A DNA stretch of 39,478 bases from Candidatus Rokuibacteriota bacterium (lineage in GTDB: Bacteria; Methylomirabilota; Methylomirabilia; Rokubacteriales; CSP1-6). Shown here one piece after another: positions 1 through 39,478 of the stretch. The stretch spans positions 1 to 39,478 of the forward strand of contig JACPIQ010000094.1 in the NCBI GenBank assembly GCA_016188005.1, in the 5' to 3' direction. The position numbers were made by a program, and so were the translations under genes. The notes below the pieces were generated by a model. The model was not told the DNA's origin, did no database searches, and saw only the letters and a list, made by a program, of their open reading frames with translations. The stretch's first letter is position 1; every line of letters starts with the position of its first letter.

Positions 1-1
1 C

Positions 2-709
2 ATCCGCGAGGCCACCGCCGCCGGAGAGCTGGACTTGCCGCGTGAGGACATCCTCTTCTTCGGCACGCCCCACGACGAGGAGGTCAGCGTCAACAGCACG
101 CGGATCGGCGATGCCCTCGGCATCAGCGTCTGGGACCTCACGCGGGCGGAATGGCAGGCCCGGCGGCAGATGCGCCAGATCGTCGCCTTCCTGCGGCGCT
201 ACGTCCCCGGCTTCGAGCAGGCCTATGTCGTCCAGAGCGGGGTCACCATCGGGGTGCGCGAGACTCGCCGGATCCTCGGAGCGTACCAGCTCACCGCCGA
301 CGACGTGCTGCAGGCCCGCAAGTGGGACGATGTCATCGCCCGCGGGACCTACCCCATCGACATCCACAACCCCGCCGGCAAGGGGACGATCATCCGGAGA
401 GTGCCCCCGGGAGACGCCTACGACATCCCGCTTCGGTGTCTGCTCCCCCGGCAGGTCGAGCAGCTCCTGGTCGCGGGTCGCTGCATCTCCGGCACGCACG
501 AGGCGCACTCCTCGTACCGCGTGATGGCGACTGCGATGGCGACGGGCCAGGCGGCCGGGGTGTGTGCCGCGCTGGCGGCTCGCTCCGGCCGGCCGCCCCG
601 GGACGTTCCGGCTCCGGAGGTCCAGGATGAGCTGAGACGGCAGGGCGCCGCGCTCGGTCCGTCGAGACCGTCGGTGCGAGAGGGTGCCCCGGGACGGACC
701 ATGCCCTGA
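2..709 (+). CDS. FAD-dependent oxidoreductase, C-terminal part (5' end outside window)
   Basis: The frame is open from the first bases of the window, so this is the 3' part of a longer gene; about 235 residues are visible. The C-terminal block GRCISGTHEAHSS followed by a YRVMATAMATGQAAG-type helix is the closing FAD-contact signature of the FAD_oxidored family (PF12831), flavoproteins of roughly 450-550 residues. The N-terminal Rossmann glycine motif must lie upstream of the window. Such proteins oxidise unknown small substrates or act near heterodisulfide-reductase-like systems, so no substrate can be assigned. The gene ends in TGA and converges on the DUF748 gene across a 92-base gap holding a strong hairpin. 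Family call is good; function is open. Confidence 0.8.
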   Translation: MREATAAGELDLPREDILFFGTPHDEEVSVNSTRIGDALGISVWDLTRAEWQARRQMRQIVAFLRRYVPGFEQAYVVQSGVTIGVRETRRILGAYQLTADDVLQARKWDDVIARGTYPIDIHNPAGKGTIIRRVPPGDAYDIPLRCLLPRQVEQLLVAGRCISGTHEAHSSYRVMATAMATGQAAGVCAALAARSGRPPRDVPAPEVQDELRRQGAALGPSRPSVREGAPGRTMP

Positions 710-742
710 CGACAATCTCCCCCCGCCCGACCCGCAAGGCGC

Positions 743-768
743 GGCCCGGGGACGAATGTCCCGGGGCC
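743..768. terminator. Bidirectional hairpin between convergent genes
   Basis: The arms GGCCCGGGGAC and GTCCCGGGGCC pair at 10 of 11 positions around a four-base GAAT loop. The hairpin lies between the stop of the flavoprotein gene (+) and the stop of the DUF748 gene (-). There is no T tract, so it would be a non-canonical or Rho-assisted terminator, or a transcript-end stabiliser. Confidence 0.45.
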
Positions 769-801
769 CCCTGGCGGGCGGCCTGCGTAACCCGGTCGGA
801 C

Positions 802-2574
802 TCAGCGTGACTCCGGTTTCGCCGGCTCCGCTCCCGGAGGCGGGGCTGGTACTGTCCCGGCGTCACGCGCCGGGTCTCCGTCGAGGTTGCGACCTCCGGG
901 CTGCCCCTGGCCTCGTGGCGGGCCTTGACGCTCGCGGCCCGCTCGGGATCCCCCCGCTGCCTGCGGGTGCGCTCCCGGCTCGAATCCCGGCAGGATCGCC
1001 TTGAAGAAGGCGTTCTGGAGAAGACGCCCGACGACCTCCCAGGTGCTGACCTCGGGGCGGTCCATGGGCCCCGACAGGGTCACCACGGTGGCCACCTCCC
1101 CCCGGGGGCGGTTCTCCAGGAGCTTCGTGACGATGCCCACCAACCCCTCGTAGAGCCGTTGGCGGAAGCTCTCCGGCTGATCGCGGCGGCCCCCGGCCAC
1201 CTGCACGCCCCGGAACAGCGGCTTGACGTAACCGTCGATGCCGCCGTCCTTGGCCCGGAGCTCGGCGAACACCGAGAAGGTCCCGGCGGCCACGCCGAAT
1301 CCTCCGTACGCATGAACGAGGTCGTTCATGCTCACCATGTCGGTCCCGTCCACCTGCACCTTGACCGCCACGTCCGCGCTGCGCGTCTCCGGCCGGAAGG
1401 TCGCCGACATCTGGGTGTCGCCGGTTCCCATGAACTTGCCCCTGAGCTGGACCGTCGCCGTGCCGTCGGCCTTCTGGTTGCTCAGGTTCTGCACGGAGAG
1501 GTCGGCGTCCGTCAGCAGCAGCCGGAAGGGGGGCGTGGCGGCGCGGTTCACGATGGCGACGCGACTCCGGGCGATATCCACCCGGTCGATCCGGAGCTGA
1601 ACGCCCGGGTCGTTCGCGACGGACTTCGCCGCATCGGCCGCGCGCTGCGCCCGCGCCTTCTCGACCGCCGCGGTCTGCGGCGTGTGCACGTAGTCCGTGT
1701 CGAGCCCCTGCACGAGCACGCGATCGAGCGTCATCGCCTTCATGGTGGGCGCGTACTCCGCGGTGCCGGCGACCGTGAGGGTCCCCTTGCGGACGGACAG
1801 GTTGTACCGGTTGGTGATCGGCTTGAAGTAGCCCAGCGCGACTCGCTCGATTCGGAATCGCGCGAGGATCCCCGGGTGAGGCTCGGCCAGGAAGTCGGCA
1901 TGGCCGTTCACCGCCAGCCGCCCCGTATCGAAGACGGTGCCCTCGAGAGAGACCTCGGACGGATACACGCGCTCCTTCGATCGGATGTTCCGGATGTTCT
2001 GCGCGCTTCCGTTGAGCTGGCTGAGGCGGAGCGGCTGAAAGGGCCCCTTGTCGACATAGGTCACGTCCCCGTTCACGACGCGCAGCTGGTTGATCTTGAG
2101 GTCGAGGGCGACGGCCTCGAGCGCCCCCTGCCAGCCGCGGTCCTTGAGGGCGACCGTGCCTTCCGCCTCCGTCTTCACGTGGGCCAGGTCGAGGTAGAGC
2201 GTCGGCCGATCGAAGGTGATATCGGCCACCACCCGCCCGTCGAAGAGCGCGCGCCAGTCGAGGCTCATGTTGAGCCGGTGAATGCGAGCGATCGGCGGGT
2301 CCGGATTGGCGTCCTGGACGATCGTGGCGTCCTGCAGGTCGAACGAGGCGCTGAGCGGGTGCAGGGAGAGCCGTGGGATCCGGACGGTGTACCCGGTCAG
2401 CCTCCCGTTGACTTCGCGTTCCACGTGCCGGCGGAGGGGCTCATCCGTCAGGTAGGCGACAGTGTAGGCGAGGAGGACCAGCGCGCCGCCGATGCCCCCG
2501 ACCCAGAGCAACCCCTTGGGCGGGCGCCTGACCCACCGGGCAAGACGCTGCGGCACCTGCCAGCGCATGCTCAT
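802..2574 (-). CDS. DUF748/AsmA-like membrane-anchored protein
   Basis: A 590-residue protein with one N-terminal transmembrane helix (about residues 22-42) after a basic stretch, followed by a long beta-rich body with AsmA/DUF748-type phrases (LYLDLAHV, VNGDVTYVDKG, LAVNGHADFL, VRKGTLTVAGTAEY). Family members span the periplasm from the inner membrane, and AsmA-like relatives are linked to lipid transport and outer-membrane homeostasis. The C-terminus is Gly/Pro/Arg-rich low complexity. I choose the ATG at 2574 rather than 2580: it overlaps the upstream stop as ATGA and has GGAGG seven bases upstream, whereas an ATG at 2580 would abut the ribosome site. It is translationally coupled to the peptidoglycan-binding gene upstream. 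An envelope role is inferred. Confidence 0.75.
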   Translation of the reverse strand: MSMRWQVPQRLARWVRRPPKGLLWVGGIGGALVLLAYTVAYLTDEPLRRHVEREVNGRLTGYTVRIPRLSLHPLSASFDLQDATIVQDANPDPPIARIHRLNMSLDWRALFDGRVVADITFDRPTLYLDLAHVKTEAEGTVALKDRGWQGALEAVALDLKINQLRVVNGDVTYVDKGPFQPLRLSQLNGSAQNIRNIRSKERVYPSEVSLEGTVFDTGRLAVNGHADFLAEPHPGILARFRIERVALGYFKPITNRYNLSVRKGTLTVAGTAEYAPTMKAMTLDRVLVQGLDTDYVHTPQTAAVEKARAQRAADAAKSVANDPGVQLRIDRVDIARSRVAIVNRAATPPFRLLLTDADLSVQNLSNQKADGTATVQLRGKFMGTGDTQMSATFRPETRSADVAVKVQVDGTDMVSMNDLVHAYGGFGVAAGTFSVFAELRAKDGGIDGYVKPLFRGVQVAGGRRDQPESFRQRLYEGLVGIVTKLLENRPRGEVATVVTLSGPMDRPEVSTWEVVGRLLQNAFFKAILPGFEPGAHPQAAGGSRAGRERQGPPRGQGQPGGRNLDGDPARDAGTVPAPPPGAEPAKPESR

Positions 2575-3005
2575 GGCCATTCCTCCGCTACGGCGACTGC
2601 GGCGGAGCGGAAGGCGCGACCCCGAGGTCGAGCGGGGTGCTCGACGCGCTGATGTCGAACCCGGGCCCCCGCTGGCGCCCGGAACAGACGCTCGTGGACG
2701 TCGAGCCGAACCATGGTCTCCGGATCGAGGCGGCCCGTCGCCAGGAGCCCCTCGGCGCGCTGGAAACGCGTCAGCGCAGCCCGCGTCCTCGGCCCGACGA
2801 TCCCGTCGATGGGGCCGGGCCGATAGCCGAGATCGTGGAGAGCCCGCTGAGCGTCGCCGACGAACCGGGGCTTGGGGGGCACCGGCCGCGTCCGAGTCGA
2901 CAGATCAGGGCGCGCCTCGGACACTGCCAGACCGCTCGTCGGCCCGGGCAGACTTGAGAGCAGCAGCGCGATCCCCGCCATGGTCGCGACGGTTGCCCTC
3001 CTCAC
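2571..3005 (-). CDS. Secreted peptidoglycan-binding-domain protein
   Basis: A 144-residue protein. A signal-like hydrophobic segment (about residues 9-22) is followed by a Pro/Arg linker and one PG_binding_1 domain (about residues 48-102), with the characteristic ALHDLGYRPGPIDGIVGPRT turn-helix pattern and a FQRAEGL helix. The C-terminal 40 residues are Arg/Ala-rich without a recognised domain. The GTG at 3005 is chosen as start because GGAGG lies seven bases upstream; the ATG at 2981 is the alternative. No catalytic domain is attached, so it probably only anchors to the cell wall. Its TGA overlaps the ATG of the DUF748 gene, which makes a two-gene envelope operon. Confidence 0.7.
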   Translation of the reverse strand: MRRATVATMAGIALLLSSLPGPTSGLAVSEARPDLSTRTRPVPPKPRFVGDAQRALHDLGYRPGPIDGIVGPRTRAALTRFQRAEGLLATGRLDPETMVRLDVHERLFRAPAGARVRHQRVEHPARPRGRAFRSAAVAVAEEWP

Positions 3006-3197
3006 AACTCCACCTCCCCGTTCACGAGTCAGAGCCGGGCCCCGTGGATTCTCGCTTCCAGTTCGCCCATCGGCGTCGTCTCCTGGGCCTCCCGACGTCA
3101 GTATGTTCAACGACCGTGCCACCGTGAAGGAGCCCGGATACGCAGTTCCGACCCGCGAACCCGAGCGCCAACGACCCTGCTTCGGGCAGGGGGTTGT

Positions 3198-3229
3198 AAC
3201 TCTTACGCCCCTGACCGGGAAAGTCTTAC
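3198..3229. repeat. Short direct repeat upstream of the putative sigma-54 promoter
   Basis: AACTCTTAC at 3198-3206 and AAGTCTTAC at 3221-3229 start 23 bases apart, about two helical turns, and end about 107 bases before the promoter-like element. That is a distance typical of activator sites for sigma-54 promoters. No regulator is identified. Confidence 0.3.
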
Positions 3230-3335
3230 CTGCCCCGGACGCGGCGGGTCCCGGGCACCGCTCCTTCGGGCCGCGCAGGACAGGAAATAGCGAAGAGCAT
3301 TGCCTCCTTTTTCGAGCGGCCGGACTGCCAGGAGC

Positions 3336-3351
3336 TGGCATACCCGATGCA
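3336..3351 (+). promoter_or_regulatory. Possible sigma-54 (-24/-12) promoter
   Basis: TGGCAT-ACCCG-ATGCA agrees with the sigma-54 consensus TGGCAYR-N4-TTGCW at all but one listed position. The obligatory GG (3337-3338) and GC (3349-3350) are ten bases apart. The predicted start near 3361 would give a short leader containing the GGAGG of the BON gene. A chance match is possible in a GC-rich genome. Confidence 0.4.
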
Positions 3352-3377
3352 GCCTCCGACGCGGTGGAGGTGACGCC

Positions 3378-3869
3378 ATGAAGCCATCACACAGCTTCCG
3401 ACGCGGCCTTCTGGCCAGCGCACTCGCGGTGCCGACCCTGGCCGAGCGCACCTGGGCGCAGGCGTCCGCGCTCCCACCCCAGACGGCGCCGGTGGCCGGC
3501 GGTGGTGTCGGCGGGGCATTGCTGCTCGTCGGCGTCATCGGCGCGCTGCTCGTCCTGATCGGGATCACGGTGAAGATGTATGACCTGAAGCGCCAGCGCG
3601 AAGAGGAGGGCGTGGCCCTCCAGGCACGGATCTCCGACGCCCTGATGATGGATCCTTCGCTCGCGGGCCTGGCGCTCACGCCCACGGTGCGGATCCCGTT
3701 CCGGCGCGGGCTGTCGGGGGCCGTCACCGTCACCGGGGTGGCTCCGACGCCGCAGCTCCGCGAGGCGGCGATCCAGCTCGTCATGCGAGAGGTGACGCAT
3801 GCCGGGGCCCGCGTCCACATCGAGGACCGGATCGCGGTGGACACGATGCTGGCGAGGCACGCCGCATGA
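3378..3869 (+). CDS. BON-domain membrane protein
   Basis: A 163-residue protein. It has a signal-like segment (residues 9-28), then a Gly-rich stretch running into a transmembrane helix (about 43-65), a charged KRQREEEG segment, and a BON-like domain (about 82-155) with the pattern of a helix, the hydrophobic strand VTVTGVAPTP, and the helix REAAIQLVMREV followed by ARVHIEDRI. BON domains bind phospholipid or membrane surfaces. Start ATG has GGAGG six bases upstream. Its stop overlaps the mlaC-like start (ATGA), so both are probably co-translated and both act at the envelope. The membrane anchor plus BON order is somewhat unusual, since most BON proteins are soluble and periplasmic. Confidence 0.65.
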   Translation: MKPSHSFRRGLLASALAVPTLAERTWAQASALPPQTAPVAGGGVGGALLLVGVIGALLVLIGITVKMYDLKRQREEEGVALQARISDALMMDPSLAGLALTPTVRIPFRRGLSGAVTVTGVAPTPQLREAAIQLVMREVTHAGARVHIEDRIAVDTMLARHAA

Positions 3870-4516
3870 AGCCGCGCCGGCGTCTCGCTGGAGCGGTCGC
3901 GATCGCGGTCCTCGCCGCCGCCGTGGCCCCGGCCTGGGCGGGCGCTCCGACGGACCAGGTGCGGGCCTCGGTCGACCGCATCATCGGAATCCTCCAGGAC
4001 CCGGCCCTGAAGTCGAGCGCAAAGACGAAGGAGCGGCGGGCCGCGATCCGCGAGGCCGCCGACACCATCTTCGATTTCCGCGAGACCGCGCGGCGCGCGC
4101 TCGGCCGTCACTGGCAGTCGGTGGGCGAGCAGGATCGCGAGGAGTTCGTGCCGCTGTTCACCGATCTGCTGGAACGCTCGTACACCTCCAAGATCGAGCA
4201 GTACAGCGGGGAGAAGATCAGCTACGTCGGCGAGTCGGTGGACCCGGGCGGCGAGGCGGCCATGGTGAAGACCATCTTCACCACCAAGGCGGGCGCCGCG
4301 GTGCCGATCAACTACAGCCTGCTCCGCCGCGGCGACCGCTGGCTCGTGTACGACGTCTTCGTCGAGGGCGTGAGCCTGGTAGCCAACTACCGGTCCCAGT
4401 TCGACCGCATCATCCAGACCGCCTCCTACCAGGAGCTGGTCCGGAGGATGAAGGCCGGCCAGGCGGACGTCCCGGCGCCGGGCGGGGCGTCGCCGAAGGG
4501 CAAGGGCCGCACCTGA
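3866..4516 (+). CDS. MlaC/Ttg2D-family phospholipid-binding protein
   Basis: A 216-residue periplasmic protein with a Sec signal (residues 1-25, ending AWA). It matches the MlaC/Ttg2D (Tol_Tol_Ttg2) family: FDFRETARRALGRHW, FVPLFTDLLERSYTSKIEQY, and the closing WLVYDVFVEGVSLVANYRSQF, which is the diagnostic 'VYDV..EGVSLV.NYRSQF' block. MlaC shuttles phospholipid between the outer membrane and the MlaFEDB transporter in the inner membrane. No mlaFEDB genes are nearby, so the partner must be elsewhere. It overlaps the BON gene by four bases. Length is normal for the family. Confidence 0.85.
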   Translation: MKPRRRLAGAVAIAVLAAAVAPAWAGAPTDQVRASVDRIIGILQDPALKSSAKTKERRAAIREAADTIFDFRETARRALGRHWQSVGEQDREEFVPLFTDLLERSYTSKIEQYSGEKISYVGESVDPGGEAAMVKTIFTTKAGAAVPINYSLLRRGDRWLVYDVFVEGVSLVANYRSQFDRIIQTASYQELVRRMKAGQADVPAPGGASPKGKGRT

Positions 4517-4522
4517 TCCCAC

Positions 4523-4538
4523 CTTCGGCGCGCCGAGG
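4523..4538. terminator. Small hairpin between convergent mlaC-like gene and nuoN
   Basis: A six-pair stem, including one G-U, closes around a CGCG loop within CTTCGGCGCGCCGAGG. It is the only clear secondary structure in the 53-base gap between two convergent genes. There is no T tract. Confidence 0.3.
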
Positions 4539-4569
4539 CGCCCCCACGTCCGGGAGGTGCCGCTCGACC

Positions 4570-5920
4570 TCAGAAGAGCGTGGCGGCGACGCGGAGGGCG
4601 GCCAGGACGAAGGGCTTCGGGTACACGCCCATGCCCACCACCCCGGCACTGCAGAGGAAGATGGACAGTCCCAGGAGAGGGGTCACGACGACGGGGCCCA
4701 GGCGCTCCGGGGCGTCAATGTACATGCGCTTGGCCACGAGCAGGTAGTAGAAGAGGGCCACCACGGTGAGCACCGCGCCCACCAGCACGAGCCAGTACAT
4801 CCCCTGCTCCGCGGCGGCCCAGAAGACGTACAGCTTGGCCCAGAAGCCCGCCACGAAGGGGATGCCGCCCAGCGAGAGCAGGAAGAGGAGCATGCAGAGG
4901 GCCAGCAGCGGCGAGCGCTGCGCGAGACCCTTGTAGGCGGCGATGCTCACCGAGCCGTCCGACTGGGCCACGGCCTCCACCACGAGGAAGGCTCCCATGT
5001 TCCCGAACAGATAGGCCACCAGGTAGAAGAGCATCATGGCGGCGCCCGAGGCCGAGACGGCGGCGAGCCCCACCAGCATGTAGCCGATGTGGGCGATTCC
5101 CGAGTAGGCCAGCATGCGCTTGATGTTCTGCTGGGGGATGGCCATCAGCGCGGTCGCCCATCCCCTCGAGGTAGAGCCGGAAGATGACCACGAAGCCGGC
5201 CGCCTTGGGGGCCACCGACAGCCAGGCGACGAAGGGCGTGCTCGCCGCCTCGTAGGTGTCCGGCACCCACATGTGGAACGGCACCGCCGCGATCTTGAAG
5301 CCGAGCCCCGCCAGCGTGAGGACCAGTCCCAGCACCAGGAGCGGATGCCCGCCGGCCATGGCCCGGGCGATCCCGCCCACGTCGGTGGTCCGCGTGATGC
5401 CGTAGACGAAGGACAGCCCGTAGGCCATCACCGCCGAGGAGACGGTCCCCACCAGGAAGAACTTGAGCGAGGCCTCCGCCGCCTCGGCCTCGCGCTTCTG
5501 GAACCCCGCCAGGATGTAGAGCGGGATGGACATGAGCTCGAAAGCCACGAACAGCAGCACCAGCTCCCGGGCCGAGGCCAGCACGAGCATCCCCAGGAGC
5601 GAGGCGAGGATCATCGTGTAGTACTCGGTGGCCCGCCGCGCGAAGGCGGGCTCCCGCAGCGTCAGCGACCCCAGGATGCCGATGATGGTCGCGGCGAGGA
5701 AGAGGCGCTTGGCGAACAGCGCCAGCTCATCCTCGACGAAGGCGCCGCCGAAGAGTGCGGGGCCGGGCTCGGTCCGGAGCGCGATCCCCAGGATCACCAG
5801 GAGCCCGACGACTGCCAGCACCCCGACCCGGCGCGCGTCCTCGCGCGGGCCGAACAGGCCCACGAAGAACACCGCGACCATCACGCCGAGGAGCGCGACC
5901 TCGAGGCCGAGCGGGATCAC
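4570..5920 (-). pseudogene. nuoN: nuoN, complex I proton-pumping subunit N, broken by internal deletion/frameshift
   Basis: The N-terminal part (5920 down to about 5160) reads as a normal NuoN: FVAFELMSIPLYILAGFQ, then FFLVGTVSSAVMAYGLSFVYG, then KIAAVPFHMWVPDTYEAA. After RLYLEGMG the correct frame is lost. It resumes in another frame at MAIPQQNIKRMLAYSGIAHI and continues normally to the stop at 4570. In E. coli NuoN about 22-28 residues, one transmembrane helix ending GNLMAL, lie between these blocks; here they are missing. Total length is 1351 bases, against about 1450 expected. The lesion is therefore a deletion of some 70-90 bases that is not a multiple of three, located between about 5146 and 5165. 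The GTG start overlaps the nuoM stop (GTGA). It is either a real inactivation of the last gene of the operon or an assembly error. Confidence 0.8.
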
Positions 5921-7455
5921 GGCAGCACGCCCAGCCTGGCCAGGAGCGGGACGGTGGCCGTGTCGACCGGGCCCAGGGCGAGGCCCGGCGCCACCCCGAA
6001 GAGGACGAGGACGAACACGAGGATCACGAGCGCCGCCCACTCGGGCCCCTGCGCGTCCGGCAGGTGGTGGAAGTGCGGGTCTGCCGCCTGGGGCCCCCAG
6101 AAGATCTGCTTGGCCACGCGCAGGACGTAGATCGAGGTGAGGAAGGCGCCGAGGACGCCGGGGAAGAGCCACCAGGAGTGGCGGGACTGCCAGGCGCCGA
6201 GGAAGGTCAGCAGCTCGGCGACGAAGCCGGCCGTGGCCGGCAGCCCGAGCGAGGAGAGGCCGCCCACGGTGAAGGCCGTGGCGATGCCGGGCATCATCCG
6301 GCCGAAGCCGCCCATGGTGAAGATGGCCCGCGAGTGCGCCTTCTCGTAGACCAGCCCCACGAGCGCGAAGAAGAGGCCGGTCATGATGCCGTGGGCGAAC
6401 ATCTGGAAGACGGAGCCGTTGAGCCCGCTCTCGGTGAGCGTGGCCGCCCCCAGCATCACCACCCCCATGTGGGAGACGGAGGAGTAGGCGATGACGTACT
6501 TGAGGTCCGTCTGCGCCATGGCGCTGAGCGCCCCGTAGACGATGTTGACGCAGGCGATGGTGCCCACGAGCCACACCCACTGCTGCGTGCCCTCGGGCAA
6601 GAGCCCCATGCCGAGCCGCACGAAGCCATAGGCCCCGAGCTTCATCAGCACGCCCGCGTGGAGCATGGAGACGGCCGTGGGGGCGGAGGCGTGGCCGTCG
6701 GGGGACCAGGTGTGCAGGGGCCAGATGCCCGCCAGGATCCCGAAGCCCACGTAGAAGGCCAGGAAGGCCCACGACTGCAGTTGCGGGTCGAATCGGATGA
6801 GCTCGAGCTCGAGGAAGGAGAAGGAGGTCGAGCCCGCCGCGACGTAGAGCGCGAGCACCCCCACCAGGATGAAGGCCGACCCGAACAGCAGGTAGAGAGT
6901 CAGCTTCATCGCCGCGTACTCCTTGGTGCCGACCCCGGTCCGGCGCAAGGCCCAGCCAAAGATGCCCTGGGGGCGGATCTCGCCGGAGGACCCCCAGATG
7001 CCGATGAGGAGGTACATCGGCAGGACGGCGATCTCGTAGAAGAGGAAGAGGACGAAGAGGTCCAGCGAGACGAAGACGCCGAACACCCCCGTGACCAGCA
7101 CCAGGAGGAGCGCGTAGAACTCCTGGCTGCGCTCCTTCACGGTCCACGAGGCGAAGACCCCCGCGAAGATCACGATCCCCGTGAGGAGCACCATGAGCAA
7201 GCTCATGCCGTCGATGCCGAGCTGGTAGGTGATGCCCAGGGGCGGCACCAGCGGCCACTCTTCGTAGAACTGGAAGCCCGCGACGTCCCGGTCATAGGCC
7301 CAGAAGGCCCCGAGGGACAGGACAAGGGATACCCCCGTCGAGGCGGCGGCGATCCAGCGGACGCGGAGCGGGTTATGGCGGGCGGTGAACATGATCAGCA
7401 GGGCCCCGACGAAGGGCGCCCACGCGATGATCGAGAGGACCGGGAGCCCGGTCAT
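5917..7455 (-). CDS. nuoM: NADH-quinone oxidoreductase subunit M
   Basis: A 512-residue antiporter-like membrane subunit of complex I, one of the three proton-pumping subunits. The family blocks are clear: LGIDGMSLLMVLLTG, then FYEIAVLPMYLLIGIWG, then GIWPLHTWSPDGHASAPTA, then AYSSVSHMGVVMLG. The conserved glutamate of the early membrane helix (FLFYEIAVLP) and the helix-breaking P-H-T-W-x-P-D motif are present. ATG overlaps the nuoL stop (ATGA) and its own TGA overlaps the GTG of nuoN, so translation is coupled. Length is as expected (about 500). Confidence 0.95.
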   Translation of the reverse strand: MTGLPVLSIIAWAPFVGALLIMFTARHNPLRVRWIAAASTGVSLVLSLGAFWAYDRDVAGFQFYEEWPLVPPLGITYQLGIDGMSLLMVLLTGIVIFAGVFASWTVKERSQEFYALLLVLVTGVFGVFVSLDLFVLFLFYEIAVLPMYLLIGIWGSSGEIRPQGIFGWALRRTGVGTKEYAAMKLTLYLLFGSAFILVGVLALYVAAGSTSFSFLELELIRFDPQLQSWAFLAFYVGFGILAGIWPLHTWSPDGHASAPTAVSMLHAGVLMKLGAYGFVRLGMGLLPEGTQQWVWLVGTIACVNIVYGALSAMAQTDLKYVIAYSSVSHMGVVMLGAATLTESGLNGSVFQMFAHGIMTGLFFALVGLVYEKAHSRAIFTMGGFGRMMPGIATAFTVGGLSSLGLPATAGFVAELLTFLGAWQSRHSWWLFPGVLGAFLTSIYVLRVAKQIFWGPQAADPHFHHLPDAQGPEWAALVILVFVLVLFGVAPGLALGPVDTATVPLLARLGVLP

Positions 7456-9335
7456 CGCGGCCACTGGATCCAGACGAGGAGGAGCAGGAGCCCGAAGGCG
7501 ACGCCGTAGACGTAGTCCTGCGGCTGCCCGGACTGCATCCGTCGGAGACGGTCCCCGAGGACGAGCGTCCAGGCACTCAGCACGTTCACGATGCCATCGA
7601 CCAGGTAGCGGTCCACCCAGCCCACCGCGCGCGACACCACGAGCAGCACCCTGCGGTAGAGGACCTCGAAGAGGTCGTCCAGCCAGAACTTGGCCTGCGC
7701 CGCCTCGCGCACGAGACCGAAGGCGCCGGCCAGCCGCTCCGAGTCCACCAGTCTCCGGTGATAGGTGAGCCACGCCAGGGCGATGCCACCCAGGGCCACC
7801 GCCACCGCCAGGGGCGTGAGCCACCCCGGGGCGTCGAACTCGGGCTCCGGGTGGCGCACGGTGAAGAAGACGCCGACCCCGACCGACATCACGGCGAGGA
7901 GCCAGAGCGGCAGCGCCATCGAGGGTGGGGCGTCGTGGAGGTGGGCGCCCCCGGACCCCGCGCCGCCGGGCCCGGGCCCGGCGTGGGCGCCGCGCCCCGC
8001 CGCCGGCTCTCCGAAGAAGGCGATGAAGACCACCCGGAACATGTAGAAGGCGGTGAGGAAGGCCGCCAGCACGAGCATGGCGAAGGGCCCCGCGAGCCCG
8101 CCCGCCCACACGGCGCCCAGGATCTGCTCCTTGGAGAAGAAGCCGCCGAAGAGCGGGATGCCTGCCAGCGACAGCGTCCCCACCAGGAAGACGATGGTGG
8201 TCCCGGGCATCGGCCTCCGCAGCCCGCCCATCTGGAAGATGTCGTTGCTCCCCACGGCGTGGATCACGGCGCCCGCGCCGAGGAAGAGGAGCGCCTTGAA
8301 GAGGCCGTGGGTGAGGAGGTGAAGGAAGCCCGCCGAGGCGAAGCCGGCGCCGATGGCGGCCATCATGTAGCCGAGCTGGGACACCGTGGAGTACGCCAGC
8401 ACCCGCTTGATGTCCGACTGCGCGCAGGCCAGCGTGGCCGCCAGGAGCGCCGTGAAGGCGCCCACCCACCCGACCAGCACCAGCACGTCCGGCGTGAGCG
8501 CGAAGAGCCAGTCGGTGCGCTTGAGCAGGTAGACGCCCGCCGTCACCATGGTGGCGGCGTGGATCAGCGCCGAGACGGGCGTCGGGCCTTCCATGGCGTC
8601 GGGGAGCCAGACGTGGAGCGGGAACTGGGCGGACTTGCCGACGGCCCCCAGGTAGACGCAGAAGGTGATGAGGCCGAGCCCGTCGAGCGGCAGCCGGCCC
8701 GAGTCCACCTGCAGGAGGAGCTCGAGGAAGTCGAAGGTCCCCGTCCGCTGCCAGAGGAGCACGATGCCGATGAGGAGCCCCACATCCCCGGCCTTGGTGG
8801 TCCAGAAGGCCTTCACGGCCGCCCTGGCCGCCTCGGGCTTCTGATACCAGTAGCCGATGAGCAGGTACGAGCAGAGGCCCACCAGCTCCCAGCAGATGAA
8901 GAGCTGGACGAAGTTGGGCGCCAGCACCAGCCCCATCATCGAGAAGGCGAAGAGCGACTGGTAGGCGTAGTAGCGCCCGATCCCCGGGGCGGGCTCGTGG
9001 TCGAGATAGCCCAGCGAGTACACCTGCACCAGGAGCGAGACCAGCGCCACCAGCACGAGCATGATGGTCGAGTCGGTGTCCGCGAGCACGCCCACCGTGG
9101 CCAGGGGGCCCGCCTCGGCGGGGATCCATTCCCAGAGGAGCGGAGGCTGGAACACCTCGCGGCTCGAGGCGAGCCAGGCGCGGACCGCCCAGCCGAGCGC
9201 CGCCGCCGAGAAGACGATGGAGATGAAGCCCGCCGGGCGGCCGGAGCGCCGGAGCGGGACCACCACCGCCAGCAAGAGGAACGCGCCCGCGGGCAGGAGC
9301 AGGCAGTAGAGCGCGAACTGGGCGGAGTCGGTCAT
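7452..9335 (-). CDS. nuoL: NADH-quinone oxidoreductase subunit L
   Basis: A 627-residue distal antiporter-like subunit of complex I with the C-terminal long-helix region typical of NuoL. Signatures seen: FICWELVGLCSYLLIGYWYQ, then KFPLHVWLPDAMEGPTPVSA in slightly altered form (AQFPLHVWLPDAMEGPTPVS), then IHAATMVTAGVYLLKR and AYSTVSQLGYMMAAIG. A His/Gly/Pro-rich loop lies between late helices, a common variable region. It ends with the aromatic lateral-helix part (WLDDLFEVLYRRVLL). The start ATG at 9335 follows nuoK by ten bases, and the stop overlaps the nuoM start. Confidence 0.95.
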   Translation of the reverse strand: MTDSAQFALYCLLLPAGAFLLLAVVVPLRRSGRPAGFISIVFSAAALGWAVRAWLASSREVFQPPLLWEWIPAEAGPLATVGVLADTDSTIMLVLVALVSLLVQVYSLGYLDHEPAPGIGRYYAYQSLFAFSMMGLVLAPNFVQLFICWELVGLCSYLLIGYWYQKPEAARAAVKAFWTTKAGDVGLLIGIVLLWQRTGTFDFLELLLQVDSGRLPLDGLGLITFCVYLGAVGKSAQFPLHVWLPDAMEGPTPVSALIHAATMVTAGVYLLKRTDWLFALTPDVLVLVGWVGAFTALLAATLACAQSDIKRVLAYSTVSQLGYMMAAIGAGFASAGFLHLLTHGLFKALLFLGAGAVIHAVGSNDIFQMGGLRRPMPGTTIVFLVGTLSLAGIPLFGGFFSKEQILGAVWAGGLAGPFAMLVLAAFLTAFYMFRVVFIAFFGEPAAGRGAHAGPGPGGAGSGGAHLHDAPPSMALPLWLLAVMSVGVGVFFTVRHPEPEFDAPGWLTPLAVAVALGGIALAWLTYHRRLVDSERLAGAFGLVREAAQAKFWLDDLFEVLYRRVLLVVSRAVGWVDRYLVDGIVNVLSAWTLVLGDRLRRMQSGQPQDYVYGVAFGLLLLLVWIQWPR

Positions 9336-9345
9336 GGGCGGCGCG

Positions 9346-9645
9346 TTACCCCTTGAGGAGATCCAGGTGGTCGGCGATGGCGGTGCGCCGGATCCGGAAG
9401 ATGAGGATCACGAGCGCCAGCCCCACGGCCACCTCCGCCACGGTGACGCTGATCGTGAACACGGCGAAGATCATCCCGACGGGCTGGCCGTTGAAGCGCG
9501 CGAAGGCCACGAGGTTGATGTTCACCGCGTTGAGCATCAGCTCGATGCCCAGGAGGATGCCCACGGTGTTCCGCCGGGTGATGACGCCGAACAGACCGAT
9601 GGCGAAGAGCGTCGCCGCCAGCGCGAGGTAGGCGTGGAGCGGCAT
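9346..9645 (-). CDS. nuoK: NADH-quinone oxidoreductase subunit K
   Basis: A 99-residue three-helix membrane subunit. It shows LFAIGLFGVITRRNTVGILLG, abbreviated here as IGLFGVITRRN, followed by the conserved ELMLNAVNINLVAF helix with the functional glutamate. The second conserved glutamate lies in VAEVAVGLAL. I take the ATG at 9645 (MPLHAYLAL), which matches the usual NuoK N-terminus; the open frame extends upstream to 9690 but that extension is unlike the family. It probably couples proton movement between NuoH/J and the pumps. Confidence 0.93.
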   Translation of the reverse strand: MPLHAYLALAATLFAIGLFGVITRRNTVGILLGIELMLNAVNINLVAFARFNGQPVGMIFAVFTISVTVAEVAVGLALVILIFRIRRTAIADHLDLLKG

Positions 9646-9717
9646 GCCGTCAGTGTCCTGTCCCGGAGATCCGGCTCCGGCCGGGGCCACGAGTAAACGA
9701 GGTGCCGGGAGAGGGCA

Positions 9718-10212
9718 TCAGTCGTCGGGGCGGGCGAAGTAGGTGGCGCCGAGGAGGGCAGCCAGGAACAGCACGGCGAGGAGCTCGAAGGGCAGCACGA
9801 AGTGGGAGAGGAGCGCCTGGCCCATGGCCCGCGTCACGTCCACCGGCAGCGGCGGGCGGGAGCTGGGCAGCGGGGCGCGGGCGATGATCGTGAGCACGCC
9901 CACCAGCACGCCGCCCGACACGATCAGGCCGCTGACGATCTGCCGGCTCGTCTGCGTGATCCGGTCACCCACGAGCCTTTCCGTCACCACGATGGCGAAG
10001 ACGACGATGGTGACGACGCCGCCGGCGTAGAGCAGGAGCTGGACGGCGGCCAGAAACTCCGCCTCCAGCACGAGGAAGATCCCGGCGGTGCCGGTGAGGG
10101 CCAGCGCGAGGTAGAGCACCGAGTGAAAGAGGTTCTTCGACAGCACCACCGCCAGGGCCGAGCCCACCAGGAGGCCGGCCAGCGCCCAGAACGCGACGGG
10201 CTCGAGCGTCAC
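9718..10212 (-). CDS. nuoJ: NADH-quinone oxidoreductase subunit J
   Basis: A 164-residue membrane subunit with five hydrophobic helices. It shows KNLFHSVLYLALALTGTAG, then LEAEFLAAVQLLLYAGGVVT, the conserved block whose pi-bulge helix is implicated in coupling, then IVVFAIVVTERL. The GTG start overlaps the nuoI TGA (GTGA). About 70 bases separate its stop from the nuoK start, the widest gap in the nuoJ-N section. Confidence 0.93.
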   Translation of the reverse strand: MTLEPVAFWALAGLLVGSALAVVLSKNLFHSVLYLALALTGTAGIFLVLEAEFLAAVQLLLYAGGVVTIVVFAIVVTERLVGDRITQTSRQIVSGLIVSGGVLVGVLTIIARAPLPSSRPPLPVDVTRAMGQALLSHFVLPFELLAVLFLAALLGATYFARPDD

Positions 10213-10772
10213 TGGGGGTCCCCTGTGGCGGCCTTGGCGGGCGTCGCGCCCTCCGCGCGCACGGCCTTGGGCGGCGTCTGCATGTCCCGGAGGAGAGTCC
10301 CCGTGGCCCAGGACCGGTCGAACTGCTGGCCGAGGTGGTGGAGCCGGTCCTTGTCCAGCAGGAGCTCCCGGCGGTCCGCGGTGACCACGTCGAAGGATTT
10401 CATCATGACGATGGCGTCGGTCGGGCACACCTGCACGCACAGCTCGCAGAACTCGCAGGCGTACAGCTCGAGCGTGAAGCGCTTGGCGTAGTTGCGCTTC
10501 TCGCTCTTGAGCATCTCGACCTTGATGACCTGCGGCGGGCAGATGTACTCGCAGAGCCGGCAGCCGATGCAGTTCTCCTCGCCGGTCTCCTGGTCGTAGG
10601 TCAGCGCCAGCACGCCCCGGAAGCGCTCCGGGTACTGGCGCTTCACGTCGGGATAGTGCACGGTCACGGGCTTCCGCATGAGGTTGACGAGAGTGACGCC
10701 CATGGCGCGCCCCACCGCCCGGCCGAGCCCGCCCAGGTCGCGCCAGAAGCCGTCGCGCCGTCCCTCAGGCAC
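10209..10772 (-). CDS. nuoI: NADH-quinone oxidoreductase subunit I (2x[4Fe-4S])
   Basis: A 187-residue peripheral-arm ferredoxin-like subunit carrying clusters N6a and N6b. The two Cx2Cx2Cx3C-P motifs are intact: Cys68, 71, 74 and 78, and Cys106, 109, 112 and 116. An amphipathic N-terminal segment (residues 8-32) would lie on the membrane. The GTG start overlaps the nuoH end by eight bases. The C-terminus is extended by an Ala/Thr/Pro-rich tail. Confidence 0.95.
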   Translation of the reverse strand: MPEGRRDGFWRDLGGLGRAVGRAMGVTLVNLMRKPVTVHYPDVKRQYPERFRGVLALTYDQETGEENCIGCRLCEYICPPQVIKVEMLKSEKRNYAKRFTLELYACEFCELCVQVCPTDAIVMMKSFDVVTADRRELLLDKDRLHHLGQQFDRSWATGTLLRDMQTPPKAVRAEGATPAKAATGDPQ

Positions 10773-11745
10773 CGGGGCCGCTCCGAAGGGTGACGACCAG
10801 CGCCGTCGCCATGAGCAGGAGGAGGGTCAGGGGCAGGAGGAACTTCCAGGAGATGGCCAGGATCTGGTCCACCCGGATCCGCACGAAGCTCCACCGCACC
10901 CAGGTCACCAGCAGGAACACCAGCATCGCCTTCAGGAGGAACCACACGGGTCCGAGCCAGGCCGGGCCCGGCCCCGCCCAGGCGCCCAGGAAGAGCAGCG
11001 CCCCGAGGAAGGAGGTGCCGACCATGTGGGCGTACTCCCCGAGCTGGATCAGGGCGAACTTCATGCCGGAGTACTCGACGCGGAAGCCCGCCACCAGCTC
11101 GGATTCGGCCTCCCGGATGTCGAAGGGCACCCGGTTCTCGGCCGCCAGCGTGGTGACGATGAAGGCGGCGAAGGCCAGCTGGCCGATGACCGGGTAGAAG
11201 ACGAACCAGAGGCCGCCCTGGGCGGTCGCGATGTCGGAGAGCCGGAGGGACCCCGCGAGGAGCACCGGCACGAGGGCGGTGAAGATGAACGGCAGGTCGT
11301 AGGAGATGATCTGGTTCACCGCGCGCATGACGGACAGGAGCGCGTACTTGTTGTTGGACCCCCAGCCGGCCATGAACAGCCCGACGATCTCCATGGCGGA
11401 GACCGCCAGGAAGAAGAGGACGCCGGTGCGGAGGTCGGCCACGCCGAGCGCCGGCGCGAACGGGATCGTCGCGAAGATGAGCATGCACGGGATCAGGAAG
11501 ACGATGGGCGCCAGGTTGTAGACGGCCCGGTCGGCCGCCCGCGGCACCACGTCCTCCTTCAGCAGGAGCTTGAGCGCATCGGCGATGGGCTGCAGCAGCC
11601 CGTGGGGCCCCACGCGGTAGGGGCCGATCCGCGATTGCATCCGCGCGGCAAACTTGCGCTCGAGGAGCGTCACGTAGGTGACGATGCCGACCACGGCGTT
11701 CAGCACGATGAACCCCGCGAGGAAGGCGCGGACGGAGTCGGTCAT
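10765..11745 (-). CDS. nuoH: NADH-quinone oxidoreductase subunit H
   Basis: A 326-residue membrane subunit that forms much of the quinone chamber at the junction with the peripheral arm. Signatures: LLERKFAARMQSRIGPYRVG, then GLLQPIADALKLLLKED, then GWGSNNKYALLSVMRAVNQ, then AENRVPFDIREAESELVAGF and EYSGMKFALIQLGEYAHM. All conserved acidic residues of these loops appear present. The stop overlaps nuoI. It follows nuoD by two bases. Confidence 0.95.
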   Translation of the reverse strand: MTDSVRAFLAGFIVLNAVVGIVTYVTLLERKFAARMQSRIGPYRVGPHGLLQPIADALKLLLKEDVVPRAADRAVYNLAPIVFLIPCMLIFATIPFAPALGVADLRTGVLFFLAVSAMEIVGLFMAGWGSNNKYALLSVMRAVNQIISYDLPFIFTALVPVLLAGSLRLSDIATAQGGLWFVFYPVIGQLAFAAFIVTTLAAENRVPFDIREAESELVAGFRVEYSGMKFALIQLGEYAHMVGTSFLGALLFLGAWAGPGPAWLGPVWFLLKAMLVFLLVTWVRWSFVRIRVDQILAISWKFLLPLTLLLLMATALVVTLRSGPGA

Positions 11746-11747
11746 GG

Positions 11748-12908
11748 TTATCTGTCGACCTCGCCGAAGACGGGGTCCACGGAGCCCATGATGGCCACCA
11801 CGTCGGCCACCTTGTGCCCCGGGATGATGTGCGGGAGCACCGCGAGGTTCGAGAAGGACGCCCCGCGCCACTTCATCCGGTACGGCTTGGCGCTGCCGTC
11901 GGCCACCAGGTAGCAGCCCACCTCCCCCCGCGGTCCCTCGACCCGCGCGTACCCCTCGCCCTTGGGGATGCGGACCTGCCCCACGGACTTCACGCCGGGG
12001 CGCGAGGAGATGGGTCCCTCGGGGAGTCCGTCCAGCACCTGGCGCACGATCTTGCTGGACTCGCGGAACTCCACCATCCGCACCCGGTAGCGCGCGTAGC
12101 AGTCGCCCGCCGTCTCCACGGGCACCCGGAAGTCGAAGTCCTCGTAGGAGGAGTAGGGCTCGGCCCGACGGACGTCGTAGCCGACGCCGGAGCCCCGGAT
12201 GAGGGGCCCCGAGATGCCCACCTCCTCCGCCAGCGCCCGCGAGATCACGCCGACCCCCCGCGCGCGCGCGAGGAAGAAGTCGTTGTCCTCGAGCATGCGC
12301 TCCCACTCGTCGACGCGCCGGTCGATGAAGTCCACGGTCTCGCGGCACTTCTGTGCCCAGCCGGCCGGCAGGTCGTAGCGCACGCCGCCCACCTGGTGGA
12401 AGCCGTAGAGGAGCCGCGCGCCCACCAGCGCCTCGAAGAGGTCGAGCACGTACTCCCGCTCGCGGATGCAGTAGAGGAAGACGGTGGCGCCGCCGCCGAG
12501 GGCGCCGCCCATGTCCATGCACCAGGTGCCGAGCCAGACGCAGTGCGAGGCGATGCGCTGCAGCTCCGCGACCAGGACGCGCAGGTACTGGGCGCGCTTG
12601 GGCACCTCGACCTTGCCGAGGATCTCCGCGGCGCGCACGTACGCGAGCTCGCTCGTCATGGCCGCCACGTAGTCCGTCTTGGAGGCGATGGTCGGGTACT
12701 GGGTATAGGCGAGCGTCTCCCCGAGCTTCTCGTGGCACCGGTGGAGGTAGCCGATCACGGCGTCCACGCCCAGGACGGTCTCGCCCTGGAGCGTCAGGAT
12801 CATCCGGAACACGCCGTGTGAGGATGGGTGCTGCGGCCCCATGTTCATGGTGAGGCTCTCGGCCCCGCCGTACCCCATCTCGATGACCTTGCGCGCTTCG
12901 GGATCCAT
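11748..12908 (-). CDS. nuoD: NADH-quinone oxidoreductase subunit D (49-kDa homologue)
   Basis: A 386-residue peripheral-arm subunit that lines the quinone pocket with NuoB. The quinone-site segment MNMGPQHPSSHGVFRMIL carries the conserved His-x-x-x-His pair. Other family blocks are GYLHRCHEKLGE, then SHCVWLGTWCMDMG, then ARRGVG-like ARGVGVISRALA, and GEVGCYLVADGSAKPYR. It is a separate gene, not a nuoCD fusion. It ends with TAA. It is separated from nuoC by an intervening NIPSNAP-family gene. Confidence 0.95.
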   Translation of the reverse strand: MDPEARKVIEMGYGGAESLTMNMGPQHPSSHGVFRMILTLQGETVLGVDAVIGYLHRCHEKLGETLAYTQYPTIASKTDYVAAMTSELAYVRAAEILGKVEVPKRAQYLRVLVAELQRIASHCVWLGTWCMDMGGALGGGATVFLYCIREREYVLDLFEALVGARLLYGFHQVGGVRYDLPAGWAQKCRETVDFIDRRVDEWERMLEDNDFFLARARGVGVISRALAEEVGISGPLIRGSGVGYDVRRAEPYSSYEDFDFRVPVETAGDCYARYRVRMVEFRESSKIVRQVLDGLPEGPISSRPGVKSVGQVRIPKGEGYARVEGPRGEVGCYLVADGSAKPYRMKWRGASFSNLAVLPHIIPGHKVADVVAIMGSVDPVFGEVDR

Positions 12909-12957
12909 CCCTACGCCATCATGACGCCATCGCTCGGTCAGTCTCCACCGGCGCCGT

Positions 12958-13593
12958 TCAGCGCATCGGCGAGAACGGCGCCGGGTTGAGCACGATCGCC
13001 TGCATGTGCGCCAGGCACGGCGATCCCTTGGCGAGGAAGGCCTGCCACTCGGGCTCCCGCGCCAGCTCCGCCCGCTTGGCCGCCCGCTCGTTCAGGTCGT
13101 GGAAGGCCCACATGTGGACCACCTCGTTGAGCTGGGCGATCTCCGTCTGCCACAGCCCCACCCGGTGCATGAGCTTCTCGCGCACCGGCATCACCGTCTT
13201 GAACTGCTCGAGCCACTCCGCCACCTGTCCCGGGTGGAGGCGGTACCAGCGCAGCTCGTACACGTGCCCGGCGTGCGCCGGCGGGACCACCGGGAGGACG
13301 GCGGAGAGGATCTTGTTCTCCTGGGCGAGCATCATGGGGCGGATCCGTGGGATGTACTCCTGGGTCCACGCCCGCTCCTGGGCCAGCGCCGCGCGCAGGC
13401 GCTGGCGCTCGACGAGATCGGCGAAGCTCCAGAGGTGGACGAGCTGGTTGAGCGTCCCGAACTCCGTGGACCAGTACCCTTCCAGCTTGCCGTACCGGTC
13501 GCCACGGATCTGGCGGCCGACCTCGCCCGACAGCTTCAGGTACTGGGCCTGCGTCCCAGGAACCAGCGTGTACGTCCTGAGCTCGTAGATCAT
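12958..13593 (-). CDS. NIPSNAP-family protein with two tandem domains, inside the nuo operon
   Basis: A 211-residue soluble protein with two ferredoxin-fold dimeric alpha/beta-barrel repeats. The first starts MIYELRTYTLVPGTQAQYL and has the LNQLVHLWSF strand. The second starts HVYELRWYRLHPGQVAEWL and has the LNEVVHMWAF strand. This internal symmetry is typical of the NIPSNAP family (PF07978), whose biochemical role in bacteria is not known; relatives occur with monooxygenases. Start ATG has GGAGG six bases upstream. The gene lies 17 bases after nuoC and 49 before nuoD on the same strand, so it is co-transcribed with complex I. Confidence 0.85.
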   Translation of the reverse strand: MIYELRTYTLVPGTQAQYLKLSGEVGRQIRGDRYGKLEGYWSTEFGTLNQLVHLWSFADLVERQRLRAALAQERAWTQEYIPRIRPMMLAQENKILSAVLPVVPPAHAGHVYELRWYRLHPGQVAEWLEQFKTVMPVREKLMHRVGLWQTEIAQLNEVVHMWAFHDLNERAAKRAELAREPEWQAFLAKGSPCLAHMQAIVLNPAPFSPMR

Positions 13594-13610
13594 GGAGGAC
13601 CTCCCGGGGG

Positions 13611-14063
13611 TTAGCGGTATGGCGGGTGCGGCGTGTCGACCGCGTAGGACTTCAGCAGCGGGTGGCCTTCCCAGTCCTGCGGGAGGAGGATCCGCCGCAG
13701 GTCCGGATGCCCGTCGAAGCCGATCCCGAACATGTCGTAGCACTCGCGCTCCATCCAGTCGGCGCCGCGGTAGACGGCGACGAGGGACGGGCAGCGTGTC
13801 CGGTCCGGGCCGAGCCGCGCCTTGAGGGTCAGCGAGAAGTTGTCGTCGAGGTTCTCGATCCGTGCCACGACCTCGAGCCCCTCCTCCTTCCAGTCCACGG
13901 CGGTGAGAAAGCTCAGGTAGTGGCAGCCCAGCGCCTCACGGGCGAATCGCGCGAAGTCCTGCCACTGCGCGACGGGAACGGTGACCACGACCGCACCCTC
14001 CGCGCCGCCGGCGGGCGCGCCGAGCCGTTCCTGGATGAGTATCCGGGCCTCGTCGCGCGTCAA
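13611..14063 (-). CDS. nuoC: NADH-quinone oxidoreductase subunit C (30-kDa homologue)
   Basis: About 150 residues. The diagnostic blocks are CHYLSFLTAVDWKEEGLEVV, then NFSLTLKARLGPDR, then YRGADWMERECYDMFGIGFD, the Complex1_30kDa signature, then GHPDLRRILLPQDWEGHPLL. The subunit links NuoB/D/I in the peripheral arm. No ATG or GTG fits. The best start is the TTG at 14063 (LTRDEARILI), five bases after the nuoB stop, although no clear ribosome site is visible and coupling may do the work. The start is uncertain; the rest is firm. Confidence 0.9.
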   Translation of the reverse strand: MTRDEARILIQERLGAPAGGAEGAVVVTVPVAQWQDFARFAREALGCHYLSFLTAVDWKEEGLEVVARIENLDDNFSLTLKARLGPDRTRCPSLVAVYRGADWMERECYDMFGIGFDGHPDLRRILLPQDWEGHPLLKSYAVDTPHPPYR

Positions 14064-14067
14064 GGGG

Positions 14068-14696
<629 letters not shown>

Positions 14697-14706
<10 letters not shown>

Positions 14707-15050
14707 TCGAGGATCCCCTCCCGGCGGGCGTAGAGCCAGCCCATCAGGAGGATCGCGACGAAGACCGCCATGCTGCCCACGGCCCACAGCCCGAATTCCC
14801 GCAGCGCGAGGGCCCAGGGGAAGAGGAACACCGCGAGGACGTCGAACACGATGAAGAGCAGGGCCACCAGGTAGAAGCCCACCGGGAACTGCACCCACGC
14901 CTCGCCGATGGTCTCGGCGCCGCACTCGTAGCTGTCGAGCTTCGAAGGATAAGGGCGGGACGGGCGAAGGATGCGGGAGGCCAGCAGGGACACCACGCCG
15001 AAGCCGACGATCAGGGCCAGGAAGACGACCACGGGCAGATACCCGGTCAC
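14697..15050 (-). CDS. nuoA: NADH-quinone oxidoreductase subunit A
   Basis: A 117-residue three-helix membrane subunit and the first gene of the nuo operon. The quinone-side loop is present as [20 protein letters not shown], with the conserved Cys. The helix [15 protein letters not shown] carries the conserved Asp. The GTG at 15050 is preceded by GGAGG at eight bases. Divergent from the LysR gene across 97 bases. NuoE, F and G do not precede or follow it. Confidence 0.93.
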
Positions 15051-15088
15051 GGACGGCTCCTCCTCGAGCGGTCGACAACCCAGAGAAA

Positions 15089-15094
15089 GTATAC
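15089..15094 (-). promoter_or_regulatory. Possible -10 element of the nuo operon
   Basis: TATACT is read on the minus strand, about 40 bases upstream of the nuoA GTG in the nuoA/lysR divergent spacer. I find no convincing -35 at 16-18 bases, so the call is weak. The same TATA-rich spot could serve the LysR gene. Confidence 0.3.
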
Positions 15095-15147
15095 CATGCA
15101 GCAGGGACCATGAACGGAGCGATTGCCCGCGCCGCTGACCACGTGCT

Positions 15148-16104
15148 ATGAGTCGGCGCATGACTCTGCGGCAGCTGGAGAGCTTCCTCGCGGTGGCGCG
15201 CGCCCGCAGCTTCCGCAAGGCGGCCGGGACCGTGGCGCTCAGCCAGCCCGCGCTCTCCCAGCAGATCAAGGAGCTGGAAGGGGAAGTCGCCCTGCCGCTC
15301 TTCGACCGTCTCGGCCGGACGATCCGCCTCACCGAGGCGGGACGGCTCCTGGAGGAGCACGCCCAGCGCATCCTCGCGGTGGTGCAGGGGGCGCAGGAGG
15401 CCTTGAGCGAGCTGCGCGGACTCGAGCGCGGCATGCTCGTCCTCGGCGGGAGCACGACGCCCGGCCTCTACGTGCTGCCATGGCTCCTCGGCCGCTTCAA
15501 GGCCCGCCACCCCAAGATCGACGTGGCGCTCCGCATCGCCAACACCCGGGAGATCGAGGAGCGCGTGCGGGCGGGCGAGGTGGACCTCGGGATGGTGGGT
15601 GGCCACCTGCCGGAGTTCAAGGAGACGTGCGTGGAGGCCAGCCTCGTGGACCGCATCGTGCTGATCGTGCCTCCGCGTCATCGCTGGGCGGCCAGGCGCA
15701 CGGTCGCGCCGGAGCGGCTCAACGAGGAATGCCTCCTCACCCGCGAGGAAGGCTCGGCGACGCGCCGGGTGGCAGAGGCGGCGCTGGAGCGCGCGGGCCT
15801 CCGCCTCGAGGCCTGTCTCGAGCTCGGGCACACCGAGGCCATCAAGCAGGGGGTGCGGGCGGGGCTCGGGGTGGCCCTGGTGTCCCAGTACGCCGTCCGC
15901 AACGAGGTGGCGAGCGGTCAGCTCCGGGCGCTCGGGCTGCGCGGGCTACCCATCGAGCGCCACTTCCATGTGATCCGTCACGAGGCCCGGGCGCTCGGCC
16001 CGTCGGCCAGGGCCTTCCTCGAGTTCCTCCAGCGGGACCGCCCGCTCGGGCGGCTGGCGCGGCTCGGCCGCCGGTCCCGTCCGGCGGGAGGCAAGTCCGG
16101 GTGA
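15148..16104 (+). CDS. LysR-family transcriptional regulator
   Basis: A 318-residue regulator. The N-terminal winged helix-turn-helix (residues 5-65) has the classic [20 protein letters not shown] and [13 protein letters not shown] pattern. The C-terminal periplasmic-binding-like effector domain (about 95-300) contains LDLGMVGG-like [15 protein letters not shown] and [16 protein letters not shown]. Its sequence resembles the CysB/CbbR branch. Its position, divergent to nuoA, suggests that it may control the nuo operon, itself, or both; this is inference from geometry. The ATG at 15160 is an alternative start. The C-terminal tail is rich in Arg and Gly. Confidence 0.88.
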
Positions 16105-16137
16105 GCGGCGCGGGCGAGCCTGCTACAATGCTGGCCC

Positions 16138-16656
16138 ATGCCACCTCTCGTGGGCCTCATCATGGGCTCCAGGTCGGACTGGAAGACGGTGGTCCACGCC
16201 GCCGACACCCTCGACGCGCTCGCCGTGCCTTTCGAGGTGCGGGTGCTCTCGGCCCACCGCACCCCTGACGCACTCTCCGAATACGCGCAATCGGCGGAGC
16301 GCCGGGGGCTCGAGGTGATCATCGCCGCGGCGGGGGGCGCCGCGCACCTGGCGGGGGTCACTGCCGCCAGGACCACCTTGCCCGTGCTCGGCATCCCCGT
16401 CGAGTCCAGGGCGCTCAGGGGGCTGGACTCGCTTCTCTCCACGGTCCAGATGCCGGCGGGCATCCCGGTGGGCACCCTCGCCATCGGCAGGGCCGGCGCC
16501 GTCAACGCGGCTCTCCTGGCCGTCGCCATCCTCGCCAACAAGCACCCGAAGTTCCGCGAGGCGCTCCGCCAGTACCGCGAGGGCCGCGCTCACGAGATCC
16601 TCGACAACCCCGACCCCCGCGCCCCGGCCCGCCCACAGCCCGGCCCCGACCGGTAG
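16138..16656 (+). CDS. purE: N5-carboxyaminoimidazole ribonucleotide mutase
   Basis: A 172-residue class I PurE, converting N5-CAIR to CAIR in purine synthesis. Core motifs are present: MGSRSDW (phosphate/CO2 site), VLSAHRTPD with the catalytic His, AAGGAAHLAG, and LDSLLSTVQMPAGIPVGTLA. No purK lies next to it, so it stands apart from other purine genes. The last 20 residues are a Pro/Arg-rich tail outside the family fold. It starts 33 bases after the LysR gene on the same strand and may be co-transcribed. Confidence 0.93.
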   Translation: MPPLVGLIMGSRSDWKTVVHAADTLDALAVPFEVRVLSAHRTPDALSEYAQSAERRGLEVIIAAAGGAAHLAGVTAARTTLPVLGIPVESRALRGLDSLLSTVQMPAGIPVGTLAIGRAGAVNAALLAVAILANKHPKFREALRQYREGRAHEILDNPDPRAPARPQPGPDR

Positions 16657-16668
16657 CGGATCACCTCT

Positions 16669-16968
16669 TCACGCGGGCACGGCCGTCCGTCTCATGGCCT
16701 GCAGCCGCTTCATCCGCAGGCACGCCTTGTCGCAGCCGATCGCCGTCGATGGCGTGAAGGCGCTGCAGCGGTTCACCGAGATGAGCTTGCCGTCCCAGAC
16801 TTGCTCGGCGAAGCCCGCGGTGACATTCCGGCCCTGGACGGGGCACCAGAAGGAGCGGGTCGCCGCGCGGGTGACGCCGGGCATGCCGCCGAAGGCCGCC
16901 ACGAGGGCGAGCGCCCCGGCGGTGGCCAGCGCCAGAACGATTATGAGGGGCACGCTGGAACCGAGCAT
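16669..16968 (-). CDS. Small membrane-anchored protein with four cysteines, unknown function
   Basis: A 99-residue protein that I do not recognise. It has an N-terminal hydrophobic helix (about residues 6-29, rich in Ala/Leu/Gly) and then a soluble part with four cysteines: FWCPVQGRNV, VNRCSAF, and the pair in GCDKACLRMK. The spacing (one Cys, then about 24 residues, then Cys, ten residues, Cys-x3-Cys) could hold a metal or disulfides on the outer face of the membrane. ATG at 16968 is chosen over GTG at 16977 because GGAGG lies eight bases upstream. It converges on purE with only 12 bases between stops. Confidence 0.55.
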   Translation of the reverse strand: MLGSSVPLIIVLALATAGALALVAAFGGMPGVTRAATRSFWCPVQGRNVTAGFAEQVWDGKLISVNRCSAFTPSTAIGCDKACLRMKRLQAMRRTAVPA

Positions 16969-17075
16969 CGGTGTCACCTCCCTCCGCGCGCTGCTGTCGC
17001 GCTACCAGCACCATTCACCTTGCTCGGCGGCCGGGCCATAGGACATCCCGCTCATATTGGTAGGCCAAACGACGG

Positions 17076-18377
17076 CTATCCCGCCGCCTCCCGGGCTGCG
17101 CGGGCGCGGCCCTGCCGGACTGCGGCCGTCAACGCGCCGACCAGGTTGACCGCCACCGAGACGAGCGCGATCCAGACGAGGAGCCCCGCCAGCGGCACGA
17201 GCGGGGCGACCGCGCCCAGGCCCGCGCTGACGAGCACCTCGGCCGTCCTGAGGACGATGCCGCCCAGGAGCGCCCAGAAGGCCACGATCCGGAGCCCGGG
17301 CCACGGCAGCGCCGTCAGCTCGAGGACCGGGATGAGTCGGAAGCTCATCGCCACGACCACCGAGACGAGGAAGCCGACGGTGACGAGGTGGCGGACAGCG
17401 TCCGTGACCAGGTAGGCCGGCTGTCCCGCCCAGGCCGCAGCCGTCGTGAGCACGGCGGCCACCCCCGCCGCGCCCGCCGAGGCCGCGCCCAGCCTGAAGA
17501 TGCGCCCCTCCTCCGCGCTCCTGGCCACCATCGGCAGCGCCTTCCTCGCCCGTCGCCGCCAGGCACCCGCCATCACGAAGACCGCGCCCACCGTCCACAG
17601 TGCGATGCCGTCGCCGAGCCGGGCCAGCCCCGGTCCGACAGCCCCCGGCCAGTCCCCCGCCTCGCCTGCCGCGGCGATGACGACGCCGAGGGCGAGGAGC
17701 GCGGGCATGAGCCGCGCCGCCCCCGGCGGCACGCTCCACGACGGAAAGAACATGGGCCCGGCCCGCAGCAGCACCCCCAGCACCCAGCCGATCACTCCGC
17801 CGAAGAGCGCCATCAGATGGACGGCCCGCATCGCACTCATGGGCGGCACCGGCACGCCCTGAACGAGGGCCTGTGCACGGAGACCCGCCTCCATCAGACA
17901 GGCGAGCGCGAACCATGCCGTGCTCAGCGTGAGCTGCCGCCTCAGCAGCACGAGCGGCGGCGGGTCCAGCGAGCGCCAGACCCACACCCCGAAGACCAGG
18001 AAGGCCGCGGTCTGGCAGAGCGAGGCCGCGAGCACGAGCGCGGGCAGGCCGCTGGCCGTGCCCCCGAGTCGCAGCGCCAATGCCACGGCCAGCAGGCCCA
18101 GCACCCAGCGGGACATCGGATGGCGGCTCACGGGGCGCCCGGTGAAGCGGGCGATCAGGTGCTGGGCCACCCCGGGGATCAGCGTGGCGAAGAAGCCGAG
18201 GAGCTGGAGATTGGCGTGGAGCAAGATCCACTCGACGGAGACCGCCGGCGCGCCGAGGTAGAGCCAGGCGAGCATCCAGACGCCGATCGGCGTCCCGCCC
18301 AGCAGGGTCGTCGCAAAGGCGAGCAGCGCGAAGGGCCGGTAGATCGGCGGCTCGCGGAGTGGTCCGGGCATGCTCAC
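17076..18377 (-). CDS. NnrS-like multi-pass membrane protein
   Basis: A 433-residue protein with about 12 hydrophobic helices. Histidines sit in or next to helices (LLHANLQLLGFF, GVAQHLIARFTG, RAVHLMALFGGVIG, RHLVTVGFLVS), as in the NnrS haem/copper membrane family (PF05940) associated with nitric-oxide stress. It is the last gene of the five-gene minus-strand operon, ten bases after the flavoprotein gene. Start is GTG 18377 or ATG 18371; neither has a strong ribosome site, consistent with coupling. The helix pattern supports NnrS, but no NO-reductase gene is nearby, so the role is open. Confidence 0.65.
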   Translation of the reverse strand: MSMPGPLREPPIYRPFALLAFATTLLGGTPIGVWMLAWLYLGAPAVSVEWILLHANLQLLGFFATLIPGVAQHLIARFTGRPVSRHPMSRWVLGLLAVALALRLGGTASGLPALVLAASLCQTAAFLVFGVWVWRSLDPPPLVLLRRQLTLSTAWFALACLMEAGLRAQALVQGVPVPPMSAMRAVHLMALFGGVIGWVLGVLLRAGPMFFPSWSVPPGAARLMPALLALGVVIAAAGEAGDWPGAVGPGLARLGDGIALWTVGAVFVMAGAWRRRARKALPMVARSAEEGRIFRLGAASAGAAGVAAVLTTAAAWAGQPAYLVTDAVRHLVTVGFLVSVVVAMSFRLIPVLELTALPWPGLRIVAFWALLGGIVLRTAEVLVSAGLGAVAPLVPLAGLLVWIALVSVAVNLVGALTAAVRQGRARAAREAAG

Positions 18378-18386
18378 GGGGACACG

Positions 18387-20333
18387 TCAGAGCCGGTGGC
18401 CGAGGGCGGCGCCTTCCTGCATGGCCTCGAAGGCCGTGCGCGGCAGGACGCAGTCGCCGATGTCGAAGACGGCCGGCCCGGCGGGGAGGGCCTTCAGCGC
18501 GTCCCCGAGCGCGGTGACCGGGAGCATCGGGCGCGCCGGCACCACGAGGTCGATCTTCTCGAGCGCCTCCGTCTCCGCCTCGGCCTGCCGCCTGAGCCGA
18601 GCTCCGTTGGCCGACAGCGACTCGACGGTGGTGCCGAGTCTCACCGTCACGTTGGGCCGCGCGCGGAGATTGGCCACGTGCTGCCAGCGCGGACGGAGCC
18701 CGATCTCGGCCGCCAGCTCGCCGCCGGGCTCGGTGATGACGACGTCGGCCCCGCGCTCGGCCAGCACATGGGCCACTCCCACGCCCAAGAGACCGCCGCC
18801 GATCACGAGCGCGCGGCGGACAGGCCCTCCCGGGCGTCGCAGCACGTCGAAGGGGTCCACGGCCGGGCTGTCCACGATCCCGGCGATCGGTGGCAGGCCG
18901 GGCCTGGCCCCCGTCGCCACGACCACCGCATCGGGCCTCTCGGCGAGCACGATCTCCACCGTCGCCTCCACACCGAGCCTGAGCTCGGCCCCCGCTCTGA
19001 GCGCCGCGTCGGCGAGATAGGCGGCGAGGCCGGCCAGCTCCTCCCGCTTCGGCACGCGCCGGCTCAGGAGCAGCTGGCCGCCGGGCTCACCGGCGCGCTC
19101 GATCACGGTCACCGCATGGCCGCGCAGCGCCAGCACCCGCGCCGCCTCGAGCCCGGCGGGCCCCGCCCCCACCACCACCACGCGCTCGGGCCTCGCCGCC
19201 GGGCGCGGGGCGTACTCCCGCTCCCTGGCCGTGCGCGTGTTGGCCAGGCAGAGGACCGGCTGGTTCTGCCCCAGCAGGTCGCTGCACTTGAGGCAGGCCA
19301 CGCAGTAGCAGATCTCCCGCTCGCGCCCCTCGCGGCTCTTCCGCGGCATCTCGGGATCGGCGTGGAGCGCCCGCCCCAGCGTCACGAAGTCGGCGTCCCC
19401 CGAGTCGAGGATGCGCTCGGCGACATGCGCGTCGCTGATCCTGCCGGCGACGCTCACGGGAATCGTCACCGCGCGGCGGATCTCCCGGGCCAGCGGCGCC
19501 AGGCACCCCTGCGGCATCTCCATGGGCTGCACCATCCACACCGCCGATTCGTAGATGCCGGAGGAGACATCCAGCGCGTCGATGCCCGCGGCCTCGAGGC
19601 GCGGCGCGATCGTGCAGAGGTCGGCCAGCGTGAGCCCGCCCTCCACGTGCTCCTCGGCGGAGAGCCGGTAGAGAAGCGGCAGCTCCGGCCCCGCCGCCTC
19701 GCGGATGGCCACGATCACCTCCAGCGGAAAGCGCAGCCGCCGCTCGAAGTCGCCGCCATACTCATCGTCGCGACGGTTGGCATAGGGGGAGAGGAACTGG
19801 CCGATGAGATAGCCGTGGGCGCCGTGTACCTCGATGGCGTCGAAGCCGGCGGCCACCGCGCGCCGGGCCGCCGCCGCGAAGTCGGTGACGATGGCAGCGA
19901 TCTCCGCCACCGTGAGAGCGCGCGGCATCTCGCCTCCCGCCAGCGTCATGCACGGCACGGGCGAGGGCGCCACGGGCTGGGTCCCCGTGACCGCGGCGGA
20001 GGTCTCGCGCCCGGCGAACTGCAGCTCCGCGCCCACGAGGGCGCCGTGGCGGTGGCAGGCGTCCACGAGGCGCCGGTAGCCGGGCACGAGGGCGTCGTCG
20101 TGGATGCCCAGCTGATAGAGGTGGTTCCGGCCGGCCGGGTGCGCGTACATGGACTCGAGCAGGATGAGGGCGGCGCCGCCGGCGGCGCGCGCCTCGACAT
20201 AATCGATGTAGCGCTGGGTGACGGCGCCCGCTGCCGTCGCGAGGTTCTTCTCCATCGGCGCCATGAGGATGCGGTTCCGGAGCGCCAGGCGCCCGATCCG
20301 GCCCGGCGCGAAGAGGCGGGGGAAGGCGGCCAT
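18387..20333 (-). CDS. Fe-S flavoprotein of the 2,4-dienoyl-CoA reductase / old yellow enzyme family
   Basis: A 648-residue NADH:flavin oxidoreductase. An FMN TIM barrel spans about residues 1-340, with the active-site segment EVHGAHGYLIGQFLSP. A [4Fe-4S] motif follows (Cys344, 347, 350 and 362, in CVACLKC and PVLC). The FAD/NAD(P) domain starts at VVVVGAGPAGLEAARVLA (about 385) and has a second dinucleotide motif VIGGGLLGVGVAHVLA. The Cys spacing (x2, x2, x11) is closer to trimethylamine dehydrogenase-like members than to classical dienoyl-CoA reductase (x2, x3, x11). It reduces an activated C=C bond or demethylates an amine; the substrate is unknown. Starts seven bases after the cupin stop. 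Confidence 0.85.
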   Translation of the reverse strand: MAAFPRLFAPGRIGRLALRNRILMAPMEKNLATAAGAVTQRYIDYVEARAAGGAALILLESMYAHPAGRNHLYQLGIHDDALVPGYRRLVDACHRHGALVGAELQFAGRETSAAVTGTQPVAPSPVPCMTLAGGEMPRALTVAEIAAIVTDFAAAARRAVAAGFDAIEVHGAHGYLIGQFLSPYANRRDDEYGGDFERRLRFPLEVIVAIREAAGPELPLLYRLSAEEHVEGGLTLADLCTIAPRLEAAGIDALDVSSGIYESAVWMVQPMEMPQGCLAPLAREIRRAVTIPVSVAGRISDAHVAERILDSGDADFVTLGRALHADPEMPRKSREGREREICYCVACLKCSDLLGQNQPVLCLANTRTAREREYAPRPAARPERVVVVGAGPAGLEAARVLALRGHAVTVIERAGEPGGQLLLSRRVPKREELAGLAAYLADAALRAGAELRLGVEATVEIVLAERPDAVVVATGARPGLPPIAGIVDSPAVDPFDVLRRPGGPVRRALVIGGGLLGVGVAHVLAERGADVVITEPGGELAAEIGLRPRWQHVANLRARPNVTVRLGTTVESLSANGARLRRQAEAETEALEKIDLVVPARPMLPVTALGDALKALPAGPAVFDIGDCVLPRTAFEAMQEGAALGHRL

Positions 20334-20340
20334 CAGGCCG

Positions 20341-20760
20341 TCAGCGCTCGGGCGTGGCGCGGCCGCCGGTTTGCTCGACTGCCGGCATGTCGTAGGGGGG
20401 CGAGGCCACCACGAGGAAGACGAGGTCCTCGATGCCCGTGTTGAAGATGCCGTGGCTGACGCCGGGCGGGATGTGGATGACCATGTGGGGCTCCACGAGG
20501 TGCTTGATGCCGTCCAGCTCCACGATGCCCTTGCCCTGGAGGATGTAGTAGAGGTTCTCGGCCACCTCGTGGACGTGCACCTCGGCATAGCCGCGCGGCT
20601 GATAGGAGGAGATGCGGAAGTCGAAGTGCTTCGTGGCGGCCGTGGTCGGATGCACGAGCATCTTCGAGAAGGCCTGGAAGTGCTTGGGCGGCAATTCCCA
20701 GAACGCCTCCTCCATCCGCATGATCTTCGCCTGGGGCTTCTCTCCCGGAGCGCTCGTCAT
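20341..20760 (-). CDS. Single-domain cupin
   Basis: A 139-residue protein with one cupin barrel (about residues 48-125). Motif 1 is EVHVHEVAENLYYILQGKG, with the metal-ligand His-x-His and later Glu. Motif 2 is HIPPGVSHGIFNTG, with the third His. It could be a small metal-dependent isomerase, dioxygenase or binding protein. Its ATG overlaps the stop of the ThDP-enzyme gene (ATGA), so it is likely made together with it. The N-terminal 40 residues (MEEAFWELPPKHF region) are outside the barrel and may be a lid or dimer arm. Confidence 0.8.
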   Translation of the reverse strand: MTSAPGEKPQAKIMRMEEAFWELPPKHFQAFSKMLVHPTTAATKHFDFRISSYQPRGYAEVHVHEVAENLYYILQGKGIVELDGIKHLVEPHMVIHIPPGVSHGIFNTGIEDLVFLVVASPPYDMPAVEQTGGRATPER

Positions 20761-22547
20761 CGGGTCTCCTCCTCGGGGAGCCGGCGGGCGCCGAAGGCGG
20801 GCTCGCCATGGGGCAGGGGCGGCAAGGCCCAGGTGCCCACTGCCGGCGGTCTGATGTCGCGGTCCACGTGGACGTCCAGCACGAAGGGGGTGCCGGCGCC
20901 GATCGCGTGCTCGATGGCCGGGGCGAGGTCCACGGCCTGCTCGACGCGGATGCCCTCGACGCCGCAGGCGCGCGCCAGCGCCACGAAGTCCGGGTTCACG
21001 AGGCGCCCGTCGCGCTCCCGGACGAAGGAGGTGGCGATCTCGCGCTTGGCGAAGAGCCCCGTCTGGATGTCGCGGATGGCGCCGTAGGCGAAGTTGTTCC
21101 AGATGAGCCACACGGCGGGGATGTCGTACTCGACGGCCGTGGCCAGCACGTCGGGGCGCATCATGAAGCCGCCGTCGCCGCAGACAGCCACGCAGGGCCT
21201 GTCGGGAGCGGCCAGCCTGGCACCGAGCACGCCCGCCACGCCGAATCCCATGGCGGAGAAGCCCCAGGTGTTGAGCACGGTTTGCGGGCGGCGCGCCTTC
21301 CAGAACTGGACCACCCAGTTGTGGTGAACGCCCGAGTCGGGAAGGATGATGGCGTCGTCGGGCGCCACGGCGCGGAGCGCCTGGACCACGCGCTGCGGGT
21401 GAATGGGGACTGCGTCCGACTCCCCGCCCGGCCGCACGAACTCCTCCCACCTCCGGCGCCAGCCCGCGATGTCCCCGAGCCACGCCTCCCGCCCCGCGGG
21501 CGCCGGGCCCGGCGCCTCCGAGGCGGCGAGCATCTGGCGCAGCACGGTGCGGGCGTCACCGACGATGCCGAGATGCACGGGATAGTTGCGCCCGATCTCC
21601 TGCGGGTCCACGTCCACGTGGATGAGGCGGGTGGGGGGGATGTTGAAGGAGTAGCCAGGGATCCAGGAGGAGGAGGAGCGGTCGTCGAAGCGGACGCCGA
21701 CGGCGAGAAGCACGTCCGAGGTGCGCGCCGCCTCGTTGGCCTGGAAGGCGCCGTTCCTGCCCACGAAGCCCAGCGCCAGCGGGTCCTGCATGTCGAGAGT
21801 GCCAAAGGCATTGGGCGAGAAGATCACCGGGATCCGCAGGCCGCGCGCCAGACGTGTCAGCTCCTCGCCCGCCTCGGAGAGCGCCACGCCATGCCCCACG
21901 AAGATGAGCGGGCGCCGCGCGCCGCGCAGAAGATCCACCGCCTGCCGGACCGACTCGGGATCGCCCCCGCTCCGTGAGGAGATCCCCTGGCGCCAGTCGC
22001 CCGGGTCGGGCACCTCGCCCTCGGCCGGCTCCTTGAACACGTTGAACGGCACGTCCAGGTTCACGGGGCCGGGCCGGCCCGAGAGCATGGTCGCGAAGGC
22101 CTGGCGCAGCGCCGTGGGAAGCATGTCAGCCCGCGTGGGCTGCCACGAGCGCTTCACGTACGGGCGGATCACCGAGGGGAAGTCGGCCTGGAAGTGCCGG
22201 TACGTCTCCTGGAAGGGCGCGCGGTTGAACTGGGAGGTGGGGACATTGGCCGTGATGGCCAGGAAGGCGGAGGAGTCCATGAAGGCGCAGGCCAGTGCGA
22301 TGGGAATGTTGCAGGAGCCGGGGCCGCAGGAGGTGAGCGTCGCCACCGGGCGATGGGCCACCCGGTAATAGGCATCCGCCATGTGGCCCGCGGTCTGCTC
22401 GTGGCGCGTCGAGATGGTGTGGATGGCGTCGGTGCGGTCGTAGAGGGCGTCGAGGAGCCCGACATTGCCATGGCCGCAGAGGCCGAAGACGTAGGGGACC
22501 TTCTCGCGGACCAGGTACTCGACGATCAGCTCGCCGCCGTTGCGCAT
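20757..22547 (-). CDS. Thiamine-diphosphate-dependent enzyme, acetolactate-synthase-like
   Basis: A 596-residue enzyme with the three-domain layout of the ALS/benzoylformate-decarboxylase/oxalyl-CoA-decarboxylase superfamily. The catalytic glutamate is Glu50 in TRHEQTAGHMADAY. The central domain includes PLIFVGHGVALSEAG. The C-terminal ThDP/Mg site is GDGGFMMRPDVLATAVEYD followed by the Asn-Asn pair of WLIWNNFAYG. No small regulatory subunit gene (ilvN) or ilvC is adjacent, so classical branched-chain synthesis is unlikely. It may condense or decarboxylate a 2-keto acid. ATG is five bases after the upstream stop. Confidence 0.85.
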   Translation of the reverse strand: MRNGGELIVEYLVREKVPYVFGLCGHGNVGLLDALYDRTDAIHTISTRHEQTAGHMADAYYRVAHRPVATLTSCGPGSCNIPIALACAFMDSSAFLAITANVPTSQFNRAPFQETYRHFQADFPSVIRPYVKRSWQPTRADMLPTALRQAFATMLSGRPGPVNLDVPFNVFKEPAEGEVPDPGDWRQGISSRSGGDPESVRQAVDLLRGARRPLIFVGHGVALSEAGEELTRLARGLRIPVIFSPNAFGTLDMQDPLALGFVGRNGAFQANEAARTSDVLLAVGVRFDDRSSSSWIPGYSFNIPPTRLIHVDVDPQEIGRNYPVHLGIVGDARTVLRQMLAASEAPGPAPAGREAWLGDIAGWRRRWEEFVRPGGESDAVPIHPQRVVQALRAVAPDDAIILPDSGVHHNWVVQFWKARRPQTVLNTWGFSAMGFGVAGVLGARLAAPDRPCVAVCGDGGFMMRPDVLATAVEYDIPAVWLIWNNFAYGAIRDIQTGLFAKREIATSFVRERDGRLVNPDFVALARACGVEGIRVEQAVDLAPAIEHAIGAGTPFVLDVHVDRDIRPPAVGTWALPPLPHGEPAFGARRLPEEETR

Positions 22548-22552
22548 CGGGA

Positions 22553-23398
22553 TCAGGCCGCGGACCGGCGGGCGATGTCGAGCGCCTCCCCCTCCCGGAC
22601 GATGCAGACCTTCTCGGCCACGTTGTCGAAGAAGTAGCCCGAGCCGCCCTCGCTCACCACCTGGAGCAGCGCGCGGCCGTCCCGCACGCGGATCCCGCCC
22701 AGCACGTGCACGCCACGCTCGAAGAAGGGCCGCGGCCAGGCCGAGGCCGTCGGTCCCGCCATCACCACCCTGCGGGCGCCGCACGAGGCCGCCAGGAGCG
22801 AGTCGAGGCCACCTTCCACCAGGGCCGAGCCGGTGATGACCACCACGCTGGCGTCGCCGAGCACCTGGAGCGCCTGCTCGGGAGACTTCCAGAAGGGCAG
22901 CTCATCCCCCTTGAGCGCGTCGCGGTGCCTGTCCACCACCCACAGCTCCGCCACGCGCCCCTTGAGCGCCTTGATGAAGGGCACGAAGGCGCCGACCATC
23001 GCCACGCGGTCCTCGGGGCGGACGCCGGCGGCCTGGAGCGCGTCCACCCCGGGCAGGAGCGCGCCGCCGGGCACCCCCGCACGGGCCAGGGCGCGCGCCG
23101 ACAGTGCGTTGAGCACGGCCACGCCCACGGCCCGCCGGAGCGAGTTCCGGTCCGTCGCCTCGCGGGCCAGCGCCCAGGCATCCTGCCCCGCCAGCCGGCC
23201 GGCCTGGGGCGCCGCCGCGGCCGACCGCGGGCAGCAGACGGTGTCGGCCTGATCGCGCGGGGTGAGGGCCGCGCCCGCCTCGCCCGTCCCCAGCGCCGCC
23301 GCGGTGTAGAAGACGCCGATCCGCACATCGGCCACGGTGGCGGTCTCGTCGTGGAGCACGTCTCTCAGGTCAGCCAGCCACGCCTCGATCACGCCCAT
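22553..23398 (-). CDS. DUF4213/DUF364-family Rossmann-like protein
   Basis: A 281-residue protein. The N-terminal DUF4213 part (about residues 1-95) contains ADVRIGVFYTAAAL and ALTPRDQADTVCCP. The C-terminal DUF364 part (about 125-265) contains VAMVGAFVPFIKALKG, VVVITGSALVEGGLDSLL and VVMAGPTASAWPRPFFERGV. DUF364 proteins have been suggested to chelate metals or handle amidino-type metabolites; the role is not established. It is the first gene of the five-gene minus-strand operon and has GGAGG six to seven bases before its ATG. Confidence 0.75.
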   Translation of the reverse strand: MGVIEAWLADLRDVLHDETATVADVRIGVFYTAAALGTGEAGAALTPRDQADTVCCPRSAAAAPQAGRLAGQDAWALAREATDRNSLRRAVGVAVLNALSARALARAGVPGGALLPGVDALQAAGVRPEDRVAMVGAFVPFIKALKGRVAELWVVDRHRDALKGDELPFWKSPEQALQVLGDASVVVITGSALVEGGLDSLLAASCGARRVVMAGPTASAWPRPFFERGVHVLGGIRVRDGRALLQVVSEGGSGYFFDNVAEKVCIVREGEALDIARRSAA

Positions 23399-23711
23399 CG
23401 CCGTCCTCCCGGGTATCGCGGTCCTGGGTCTCGCCCGGCCCGCGTCATTCACGATCCGCTCGTGCGCGGCGAGCGGGTCCCGTCGCAGGGCACGGCTCCC
23501 CGGCATGATAACCCCAATCCGAACGCGACGGGCCCGCCGGAGGGCGCACTCGGGGTCCTCGGATCCAGATCGCAATGCAAGGCCGGACCCCTGCCGATGT
23601 CGTATTGCAAGACCTGACCCCCCTTGCGCCCCGTGGTACGCTCAGTCCGTCGAGTCCACGCGTGGCTGTCGTCATCTCCATCACCCGCGAGCCGCAAGGG
23701 GGAGCGCAACC
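23399..23711. other. Divergent intergenic region (313 bp) with REP-like repeats
   Basis: This stretch lies between the DUF364 operon (-) and the MBL-fold gene (+) and should hold both promoters. The visible structure is an 18-base direct repeat (23574-23591 and 23604-23621) and an inverted pair GGGGTCC (23552-23558) / GGACCCC (23585-23591). A weak -35/-10-like pair CTGACC-N17-TACGCT (23614-23642) points at the MBL gene. I see no other gene. Confidence 0.4.
23574..23621. repeat. 18-base direct repeat with 30-base period
   Basis: AATGCAAGGCCGGACCCC and ATTGCAAGACCTGACCCC match at 15 of 18 positions. The first copy also ends the inverted pair with GGGGTCC at 23552. This resembles decayed REP-type intergenic hairpins; the assignment is inference. 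Confidence 0.4.
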
Positions 23712-24602
23712 ATGTGCCAGATCGTTCCTGACTACCTCGGCCGCCGCGTCGCCCCGCCCGAGGAGCGCCTCTCCGGCCTCGGCCGCCGCGACTTTCTCAA
23801 GCTCGCCGGCGCGGCGACCGTGGCCCTGGCCGCGGCGCCCGCCTGGGCCCAGAGCGCCAAGGTCGAGGTCCAGTGGCTCGGTCAGTCGGCGACCAAGCTC
23901 ACCTCGCTCACCGGCAAGGTCATCATCATCGACCCGTTCCTCACCAAGAACCCGAAGACGCCTGCAGCGCACAAGAACCTGGACGCCCTCGGCAAGGTGG
24001 ACGCGATCCTCGTCACCCACGGTCACGGCGACCATACGGGTGACGTCGCGGAGCTGGCCAAGCGCACCGGCGCCAAGATCTATGGCCCCGCCGGGCTCAT
24101 CGCCACGATGACCGACCTCGGCTGGGTGCCGCCCGACCAGGGCGTGCGCTTCGGCAAGGGAGGCCGGGTTAACCCGATGGGTCCCCAGATCAGCATCACC
24201 CAGGTGCGCGCGGAGCATTCCTCCGAGGTGACGGTGAGCGACCCCACGACGAAGAAGACCACCACCTACCCCGGCGGCGAGCCCTGCGGCTTCGTCATCG
24301 AGCTCGAGAACGGCTTCAAGCTCTACCACATGGGCGACACGGGGCTGTTCGGCGACATGCGGCTGATCGGGGAATACTACAAGCCGGACCTCATCATGAT
24401 CCCCATCGGCGGGCACTTCGTCATGGACCCGCGCGACGCCGCCTACGCGACTCGCGAGATGCTCAAGCCCCGCTACGCGATCCCCTTCCATTACGGCACG
24501 TTCCCGGTGCTGCGGGGCACTCCGCAGGAGTACCAGGCCGCCCTCGGTCCCGGCGGGACCCAGGTGTTCCCGATCAGCCCGGGCGACAAGCTCACCTTCT
24601 AG
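23712..24602 (+). CDS. Tat-exported metallo-beta-lactamase-fold hydrolase (UPF0173-like)
   Basis: A 296-residue protein. The N-terminus has a twin-arginine signal, GLGRRDFLKLAGAA (residues 22-35), with cleavage expected near AWA (about 46). The mature part is a short MBL fold: THGHGDHTGD gives His103, His105, Asp107 and His108. Later ligands are probably the His of VRAEHSSEVT and the Asp of HMGDTGLF, with the closing His of IPFHYGTFP. The pattern matches the UPF0173 metal-dependent hydrolases. Export by Tat suggests folding with metal in the cytoplasm before action in the periplasm. It has no close partner gene and converges on the hisD-like gene. Confidence 0.82.
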   Translation: MCQIVPDYLGRRVAPPEERLSGLGRRDFLKLAGAATVALAAAPAWAQSAKVEVQWLGQSATKLTSLTGKVIIIDPFLTKNPKTPAAHKNLDALGKVDAILVTHGHGDHTGDVAELAKRTGAKIYGPAGLIATMTDLGWVPPDQGVRFGKGGRVNPMGPQISITQVRAEHSSEVTVSDPTTKKTTTYPGGEPCGFVIELENGFKLYHMGDTGLFGDMRLIGEYYKPDLIMIPIGGHFVMDPRDAAYATREMLKPRYAIPFHYGTFPVLRGTPQEYQAALGPGGTQVFPISPGDKLTF

Positions 24603-24635
24603 CGGCGGCGGCTCACGAACGCAGTCCCGGGCCGC

Positions 24636-25975
24636 TCACACCGCGGGCTGGGCGTAGCCGACCGTGCGCCCGCCGTAGCGGCGCAGGCGCACATTGGCCT
24701 GCTCCGCATGCGCCGAGAAGCCCTCGAGCACGCAGAGCCGGGAGCAGTACTCCCCGACGAGGGCGCTGGCCTGGTCGGTCAGCACCCGCTGGTAGGTACA
24801 GGTCTTGAGGAACTTGCCGACCCAGAGGCCGCCCGTGTAGCGGGCCGCCTTCCTGGTGGGCAGCGTGTGGTTGGTGCCGATCACCTTGTCGCCGTAGGCG
24901 ACGTTGGTGCGCGGCCCCAGGAAGAGCGAGCCGTAATTGGTCATCCGGGCGAGGAAGTAGTCCGGGTCCCTGGTCATCACCTGGACGTGCTCGGAGGCGA
25001 TGCGGTCGGCCTCCCGCACCATCTCGTCGTCATCGTCGCAGACGATGACCTCCCCGTGGTCCGCCCACGCCCGGGCGGCGGCATCCGCCGTCGGCAGGAT
25101 CGTGAGCAGCCGCTCGACCTCGCCCAGGGTCGCGCGCGCGAGCCGCTCCGAGGTGGTGAGGAGGATCGCCGGAGAGGTCGGCCCGTGCTCCGCCTGGCCG
25201 AGGAGATCGGTGGCGCAGATCTCGCCGTCCACGGTCTCGTCGGCGATGACCAGCGTCTCGGTCGGCCCGGCGAGGAGATCGATGCCGACGCGCCCGAACA
25301 GCTGGCGCTTGGCCTCGGCGACATAGGCGTTGCCCGGCCCCACGATCATGGCGACGGGCGCGATGGTCTCGGTGCCGAGCGCCATGGCGGCCACCGCCTG
25401 CACGTGCCGAGCGCCATGGCGGCCACCGCCTGCACCCCCCCGAGGACGTAGATCTCGTCGGCGCCGCCCAGGTGCATCGCGGCGACGATGGCGGGATGCG
25501 GTCCACCCTTGAACGGCGGCGCGCAGGCGACGATGCGGCGCACGCCCGCGACCTTCGCGGTCACGATGGACATGTGGGCCGAGGCGACCATCGGATAGCG
25601 GCCGCCCGGCACGTAGCAGCCGATGCTGTTCACCGGGATGTGGCGGTGCCCGAGGATCACGCCGGGCAAGGTCTCGACCTCGAGGTCCTGCAGGGTCGCC
25701 TTCTGCCGTTCCGCGAAGTGGCGCACCTGCGCCTGGGCGAAGCGGATGTCCTCGAGATCGCGCGTGGCGACCCGTGCGACGGCGCGCTCGATCTCCTCCG
25801 GGCTCAGCCGGAAGCTCGCGGGTGACCACTGGTCGAGCCTCTGGGAGAGCTCCCGGACCGCGACGTCGCGGCGCGTCTCGATGTCGGCGAGCATCGCCTC
25901 GACGGTCTCGCGAACCTTGGTGTCGGCGGCCCTGATGGCGCCCGCGTCGATCCCGCGCTTGAGGTGGCGAGCCAT
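24636..25975 (-). pseudogene. Histidinol-dehydrogenase-family gene broken by a 32-bp tandem duplication
   Basis: The 5' part (from ATG 25975, with AGGAGG seven bases upstream) and the 3' part lie in different frames. They join if one copy of an exact 32-base tandem repeat (25372-25403 / 25404-25435) is removed. The repaired product is 435 residues, normal for HisD. Zn and catalytic motifs are intact: the Gln and His of GQAEHGP, the Glu-His of SEHVQVM, the Asp of [13 protein letters not shown] and the His of [10 protein letters not shown]. No his genes are near, so it may be a HisD paralogue oxidising another alcohol (HpsN, sulfopropanediol dehydrogenase, is one such paralogue) rather than the histidine-pathway enzyme. 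The lesion may be an assembly artefact. Confidence 0.82.
25372..25435. repeat. Exact 32-bp tandem duplication inside the hisD-like gene
   Basis: Two identical 32-base units, each starting GTGCCGAGC and ending CCGCCTGCAC, lie head to tail. The unit length is not a multiple of three, so the extra copy shifts the frame. With one copy the reading frame runs through [20 protein letters not shown] without interruption. Confidence 0.95.
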
Positions 25976-26202
25976 GGCGTCCTCCTGTCGCGAATGGAGC
26001 GTGGATGGGATGGGGCCAGCCGGGGACAATACTGGCATTGACGTGCCGGGGAAGGAAAGTCGGATCTCCCCCGAAGATTCAGCGTGACCTCGGCCGGGTC
26101 CTGGAGTATGACAAACTCCTACGCACCCACGGGGCTCCCGGCTGGCCGGCCGCAGGCCGCCCCGGGCGCTCCGGCAGGCGCCTGGCCCCAGGGAGGAGCC
26201 CC

Positions 26203-27924
26203 ATGGACCGAAGCCAGCACGGCCGCGCGCTGCTCGCCCGGTGGGAAGCGGCCAAGCCCACCAACTTCTACGAGGACGATCGCTATCTCCGGATGGCGCT
26301 GCGCCGCCGGCTCGGGCCGGCCCGGCTGGCGGCGGTGGAGCCGGCGCTCCGGCAGGCCGGCGCCGACTCGGCGGGCGTCGTGAGCCGAGCCTCGACGGAG
26401 CTGGACCGGCCCGAGCATCTGCCGAGGCTCGAGGGCTGGAGCAGCATCGGCGAGCGCTCGGTCGACGTCGTCTTCCACCCCGCGCATCACGAGGTGGGCC
26501 GGCGTGTCTGGCGCTCGGGCATCCTGGCGGCGCTGGGAGAGCCGGGGAACATGACGCTCCACGCGGCCCTCACCTATCTCTTCGCGTTGAACGGCGAGGT
26601 TCCCCACCTCTGCTCGGTGGCCTGCACCGCCGGGCTCATCAAGGCCATCCAGCGCAGCGGCACCGACTGGATGAAGCGCGAGTGGCTCCCGCGCCTCCTC
26701 GACCGCGACTACGACCGGCGCTGGCACGCCTCGCAGATGCTCACCGAGGTCCAGGGCGGCTCGGACGTGGGTGCCAACGCCTGCGTCGCGCGCCGCGTGC
26801 CGGGCGAGGACGGGGTGTGGCACATCAGCGGGGAGAAGTGGTTCTGCTCCAACCTGGGCGCCGATCTCTACGCGCTGAGCGCCAGACCCGAGGGGGCGCC
26901 CGAGGGCACGCCGGGCATCGGGCTGTTCGTGGTGCCGCGGCGCCTTCCGGACGGTCGGCCCAACGGGATCCTGATCCGCCGGCTCAAGAACAAGCTGGGC
27001 ACACGGACCTTGCCCACGGGCGAGATCGACTTCCAGGACGCCCGCGCCCATCAGCTCGGCCGGCTCGAGGAGGGCTTCAAGCTCCTGATGGGCATCGTCA
27101 TCAACACCTCGCGCCTGGAGGTGGGCATCGACGCCTCCGGGATCATGCGCCGGGCGTGGGTCGAGGCATGGCACTACGCGCGGCTGCGCGAGGCGTTCGG
27201 CCAGCGGCTCGTGGACTTCCCCGCCGTGCGCCAGCAGCTGGCCGAGATGCGGGTGCTCGCCACGGCCGGGCTCGCCAGCACCCTCTTCGCGGCCGCCACG
27301 GAGGACCGGCTCGCGCTCGCCGGGACGCACCCGGAGGAGGACGCGCTCTACCGCACGGCGGTGAACGTCAACAAGTACGCCTGCTCCATCGACGCCGGGC
27401 TCGTGGTCCACCATGCCATCGAGATCCTGGGCGGCAACGGCACCATCGAGGACTTCAGCCCGCTGCCGCGGCTCTACCGGGAGGTGCCGGTGCAGGAGTC
27501 CTGGGAAGGGCCGCACAACACGCTGATGTCGCAGGTCCTGCGGGACTCGGTCCGCGCGAAGATGCACCACGCGCTCCTGCGCCACACCCAGGAGCTGCTC
27601 CTGGGCGTGGAGGCTCCCGCGCTGGTCGCGACGCGCGATCGCGCGCTCACGGCGCTCGACGACGCCCGGGGCGCGATGGACGGCTTGCTGCGGGCAGACC
27701 AGCAGGAGGCGGCCTATCACGTGCGCGGGCTCGTCACCCGCATCGCGCGCATCGTCCAGGTGGCGCTCCTCCTCGAGGATGCTCAGCACGCCGGCGAGGG
27801 CGAGGGGGCCGGCTGGCTTGCGGCCGCGGCCCAGTTCCTCCTCAACCGCTCCGTGGTGCCAGGCTATGACCCGCGCGAGGACCCGGGCTATCCAGGGCTG
27901 ATCCGCCAGATCCTCGAGGACTGA
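26203..27924 (+). CDS. AidB-like acyl-CoA dehydrogenase
   Basis: A 573-residue flavoprotein of the acyl-CoA dehydrogenase superfamily, with the longer length and extra domains of the AidB/DmdC-like branch. Seen: [14 protein letters not shown] (FAD/substrate loop), [26 protein letters not shown], the helical core around [20 protein letters not shown], and [20 protein letters not shown] followed by WEGPHNTL in the catalytic-base region. The C-terminal ~130 residues are an Ala/Leu-rich helical extension. ATG at 26203 has GGGAGGAG seven bases upstream; the frame extends to 26005 but that extension is not family-like. Substrate is unknown; AidB itself binds DNA and is alkylation-induced. Confidence 0.88.
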
Positions 27925-27932
27925 CTCCGGAG

Positions 27933-27957
27933 GGGAGCCCCGGGCCGCAGGGCTCCC
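27933..27957. terminator. Hairpin after the acyl-CoA dehydrogenase gene
   Basis: An eight-base perfect stem, GGGAGCCC / GGGCTCCC, has a nine-base loop (27941-27949) and begins nine bases after the stop. No T tract follows. The next small frame starts 14 bases beyond it. Confidence 0.4.
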
Positions 27958-27970
27958 AGAGGGTGAGCCC

Positions 27971-28180
27971 ATGCTCGCGCTGACGCTCGAGCCCTACAAG
28001 CTCCTCCGGACGCTGGCCGACCACCGGGTCTCGCCCGAGTGGACGTGGACGGCGGGAGATCGGGCGCTGTTCGACCTCCGGCACGATGCCCCCGACACCA
28101 CTGACCTGGCCGAGCAGCTCCCCGACGTCGCCGCCGCGCTGGAGGCGCGGCTGGAGGCGTTGCGAGGTCGGCCGCCGTGA
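27971..28180 (+). CDS. Sulfatase C-terminal-like fragment (69 residues), probable remnant
   Basis: A short frame whose sequence reads like the tail of an arylsulfatase: EPYKLLRTLADHRVSPEW, then GDRALFDLRHDAPDTTDLAE, then PDVAAALEARLEAL. Full sulfatases put 'xLYDLxxDPxETxNLA' 40-60 residues from the end and are about 450-550 residues. The Cys/Ser-x-Pro-x-Arg active site and metal ligands are absent. It is therefore either the surviving end of a deleted sulfatase or a small independent protein. A GAGGGTG sequence lies just upstream. The flanking acyl-CoA dehydrogenase gene is intact, so any deletion joined precisely after it. Confidence 0.45.
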   Translation: MLALTLEPYKLLRTLADHRVSPEWTWTAGDRALFDLRHDAPDTTDLAEQLPDVAAALEARLEALRGRPP

Positions 28181-28291
28181 CGCCGCGCCCGGCGGGCGCG
28201 AGCGCGTCGGGCACGGCGCGCGGGGCGGCGCACGGACCCTGAACGGCAGGCGCAGGGGTCGGCCGCGAGCCGGTCAGTCATGGCCGTCGGG

Positions 28292-28309
28292 TGGGGCCCG
28301 GAGGCCCCA
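28292..28309. terminator. Perfect GC hairpin between convergent genes
   Basis: TGGGGCC-CGGA-GGCCCCA is a perfect seven-pair stem with a tetraloop, 20 bases from the stop of the selenoprotein gene (-) and about 110 from the stop of the sulfatase fragment (+). It is symmetric, so it could act on both transcripts. No T tract. Confidence 0.45.
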
Positions 28310-28328
28310 GCCTCGAGCGGGCTGGCGG

Positions 28329-29186
28329 TCAGGTACGGGCAGGCGCGGGCTGGCTGGCCCGCTTCAACGTCTTCTCGCCGAAGCCCTCCTGCAGCGACTC
28401 GCCCGTGCCGTACAGCTCGAAGCCCGGGCCGAAGTCCTTGTCCTCCCACGAGCGGTCATCCGGGTCCCAGACATAGGGCAGAGTCAGGATCTGTCCCGGG
28501 GCCCAGAGCGTCTCGAAGGCCCTGAAGGCATCGAGCAGAATGCGGCGCCCGAGCGGGGCATCATCGGCCTTCCCCGTCTCGTGGTTGAGCGGGAAGTTGA
28601 TGAAGACCGCCCGGGGTGGCCTCACGGCAAAGGTGATGTCCCAGGCCGAGCTCATGCAGAGCGTGGGGATGCCGGCTCGCTCCACCTCGCGCGCGATCAG
28701 TCCCACGGACTGATGGCACACGGGTCAGACGGGGACGCAGAGTGCCGCCTCGGCCCCCATGGCCTTGAGCGCGGCGACCATCCCGGGCGCGCGCTCCTGG
28801 ACCTCCCGGCGATGGGAATAGACCATGACGAAGGAGAGCGCGCCCACCAGCTCGCCGATGACGCCGGCCGCTTCGAACTCGCGCAGCCTGTCCATGGGGA
28901 AGACGCAGTTGGGGTCGCGGTCGGCGTCGGCGTCGCGGTAGCCGTGGTGGTGGATCTTGAGGCGGCTCAGGTCCACGTCCTTCGGGAGCGTCCGGAACGA
29001 GATGTCGTTGTCCACGAAGGGCGCCTGCCCGGGGAGGTAGAAGCCGCCGGAGGTGATGACGGCGAGCCGGCAGTCCCTGAGCGGCTTGGCGAGCGGCGTC
29101 CACGGCGCCTCCGTGTTGATCGCCCACTTGTACGGGGCGAAGGCGGCGTAGCGCTCCTGGGTTCGCGGGATATAGGCGATGGGCAT
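28329..29186 (-). CDS. GrdB/PrdB-like reductase selenoprotein with in-frame UGA (Sec154)
   Basis: Reading through the TGA at 28725-28727 gives one 285-residue protein of the glycine/sarcosine/betaine/D-proline reductase selenoprotein B family (PF07355-like). The N-terminal part has the GGFYLPGQAPF and DISFRTLPKDVD blocks. Then ALCVPV-Sec-PVC places Sec154 in a Sec-x-x-Cys redox motif, followed at once by SVGLIAREVERAGIPTL and AVFINFPLNHETG, the conserved continuation. No stop, frame change or gap interrupts the flanks. A SECIS-like hairpin follows the UGA. In clostridial D-proline reductase PrdB the Sec sits at a similar position (about 151-152, from memory). No grdA, grdC/D or prdA is adjacent, so it is an orphan B-like subunit. 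GGAGG precedes the ATG; the gene follows the M24 gene by 90 bases. Confidence 0.85.
28696..28714 (-). promoter_or_regulatory. Bacterial SECIS-like hairpin
   Basis: On the minus-strand transcript a perfect eight-base stem, ATCAGTCC / GGACTGAT, encloses the loop GTG. The stem begins ten bases after the UGA and the loop starts 18 bases after it. Known bacterial SECIS rules ask for a loop roughly 16-37 bases from the UGA with a G in its first two positions, and this fits. It lies inside the coding region, as expected for SelB-dependent decoding. Confidence 0.75.
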
Positions 29187-29276
29187 GGGCTCCTCCTCCC
29201 GACCGGCCCGGCACGGCGGGCTGACCGGCTCCGGCTCCCCTCCTCAGTTAGCAGATCGGGCCCGGCGGAGCAAGCC

Positions 29277-30539
29277 CTACCCCACGTACACCTCGCAGCC
29301 GGGAATGCCGCAGGAGATGAGGTGATCGCTGGGGAAGTTGGTGATGAGCTCGCAGCCGTTCTCGGTCACCACGATCTCCTCCTCGATCCTCGCGGCGCCC
29401 GAGCCGTCGGCGGCGCCGCACCACGTCTCCACGGCAAAGACCATCCCCTCCTTGATCGTCTGGGGATGGTCGAAGGAGAACCGGCGCGAGATGATCGGAC
29501 GCTCCCAGGACCCCAGCCCGAGCCCGTGAGAGTACTGTAGCAGGAACGCCTCGGCCTCGTTCCGGTAGCCGAACTCCTCCGCCTTGGGCCAGACGGCCGC
29601 CACGTCCGCCGTGGTGATCCCGGGCTTGAAGACGTCGAGGGCCCGGCTCAGCCAGACAGAGGCCGTCTCGTAGGCCTCTTCCTGATACCGGTTGGGCTTG
29701 CCGCAGATGAACGTGCGGTAGTAGCAGGTCTTGTATCCCATGAACTGGACGACGGGATCATAGAACACCATGTCTCCCGCCTGGATCAGCCGGTCCGAGG
29801 GGGTATGCGGGTGGGGCCGTCCCCGGGGTCCCGTGACCGCCTGGATGAGCGGCACGCGATCCGCCCCCAGCCGGAGGAACTCGAAGGTCGCCATGGCGAC
29901 GAGGTCGCTCTCCTTGACTCCGGGGCGGATGGCCCGGACACAGCGGTCGTGTACCGCGTCGCCCAGGGATGCGGCCTGCTTCATGAGCTCGATCTCATCG
30001 GCCGTCTTGATCTCCCGGGCGTCCAGCATCGCCTGCGTGCCGTCCACGACCGTGATCCCCTCCTTCTCGAGGGCTCGCAGCATGGGGATCTCGCAGATAT
30101 CGATCCCCAGCGGCTCCTTCGCCACGCCGTAGTCCGTCAGCACCCGCTTGATCTGTCTGGCGAACTCCTGCTGAAGGTTGGCGGCGGGGGGCAGGGCGCC
30201 CTTGAGCGCAGTGATCGGGGCCGCCATCCGGTCTTCCATCCAGGGACAGGCGATCCGCTTCGCGGGCACCGCCGGGTCGAAGAGATAGGGCTTGCCCTCC
30301 CTGGCCAGGACGCAGTAGTGGTCCAGGAAGTCCCGGAACGCCTCCCCGATGTTCGTGCTCGTGATGTACCGGATGTTGTCCATGTCGAAACACAGGACGG
30401 CGCCCAGCCCCGCCGCCTTCACGGCCGCCTGGGCCCGCTGACACCGCTCCTGCCGTAGACGGTGGAAATCGATCCCGAGCTCGTAGTCCTTCGCCATCGT
30501 GCCCCATCGAGATCTCGCTTCCTTGACGTTGTATTTCAT
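29277..30539 (-). CDS. M24-family (creatinase/prolidase/DddP-like) enzyme, first paralogue
   Basis: A 420-residue protein with a creatinase-type N-domain (LCFDMDNIRYITST) and a C-terminal pita-bread fold. Of the usual five metal ligands, Asp261, His338 (QYSHGLGLG), Glu371 (FAVETW) and Glu386/387 (ARIEEEIVV) align. The second Asp, 11 residues after the first, is Cys272 (GYKTCYYRTF). A PHPH motif (residues 242-245) is shared with the second paralogue. Families with this layout include creatinase (no metal) and the DMSP lyase DddP, so a non-peptidase lyase or amidinohydrolase role is plausible. Start ATG has GGAGG five bases upstream. It lies between the aldehyde dehydrogenase and selenoprotein genes on one strand. 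Confidence 0.78.
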   Translation of the reverse strand: MKYNVKEARSRWGTMAKDYELGIDFHRLRQERCQRAQAAVKAAGLGAVLCFDMDNIRYITSTNIGEAFRDFLDHYCVLAREGKPYLFDPAVPAKRIACPWMEDRMAAPITALKGALPPAANLQQEFARQIKRVLTDYGVAKEPLGIDICEIPMLRALEKEGITVVDGTQAMLDAREIKTADEIELMKQAASLGDAVHDRCVRAIRPGVKESDLVAMATFEFLRLGADRVPLIQAVTGPRGRPHPHTPSDRLIQAGDMVFYDPVVQFMGYKTCYYRTFICGKPNRYQEEAYETASVWLSRALDVFKPGITTADVAAVWPKAEEFGYRNEAEAFLLQYSHGLGLGSWERPIISRRFSFDHPQTIKEGMVFAVETWCGAADGSGAARIEEEIVVTENGCELITNFPSDHLISCGIPGCEVYVG

Positions 30540-30604
30540 CCCGCCCTCCCGGGTTGAGGAGTGGTCACGCTCGCGATTGCCCCGGCCCCTGCCCCGGCGC
30601 GCGC

Positions 30605-32083
30605 TCAGCGCATCACGAAGGGGTTGGCGGTCGGCGCACCGACGTTGATCCAGACGCTCTTCACCTGCAGGTACTCGCGGATCATCTCCTGGCCATTCTC
30701 GCGCCCGAGGCCCGAGTCCTTGTAGCCCCCGAAGGGGGACAGGTAGGAAACGGAGCGGTAGGTGTTCACCCAGACGGTGCCGACGCGGATCGCCTCGGCC
30801 ACGCGGAGCATGCGGGAGAGGTCACGCGTCCAGACGCCGGCGGCCAGGCCGAACCGGACGTCGTTCGCGATGCGGATCGCCTCGGCCTCGCTCCCGAAGC
30901 GGATGACGGAGAGGACCGGCCCGAACACCTCCTCCTGAGCGATGCGCATGGTGTTCTCGACTCCCGAAAAGATCGTCGGCTCGATGAACCAGCCGGCGCC
31001 GCACTCGGGGCGCGTCGCGCGCCCGCCGCCCAGCTCCAGCTTCGCCCCCTCCTTCAGCGCGATGTCGATGTAGCTCAGCACCTTGTCGTACTGCGGGCGG
31101 GTGGTGACCGGGCCGACCTGCGTCGAGTACTCGAGGGGATCGCCCATCCTCGCGGTCCGGGCGAGCGCGAGGAGCTTCTCCATGAAGGCGTCGTGGATGC
31201 TCTCCTGCAGGAGTAGCCGGCTGCCCGCGATGCATGTCTGTCCGGTGGCGGCGAAGATCCCGGACACGGCGCCGTTCACCGCGTCGTCCAGGTCGGCGTC
31301 CTCGAAGACGATGTTCGGGGACTTGCCGCCGAGCTCCATGGTCACGCGCTTGAAGTGCCGTGCCGCCGCCTCGTTGATGACGCGGCCGGTGGCGTCCGAG
31401 CCGGTGAAGGCGACCTTGGCGACGAGCGGGTGCTCGACCAGCGGCATGCCGACGTCCTTGCCGAAGCCCGTGACCACATTGACCACGCCCGGGGGGAAGC
31501 CGGCCTCCGCGACCAGCTTCACGAACTCCAGTGTGGACAGGGAGGTGAACTCGGAGGGCTTCACCACCACCGTGTTGCCCGCCGCCAGCGCCGGCGCCAG
31601 CTTGAATGCCAGGATCAGCAGCGGCGAGTTCCACGGACAGATCGCCGCGCAGACGCCGAGCGGCTCGGGGCGGGTGAAGTTGAAGTAGCCCTTCTTGTCG
31701 ATGGGGAGGACGGCGCCTTCGATCTTGTCCGCGAGGCCGCCGAAGTAGTAGTACCAGTTCGGCGCGTAGGCGAGCTGCGCGGCCATCTCGGCGATCAGCT
31801 TGCCGTTGTCGCGCACCTCCAGCTCCGCGAGTCGCCGGGCCTCACGCGCGACCAGATCCCCGAGCCGGCGGAGCAGGGCCCCGCGCTGGCTGGCGTTCAG
31901 GGCGGGCCAGGCGCCGTCGGTGAACGCCCGGTGCGCGGCCCGGACGGCACGATCGACGTCCGCGGCGTCGCCCCGCGCGACGAGCGCCCAGGGCTCACCG
32001 CGGTACGGGTCGTAGGACTCGAAGTACGCGCCGGACGCCGGGGCCACGAACTCGCCGTCGATGTAGTGCTGGGCCTTCTCCAT
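30605..32083 (-). CDS. NAD(P)-dependent aldehyde dehydrogenase
   Basis: A 492-residue ALDH-superfamily enzyme with all catalytic residues: Asn152 (CPWNSPL), Lys175 (VVVKPSE), Glu250 (MELGGKSPN) and the nucleophile Cys284 (GQTCIAGSR). The NAD-site block VAFTGSDATGRVI and the closing SPFGGYKDSGLGRENG are also present. It oxidises an aldehyde to the acid; sequence details do not fix the substrate, though betaine- and 2-hydroxymuconic-semialdehyde-like members share this overall pattern. ATG 32083 has GGAGG six bases upstream. It is the first gene of the leftward operon, divergent from iclR, followed by the M24 gene after 65 bases. Confidence 0.9.
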   Translation of the reverse strand: MEKAQHYIDGEFVAPASGAYFESYDPYRGEPWALVARGDAADVDRAVRAAHRAFTDGAWPALNASQRGALLRRLGDLVAREARRLAELEVRDNGKLIAEMAAQLAYAPNWYYYFGGLADKIEGAVLPIDKKGYFNFTRPEPLGVCAAICPWNSPLLILAFKLAPALAAGNTVVVKPSEFTSLSTLEFVKLVAEAGFPPGVVNVVTGFGKDVGMPLVEHPLVAKVAFTGSDATGRVINEAAARHFKRVTMELGGKSPNIVFEDADLDDAVNGAVSGIFAATGQTCIAGSRLLLQESIHDAFMEKLLALARTARMGDPLEYSTQVGPVTTRPQYDKVLSYIDIALKEGAKLELGGGRATRPECGAGWFIEPTIFSGVENTMRIAQEEVFGPVLSVIRFGSEAEAIRIANDVRFGLAAGVWTRDLSRMLRVAEAIRVGTVWVNTYRSVSYLSPFGGYKDSGLGRENGQEMIREYLQVKSVWINVGAPTANPFVMR

Positions 32084-32302
32084 GGTCGCCTCCGTTCGAG
32101 CGCGCGCTGGCGCGGCGTCAGCGGGCGACGGGGTCACGGAATCGCGGACGGCGGCCGGCGGCGAGGCGGCGATCGAGCGCCGGGTCCCGGCCGCTGCGCG
32201 CCGCCTGCACGCTGCGCAGAAACATGACTGGCATTCTCCGCGGCGCCGCCAAGGGGCGTCAAGGGATTTCTCGCACGGCCGTGATGCGTTGACGGGACGA
32301 AA

Positions 32303-32320
32303 ATGATGCATCGGGGGCAT
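32303..32320 (+). promoter_or_regulatory. Upstream box of the iclR promoter (copy A)
   Basis: ATGATGCATCGGGGGCAT differs at only three of 18 positions from the box upstream of E1 alpha (35803-35820). Both are framed by ATG...CAT and both lie 44 bases before the palindromic operator. It may be a second IclR or activator site, or the -35 side of the promoter. Confidence 0.5.
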
Positions 32321-32364
32321 GGCCGCCTCCGGGGCGCTCGCCCATACTGCTTCCCGAACGCGAC

Positions 32365-32380
32365 GTCCAACATGTTGAAC
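32365..32380 (+). promoter_or_regulatory. Palindromic IclR-type operator (copy A)
   Basis: GTCCAACATGTTGAAC contains the perfect 10-base palindrome CAACATGTTG and sits 30 bases before the iclR start, downstream of a -10-like CATACT. This fits an autoregulated repressor. The matching copy at 35865-35880 differs by two bases that keep the palindrome. Confidence 0.65.
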
Positions 32381-32409
32381 ACCCCCAGACGCCCGCAAGT
32401 CCCGAGGCC

Positions 32410-33288
32410 ATGAAGAGGCGCGCTCACGTCCCGGGCCGCGGTTACACGCGGACCGCGTCCCTCCTGGCCGCCCTCGTGGACCAGCCCGAGGGGATCACCG
32501 CATCGACCCTGGCGCAGCGCCTCGACATCCCGAAGAGCACCCTGTCGCTGATCCTCCGGCACTTCCTGGAGCTGGGGATCGTCGAGCGGGCGCACGAGCG
32601 TGCCGGCGTCGTGATCGGGCCGCAGCTCGTCAGGCTCGCGTTCCGGATCGTCTCGAACCTGCAGCTGCCCCGCGTGGCCCGGCCGCATCTCGAATGGCTC
32701 GCGCGCGAGACGCATGAGAACGTCTATCTCGGAGTGCAGAGCGGGCTCAAGGCCATCTACATCGACCGGATCGATGGGACGGAATCCGTTCGCGTCAACG
32801 TCGAGATCGGCGCGCCGCGCCCGCTGCATGCCACCGCCATCGGGAAGCTGATCCTCGCGTTCTCCCCGCCCTCCCTCCCGGAGGCCGTCCGGCGGGTGGA
32901 AGGGCTCCCGGCGATGACGCCACACACGATCACGGACCCGATCCGGCTGCGGCGCGAGCTGCAGGAGGTCCGGAGGCGGGGGTTCGCCACCAGCGACGGC
33001 GAGAACATCGACGGGATCTACGCGATCGCCGTACCGATCATCGTGCGCGGCCGGATCGTCGCCGGCATCTGCATCTCCGTGCCCGGGTCGCAGGGGCTGC
33101 GGCACCGGCCGCGCTGGGCCCCGAAGATGCTCAGGGCGGCCCAGCGCATCGGTCGAGACCTCGCGGGTCATCCCCAGCCGAACGGCTCGGCCCCGGGCCG
33201 GGGCGACTGGGGCCCGGCGGGGCGGAGACGGACCCGGGGCCTCGGCCGCCGGCGGGCGTCGGCGAGATCGGAGTCCCGGGGCGGCTGA
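32410..33288 (+). CDS. IclR-family transcriptional regulator
   Basis: A 292-residue regulator. The N-terminal winged helix-turn-helix (residues 12-66) reads TASLLAALVDQPEGITASTL then KSTLSLILRHFLELGIVER. The C-terminal GAF-like effector domain (about 80-265) has ENVYLGVQSGLKAIYIDRID, then PLHATAIGKLILAF, the hallmark IclR block, and YAIAVPIIVRGRIVAGICIS. The last 30 residues are an Arg/Gly-rich tail. It stands between the divergent operons and has an operator just upstream, so it probably controls itself, the E1 operon and possibly the aldehyde dehydrogenase operon. The ligand is unknown, likely a small acid from the pathway. Confidence 0.92.
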   Translation: MKRRAHVPGRGYTRTASLLAALVDQPEGITASTLAQRLDIPKSTLSLILRHFLELGIVERAHERAGVVIGPQLVRLAFRIVSNLQLPRVARPHLEWLARETHENVYLGVQSGLKAIYIDRIDGTESVRVNVEIGAPRPLHATAIGKLILAFSPPSLPEAVRRVEGLPAMTPHTITDPIRLRRELQEVRRRGFATSDGENIDGIYAIAVPIIVRGRIVAGICISVPGSQGLRHRPRWAPKMLRAAQRIGRDLAGHPQPNGSAPGRGDWGPAGRRRTRGLGRRRASARSESRGG

Positions 33289-33301
33289 CTCGCCGCGAGC
33301 C

Positions 33302-34567
33302 ATGGGGACGCCACCGATCCCGCACTCCACCGCGCCCGTCTTGGGATCCGAGCCGCAGCCGCGGCTGCCCATCGAGGGGCTCGTCGTCGCCGACCTGACC
33401 CAGAACGTCGCGGGCCCCTTCTGCACGCAGATCCTCGGCGACATGGGCGCCGAGGTCGTCAAGGTCGAGCGGGCGGGGCGGGGCGATGAGGCCCGGGCCT
33501 GGGGCCCGCCGTTCTGGGGCGGGGAGAGCGCGGCCTTCCTCGCCATGAACCGGAACAAGCGCAGCCTGGCCCTGGACCTCAAGCAGCCGGCCGGGATCGA
33601 GGTGCTGCGGCGGCTGATCGCGCGCGCCGACGTGTTCGTGCAGAGCCTGCGCCCCGGTGCCGTGCGCAAGCTGGGGCTCGACTACGCGGGCGCCGCGGCC
33701 CTGAACCCGCGGCTGGTGTACTGCTCCGTCACCGCCTTCGGCGCGCGTGGGCCCCTGCGCGACCAGCCGGGCTACGACCCGCTCTTGCAGGCCTACGGCG
33801 GGCTCATGTCGGTGAACGGCCACCCGGACCAGGAGCCGGCCCGTGTCGGCACCTCCATCGTCGACATGGGAACGGGCATGTGGGCGGCCCTTGGCATCGT
33901 GGCCGCGCTCCGGGAGCGAGACGCGACGGGGCGAGGCGTCGAGGTGACGACCGCCCTGTTCGACACCGCCCTCATGTGGATGTCCTACCACGCCATCGGG
34001 TACCTGGGCTCCGGCGAGCTCCCCCAGCGCTGCGGCTCCGGCTCCGCGATGATCGTGCCCTACCAGGCCTTCCCCGCCACCGACGGGCCGGTGATGATCG
34101 CCGCCGGCTCGGACGCGCTCTTCCGGCGGCTGGCCGCCGCGCTCGGGGCTCCCGAGCTCGCCGACGATCTCCGGTTCCGCGACAATCCCTCGCGCGTCCG
34201 GCACCGGGGGCCCCTGGTGGAGGCCCTCTCCGCGCGCACCCGGACCCATCGGAGCCCGGAGCTGGTGGAGCTGCTGCGACGCGCCGGGGTGCCGGCCGCG
34301 CCCGTCCTCGGCGTCGACGCGGTGATGGCGGAGCCCCAGACGCGGCAGAGCGGCGTGGTCGTGAGTACCCCGCATCCGCGGCTGCCGGACTACCGGAGCA
34401 TCGCGCTGCCGATCGAGTGGGACCGGATGCGTCCGCCGGTGCGGCGCGTGCCGCCCGCCCTGGGAGAGCACACGGACGAGGTCCTCGCGTGGCTCGGCTA
34501 CGACGGGAACGAGATCGCGCGCCTCCGCTGCGGGGACGCGTTCGCATGCAGCGAGGAGGCCCGGTAG
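33302..34567 (+). CDS. Class III CoA-transferase (CaiB/BaiF family)
   Basis: A 421-residue family III CoA-transferase. Landmarks: VADLTQNVAGPFCTQILGDM, then GAEVVKVERAGRGDEAR, then NRNKRSLALDLKQPAG, and the catalytic aspartate Asp188 in VGTSIVDMGTGMWAALG. These enzymes move CoA between carboxylic acids via a glutamyl/aspartyl-CoA intermediate. It would activate the acid made by the aldehyde dehydrogenase or a related pathway acid. It lies 13 bases after iclR on the same strand. No strong ribosome site is visible at ATG 33302. DddD of DMSP catabolism belongs to the same fold family but is about twice as long, so this is not DddD. Confidence 0.9.
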   Translation: MGTPPIPHSTAPVLGSEPQPRLPIEGLVVADLTQNVAGPFCTQILGDMGAEVVKVERAGRGDEARAWGPPFWGGESAAFLAMNRNKRSLALDLKQPAGIEVLRRLIARADVFVQSLRPGAVRKLGLDYAGAAALNPRLVYCSVTAFGARGPLRDQPGYDPLLQAYGGLMSVNGHPDQEPARVGTSIVDMGTGMWAALGIVAALRERDATGRGVEVTTALFDTALMWMSYHAIGYLGSGELPQRCGSGSAMIVPYQAFPATDGPVMIAAGSDALFRRLAAALGAPELADDLRFRDNPSRVRHRGPLVEALSARTRTHRSPELVELLRRAGVPAAPVLGVDAVMAEPQTRQSGVVVSTPHPRLPDYRSIALPIEWDRMRPPVRRVPPALGEHTDEVLAWLGYDGNEIARLRCGDAFACSEEAR

Positions 34568-34665
34568 CCGGCCGGGGGCACCATGACCGCGCGCCTGCCC
34601 TCTCACACGTCCGCGCGGCGGCACCCCGAGGAGGGCGTGGCCGGGATCTGCACGGGGAGGGCGAC

Positions 34666-35751
34666 ATGAAGGCAGCCGTCTACCACGACACGGCGGATAT
34701 CCGGATCGAGGCCGTGCCCGATCCCATCCTGGCGGCGGGGGAGCTGATTCTCGAGGTCCACGCGGCGGGGATCTGCGGCACGGATGTCACCGAGTACCTG
34801 CGCGGGCCGATCCAGTACCCCATCCACTCCCGCCATCCTGTCACCGGCCACCTCGGCCCGATGATTCCGGGCCACGAGGTCGCGGGGCGGATCGTCGCCA
34901 TGGGCGCCGGCGTGGACGGGTTCGAGGTCGGACAGGTGGTGGCGAGCGGCGCGGGAATCTCCTGCGGCACCTGCGAGCCGTGCGCGGCCGGCCAGACGAA
35001 CCTCTGCGTCCACTACTGCACGGTGGGCCTGGAGCGACACGGCGGGCTCGCTCAGTTCTGCGCGGTTCCCGCCAGCACCTGCCTCAGCGGGGAGCCACTC
35101 GGGCTGGACGAGGAGACCGCGGCCCTGGCGCAGCCCATGGCCATCGCCGTGCACTCCATGCGCCGGGGCCGGCTGCGCCCGCAGGACGAAGCCGTGATCA
35201 TCGGTGCCGGCGGCATCGGGGCGTTCCTGACCTATGCGGCGGCCGCGCTGGGCGCCAGGGTGACCGTCGTGGACGTGGTGCCAGAGCGCCTTAGGCTGGC
35301 GGCCGACCTGGGTGCGGCGGAGACGCTCCTCCCAACGTCCGATTCGCCGCTGGCGGAGCAGCTCCGCGACCGGGGTGTCCAGCCGGCAGTCGTGTACGAG
35401 GTCGTCGGCGGCGAGCGAACGGTGACCGGCGCGCTCGAGGCCGTCCTGCCAGGGGGCCGGGTGGTGCTCGTGGGCCTGCACGACGACCCCCGCAGCCTCG
35501 ACCTGCGGCGCGTGACGACCGGCGAGATGGAGCTCGTCGGGACCAAGGCGCATGCATGCGGCGTGGACCTGCCGGAGGCCCTGCGGCTCCTGGGCTCCCG
35601 CCGCGGGCGCTGGACCGACATCGCCCCGACGATGCTCCCGCTCGAGCGGCTCGTCGAGGACGGCATCCTGCCCATCGCCGAGCGGCGAAGCGACCGCGTG
35701 AAGACCCTCATCGACCCGTGGGCGGCCGCCTCGCGCGGGAGGGCGCGCTGA
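34666..35751 (+). CDS. Zinc-dependent alcohol dehydrogenase (2,3-butanediol/threonine dehydrogenase-like)
   Basis: A 361-residue medium-chain dehydrogenase. Catalytic Zn ligands are visible as Cys37 (GICGTD) and His70-Glu71 (IPGHEVAG). The structural Zn lobe has Cys100, 103, 106 and 114 (CGTCEPCAAGQTNLC). The NAD-binding turn is VIIGAGGIGAFL. The extra stretch RHPVTGHLGPMIPGHE between residues 56 and 71 is typical of the (R,R)-butanediol dehydrogenase branch. That suits the acetoin-dehydrogenase-like E1 genes that follow; this link is inference. ATG 34666 has GGGGAGGG six bases upstream. It is separated from the E1 operon by 238 bases with its own control region. Confidence 0.87.
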   Translation: MKAAVYHDTADIRIEAVPDPILAAGELILEVHAAGICGTDVTEYLRGPIQYPIHSRHPVTGHLGPMIPGHEVAGRIVAMGAGVDGFEVGQVVASGAGISCGTCEPCAAGQTNLCVHYCTVGLERHGGLAQFCAVPASTCLSGEPLGLDEETAALAQPMAIAVHSMRRGRLRPQDEAVIIGAGGIGAFLTYAAAALGARVTVVDVVPERLRLAADLGAAETLLPTSDSPLAEQLRDRGVQPAVVYEVVGGERTVTGALEAVLPGGRVVLVGLHDDPRSLDLRRVTTGEMELVGTKAHACGVDLPEALRLLGSRRGRWTDIAPTMLPLERLVEDGILPIAERRSDRVKTLIDPWAAASRGRAR

Positions 35752-35802
35752 GCGCCGATCCCCGCCGTGGGCCGGCGCCCCCGGTGCGCCTGCCGGGTAT
35801 TA

Positions 35803-35820
35803 ATGGTGCATCTGGCGCAT
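35803..35820 (+). promoter_or_regulatory. Upstream box of the E1 operon promoter (copy B)
   Basis: ATGGTGCATCTGGCGCAT matches the iclR-promoter box at 15 of 18 positions with identical distance to the operator. The segment TGCATCTGGCGCA is also imperfectly repeated in inverted form as TGCACCAGATG at 35855-35865. That gives a possible second dimer site across the promoter. Confidence 0.5.
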
Positions 35821-35849
35821 TGCACGGGGCGGCGTCCGCACTCTAGATT
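35820..35849 (+). promoter_or_regulatory. Possible sigma-70-type promoter of the E1 operon
   Basis: TTGCAC (35820-35825) and TAGATT (35844-35849) are 18 bases apart. The start would fall near 35857, just before the palindromic operator, so a bound repressor would block it. The equivalent -10 position in the iclR promoter is CATACT. Confidence 0.4.
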
Positions 35850-35864
35850 GTTTTTGCACCAGAT

Positions 35865-35880
35865 GTCCAATATATTGAAC
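35865..35880 (+). promoter_or_regulatory. Palindromic IclR-type operator (copy B)
   Basis: GTCCAATATATTGAAC holds the perfect palindrome CAATATATTG. Against copy A the two differences (C to T on the left, G to A on the right) are symmetric, so pairing of half-sites is preserved. That is the pattern expected of a dimer-binding operator. It lies 110 bases before the E1 alpha start. Confidence 0.65.
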
Positions 35881-35909
35881 ACCGCCCGGCGCCCGGAGGT
35901 TCTGGCGCC

Positions 35910-36002
35910 GTGAGCCACCGCGATCGCATCCCGGAGCGCAGCCGCATGCCATCGCCGCGAACCACCAGCGACCAGGCGGGAGGGACCCGATGGGGGAGCT
36001 GA
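35910..36002 (+). CDS. 30-codon leader frame upstream of E1 alpha (possible relic of the iclR 5' end)
   Basis: GTG at 35910 aligns column for column with the iclR ATG at 32410. It opens a frame (VSHRDRIPERSRMPS...) ending at TGA 36000-36002, 13 bases inside the E1 alpha gene. IclR begins MKRRAHVPGRG, so the two share R4, V/I7, P8 and R10. It may be a leader peptide coupling translation into E1 alpha, or only a fossil of the duplication. No clear ribosome site. Confidence 0.3.
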   Translation: MSHRDRIPERSRMPSPRTTSDQAGGTRWGS

Positions 36003-36985
36003 GCCGAGACCAGCTCGTGGGCTTCTACCGCACGATGCGGACGATCCGGCGCTTCGAGCAGCGGGTCGTGGAGCTGATCAACCGCAACGAGATCCCCGGG
36101 GCCGCCCACGAGTACGTCGGCGAGGAGGCGGTGGCCACCGGCGTCTGCCATGCGCTGCGCCCCGACGACGTCATCACCTCGACACACCGTGGCCACGGCC
36201 ACATCCTCGCGAAGGGCGGGGATCCGCGCCGGATGATGGCCGAGCTCATGGGCAAGACCGCCGGCTACAACCGCGGGCGCGGCGGCTCGATGCACATCGC
36301 CGACCTCGAGCTCGGGATCTTCGGCGCCAACGGCATCGTGGGCGCGGGCGCGCCGATCGCCTGCGGCGCCGCCATGGCCGCCAGGCTCAAGGGGCGCGAC
36401 GGCGTGGCCGTCGCCTTCTTCGGGGATGGCGCCACCAACCAGGGTGCCCTGCTCGAGGCCCTCAACCTGGGCGCCATCTGGAAGCTGCCGGTCGTCTTCG
36501 TCTGCGAGAACAACGGCTACGCCATCACCGCCTCGATCCGGGAGATGTCGCCGCTCCAGCGCCTGGCCGACCGCGCCGCGGCCTTCGGCATGCCCGGCGA
36601 CACCGTCGACGGCATGGACGTCCGGGCCGTCCACGAGGGGGCCCGTCGCGCCGTGGCGCGGGCCCGCTCGGGCGGCGGCCCGAGCTTCCTCGAGTGCCGG
36701 ACCTACCGGTTCGTCGGTCACTTCACCGCGGAGAAGGCGCTCGGCATCAGGTACCGGTCGGACGAGGAGATCGAGGAGTGGCGGCAGCGGGACCCGCTCG
36801 TGACCTACCCCGCCTGGTTGCGCGAGCGGCAGATCTGCGACCCGGCGGAGGTGGACGAGGCGGTCGAGGCGGTGCTCGAGGACGCCGTCGCCTTCGCGCG
36901 ACAGAGCCCGCTGCCCGCCGCCGAGGAGGCGCTTGACGGCATGTACGCGACGACCTACCCGGGCCTGCCCGCCCGAGGCTGGTGA
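35990..36985 (+). CDS. Pyruvate/acetoin dehydrogenase E1 component, alpha subunit
   Basis: A 331-residue ThDP-binding subunit. The GDG motif (residues 145-147, FFGDGATNQG) and the paired Asn174-175 (VCENNGYAI) form the Mg-ThDP site. The block GRGGSMHIADLELGIFGANG is typical of the acetoin/pyruvate dehydrogenase E1 alpha group (AcoA/PdhA). With E1 beta it decarboxylates a 2-keto acid or cleaves acetoin and passes the acyl/acetyl unit to a lipoyl group. ATG 35990 has GGGAGGG five bases upstream. The stop TGA overlaps a GTG that could start E1 beta. First gene of an operon under the IclR-type control region. Confidence 0.92.
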   Translation: MGELSRDQLVGFYRTMRTIRRFEQRVVELINRNEIPGAAHEYVGEEAVATGVCHALRPDDVITSTHRGHGHILAKGGDPRRMMAELMGKTAGYNRGRGGSMHIADLELGIFGANGIVGAGAPIACGAAMAARLKGRDGVAVAFFGDGATNQGALLEALNLGAIWKLPVVFVCENNGYAITASIREMSPLQRLADRAAAFGMPGDTVDGMDVRAVHEGARRAVARARSGGGPSFLECRTYRFVGHFTAEKALGIRYRSDEEIEEWRQRDPLVTYPAWLRERQICDPAEVDEAVEAVLEDAVAFARQSPLPAAEEALDGMYATTYPGLPARGW

Positions 36986-37005
36986 GGGAGCGCGAGGACA
37001 CCCCC

Positions 37006-37986
37006 ATGCGCGAGCTGCGGTATCTCGAGGCGATGCGAGAGGGCCTCTTCGAGGAGATGCGGCGCGACTCCTCGGTGATCGTCCTCGGCGAGGATGTGCG
37101 CCACAGCGTCCGTGGCCTGACGAAGGGCATCATCGGCGAGTTCGGGCCCGCGCGGATCTACGACACCCCCATCTCGGAGGCCGCCTTCACCGGGCTGGCG
37201 ACGGGCGCGGCGCTGGCGGGGATGCGGCCGGTGGTGGAGTACCAGATCAACGCCCTCCTCTTCGTGGCCTTCGACCAGCTCGTGGACCAGGCGCAGAAGC
37301 TCCGCTACATGATGGGCGGCCAGGGAACGATCCCCGTGACCTACGTGATCACGGCCTCGGGGGCGCGACGCGCGCTCGCGGGCCAGCACTCCGACCACCC
37401 CTACCCGCTGCTGCTCCACATGGGCATGAAGACCGTGATGCCGACGACGCCCGAGGACGCCAAGGGGCTCTTCAAGGCGGCGATCCGCGAGGACGATCCC
37501 GTCGTGGTCTTCTCGCCCGCTGCGCTCCTCGCGACCAAGGGGCCCGTGCCGGACGGCGACTATGTCACCCCCCTCGGGCGGGCGCGCGTCGCCCGCGCGG
37601 GCGCCGACCTCACCATCGTCGCCGTGGGCCCCCTCGTGCCGGAGGCCCTCGCCGCCGCCGAGACCCTGGCGCAGGAGGGCATCTCCGCCGAGGTCATCGA
37701 TCCCCGGAGCCTCTTGCCGCTGGACGCCGAGACCCTGCTCGCCTCCGCGCGGAAGACCGGGCACGTCGTCCTCTTCGACGACTCCAACCGCACCTGCGGC
37801 TTCGCCGCCGAGCTCGCCGCGCTGTTCGCCGACCGGGCCTGGGAGGCGCTGCGGGCGCCGGTGCGGCGGATCACCCGCGCCGACGTCCCCGTGCCATTCA
37901 GCACGCCCCTCGAGAGCGTCGTGCTGCCCTCCCGCGAGCGGCTCCTCGAGGCGTGCCGCGGCTGTCTCGCCGGAGTCAAGGCGTGA
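37006..37986 (+). CDS. Pyruvate/acetoin dehydrogenase E1 component, beta subunit
   Basis: A 326-residue transketolase-like subunit. The N-terminal pyrimidine domain has VIVLGEDVRHSV and DTPISEAAFTGLATGAALAG, with the conserved Glu. The C-terminal transketolase_C domain has DLTIVAVGPLVPEALAAAE, then EVIDPRSLLPLD, then GHVVLFDDSNRTCGFAAELA. I take ATG 37006 (MRELRYLEAM), the usual family start; a GTG at 36982 that overlaps the E1 alpha stop would add eight residues. Its TGA overlaps the GTG of the lipoyl protein gene. Confidence 0.92.
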   Translation: MRELRYLEAMREGLFEEMRRDSSVIVLGEDVRHSVRGLTKGIIGEFGPARIYDTPISEAAFTGLATGAALAGMRPVVEYQINALLFVAFDQLVDQAQKLRYMMGGQGTIPVTYVITASGARRALAGQHSDHPYPLLLHMGMKTVMPTTPEDAKGLFKAAIREDDPVVVFSPAALLATKGPVPDGDYVTPLGRARVARAGADLTIVAVGPLVPEALAAAETLAQEGISAEVIDPRSLLPLDAETLLASARKTGHVVLFDDSNRTCGFAAELAALFADRAWEALRAPVRRITRADVPVPFSTPLESVVLPSRERLLEACRGCLAGVKA

Positions 37987-38225
37987 CCCTTCACGAGATC
38001 CGCATCCCGAAGCTCGGGATGGAGACGATCGACTGCGAGATCAAGAGCTGGCTCGTCAAGGTCGGCGACCACGTCGCGCCCGGCAGCGGGCTCCTCGAGG
38101 TCGAGACGGAGAAGGCCACCGTCGTCATCGAGGCCGAGGTCGGCGGCCGCGTCACCGAGCTCCGGCACCGCCCCTCCGAGCGCGTCGAGGTGGGCGCCGT
38201 CGTCGGCCTGATCGAGGCGGCGTAG
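37983..38225 (+). CDS. Stand-alone lipoyl-domain protein
   Basis: An 80-residue protein consisting of one lipoyl/biotinyl domain. It shows IRIPKLGMETIDCEIKSWLV, KVGDHVAPGSGLLEVETEKA with the lipoyl-lysine Lys44, and VGGRVTEL to VGAVVGLIEAA. In normal E2 proteins this is followed by a linker, a subunit-binding domain and a ~230-residue acyltransferase domain; here the frame stops with TAG after the first domain. The GTG start overlaps the E1 beta stop (GTGA), so expression is coupled to E1. It could serve as a mobile acyl carrier for a separate transferase, in the manner of glycine-cleavage H protein. Confidence 0.85.
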   Translation: MTLHEIRIPKLGMETIDCEIKSWLVKVGDHVAPGSGLLEVETEKATVVIEAEVGGRVTELRHRPSERVEVGAVVGLIEAA

Positions 38226-38232
38226 CGCGCCC

Positions 38233-38418
38233 ATGCCCGGCGAGAAGGCGGAGCTGCCGCCGCGCGCCACGCGGGGGCCCGGCGCGCCGGCCCAGCGCAT
38301 GGCGCCGCGCGGCCTCGGACTCGCGACGGAGGACTGCGCGGCGATCGTCGCCGTGGTCGCGGGCATGGGTGGCCCGCGGGGCACCAGCCAACGGTCGGGA
38401 CAGAACGGAGGCGCGTGA
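38233..38418 (+). CDS. 61-residue frame between lipoyl protein and M24 gene, uncertain
   Basis: The frame fills the gap exactly: it starts seven bases after the lipoyl stop and its TGA overlaps the ATG of the M24 gene (ATGA). The product is Pro/Gly/Ala/Arg-rich. PAQRMAPRGLGL followed by VAGMGGPRGT faintly recalls the 'PAARRLARELGVDL...GTGPGGRI' pattern of E2 subunit-binding domains, with an insertion of about nine residues. There is no ribosome site. It may be a relic of an E2 protein, a small E1-binding partner, or noncoding sequence that is open by chance. Confidence 0.3.
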   Translation: MPGEKAELPPRATRGPGAPAQRMAPRGLGLATEDCAAIVAVVAGMGGPRGTSQRSGQNGGA

Positions 38419-39478
38419 TGGGGCTCCACACCTACGGCAGCATGAGCGTGGACTGGGAAGAGCGCGTGAACGTCGAGCGGCTCCGCCGGGAGCGCCTGGC
38501 GCGCGCGCAGGCGCAGCTCGAGGCCTCGGAGCTCGGCGGCCTCCTCTGCTTCGACATGTACAACATCCGCTACATCACCAGCACGCTCATCGGCACCTGG
38601 GCGCTCGACAAGCTGTCGCGCTTCTGCCTCCTGCCGCGGGGCGCCGAGCCCATCATGTGGGACTTCGGGTCAGCCGCGCGGCACCACGAGCTCCACTGCC
38701 CGTGGATGGGTGAGGGGCGCTCGCGCGCCGGCATCGCGCTGCTGCGCGGCGCCATGACGCCGGCGATGGGGCGGGCGGAGGACGTGGCGCGGAAGATCAA
38801 GCGCGAGCTCGAGATGCGGGGGCTCGACAAGGCCCCGCTCGGCGTGGACATGATGGAGCCGCCCGTCTTCTACGCGCTGCAGAAGGAGGGCATCACGGTC
38901 GTCGACGGCCAGCAGGTCATGCAGGCCGCCCGGCGCATCAAGACGCGGGACGAGATCACGCTGCTGAACACCTCCGCGGCGATGGTGGACGCCGCCTACG
39001 AGGAGCTCTACCGCGCCATGCGCCCCGGCGTCGCGGAGAACGAGCTGGTCGGGCTCGTGGCGAAGACGCTCCACGACCTGGGCTCGGAGGGCGTCGAGAC
39101 CGTCAACGCCGTCAGCGGCGAGCGCTGCAACCCGCACCCGCACATCTTCTCGGACCGTGTCCTGCGCCCCGGCGATCCCGCCTACTTCGACATCTGCCAT
39201 TCGTTCACGGGCTACCGGACGTGCTACTACCGCACCTTCGCGGTCGGCAGCGCCTCCGCCGCCATGGGCGACGCCTACACGCGCTGCCGCGAGGACCTGG
39301 ACCGGGCCATCGCCATGATCAAGCCGGGCATCACCACCGCCGACATCGCCAGCATCTGGCCGCGCGCCCAGGAGTTCGGCTTCCCCAACGAGGAGTCGTG
39401 CTTCGGGCTCCAGTACGGCCACGGCGTGGGGCTCAACGGGTGGGAGCAGCCGGTGATCAGCCGCCTGGTCTCCCTGGA
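38418..39478 (+). CDS. M24-family (creatinase/prolidase/DddP-like) enzyme, second paralogue (3' end outside window)
   Basis: The first 353 residues are visible. They are clearly homologous to the gene at 29277-30539: LLCFDMYNIRYITSTLIG, the NPHPH motif at 238-242, and YFDICHSFTGYRTCYYRTF. The His ligand is seen in LQYGHGVGLNGWEQPVI. The first metal Asp (258) is present but the second, expected 11 residues later, is Cys269, the same replacement as in the first paralogue. The two glutamate ligands lie beyond the window. DddP-type DMSP lyases and other non-peptidase M24 enzymes have a similar N-domain. Start ATG overlaps the preceding stop and has GGAGG a few bases upstream. It belongs to the E1/lipoyl operon. 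Confidence 0.8.
   Translation, partial: MGLHTYGSMSVDWEERVNVERLRRERLARAQAQLEASELGGLLCFDMYNIRYITSTLIGTWALDKLSRFCLLPRGAEPIMWDFGSAARHHELHCPWMGEGRSRAGIALLRGAMTPAMGRAEDVARKIKRELEMRGLDKAPLGVDMMEPPVFYALQKEGITVVDGQQVMQAARRIKTRDEITLLNTSAAMVDAAYEELYRAMRPGVAENELVGLVAKTLHDLGSEGVETVNAVSGERCNPHPHIFSDRVLRPGDPAYFDICHSFTGYRTCYYRTFAVGSASAAMGDAYTRCREDLDRAIAMIKPGITTADIASIWPRAQEFGFPNEESCFGLQYGHGVGLNGWEQPVISRLVSL

Follow-up and report, generated by a model that had tools for sequence, protein, structure and literature searches.

A predicted stand-alone PrdB-like selenoprotein of Candidatus Rokuibacteriota, from a clade with recurrent CoA-transferase neighbours

The window analyzed here is the whole stretch of 39,478 nucleotides from contig JACPIQ010000094.1 of Candidatus Rokuibacteriota assembly GCA_016188005.1. 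On its minus strand lies a PrdB-like gene (28332–29186), assigned on the basis of TIGR04483, PF07355 and its orthologues. The frame starts at the ATG at 29186, runs for 285 codons with a single interruption, a TGA at 28725–28727, and closes at the TGA at 28329–28331. Under the standard code it falls apart into two open reading frames of 153 and 130 residues. The preliminary description had proposed that two same-frame segments on the minus strand, split only by this TGA, make up one gene; re-reading the frame returned the same coordinates, motif and readthrough sequence. The internal codon, which is TGA in the homologues extracted from the phylum as well, would encode Sec154, the first residue of a UxxC motif (U-P-V-C). 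The readthrough product reads ...ALCVPV-U-PVCHQSVGLIAREVERAGIPTL..., placing U154 in the context LCVPV-U-PVC-HQSVGLIAREVERAGIPTL. A Shine-Dalgarno-like sequence, GGGAGGAGGAG, lies upstream of the ATG at 29190–29200 (minus strand). The coding sequences of orthologues close with TGA or TAG near the corresponding position, and for this reason the TGA at 28329–28331 is treated as the true stop.

Upstream on the same strand, and probably on the same transcript, is an M24-family metallohydrolase (29277–30539), and further upstream a BADH-like aldehyde dehydrogenase that scores below the equivalog cut-off (30605–32101; its start is uncertain, as the frame is open from 32398). Divergent from this operon, on the plus strand, are an IclR-type regulator (32410–33288), a family III (CaiB-like) CoA-transferase (33302–34567; PF02515, 425.7 bits) and a zinc-dependent medium-chain alcohol dehydrogenase (34666–35751), homologues of which lie near the PrdB-like gene at four other loci (L047, L062, L063 and L065). 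The CoA-transferase of the window is thus in the divergent operon and does not adjoin the PrdB-like gene. The window also contains the complex I subunit genes mentioned in the preliminary description, in line with a respiratory genome. A second M24-family protein, related to the first, is encoded at 38415–39476 (plus strand) beside E1 dehydrogenase genes. An exact 32-bp tandem duplication (25372–25403 and 25404–25435) breaks a histidinol-dehydrogenase-family gene (hisD; 24639–26038, minus strand) into two frames; this is either a real disruption or an assembly error.

One reading of the local arrangement is that the M24 enzyme and the BADH-like dehydrogenase form a catabolic operon of the betaine, ectoine or DMSP type, and that the PrdB-like reductase acts on their product as the last step. 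The three genes share a strand, with gaps of only 66 and 90 nt and an IclR-type regulator adjoining, and the M24 enzyme is distantly similar to DddP and DoeA, the dehydrogenase to BADH. All of these similarity scores, however, are far below the equivalog cut-offs; DddP itself was rejected as the identity of the M24 enzyme, which scored 103.8 bits where the cut-off is 600. Moreover, homologues of the M24 enzyme or the aldehyde dehydrogenase were not detected beside the 19 other genes scanned from groups A and B of the family (below). Even within the genus, the orthologue L047, at 91% identity, is preceded by other genes and has no homologue of either enzyme beside it. We therefore rejected the pair as a conserved unit. 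Being found only here, these neighbors are weak evidence of function, and the hint that the preliminary description took from them gives way to a different neighbor that does recur, the CoA-transferase. An operon of this kind is an unlikely explanation of the gene.

By sequence, the protein belongs to the GrdB/PrdB superfamily, as first proposed. The best profile is TIGR04483 (PrdB), which matches residues 23–240 with 130.6 bits, short of the equivalog cut-off of 300 bits, and PF07355 matches with 30.7 bits, above its cut-off of 22. Five NCBIfam models of the superfamily match with E-values from 3.6e-11 to 5.9e-38, and the same models match all 19 members of a wider alignment. UxxC or CxxC is aligned at the catalytic column. 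Several residues besides this motif are invariant across groups. In a tree of 101 sequences, the window protein falls in a clade (support 0.99) made up of its orthologues (group A) and a group with UQLC (group B). Group E, inside which the alphaproteobacterial homologues with cysteine are nested, is the sister of this A/B clade. The clostridial and lactobacillar PrdB proteins, together with L118 and L140, form a separate clade (support 0.993), and the full-length GrdB proteins of the phylum form a third, on a long branch. The gene is thus placed by its sequence in a PrdB-like branch of the superfamily, outside the true clostridial PrdB clade. No relative turned up among solved structures compared by sequence; the matches were a kinase and a designed repeat protein. 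An AlphaFold model from four sequences had a mean pLDDT of 53, too low to be usable, and a Foldseek search with it gave no match at E ≤ 0.001 and mixed folds. A scan of viral contigs found none.

Comparison with known relatives points to both kinship and divergence. PrdB, the 26-kDa selenocysteine-containing subunit of D-proline reductase of Clostridium sticklandii and C. difficile, shares with the window protein the UxxC motif, a UGA-encoded selenocysteine and a similar length. Annotated clostridial PrdB is about 30% identical to it, has UGTC in place of UPVC, and lacks a C-terminal extension of about 45 residues. The selenoprotein B subunits of glycine, sarcosine and betaine reductases (GrdB, GrdF and GrdH; PF07355) belong to the same superfamily and carry selenocysteine in UxxC, but the window protein corresponds to their C-terminal half only. 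Among Alphaproteobacteria, Roseomonas (WP_207415257.1) and Haematobacter (WP_035710215.1) encode stand-alone proteins, annotated as 'Glycine/sarcosine/betaine reductase selenoprotein B family protein', that are about 34% identical to the window protein; they have CPVC or CPIC at the same column, with cysteine (TGC) for selenocysteine and no SECIS hairpin.

Other members of the superfamily vary around this theme. The genome (G000) encodes a second PrdB-like selenoprotein (G000:C73:7077-7832; L002, L013), 38% identical to the first and in group C, with the motif UPVCHQSGG. It lies upstream of rplU-obgE-proB-proA and is preceded by a TetR-like gene, and this order recurs in roughly a dozen of the phylum's genomes. 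Three loci (L110, L115 and L117) represent a subfamily of 397-residue PrdB-like selenoproteins with UPFC or UPNC followed by THTGG and an extra C-terminal region of about 110 residues. Five full-length GrdB-like proteins (L124, L126, L131, L133 and L134) have UGTS for UGTC, having lost the first resolving cysteine; GrdA is present in many genomes with such proteins. A PrdB gene on a Paraclostridium bifermentans plasmid (L147, 4001–4660) has TGT (cysteine) at the selenocysteine column and is unannotated in its record.

Homologues of the PrdB-like gene were found in 68 of the 95 genomes scanned from the phylum, often in several copies each, and nearly all have a TGA inside the match. In the homologues extracted, this codon is TGA in all 95 and TAA or TAG in none. 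The 14 orthologues, which are 62–91% identical, all have the TGA at one alignment column. Downstream of the TGA, pN is 0.14 and pS 0.44 (pN/pS about 0.33) among the orthologues, compared with 0.19 and 0.48 upstream, and 52 of the next 90 columns are invariant. Judged by these substitution patterns, the segment beyond the TGA evolves as protein under purifying selection. The preliminary description had pointed to conserved sequence immediately after the UGA, and had allowed that close homologues might instead use the codon as an ordinary stop with an unconserved downstream part; the homologues conserve that part. It had also asked whether the column holds selenocysteine or cysteine, and both occur, TGA in the 95 homologues and TGC in two from Alphaproteobacteria.

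Immediately downstream of the UGA, the message can fold into a bacterial SECIS-like hairpin (28696–28714, minus strand), consisting of 8 bp closed by a GUG loop (AUCAGUCC GUG GGACUGAU) and starting 10 nt after the UGA. This position agrees with that described for bacterial SECIS elements (PMC9312934). Across 74 distinct sequences, 91% of the hairpin cells are paired, compared with 12–45% when one arm is slid along the other. Pair 19-27 is U-A where one side encodes Ser, A-U where it encodes Thr and G-C where it encodes Ala; the partner codon is Gly in each case, changed silently, or alternatively Ser opposite Thr. Pair 15-31 is U-A or C-G across homologues. The mean hairpin energy is -10.2 kcal/mol, compared with -4.3 ± 0.3 kcal/mol when synonymous codons are resampled, and this null was rejected. 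In the two alphaproteobacterial homologues with cysteine (TGC), the peptide encoded here is almost identical and the hairpin is missing, with energies of -1 to -2 kcal/mol. We infer that the covarying hairpin next to the UGA is a SECIS-like element.

The genome, which is 98% complete with 4.7% contamination, encodes the whole set of selenocysteine genes (selA, selB, selC and selD) that the preliminary description named as a check and whose absence would have counted against it. Its named relatives, identified by sequence, are Candidatus Rokubacteria, a group belonging to the phylum Methylomirabilota. Contig C4 has a selC-selA-selB cluster (tRNA-Sec, 69.3 bits, anticodon TCA; selA, 577 bits; selB, 364 bits), and selD (348 bits) is on contig C86 (G000:C86:102037-102972). 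The selD gene has one in-frame TGA and is thus probably a selenoprotein gene itself. Across the phylum, co-occurrence of selA with the PrdB-like family is only suggestive (Fisher p 0.07), and the genomes with UGA-containing genes but without selA are at most 85% complete. Because four independent lines agree (the machinery, the conservation of the TGA, the hairpin and its absence from the cysteine homologues), the gene almost certainly encodes a selenoprotein in which the UGA is read as selenocysteine, as was first suggested. A split frame could also arise from a pseudogene or a sequencing error, the TGA being a true stop in a decayed gene, and hisD in the same window does have a disrupted frame. 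But a decaying gene would not be expected to keep TGA, to the exclusion of TAA and TAG, at a single codon across 95 homologues, with purifying selection on both sides, a covarying hairpin and a full selenocysteine machinery in the genome. Pseudogene and frameshift were rejected on these grounds, and we give them negligible probability.

A protein of this superfamily with the common UxxC active site could also be the B component of an ordinary D-proline, glycine, sarcosine or betaine reductase whose partner genes lie in another part of the genome. Such partners do occur in the phylum, GrdA in 16 of 95 genomes and the pyruvoyl-type PF09338 in 20 of 95; where examined, these accompany the separate full-length GrdB lineage. 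In this genome, however, profile searches returned no match to PrdA (TIGR04480), GrdA or PF09338, and PrdA scored above its cut-off in none of the 95 genomes. For comparison, annotated prdA adjoins prdB in Ligilactobacillus and Terrisporobacter records. The true clostridial PrdB is, moreover, in a different clade of the tree. The missing partners and the tree placement largely refute a true D-proline or glycine reductase, which we regard as very improbable. With none of the three partners in the assembly, the description of the gene as an orphan, a lone B-like subunit, holds.

Genomic context offers a different lead. A family III CoA-transferase gene adjoins the PrdB-like gene on the same strand, at 9–214 nt, in 15 of the 32 A/B/E-clade loci (group A, 5/13; B, 3/7; E1, 2/6; E2, 5/6) and in none of the 33 loci from other groups. 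The difference has a Fisher p of 2.7e-6, uncorrected for relatedness, and the loci are not phylogenetically independent. The CoA-transferase is upstream in the group A genus g14, in L050/L053 and in E1, and downstream in B and E2, indicating at least five separate arrangements. Genome G000 has about 35–41 copies of the family, giving a chance adjacency of about 1.5% per locus. In eight of the 13 group A loci, no same-strand CoA-transferase directly adjoins the PrdB-like gene; contig ends truncate some of them, and in one the CoA-transferase is convergent. In several of the loci with a CoA-transferase, acyl-CoA dehydrogenases, enoyl-CoA hydratase, AMP-forming acyl-CoA synthetases or methylmalonyl-CoA mutase are encoded near the PrdB-like gene. 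In family f10, which we take to be Methylomirabilis (L060, at G025:C1:907090-907854, L061 and L066), the gene lies alone among housekeeping genes, flanked by clpB-like and by glyA/nrdR-like genes; no CoA-transferase is encoded there.

D-proline reductase activates the substrate nitrogen through the pyruvoyl group of PrdA, and the selenocysteine of PrdB attacks the alpha carbon. As the usual partners are missing, the PrdB-like protein, presumably a reductase judging from its family, is expected to catalyze a different reaction. Lacking a pyruvoyl partner, it would need a substrate that brings its own activation, and the recurring CoA-transferase suggests that this substrate is a CoA thioester or the corresponding acid. 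A mechanism can be outlined on this basis. SelA, SelB, tRNA-Sec and SelD would read the UGA at 28725–28727 as selenocysteine, directed by the hairpin 10 nt downstream. The selenolate would attack an electrophilic carbon beside a carboxyl or CoA-thioester group, expelling the alpha substituent as the leaving group. Cys157 of the UxxC motif would then resolve the resulting selenoether or selenosulfide, and a thiol reductant would regenerate the Sec/Cys pair. A family III CoA-transferase, encoded within the operon or close to it, may supply or recycle the CoA-activated substrate, and CoA activation could stand in for the pyruvoyl imine of D-proline reductase.

Our confidence differs among the parts of this proposal. 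For the whole explanation, an intact stand-alone selenoprotein that works without pyruvoyl partners of the PrdA or GrdE type and without GrdA, including the CoA-linked mechanism, we consider the chances evenly poised. That the protein carries out PrdA-independent, selenocysteine-based reductive cleavage within acid or acyl-CoA catabolism is a tentative proposal, more probably wrong than right. Slightly more tentative still is the idea of a PrdA- and GrdA-independent branch in respiring bacteria, in which selenocysteine cleaves CoA- or otherwise carboxyl-activated substrates and a CoA-transferase replaces the pyruvoyl group.

A different function, detoxification, might also be proposed: a thiol/selenol oxidoreductase that scavenges peroxides, disulfides or electrophiles, using UxxC in the manner of thioredoxin-type selenoproteins. 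The motif itself, the multiple stand-alone paralogues per genome and the occurrence in respiring organisms and aerobic Alphaproteobacteria would all suit such a role. The protein has, however, no sequence relation to thioredoxin-fold families, and the genes that recur next to members of its clade encode CoA-transferases and acyl-CoA enzymes, not stress functions. The invariant residues outside UxxC are also as expected for a substrate-specific enzyme. We consider detoxification possible but rather doubtful, a little more so than CoA-linked cleavage.

The family of PrdB-like selenoproteins is not new. Marine UxxC selenoproteins named 'proline reductase PrdB' (pfam07355) were counted in metagenomes from 2005 onwards, 42 in the Sargasso Sea (PMC1088965) and 235 in the GOS data (PMC2398784), and a 2026 review mentions a Methylomirabilota genome with 63 predicted selenoproteins (PMC13188914). 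Given this record, a UGA-split PrdB-like gene in the present genome is not surprising by itself. The gene was called hidden in the preliminary description, which is right for gene finders, as they would see two open reading frames, but not for the literature, where stand-alone PrdB-like UxxC selenoproteins have long been counted (PMC1088965, PMC2398784). In the portions of the two metagenome papers that concern marine PrdB, D-proline reduction is assigned by homology, with no discussion of genome context, subfamilies or missing partners (PMC1088965, PMC2398784). In the open-licence papers searched we found no description of a partnerless clade distinct from true PrdB, of a covarying SECIS element with a cysteine control, or of a recurrent CoA-transferase neighbor.

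PrdB-like proteins ranked with the commonest selenoprotein families of ocean metagenomes, where they have been read as D-proline reductase. As the phylum is full of PrdB-like genes while none of its 95 genomes has PrdA above the cut-off, for this part of the family, at the least, such an interpretation is probably mistaken. If the CoA-linked cleavage proposed here is correct, 'PrdB' in many metagenome annotations would denote a different enzyme. The recurrent CoA-transferase neighbor is a first clue to the actual reaction that can be put to the test, and because cysteine homologues occur in cultivable aerobic Alphaproteobacteria, the function of the PrdB-like proteins is open to genetics.
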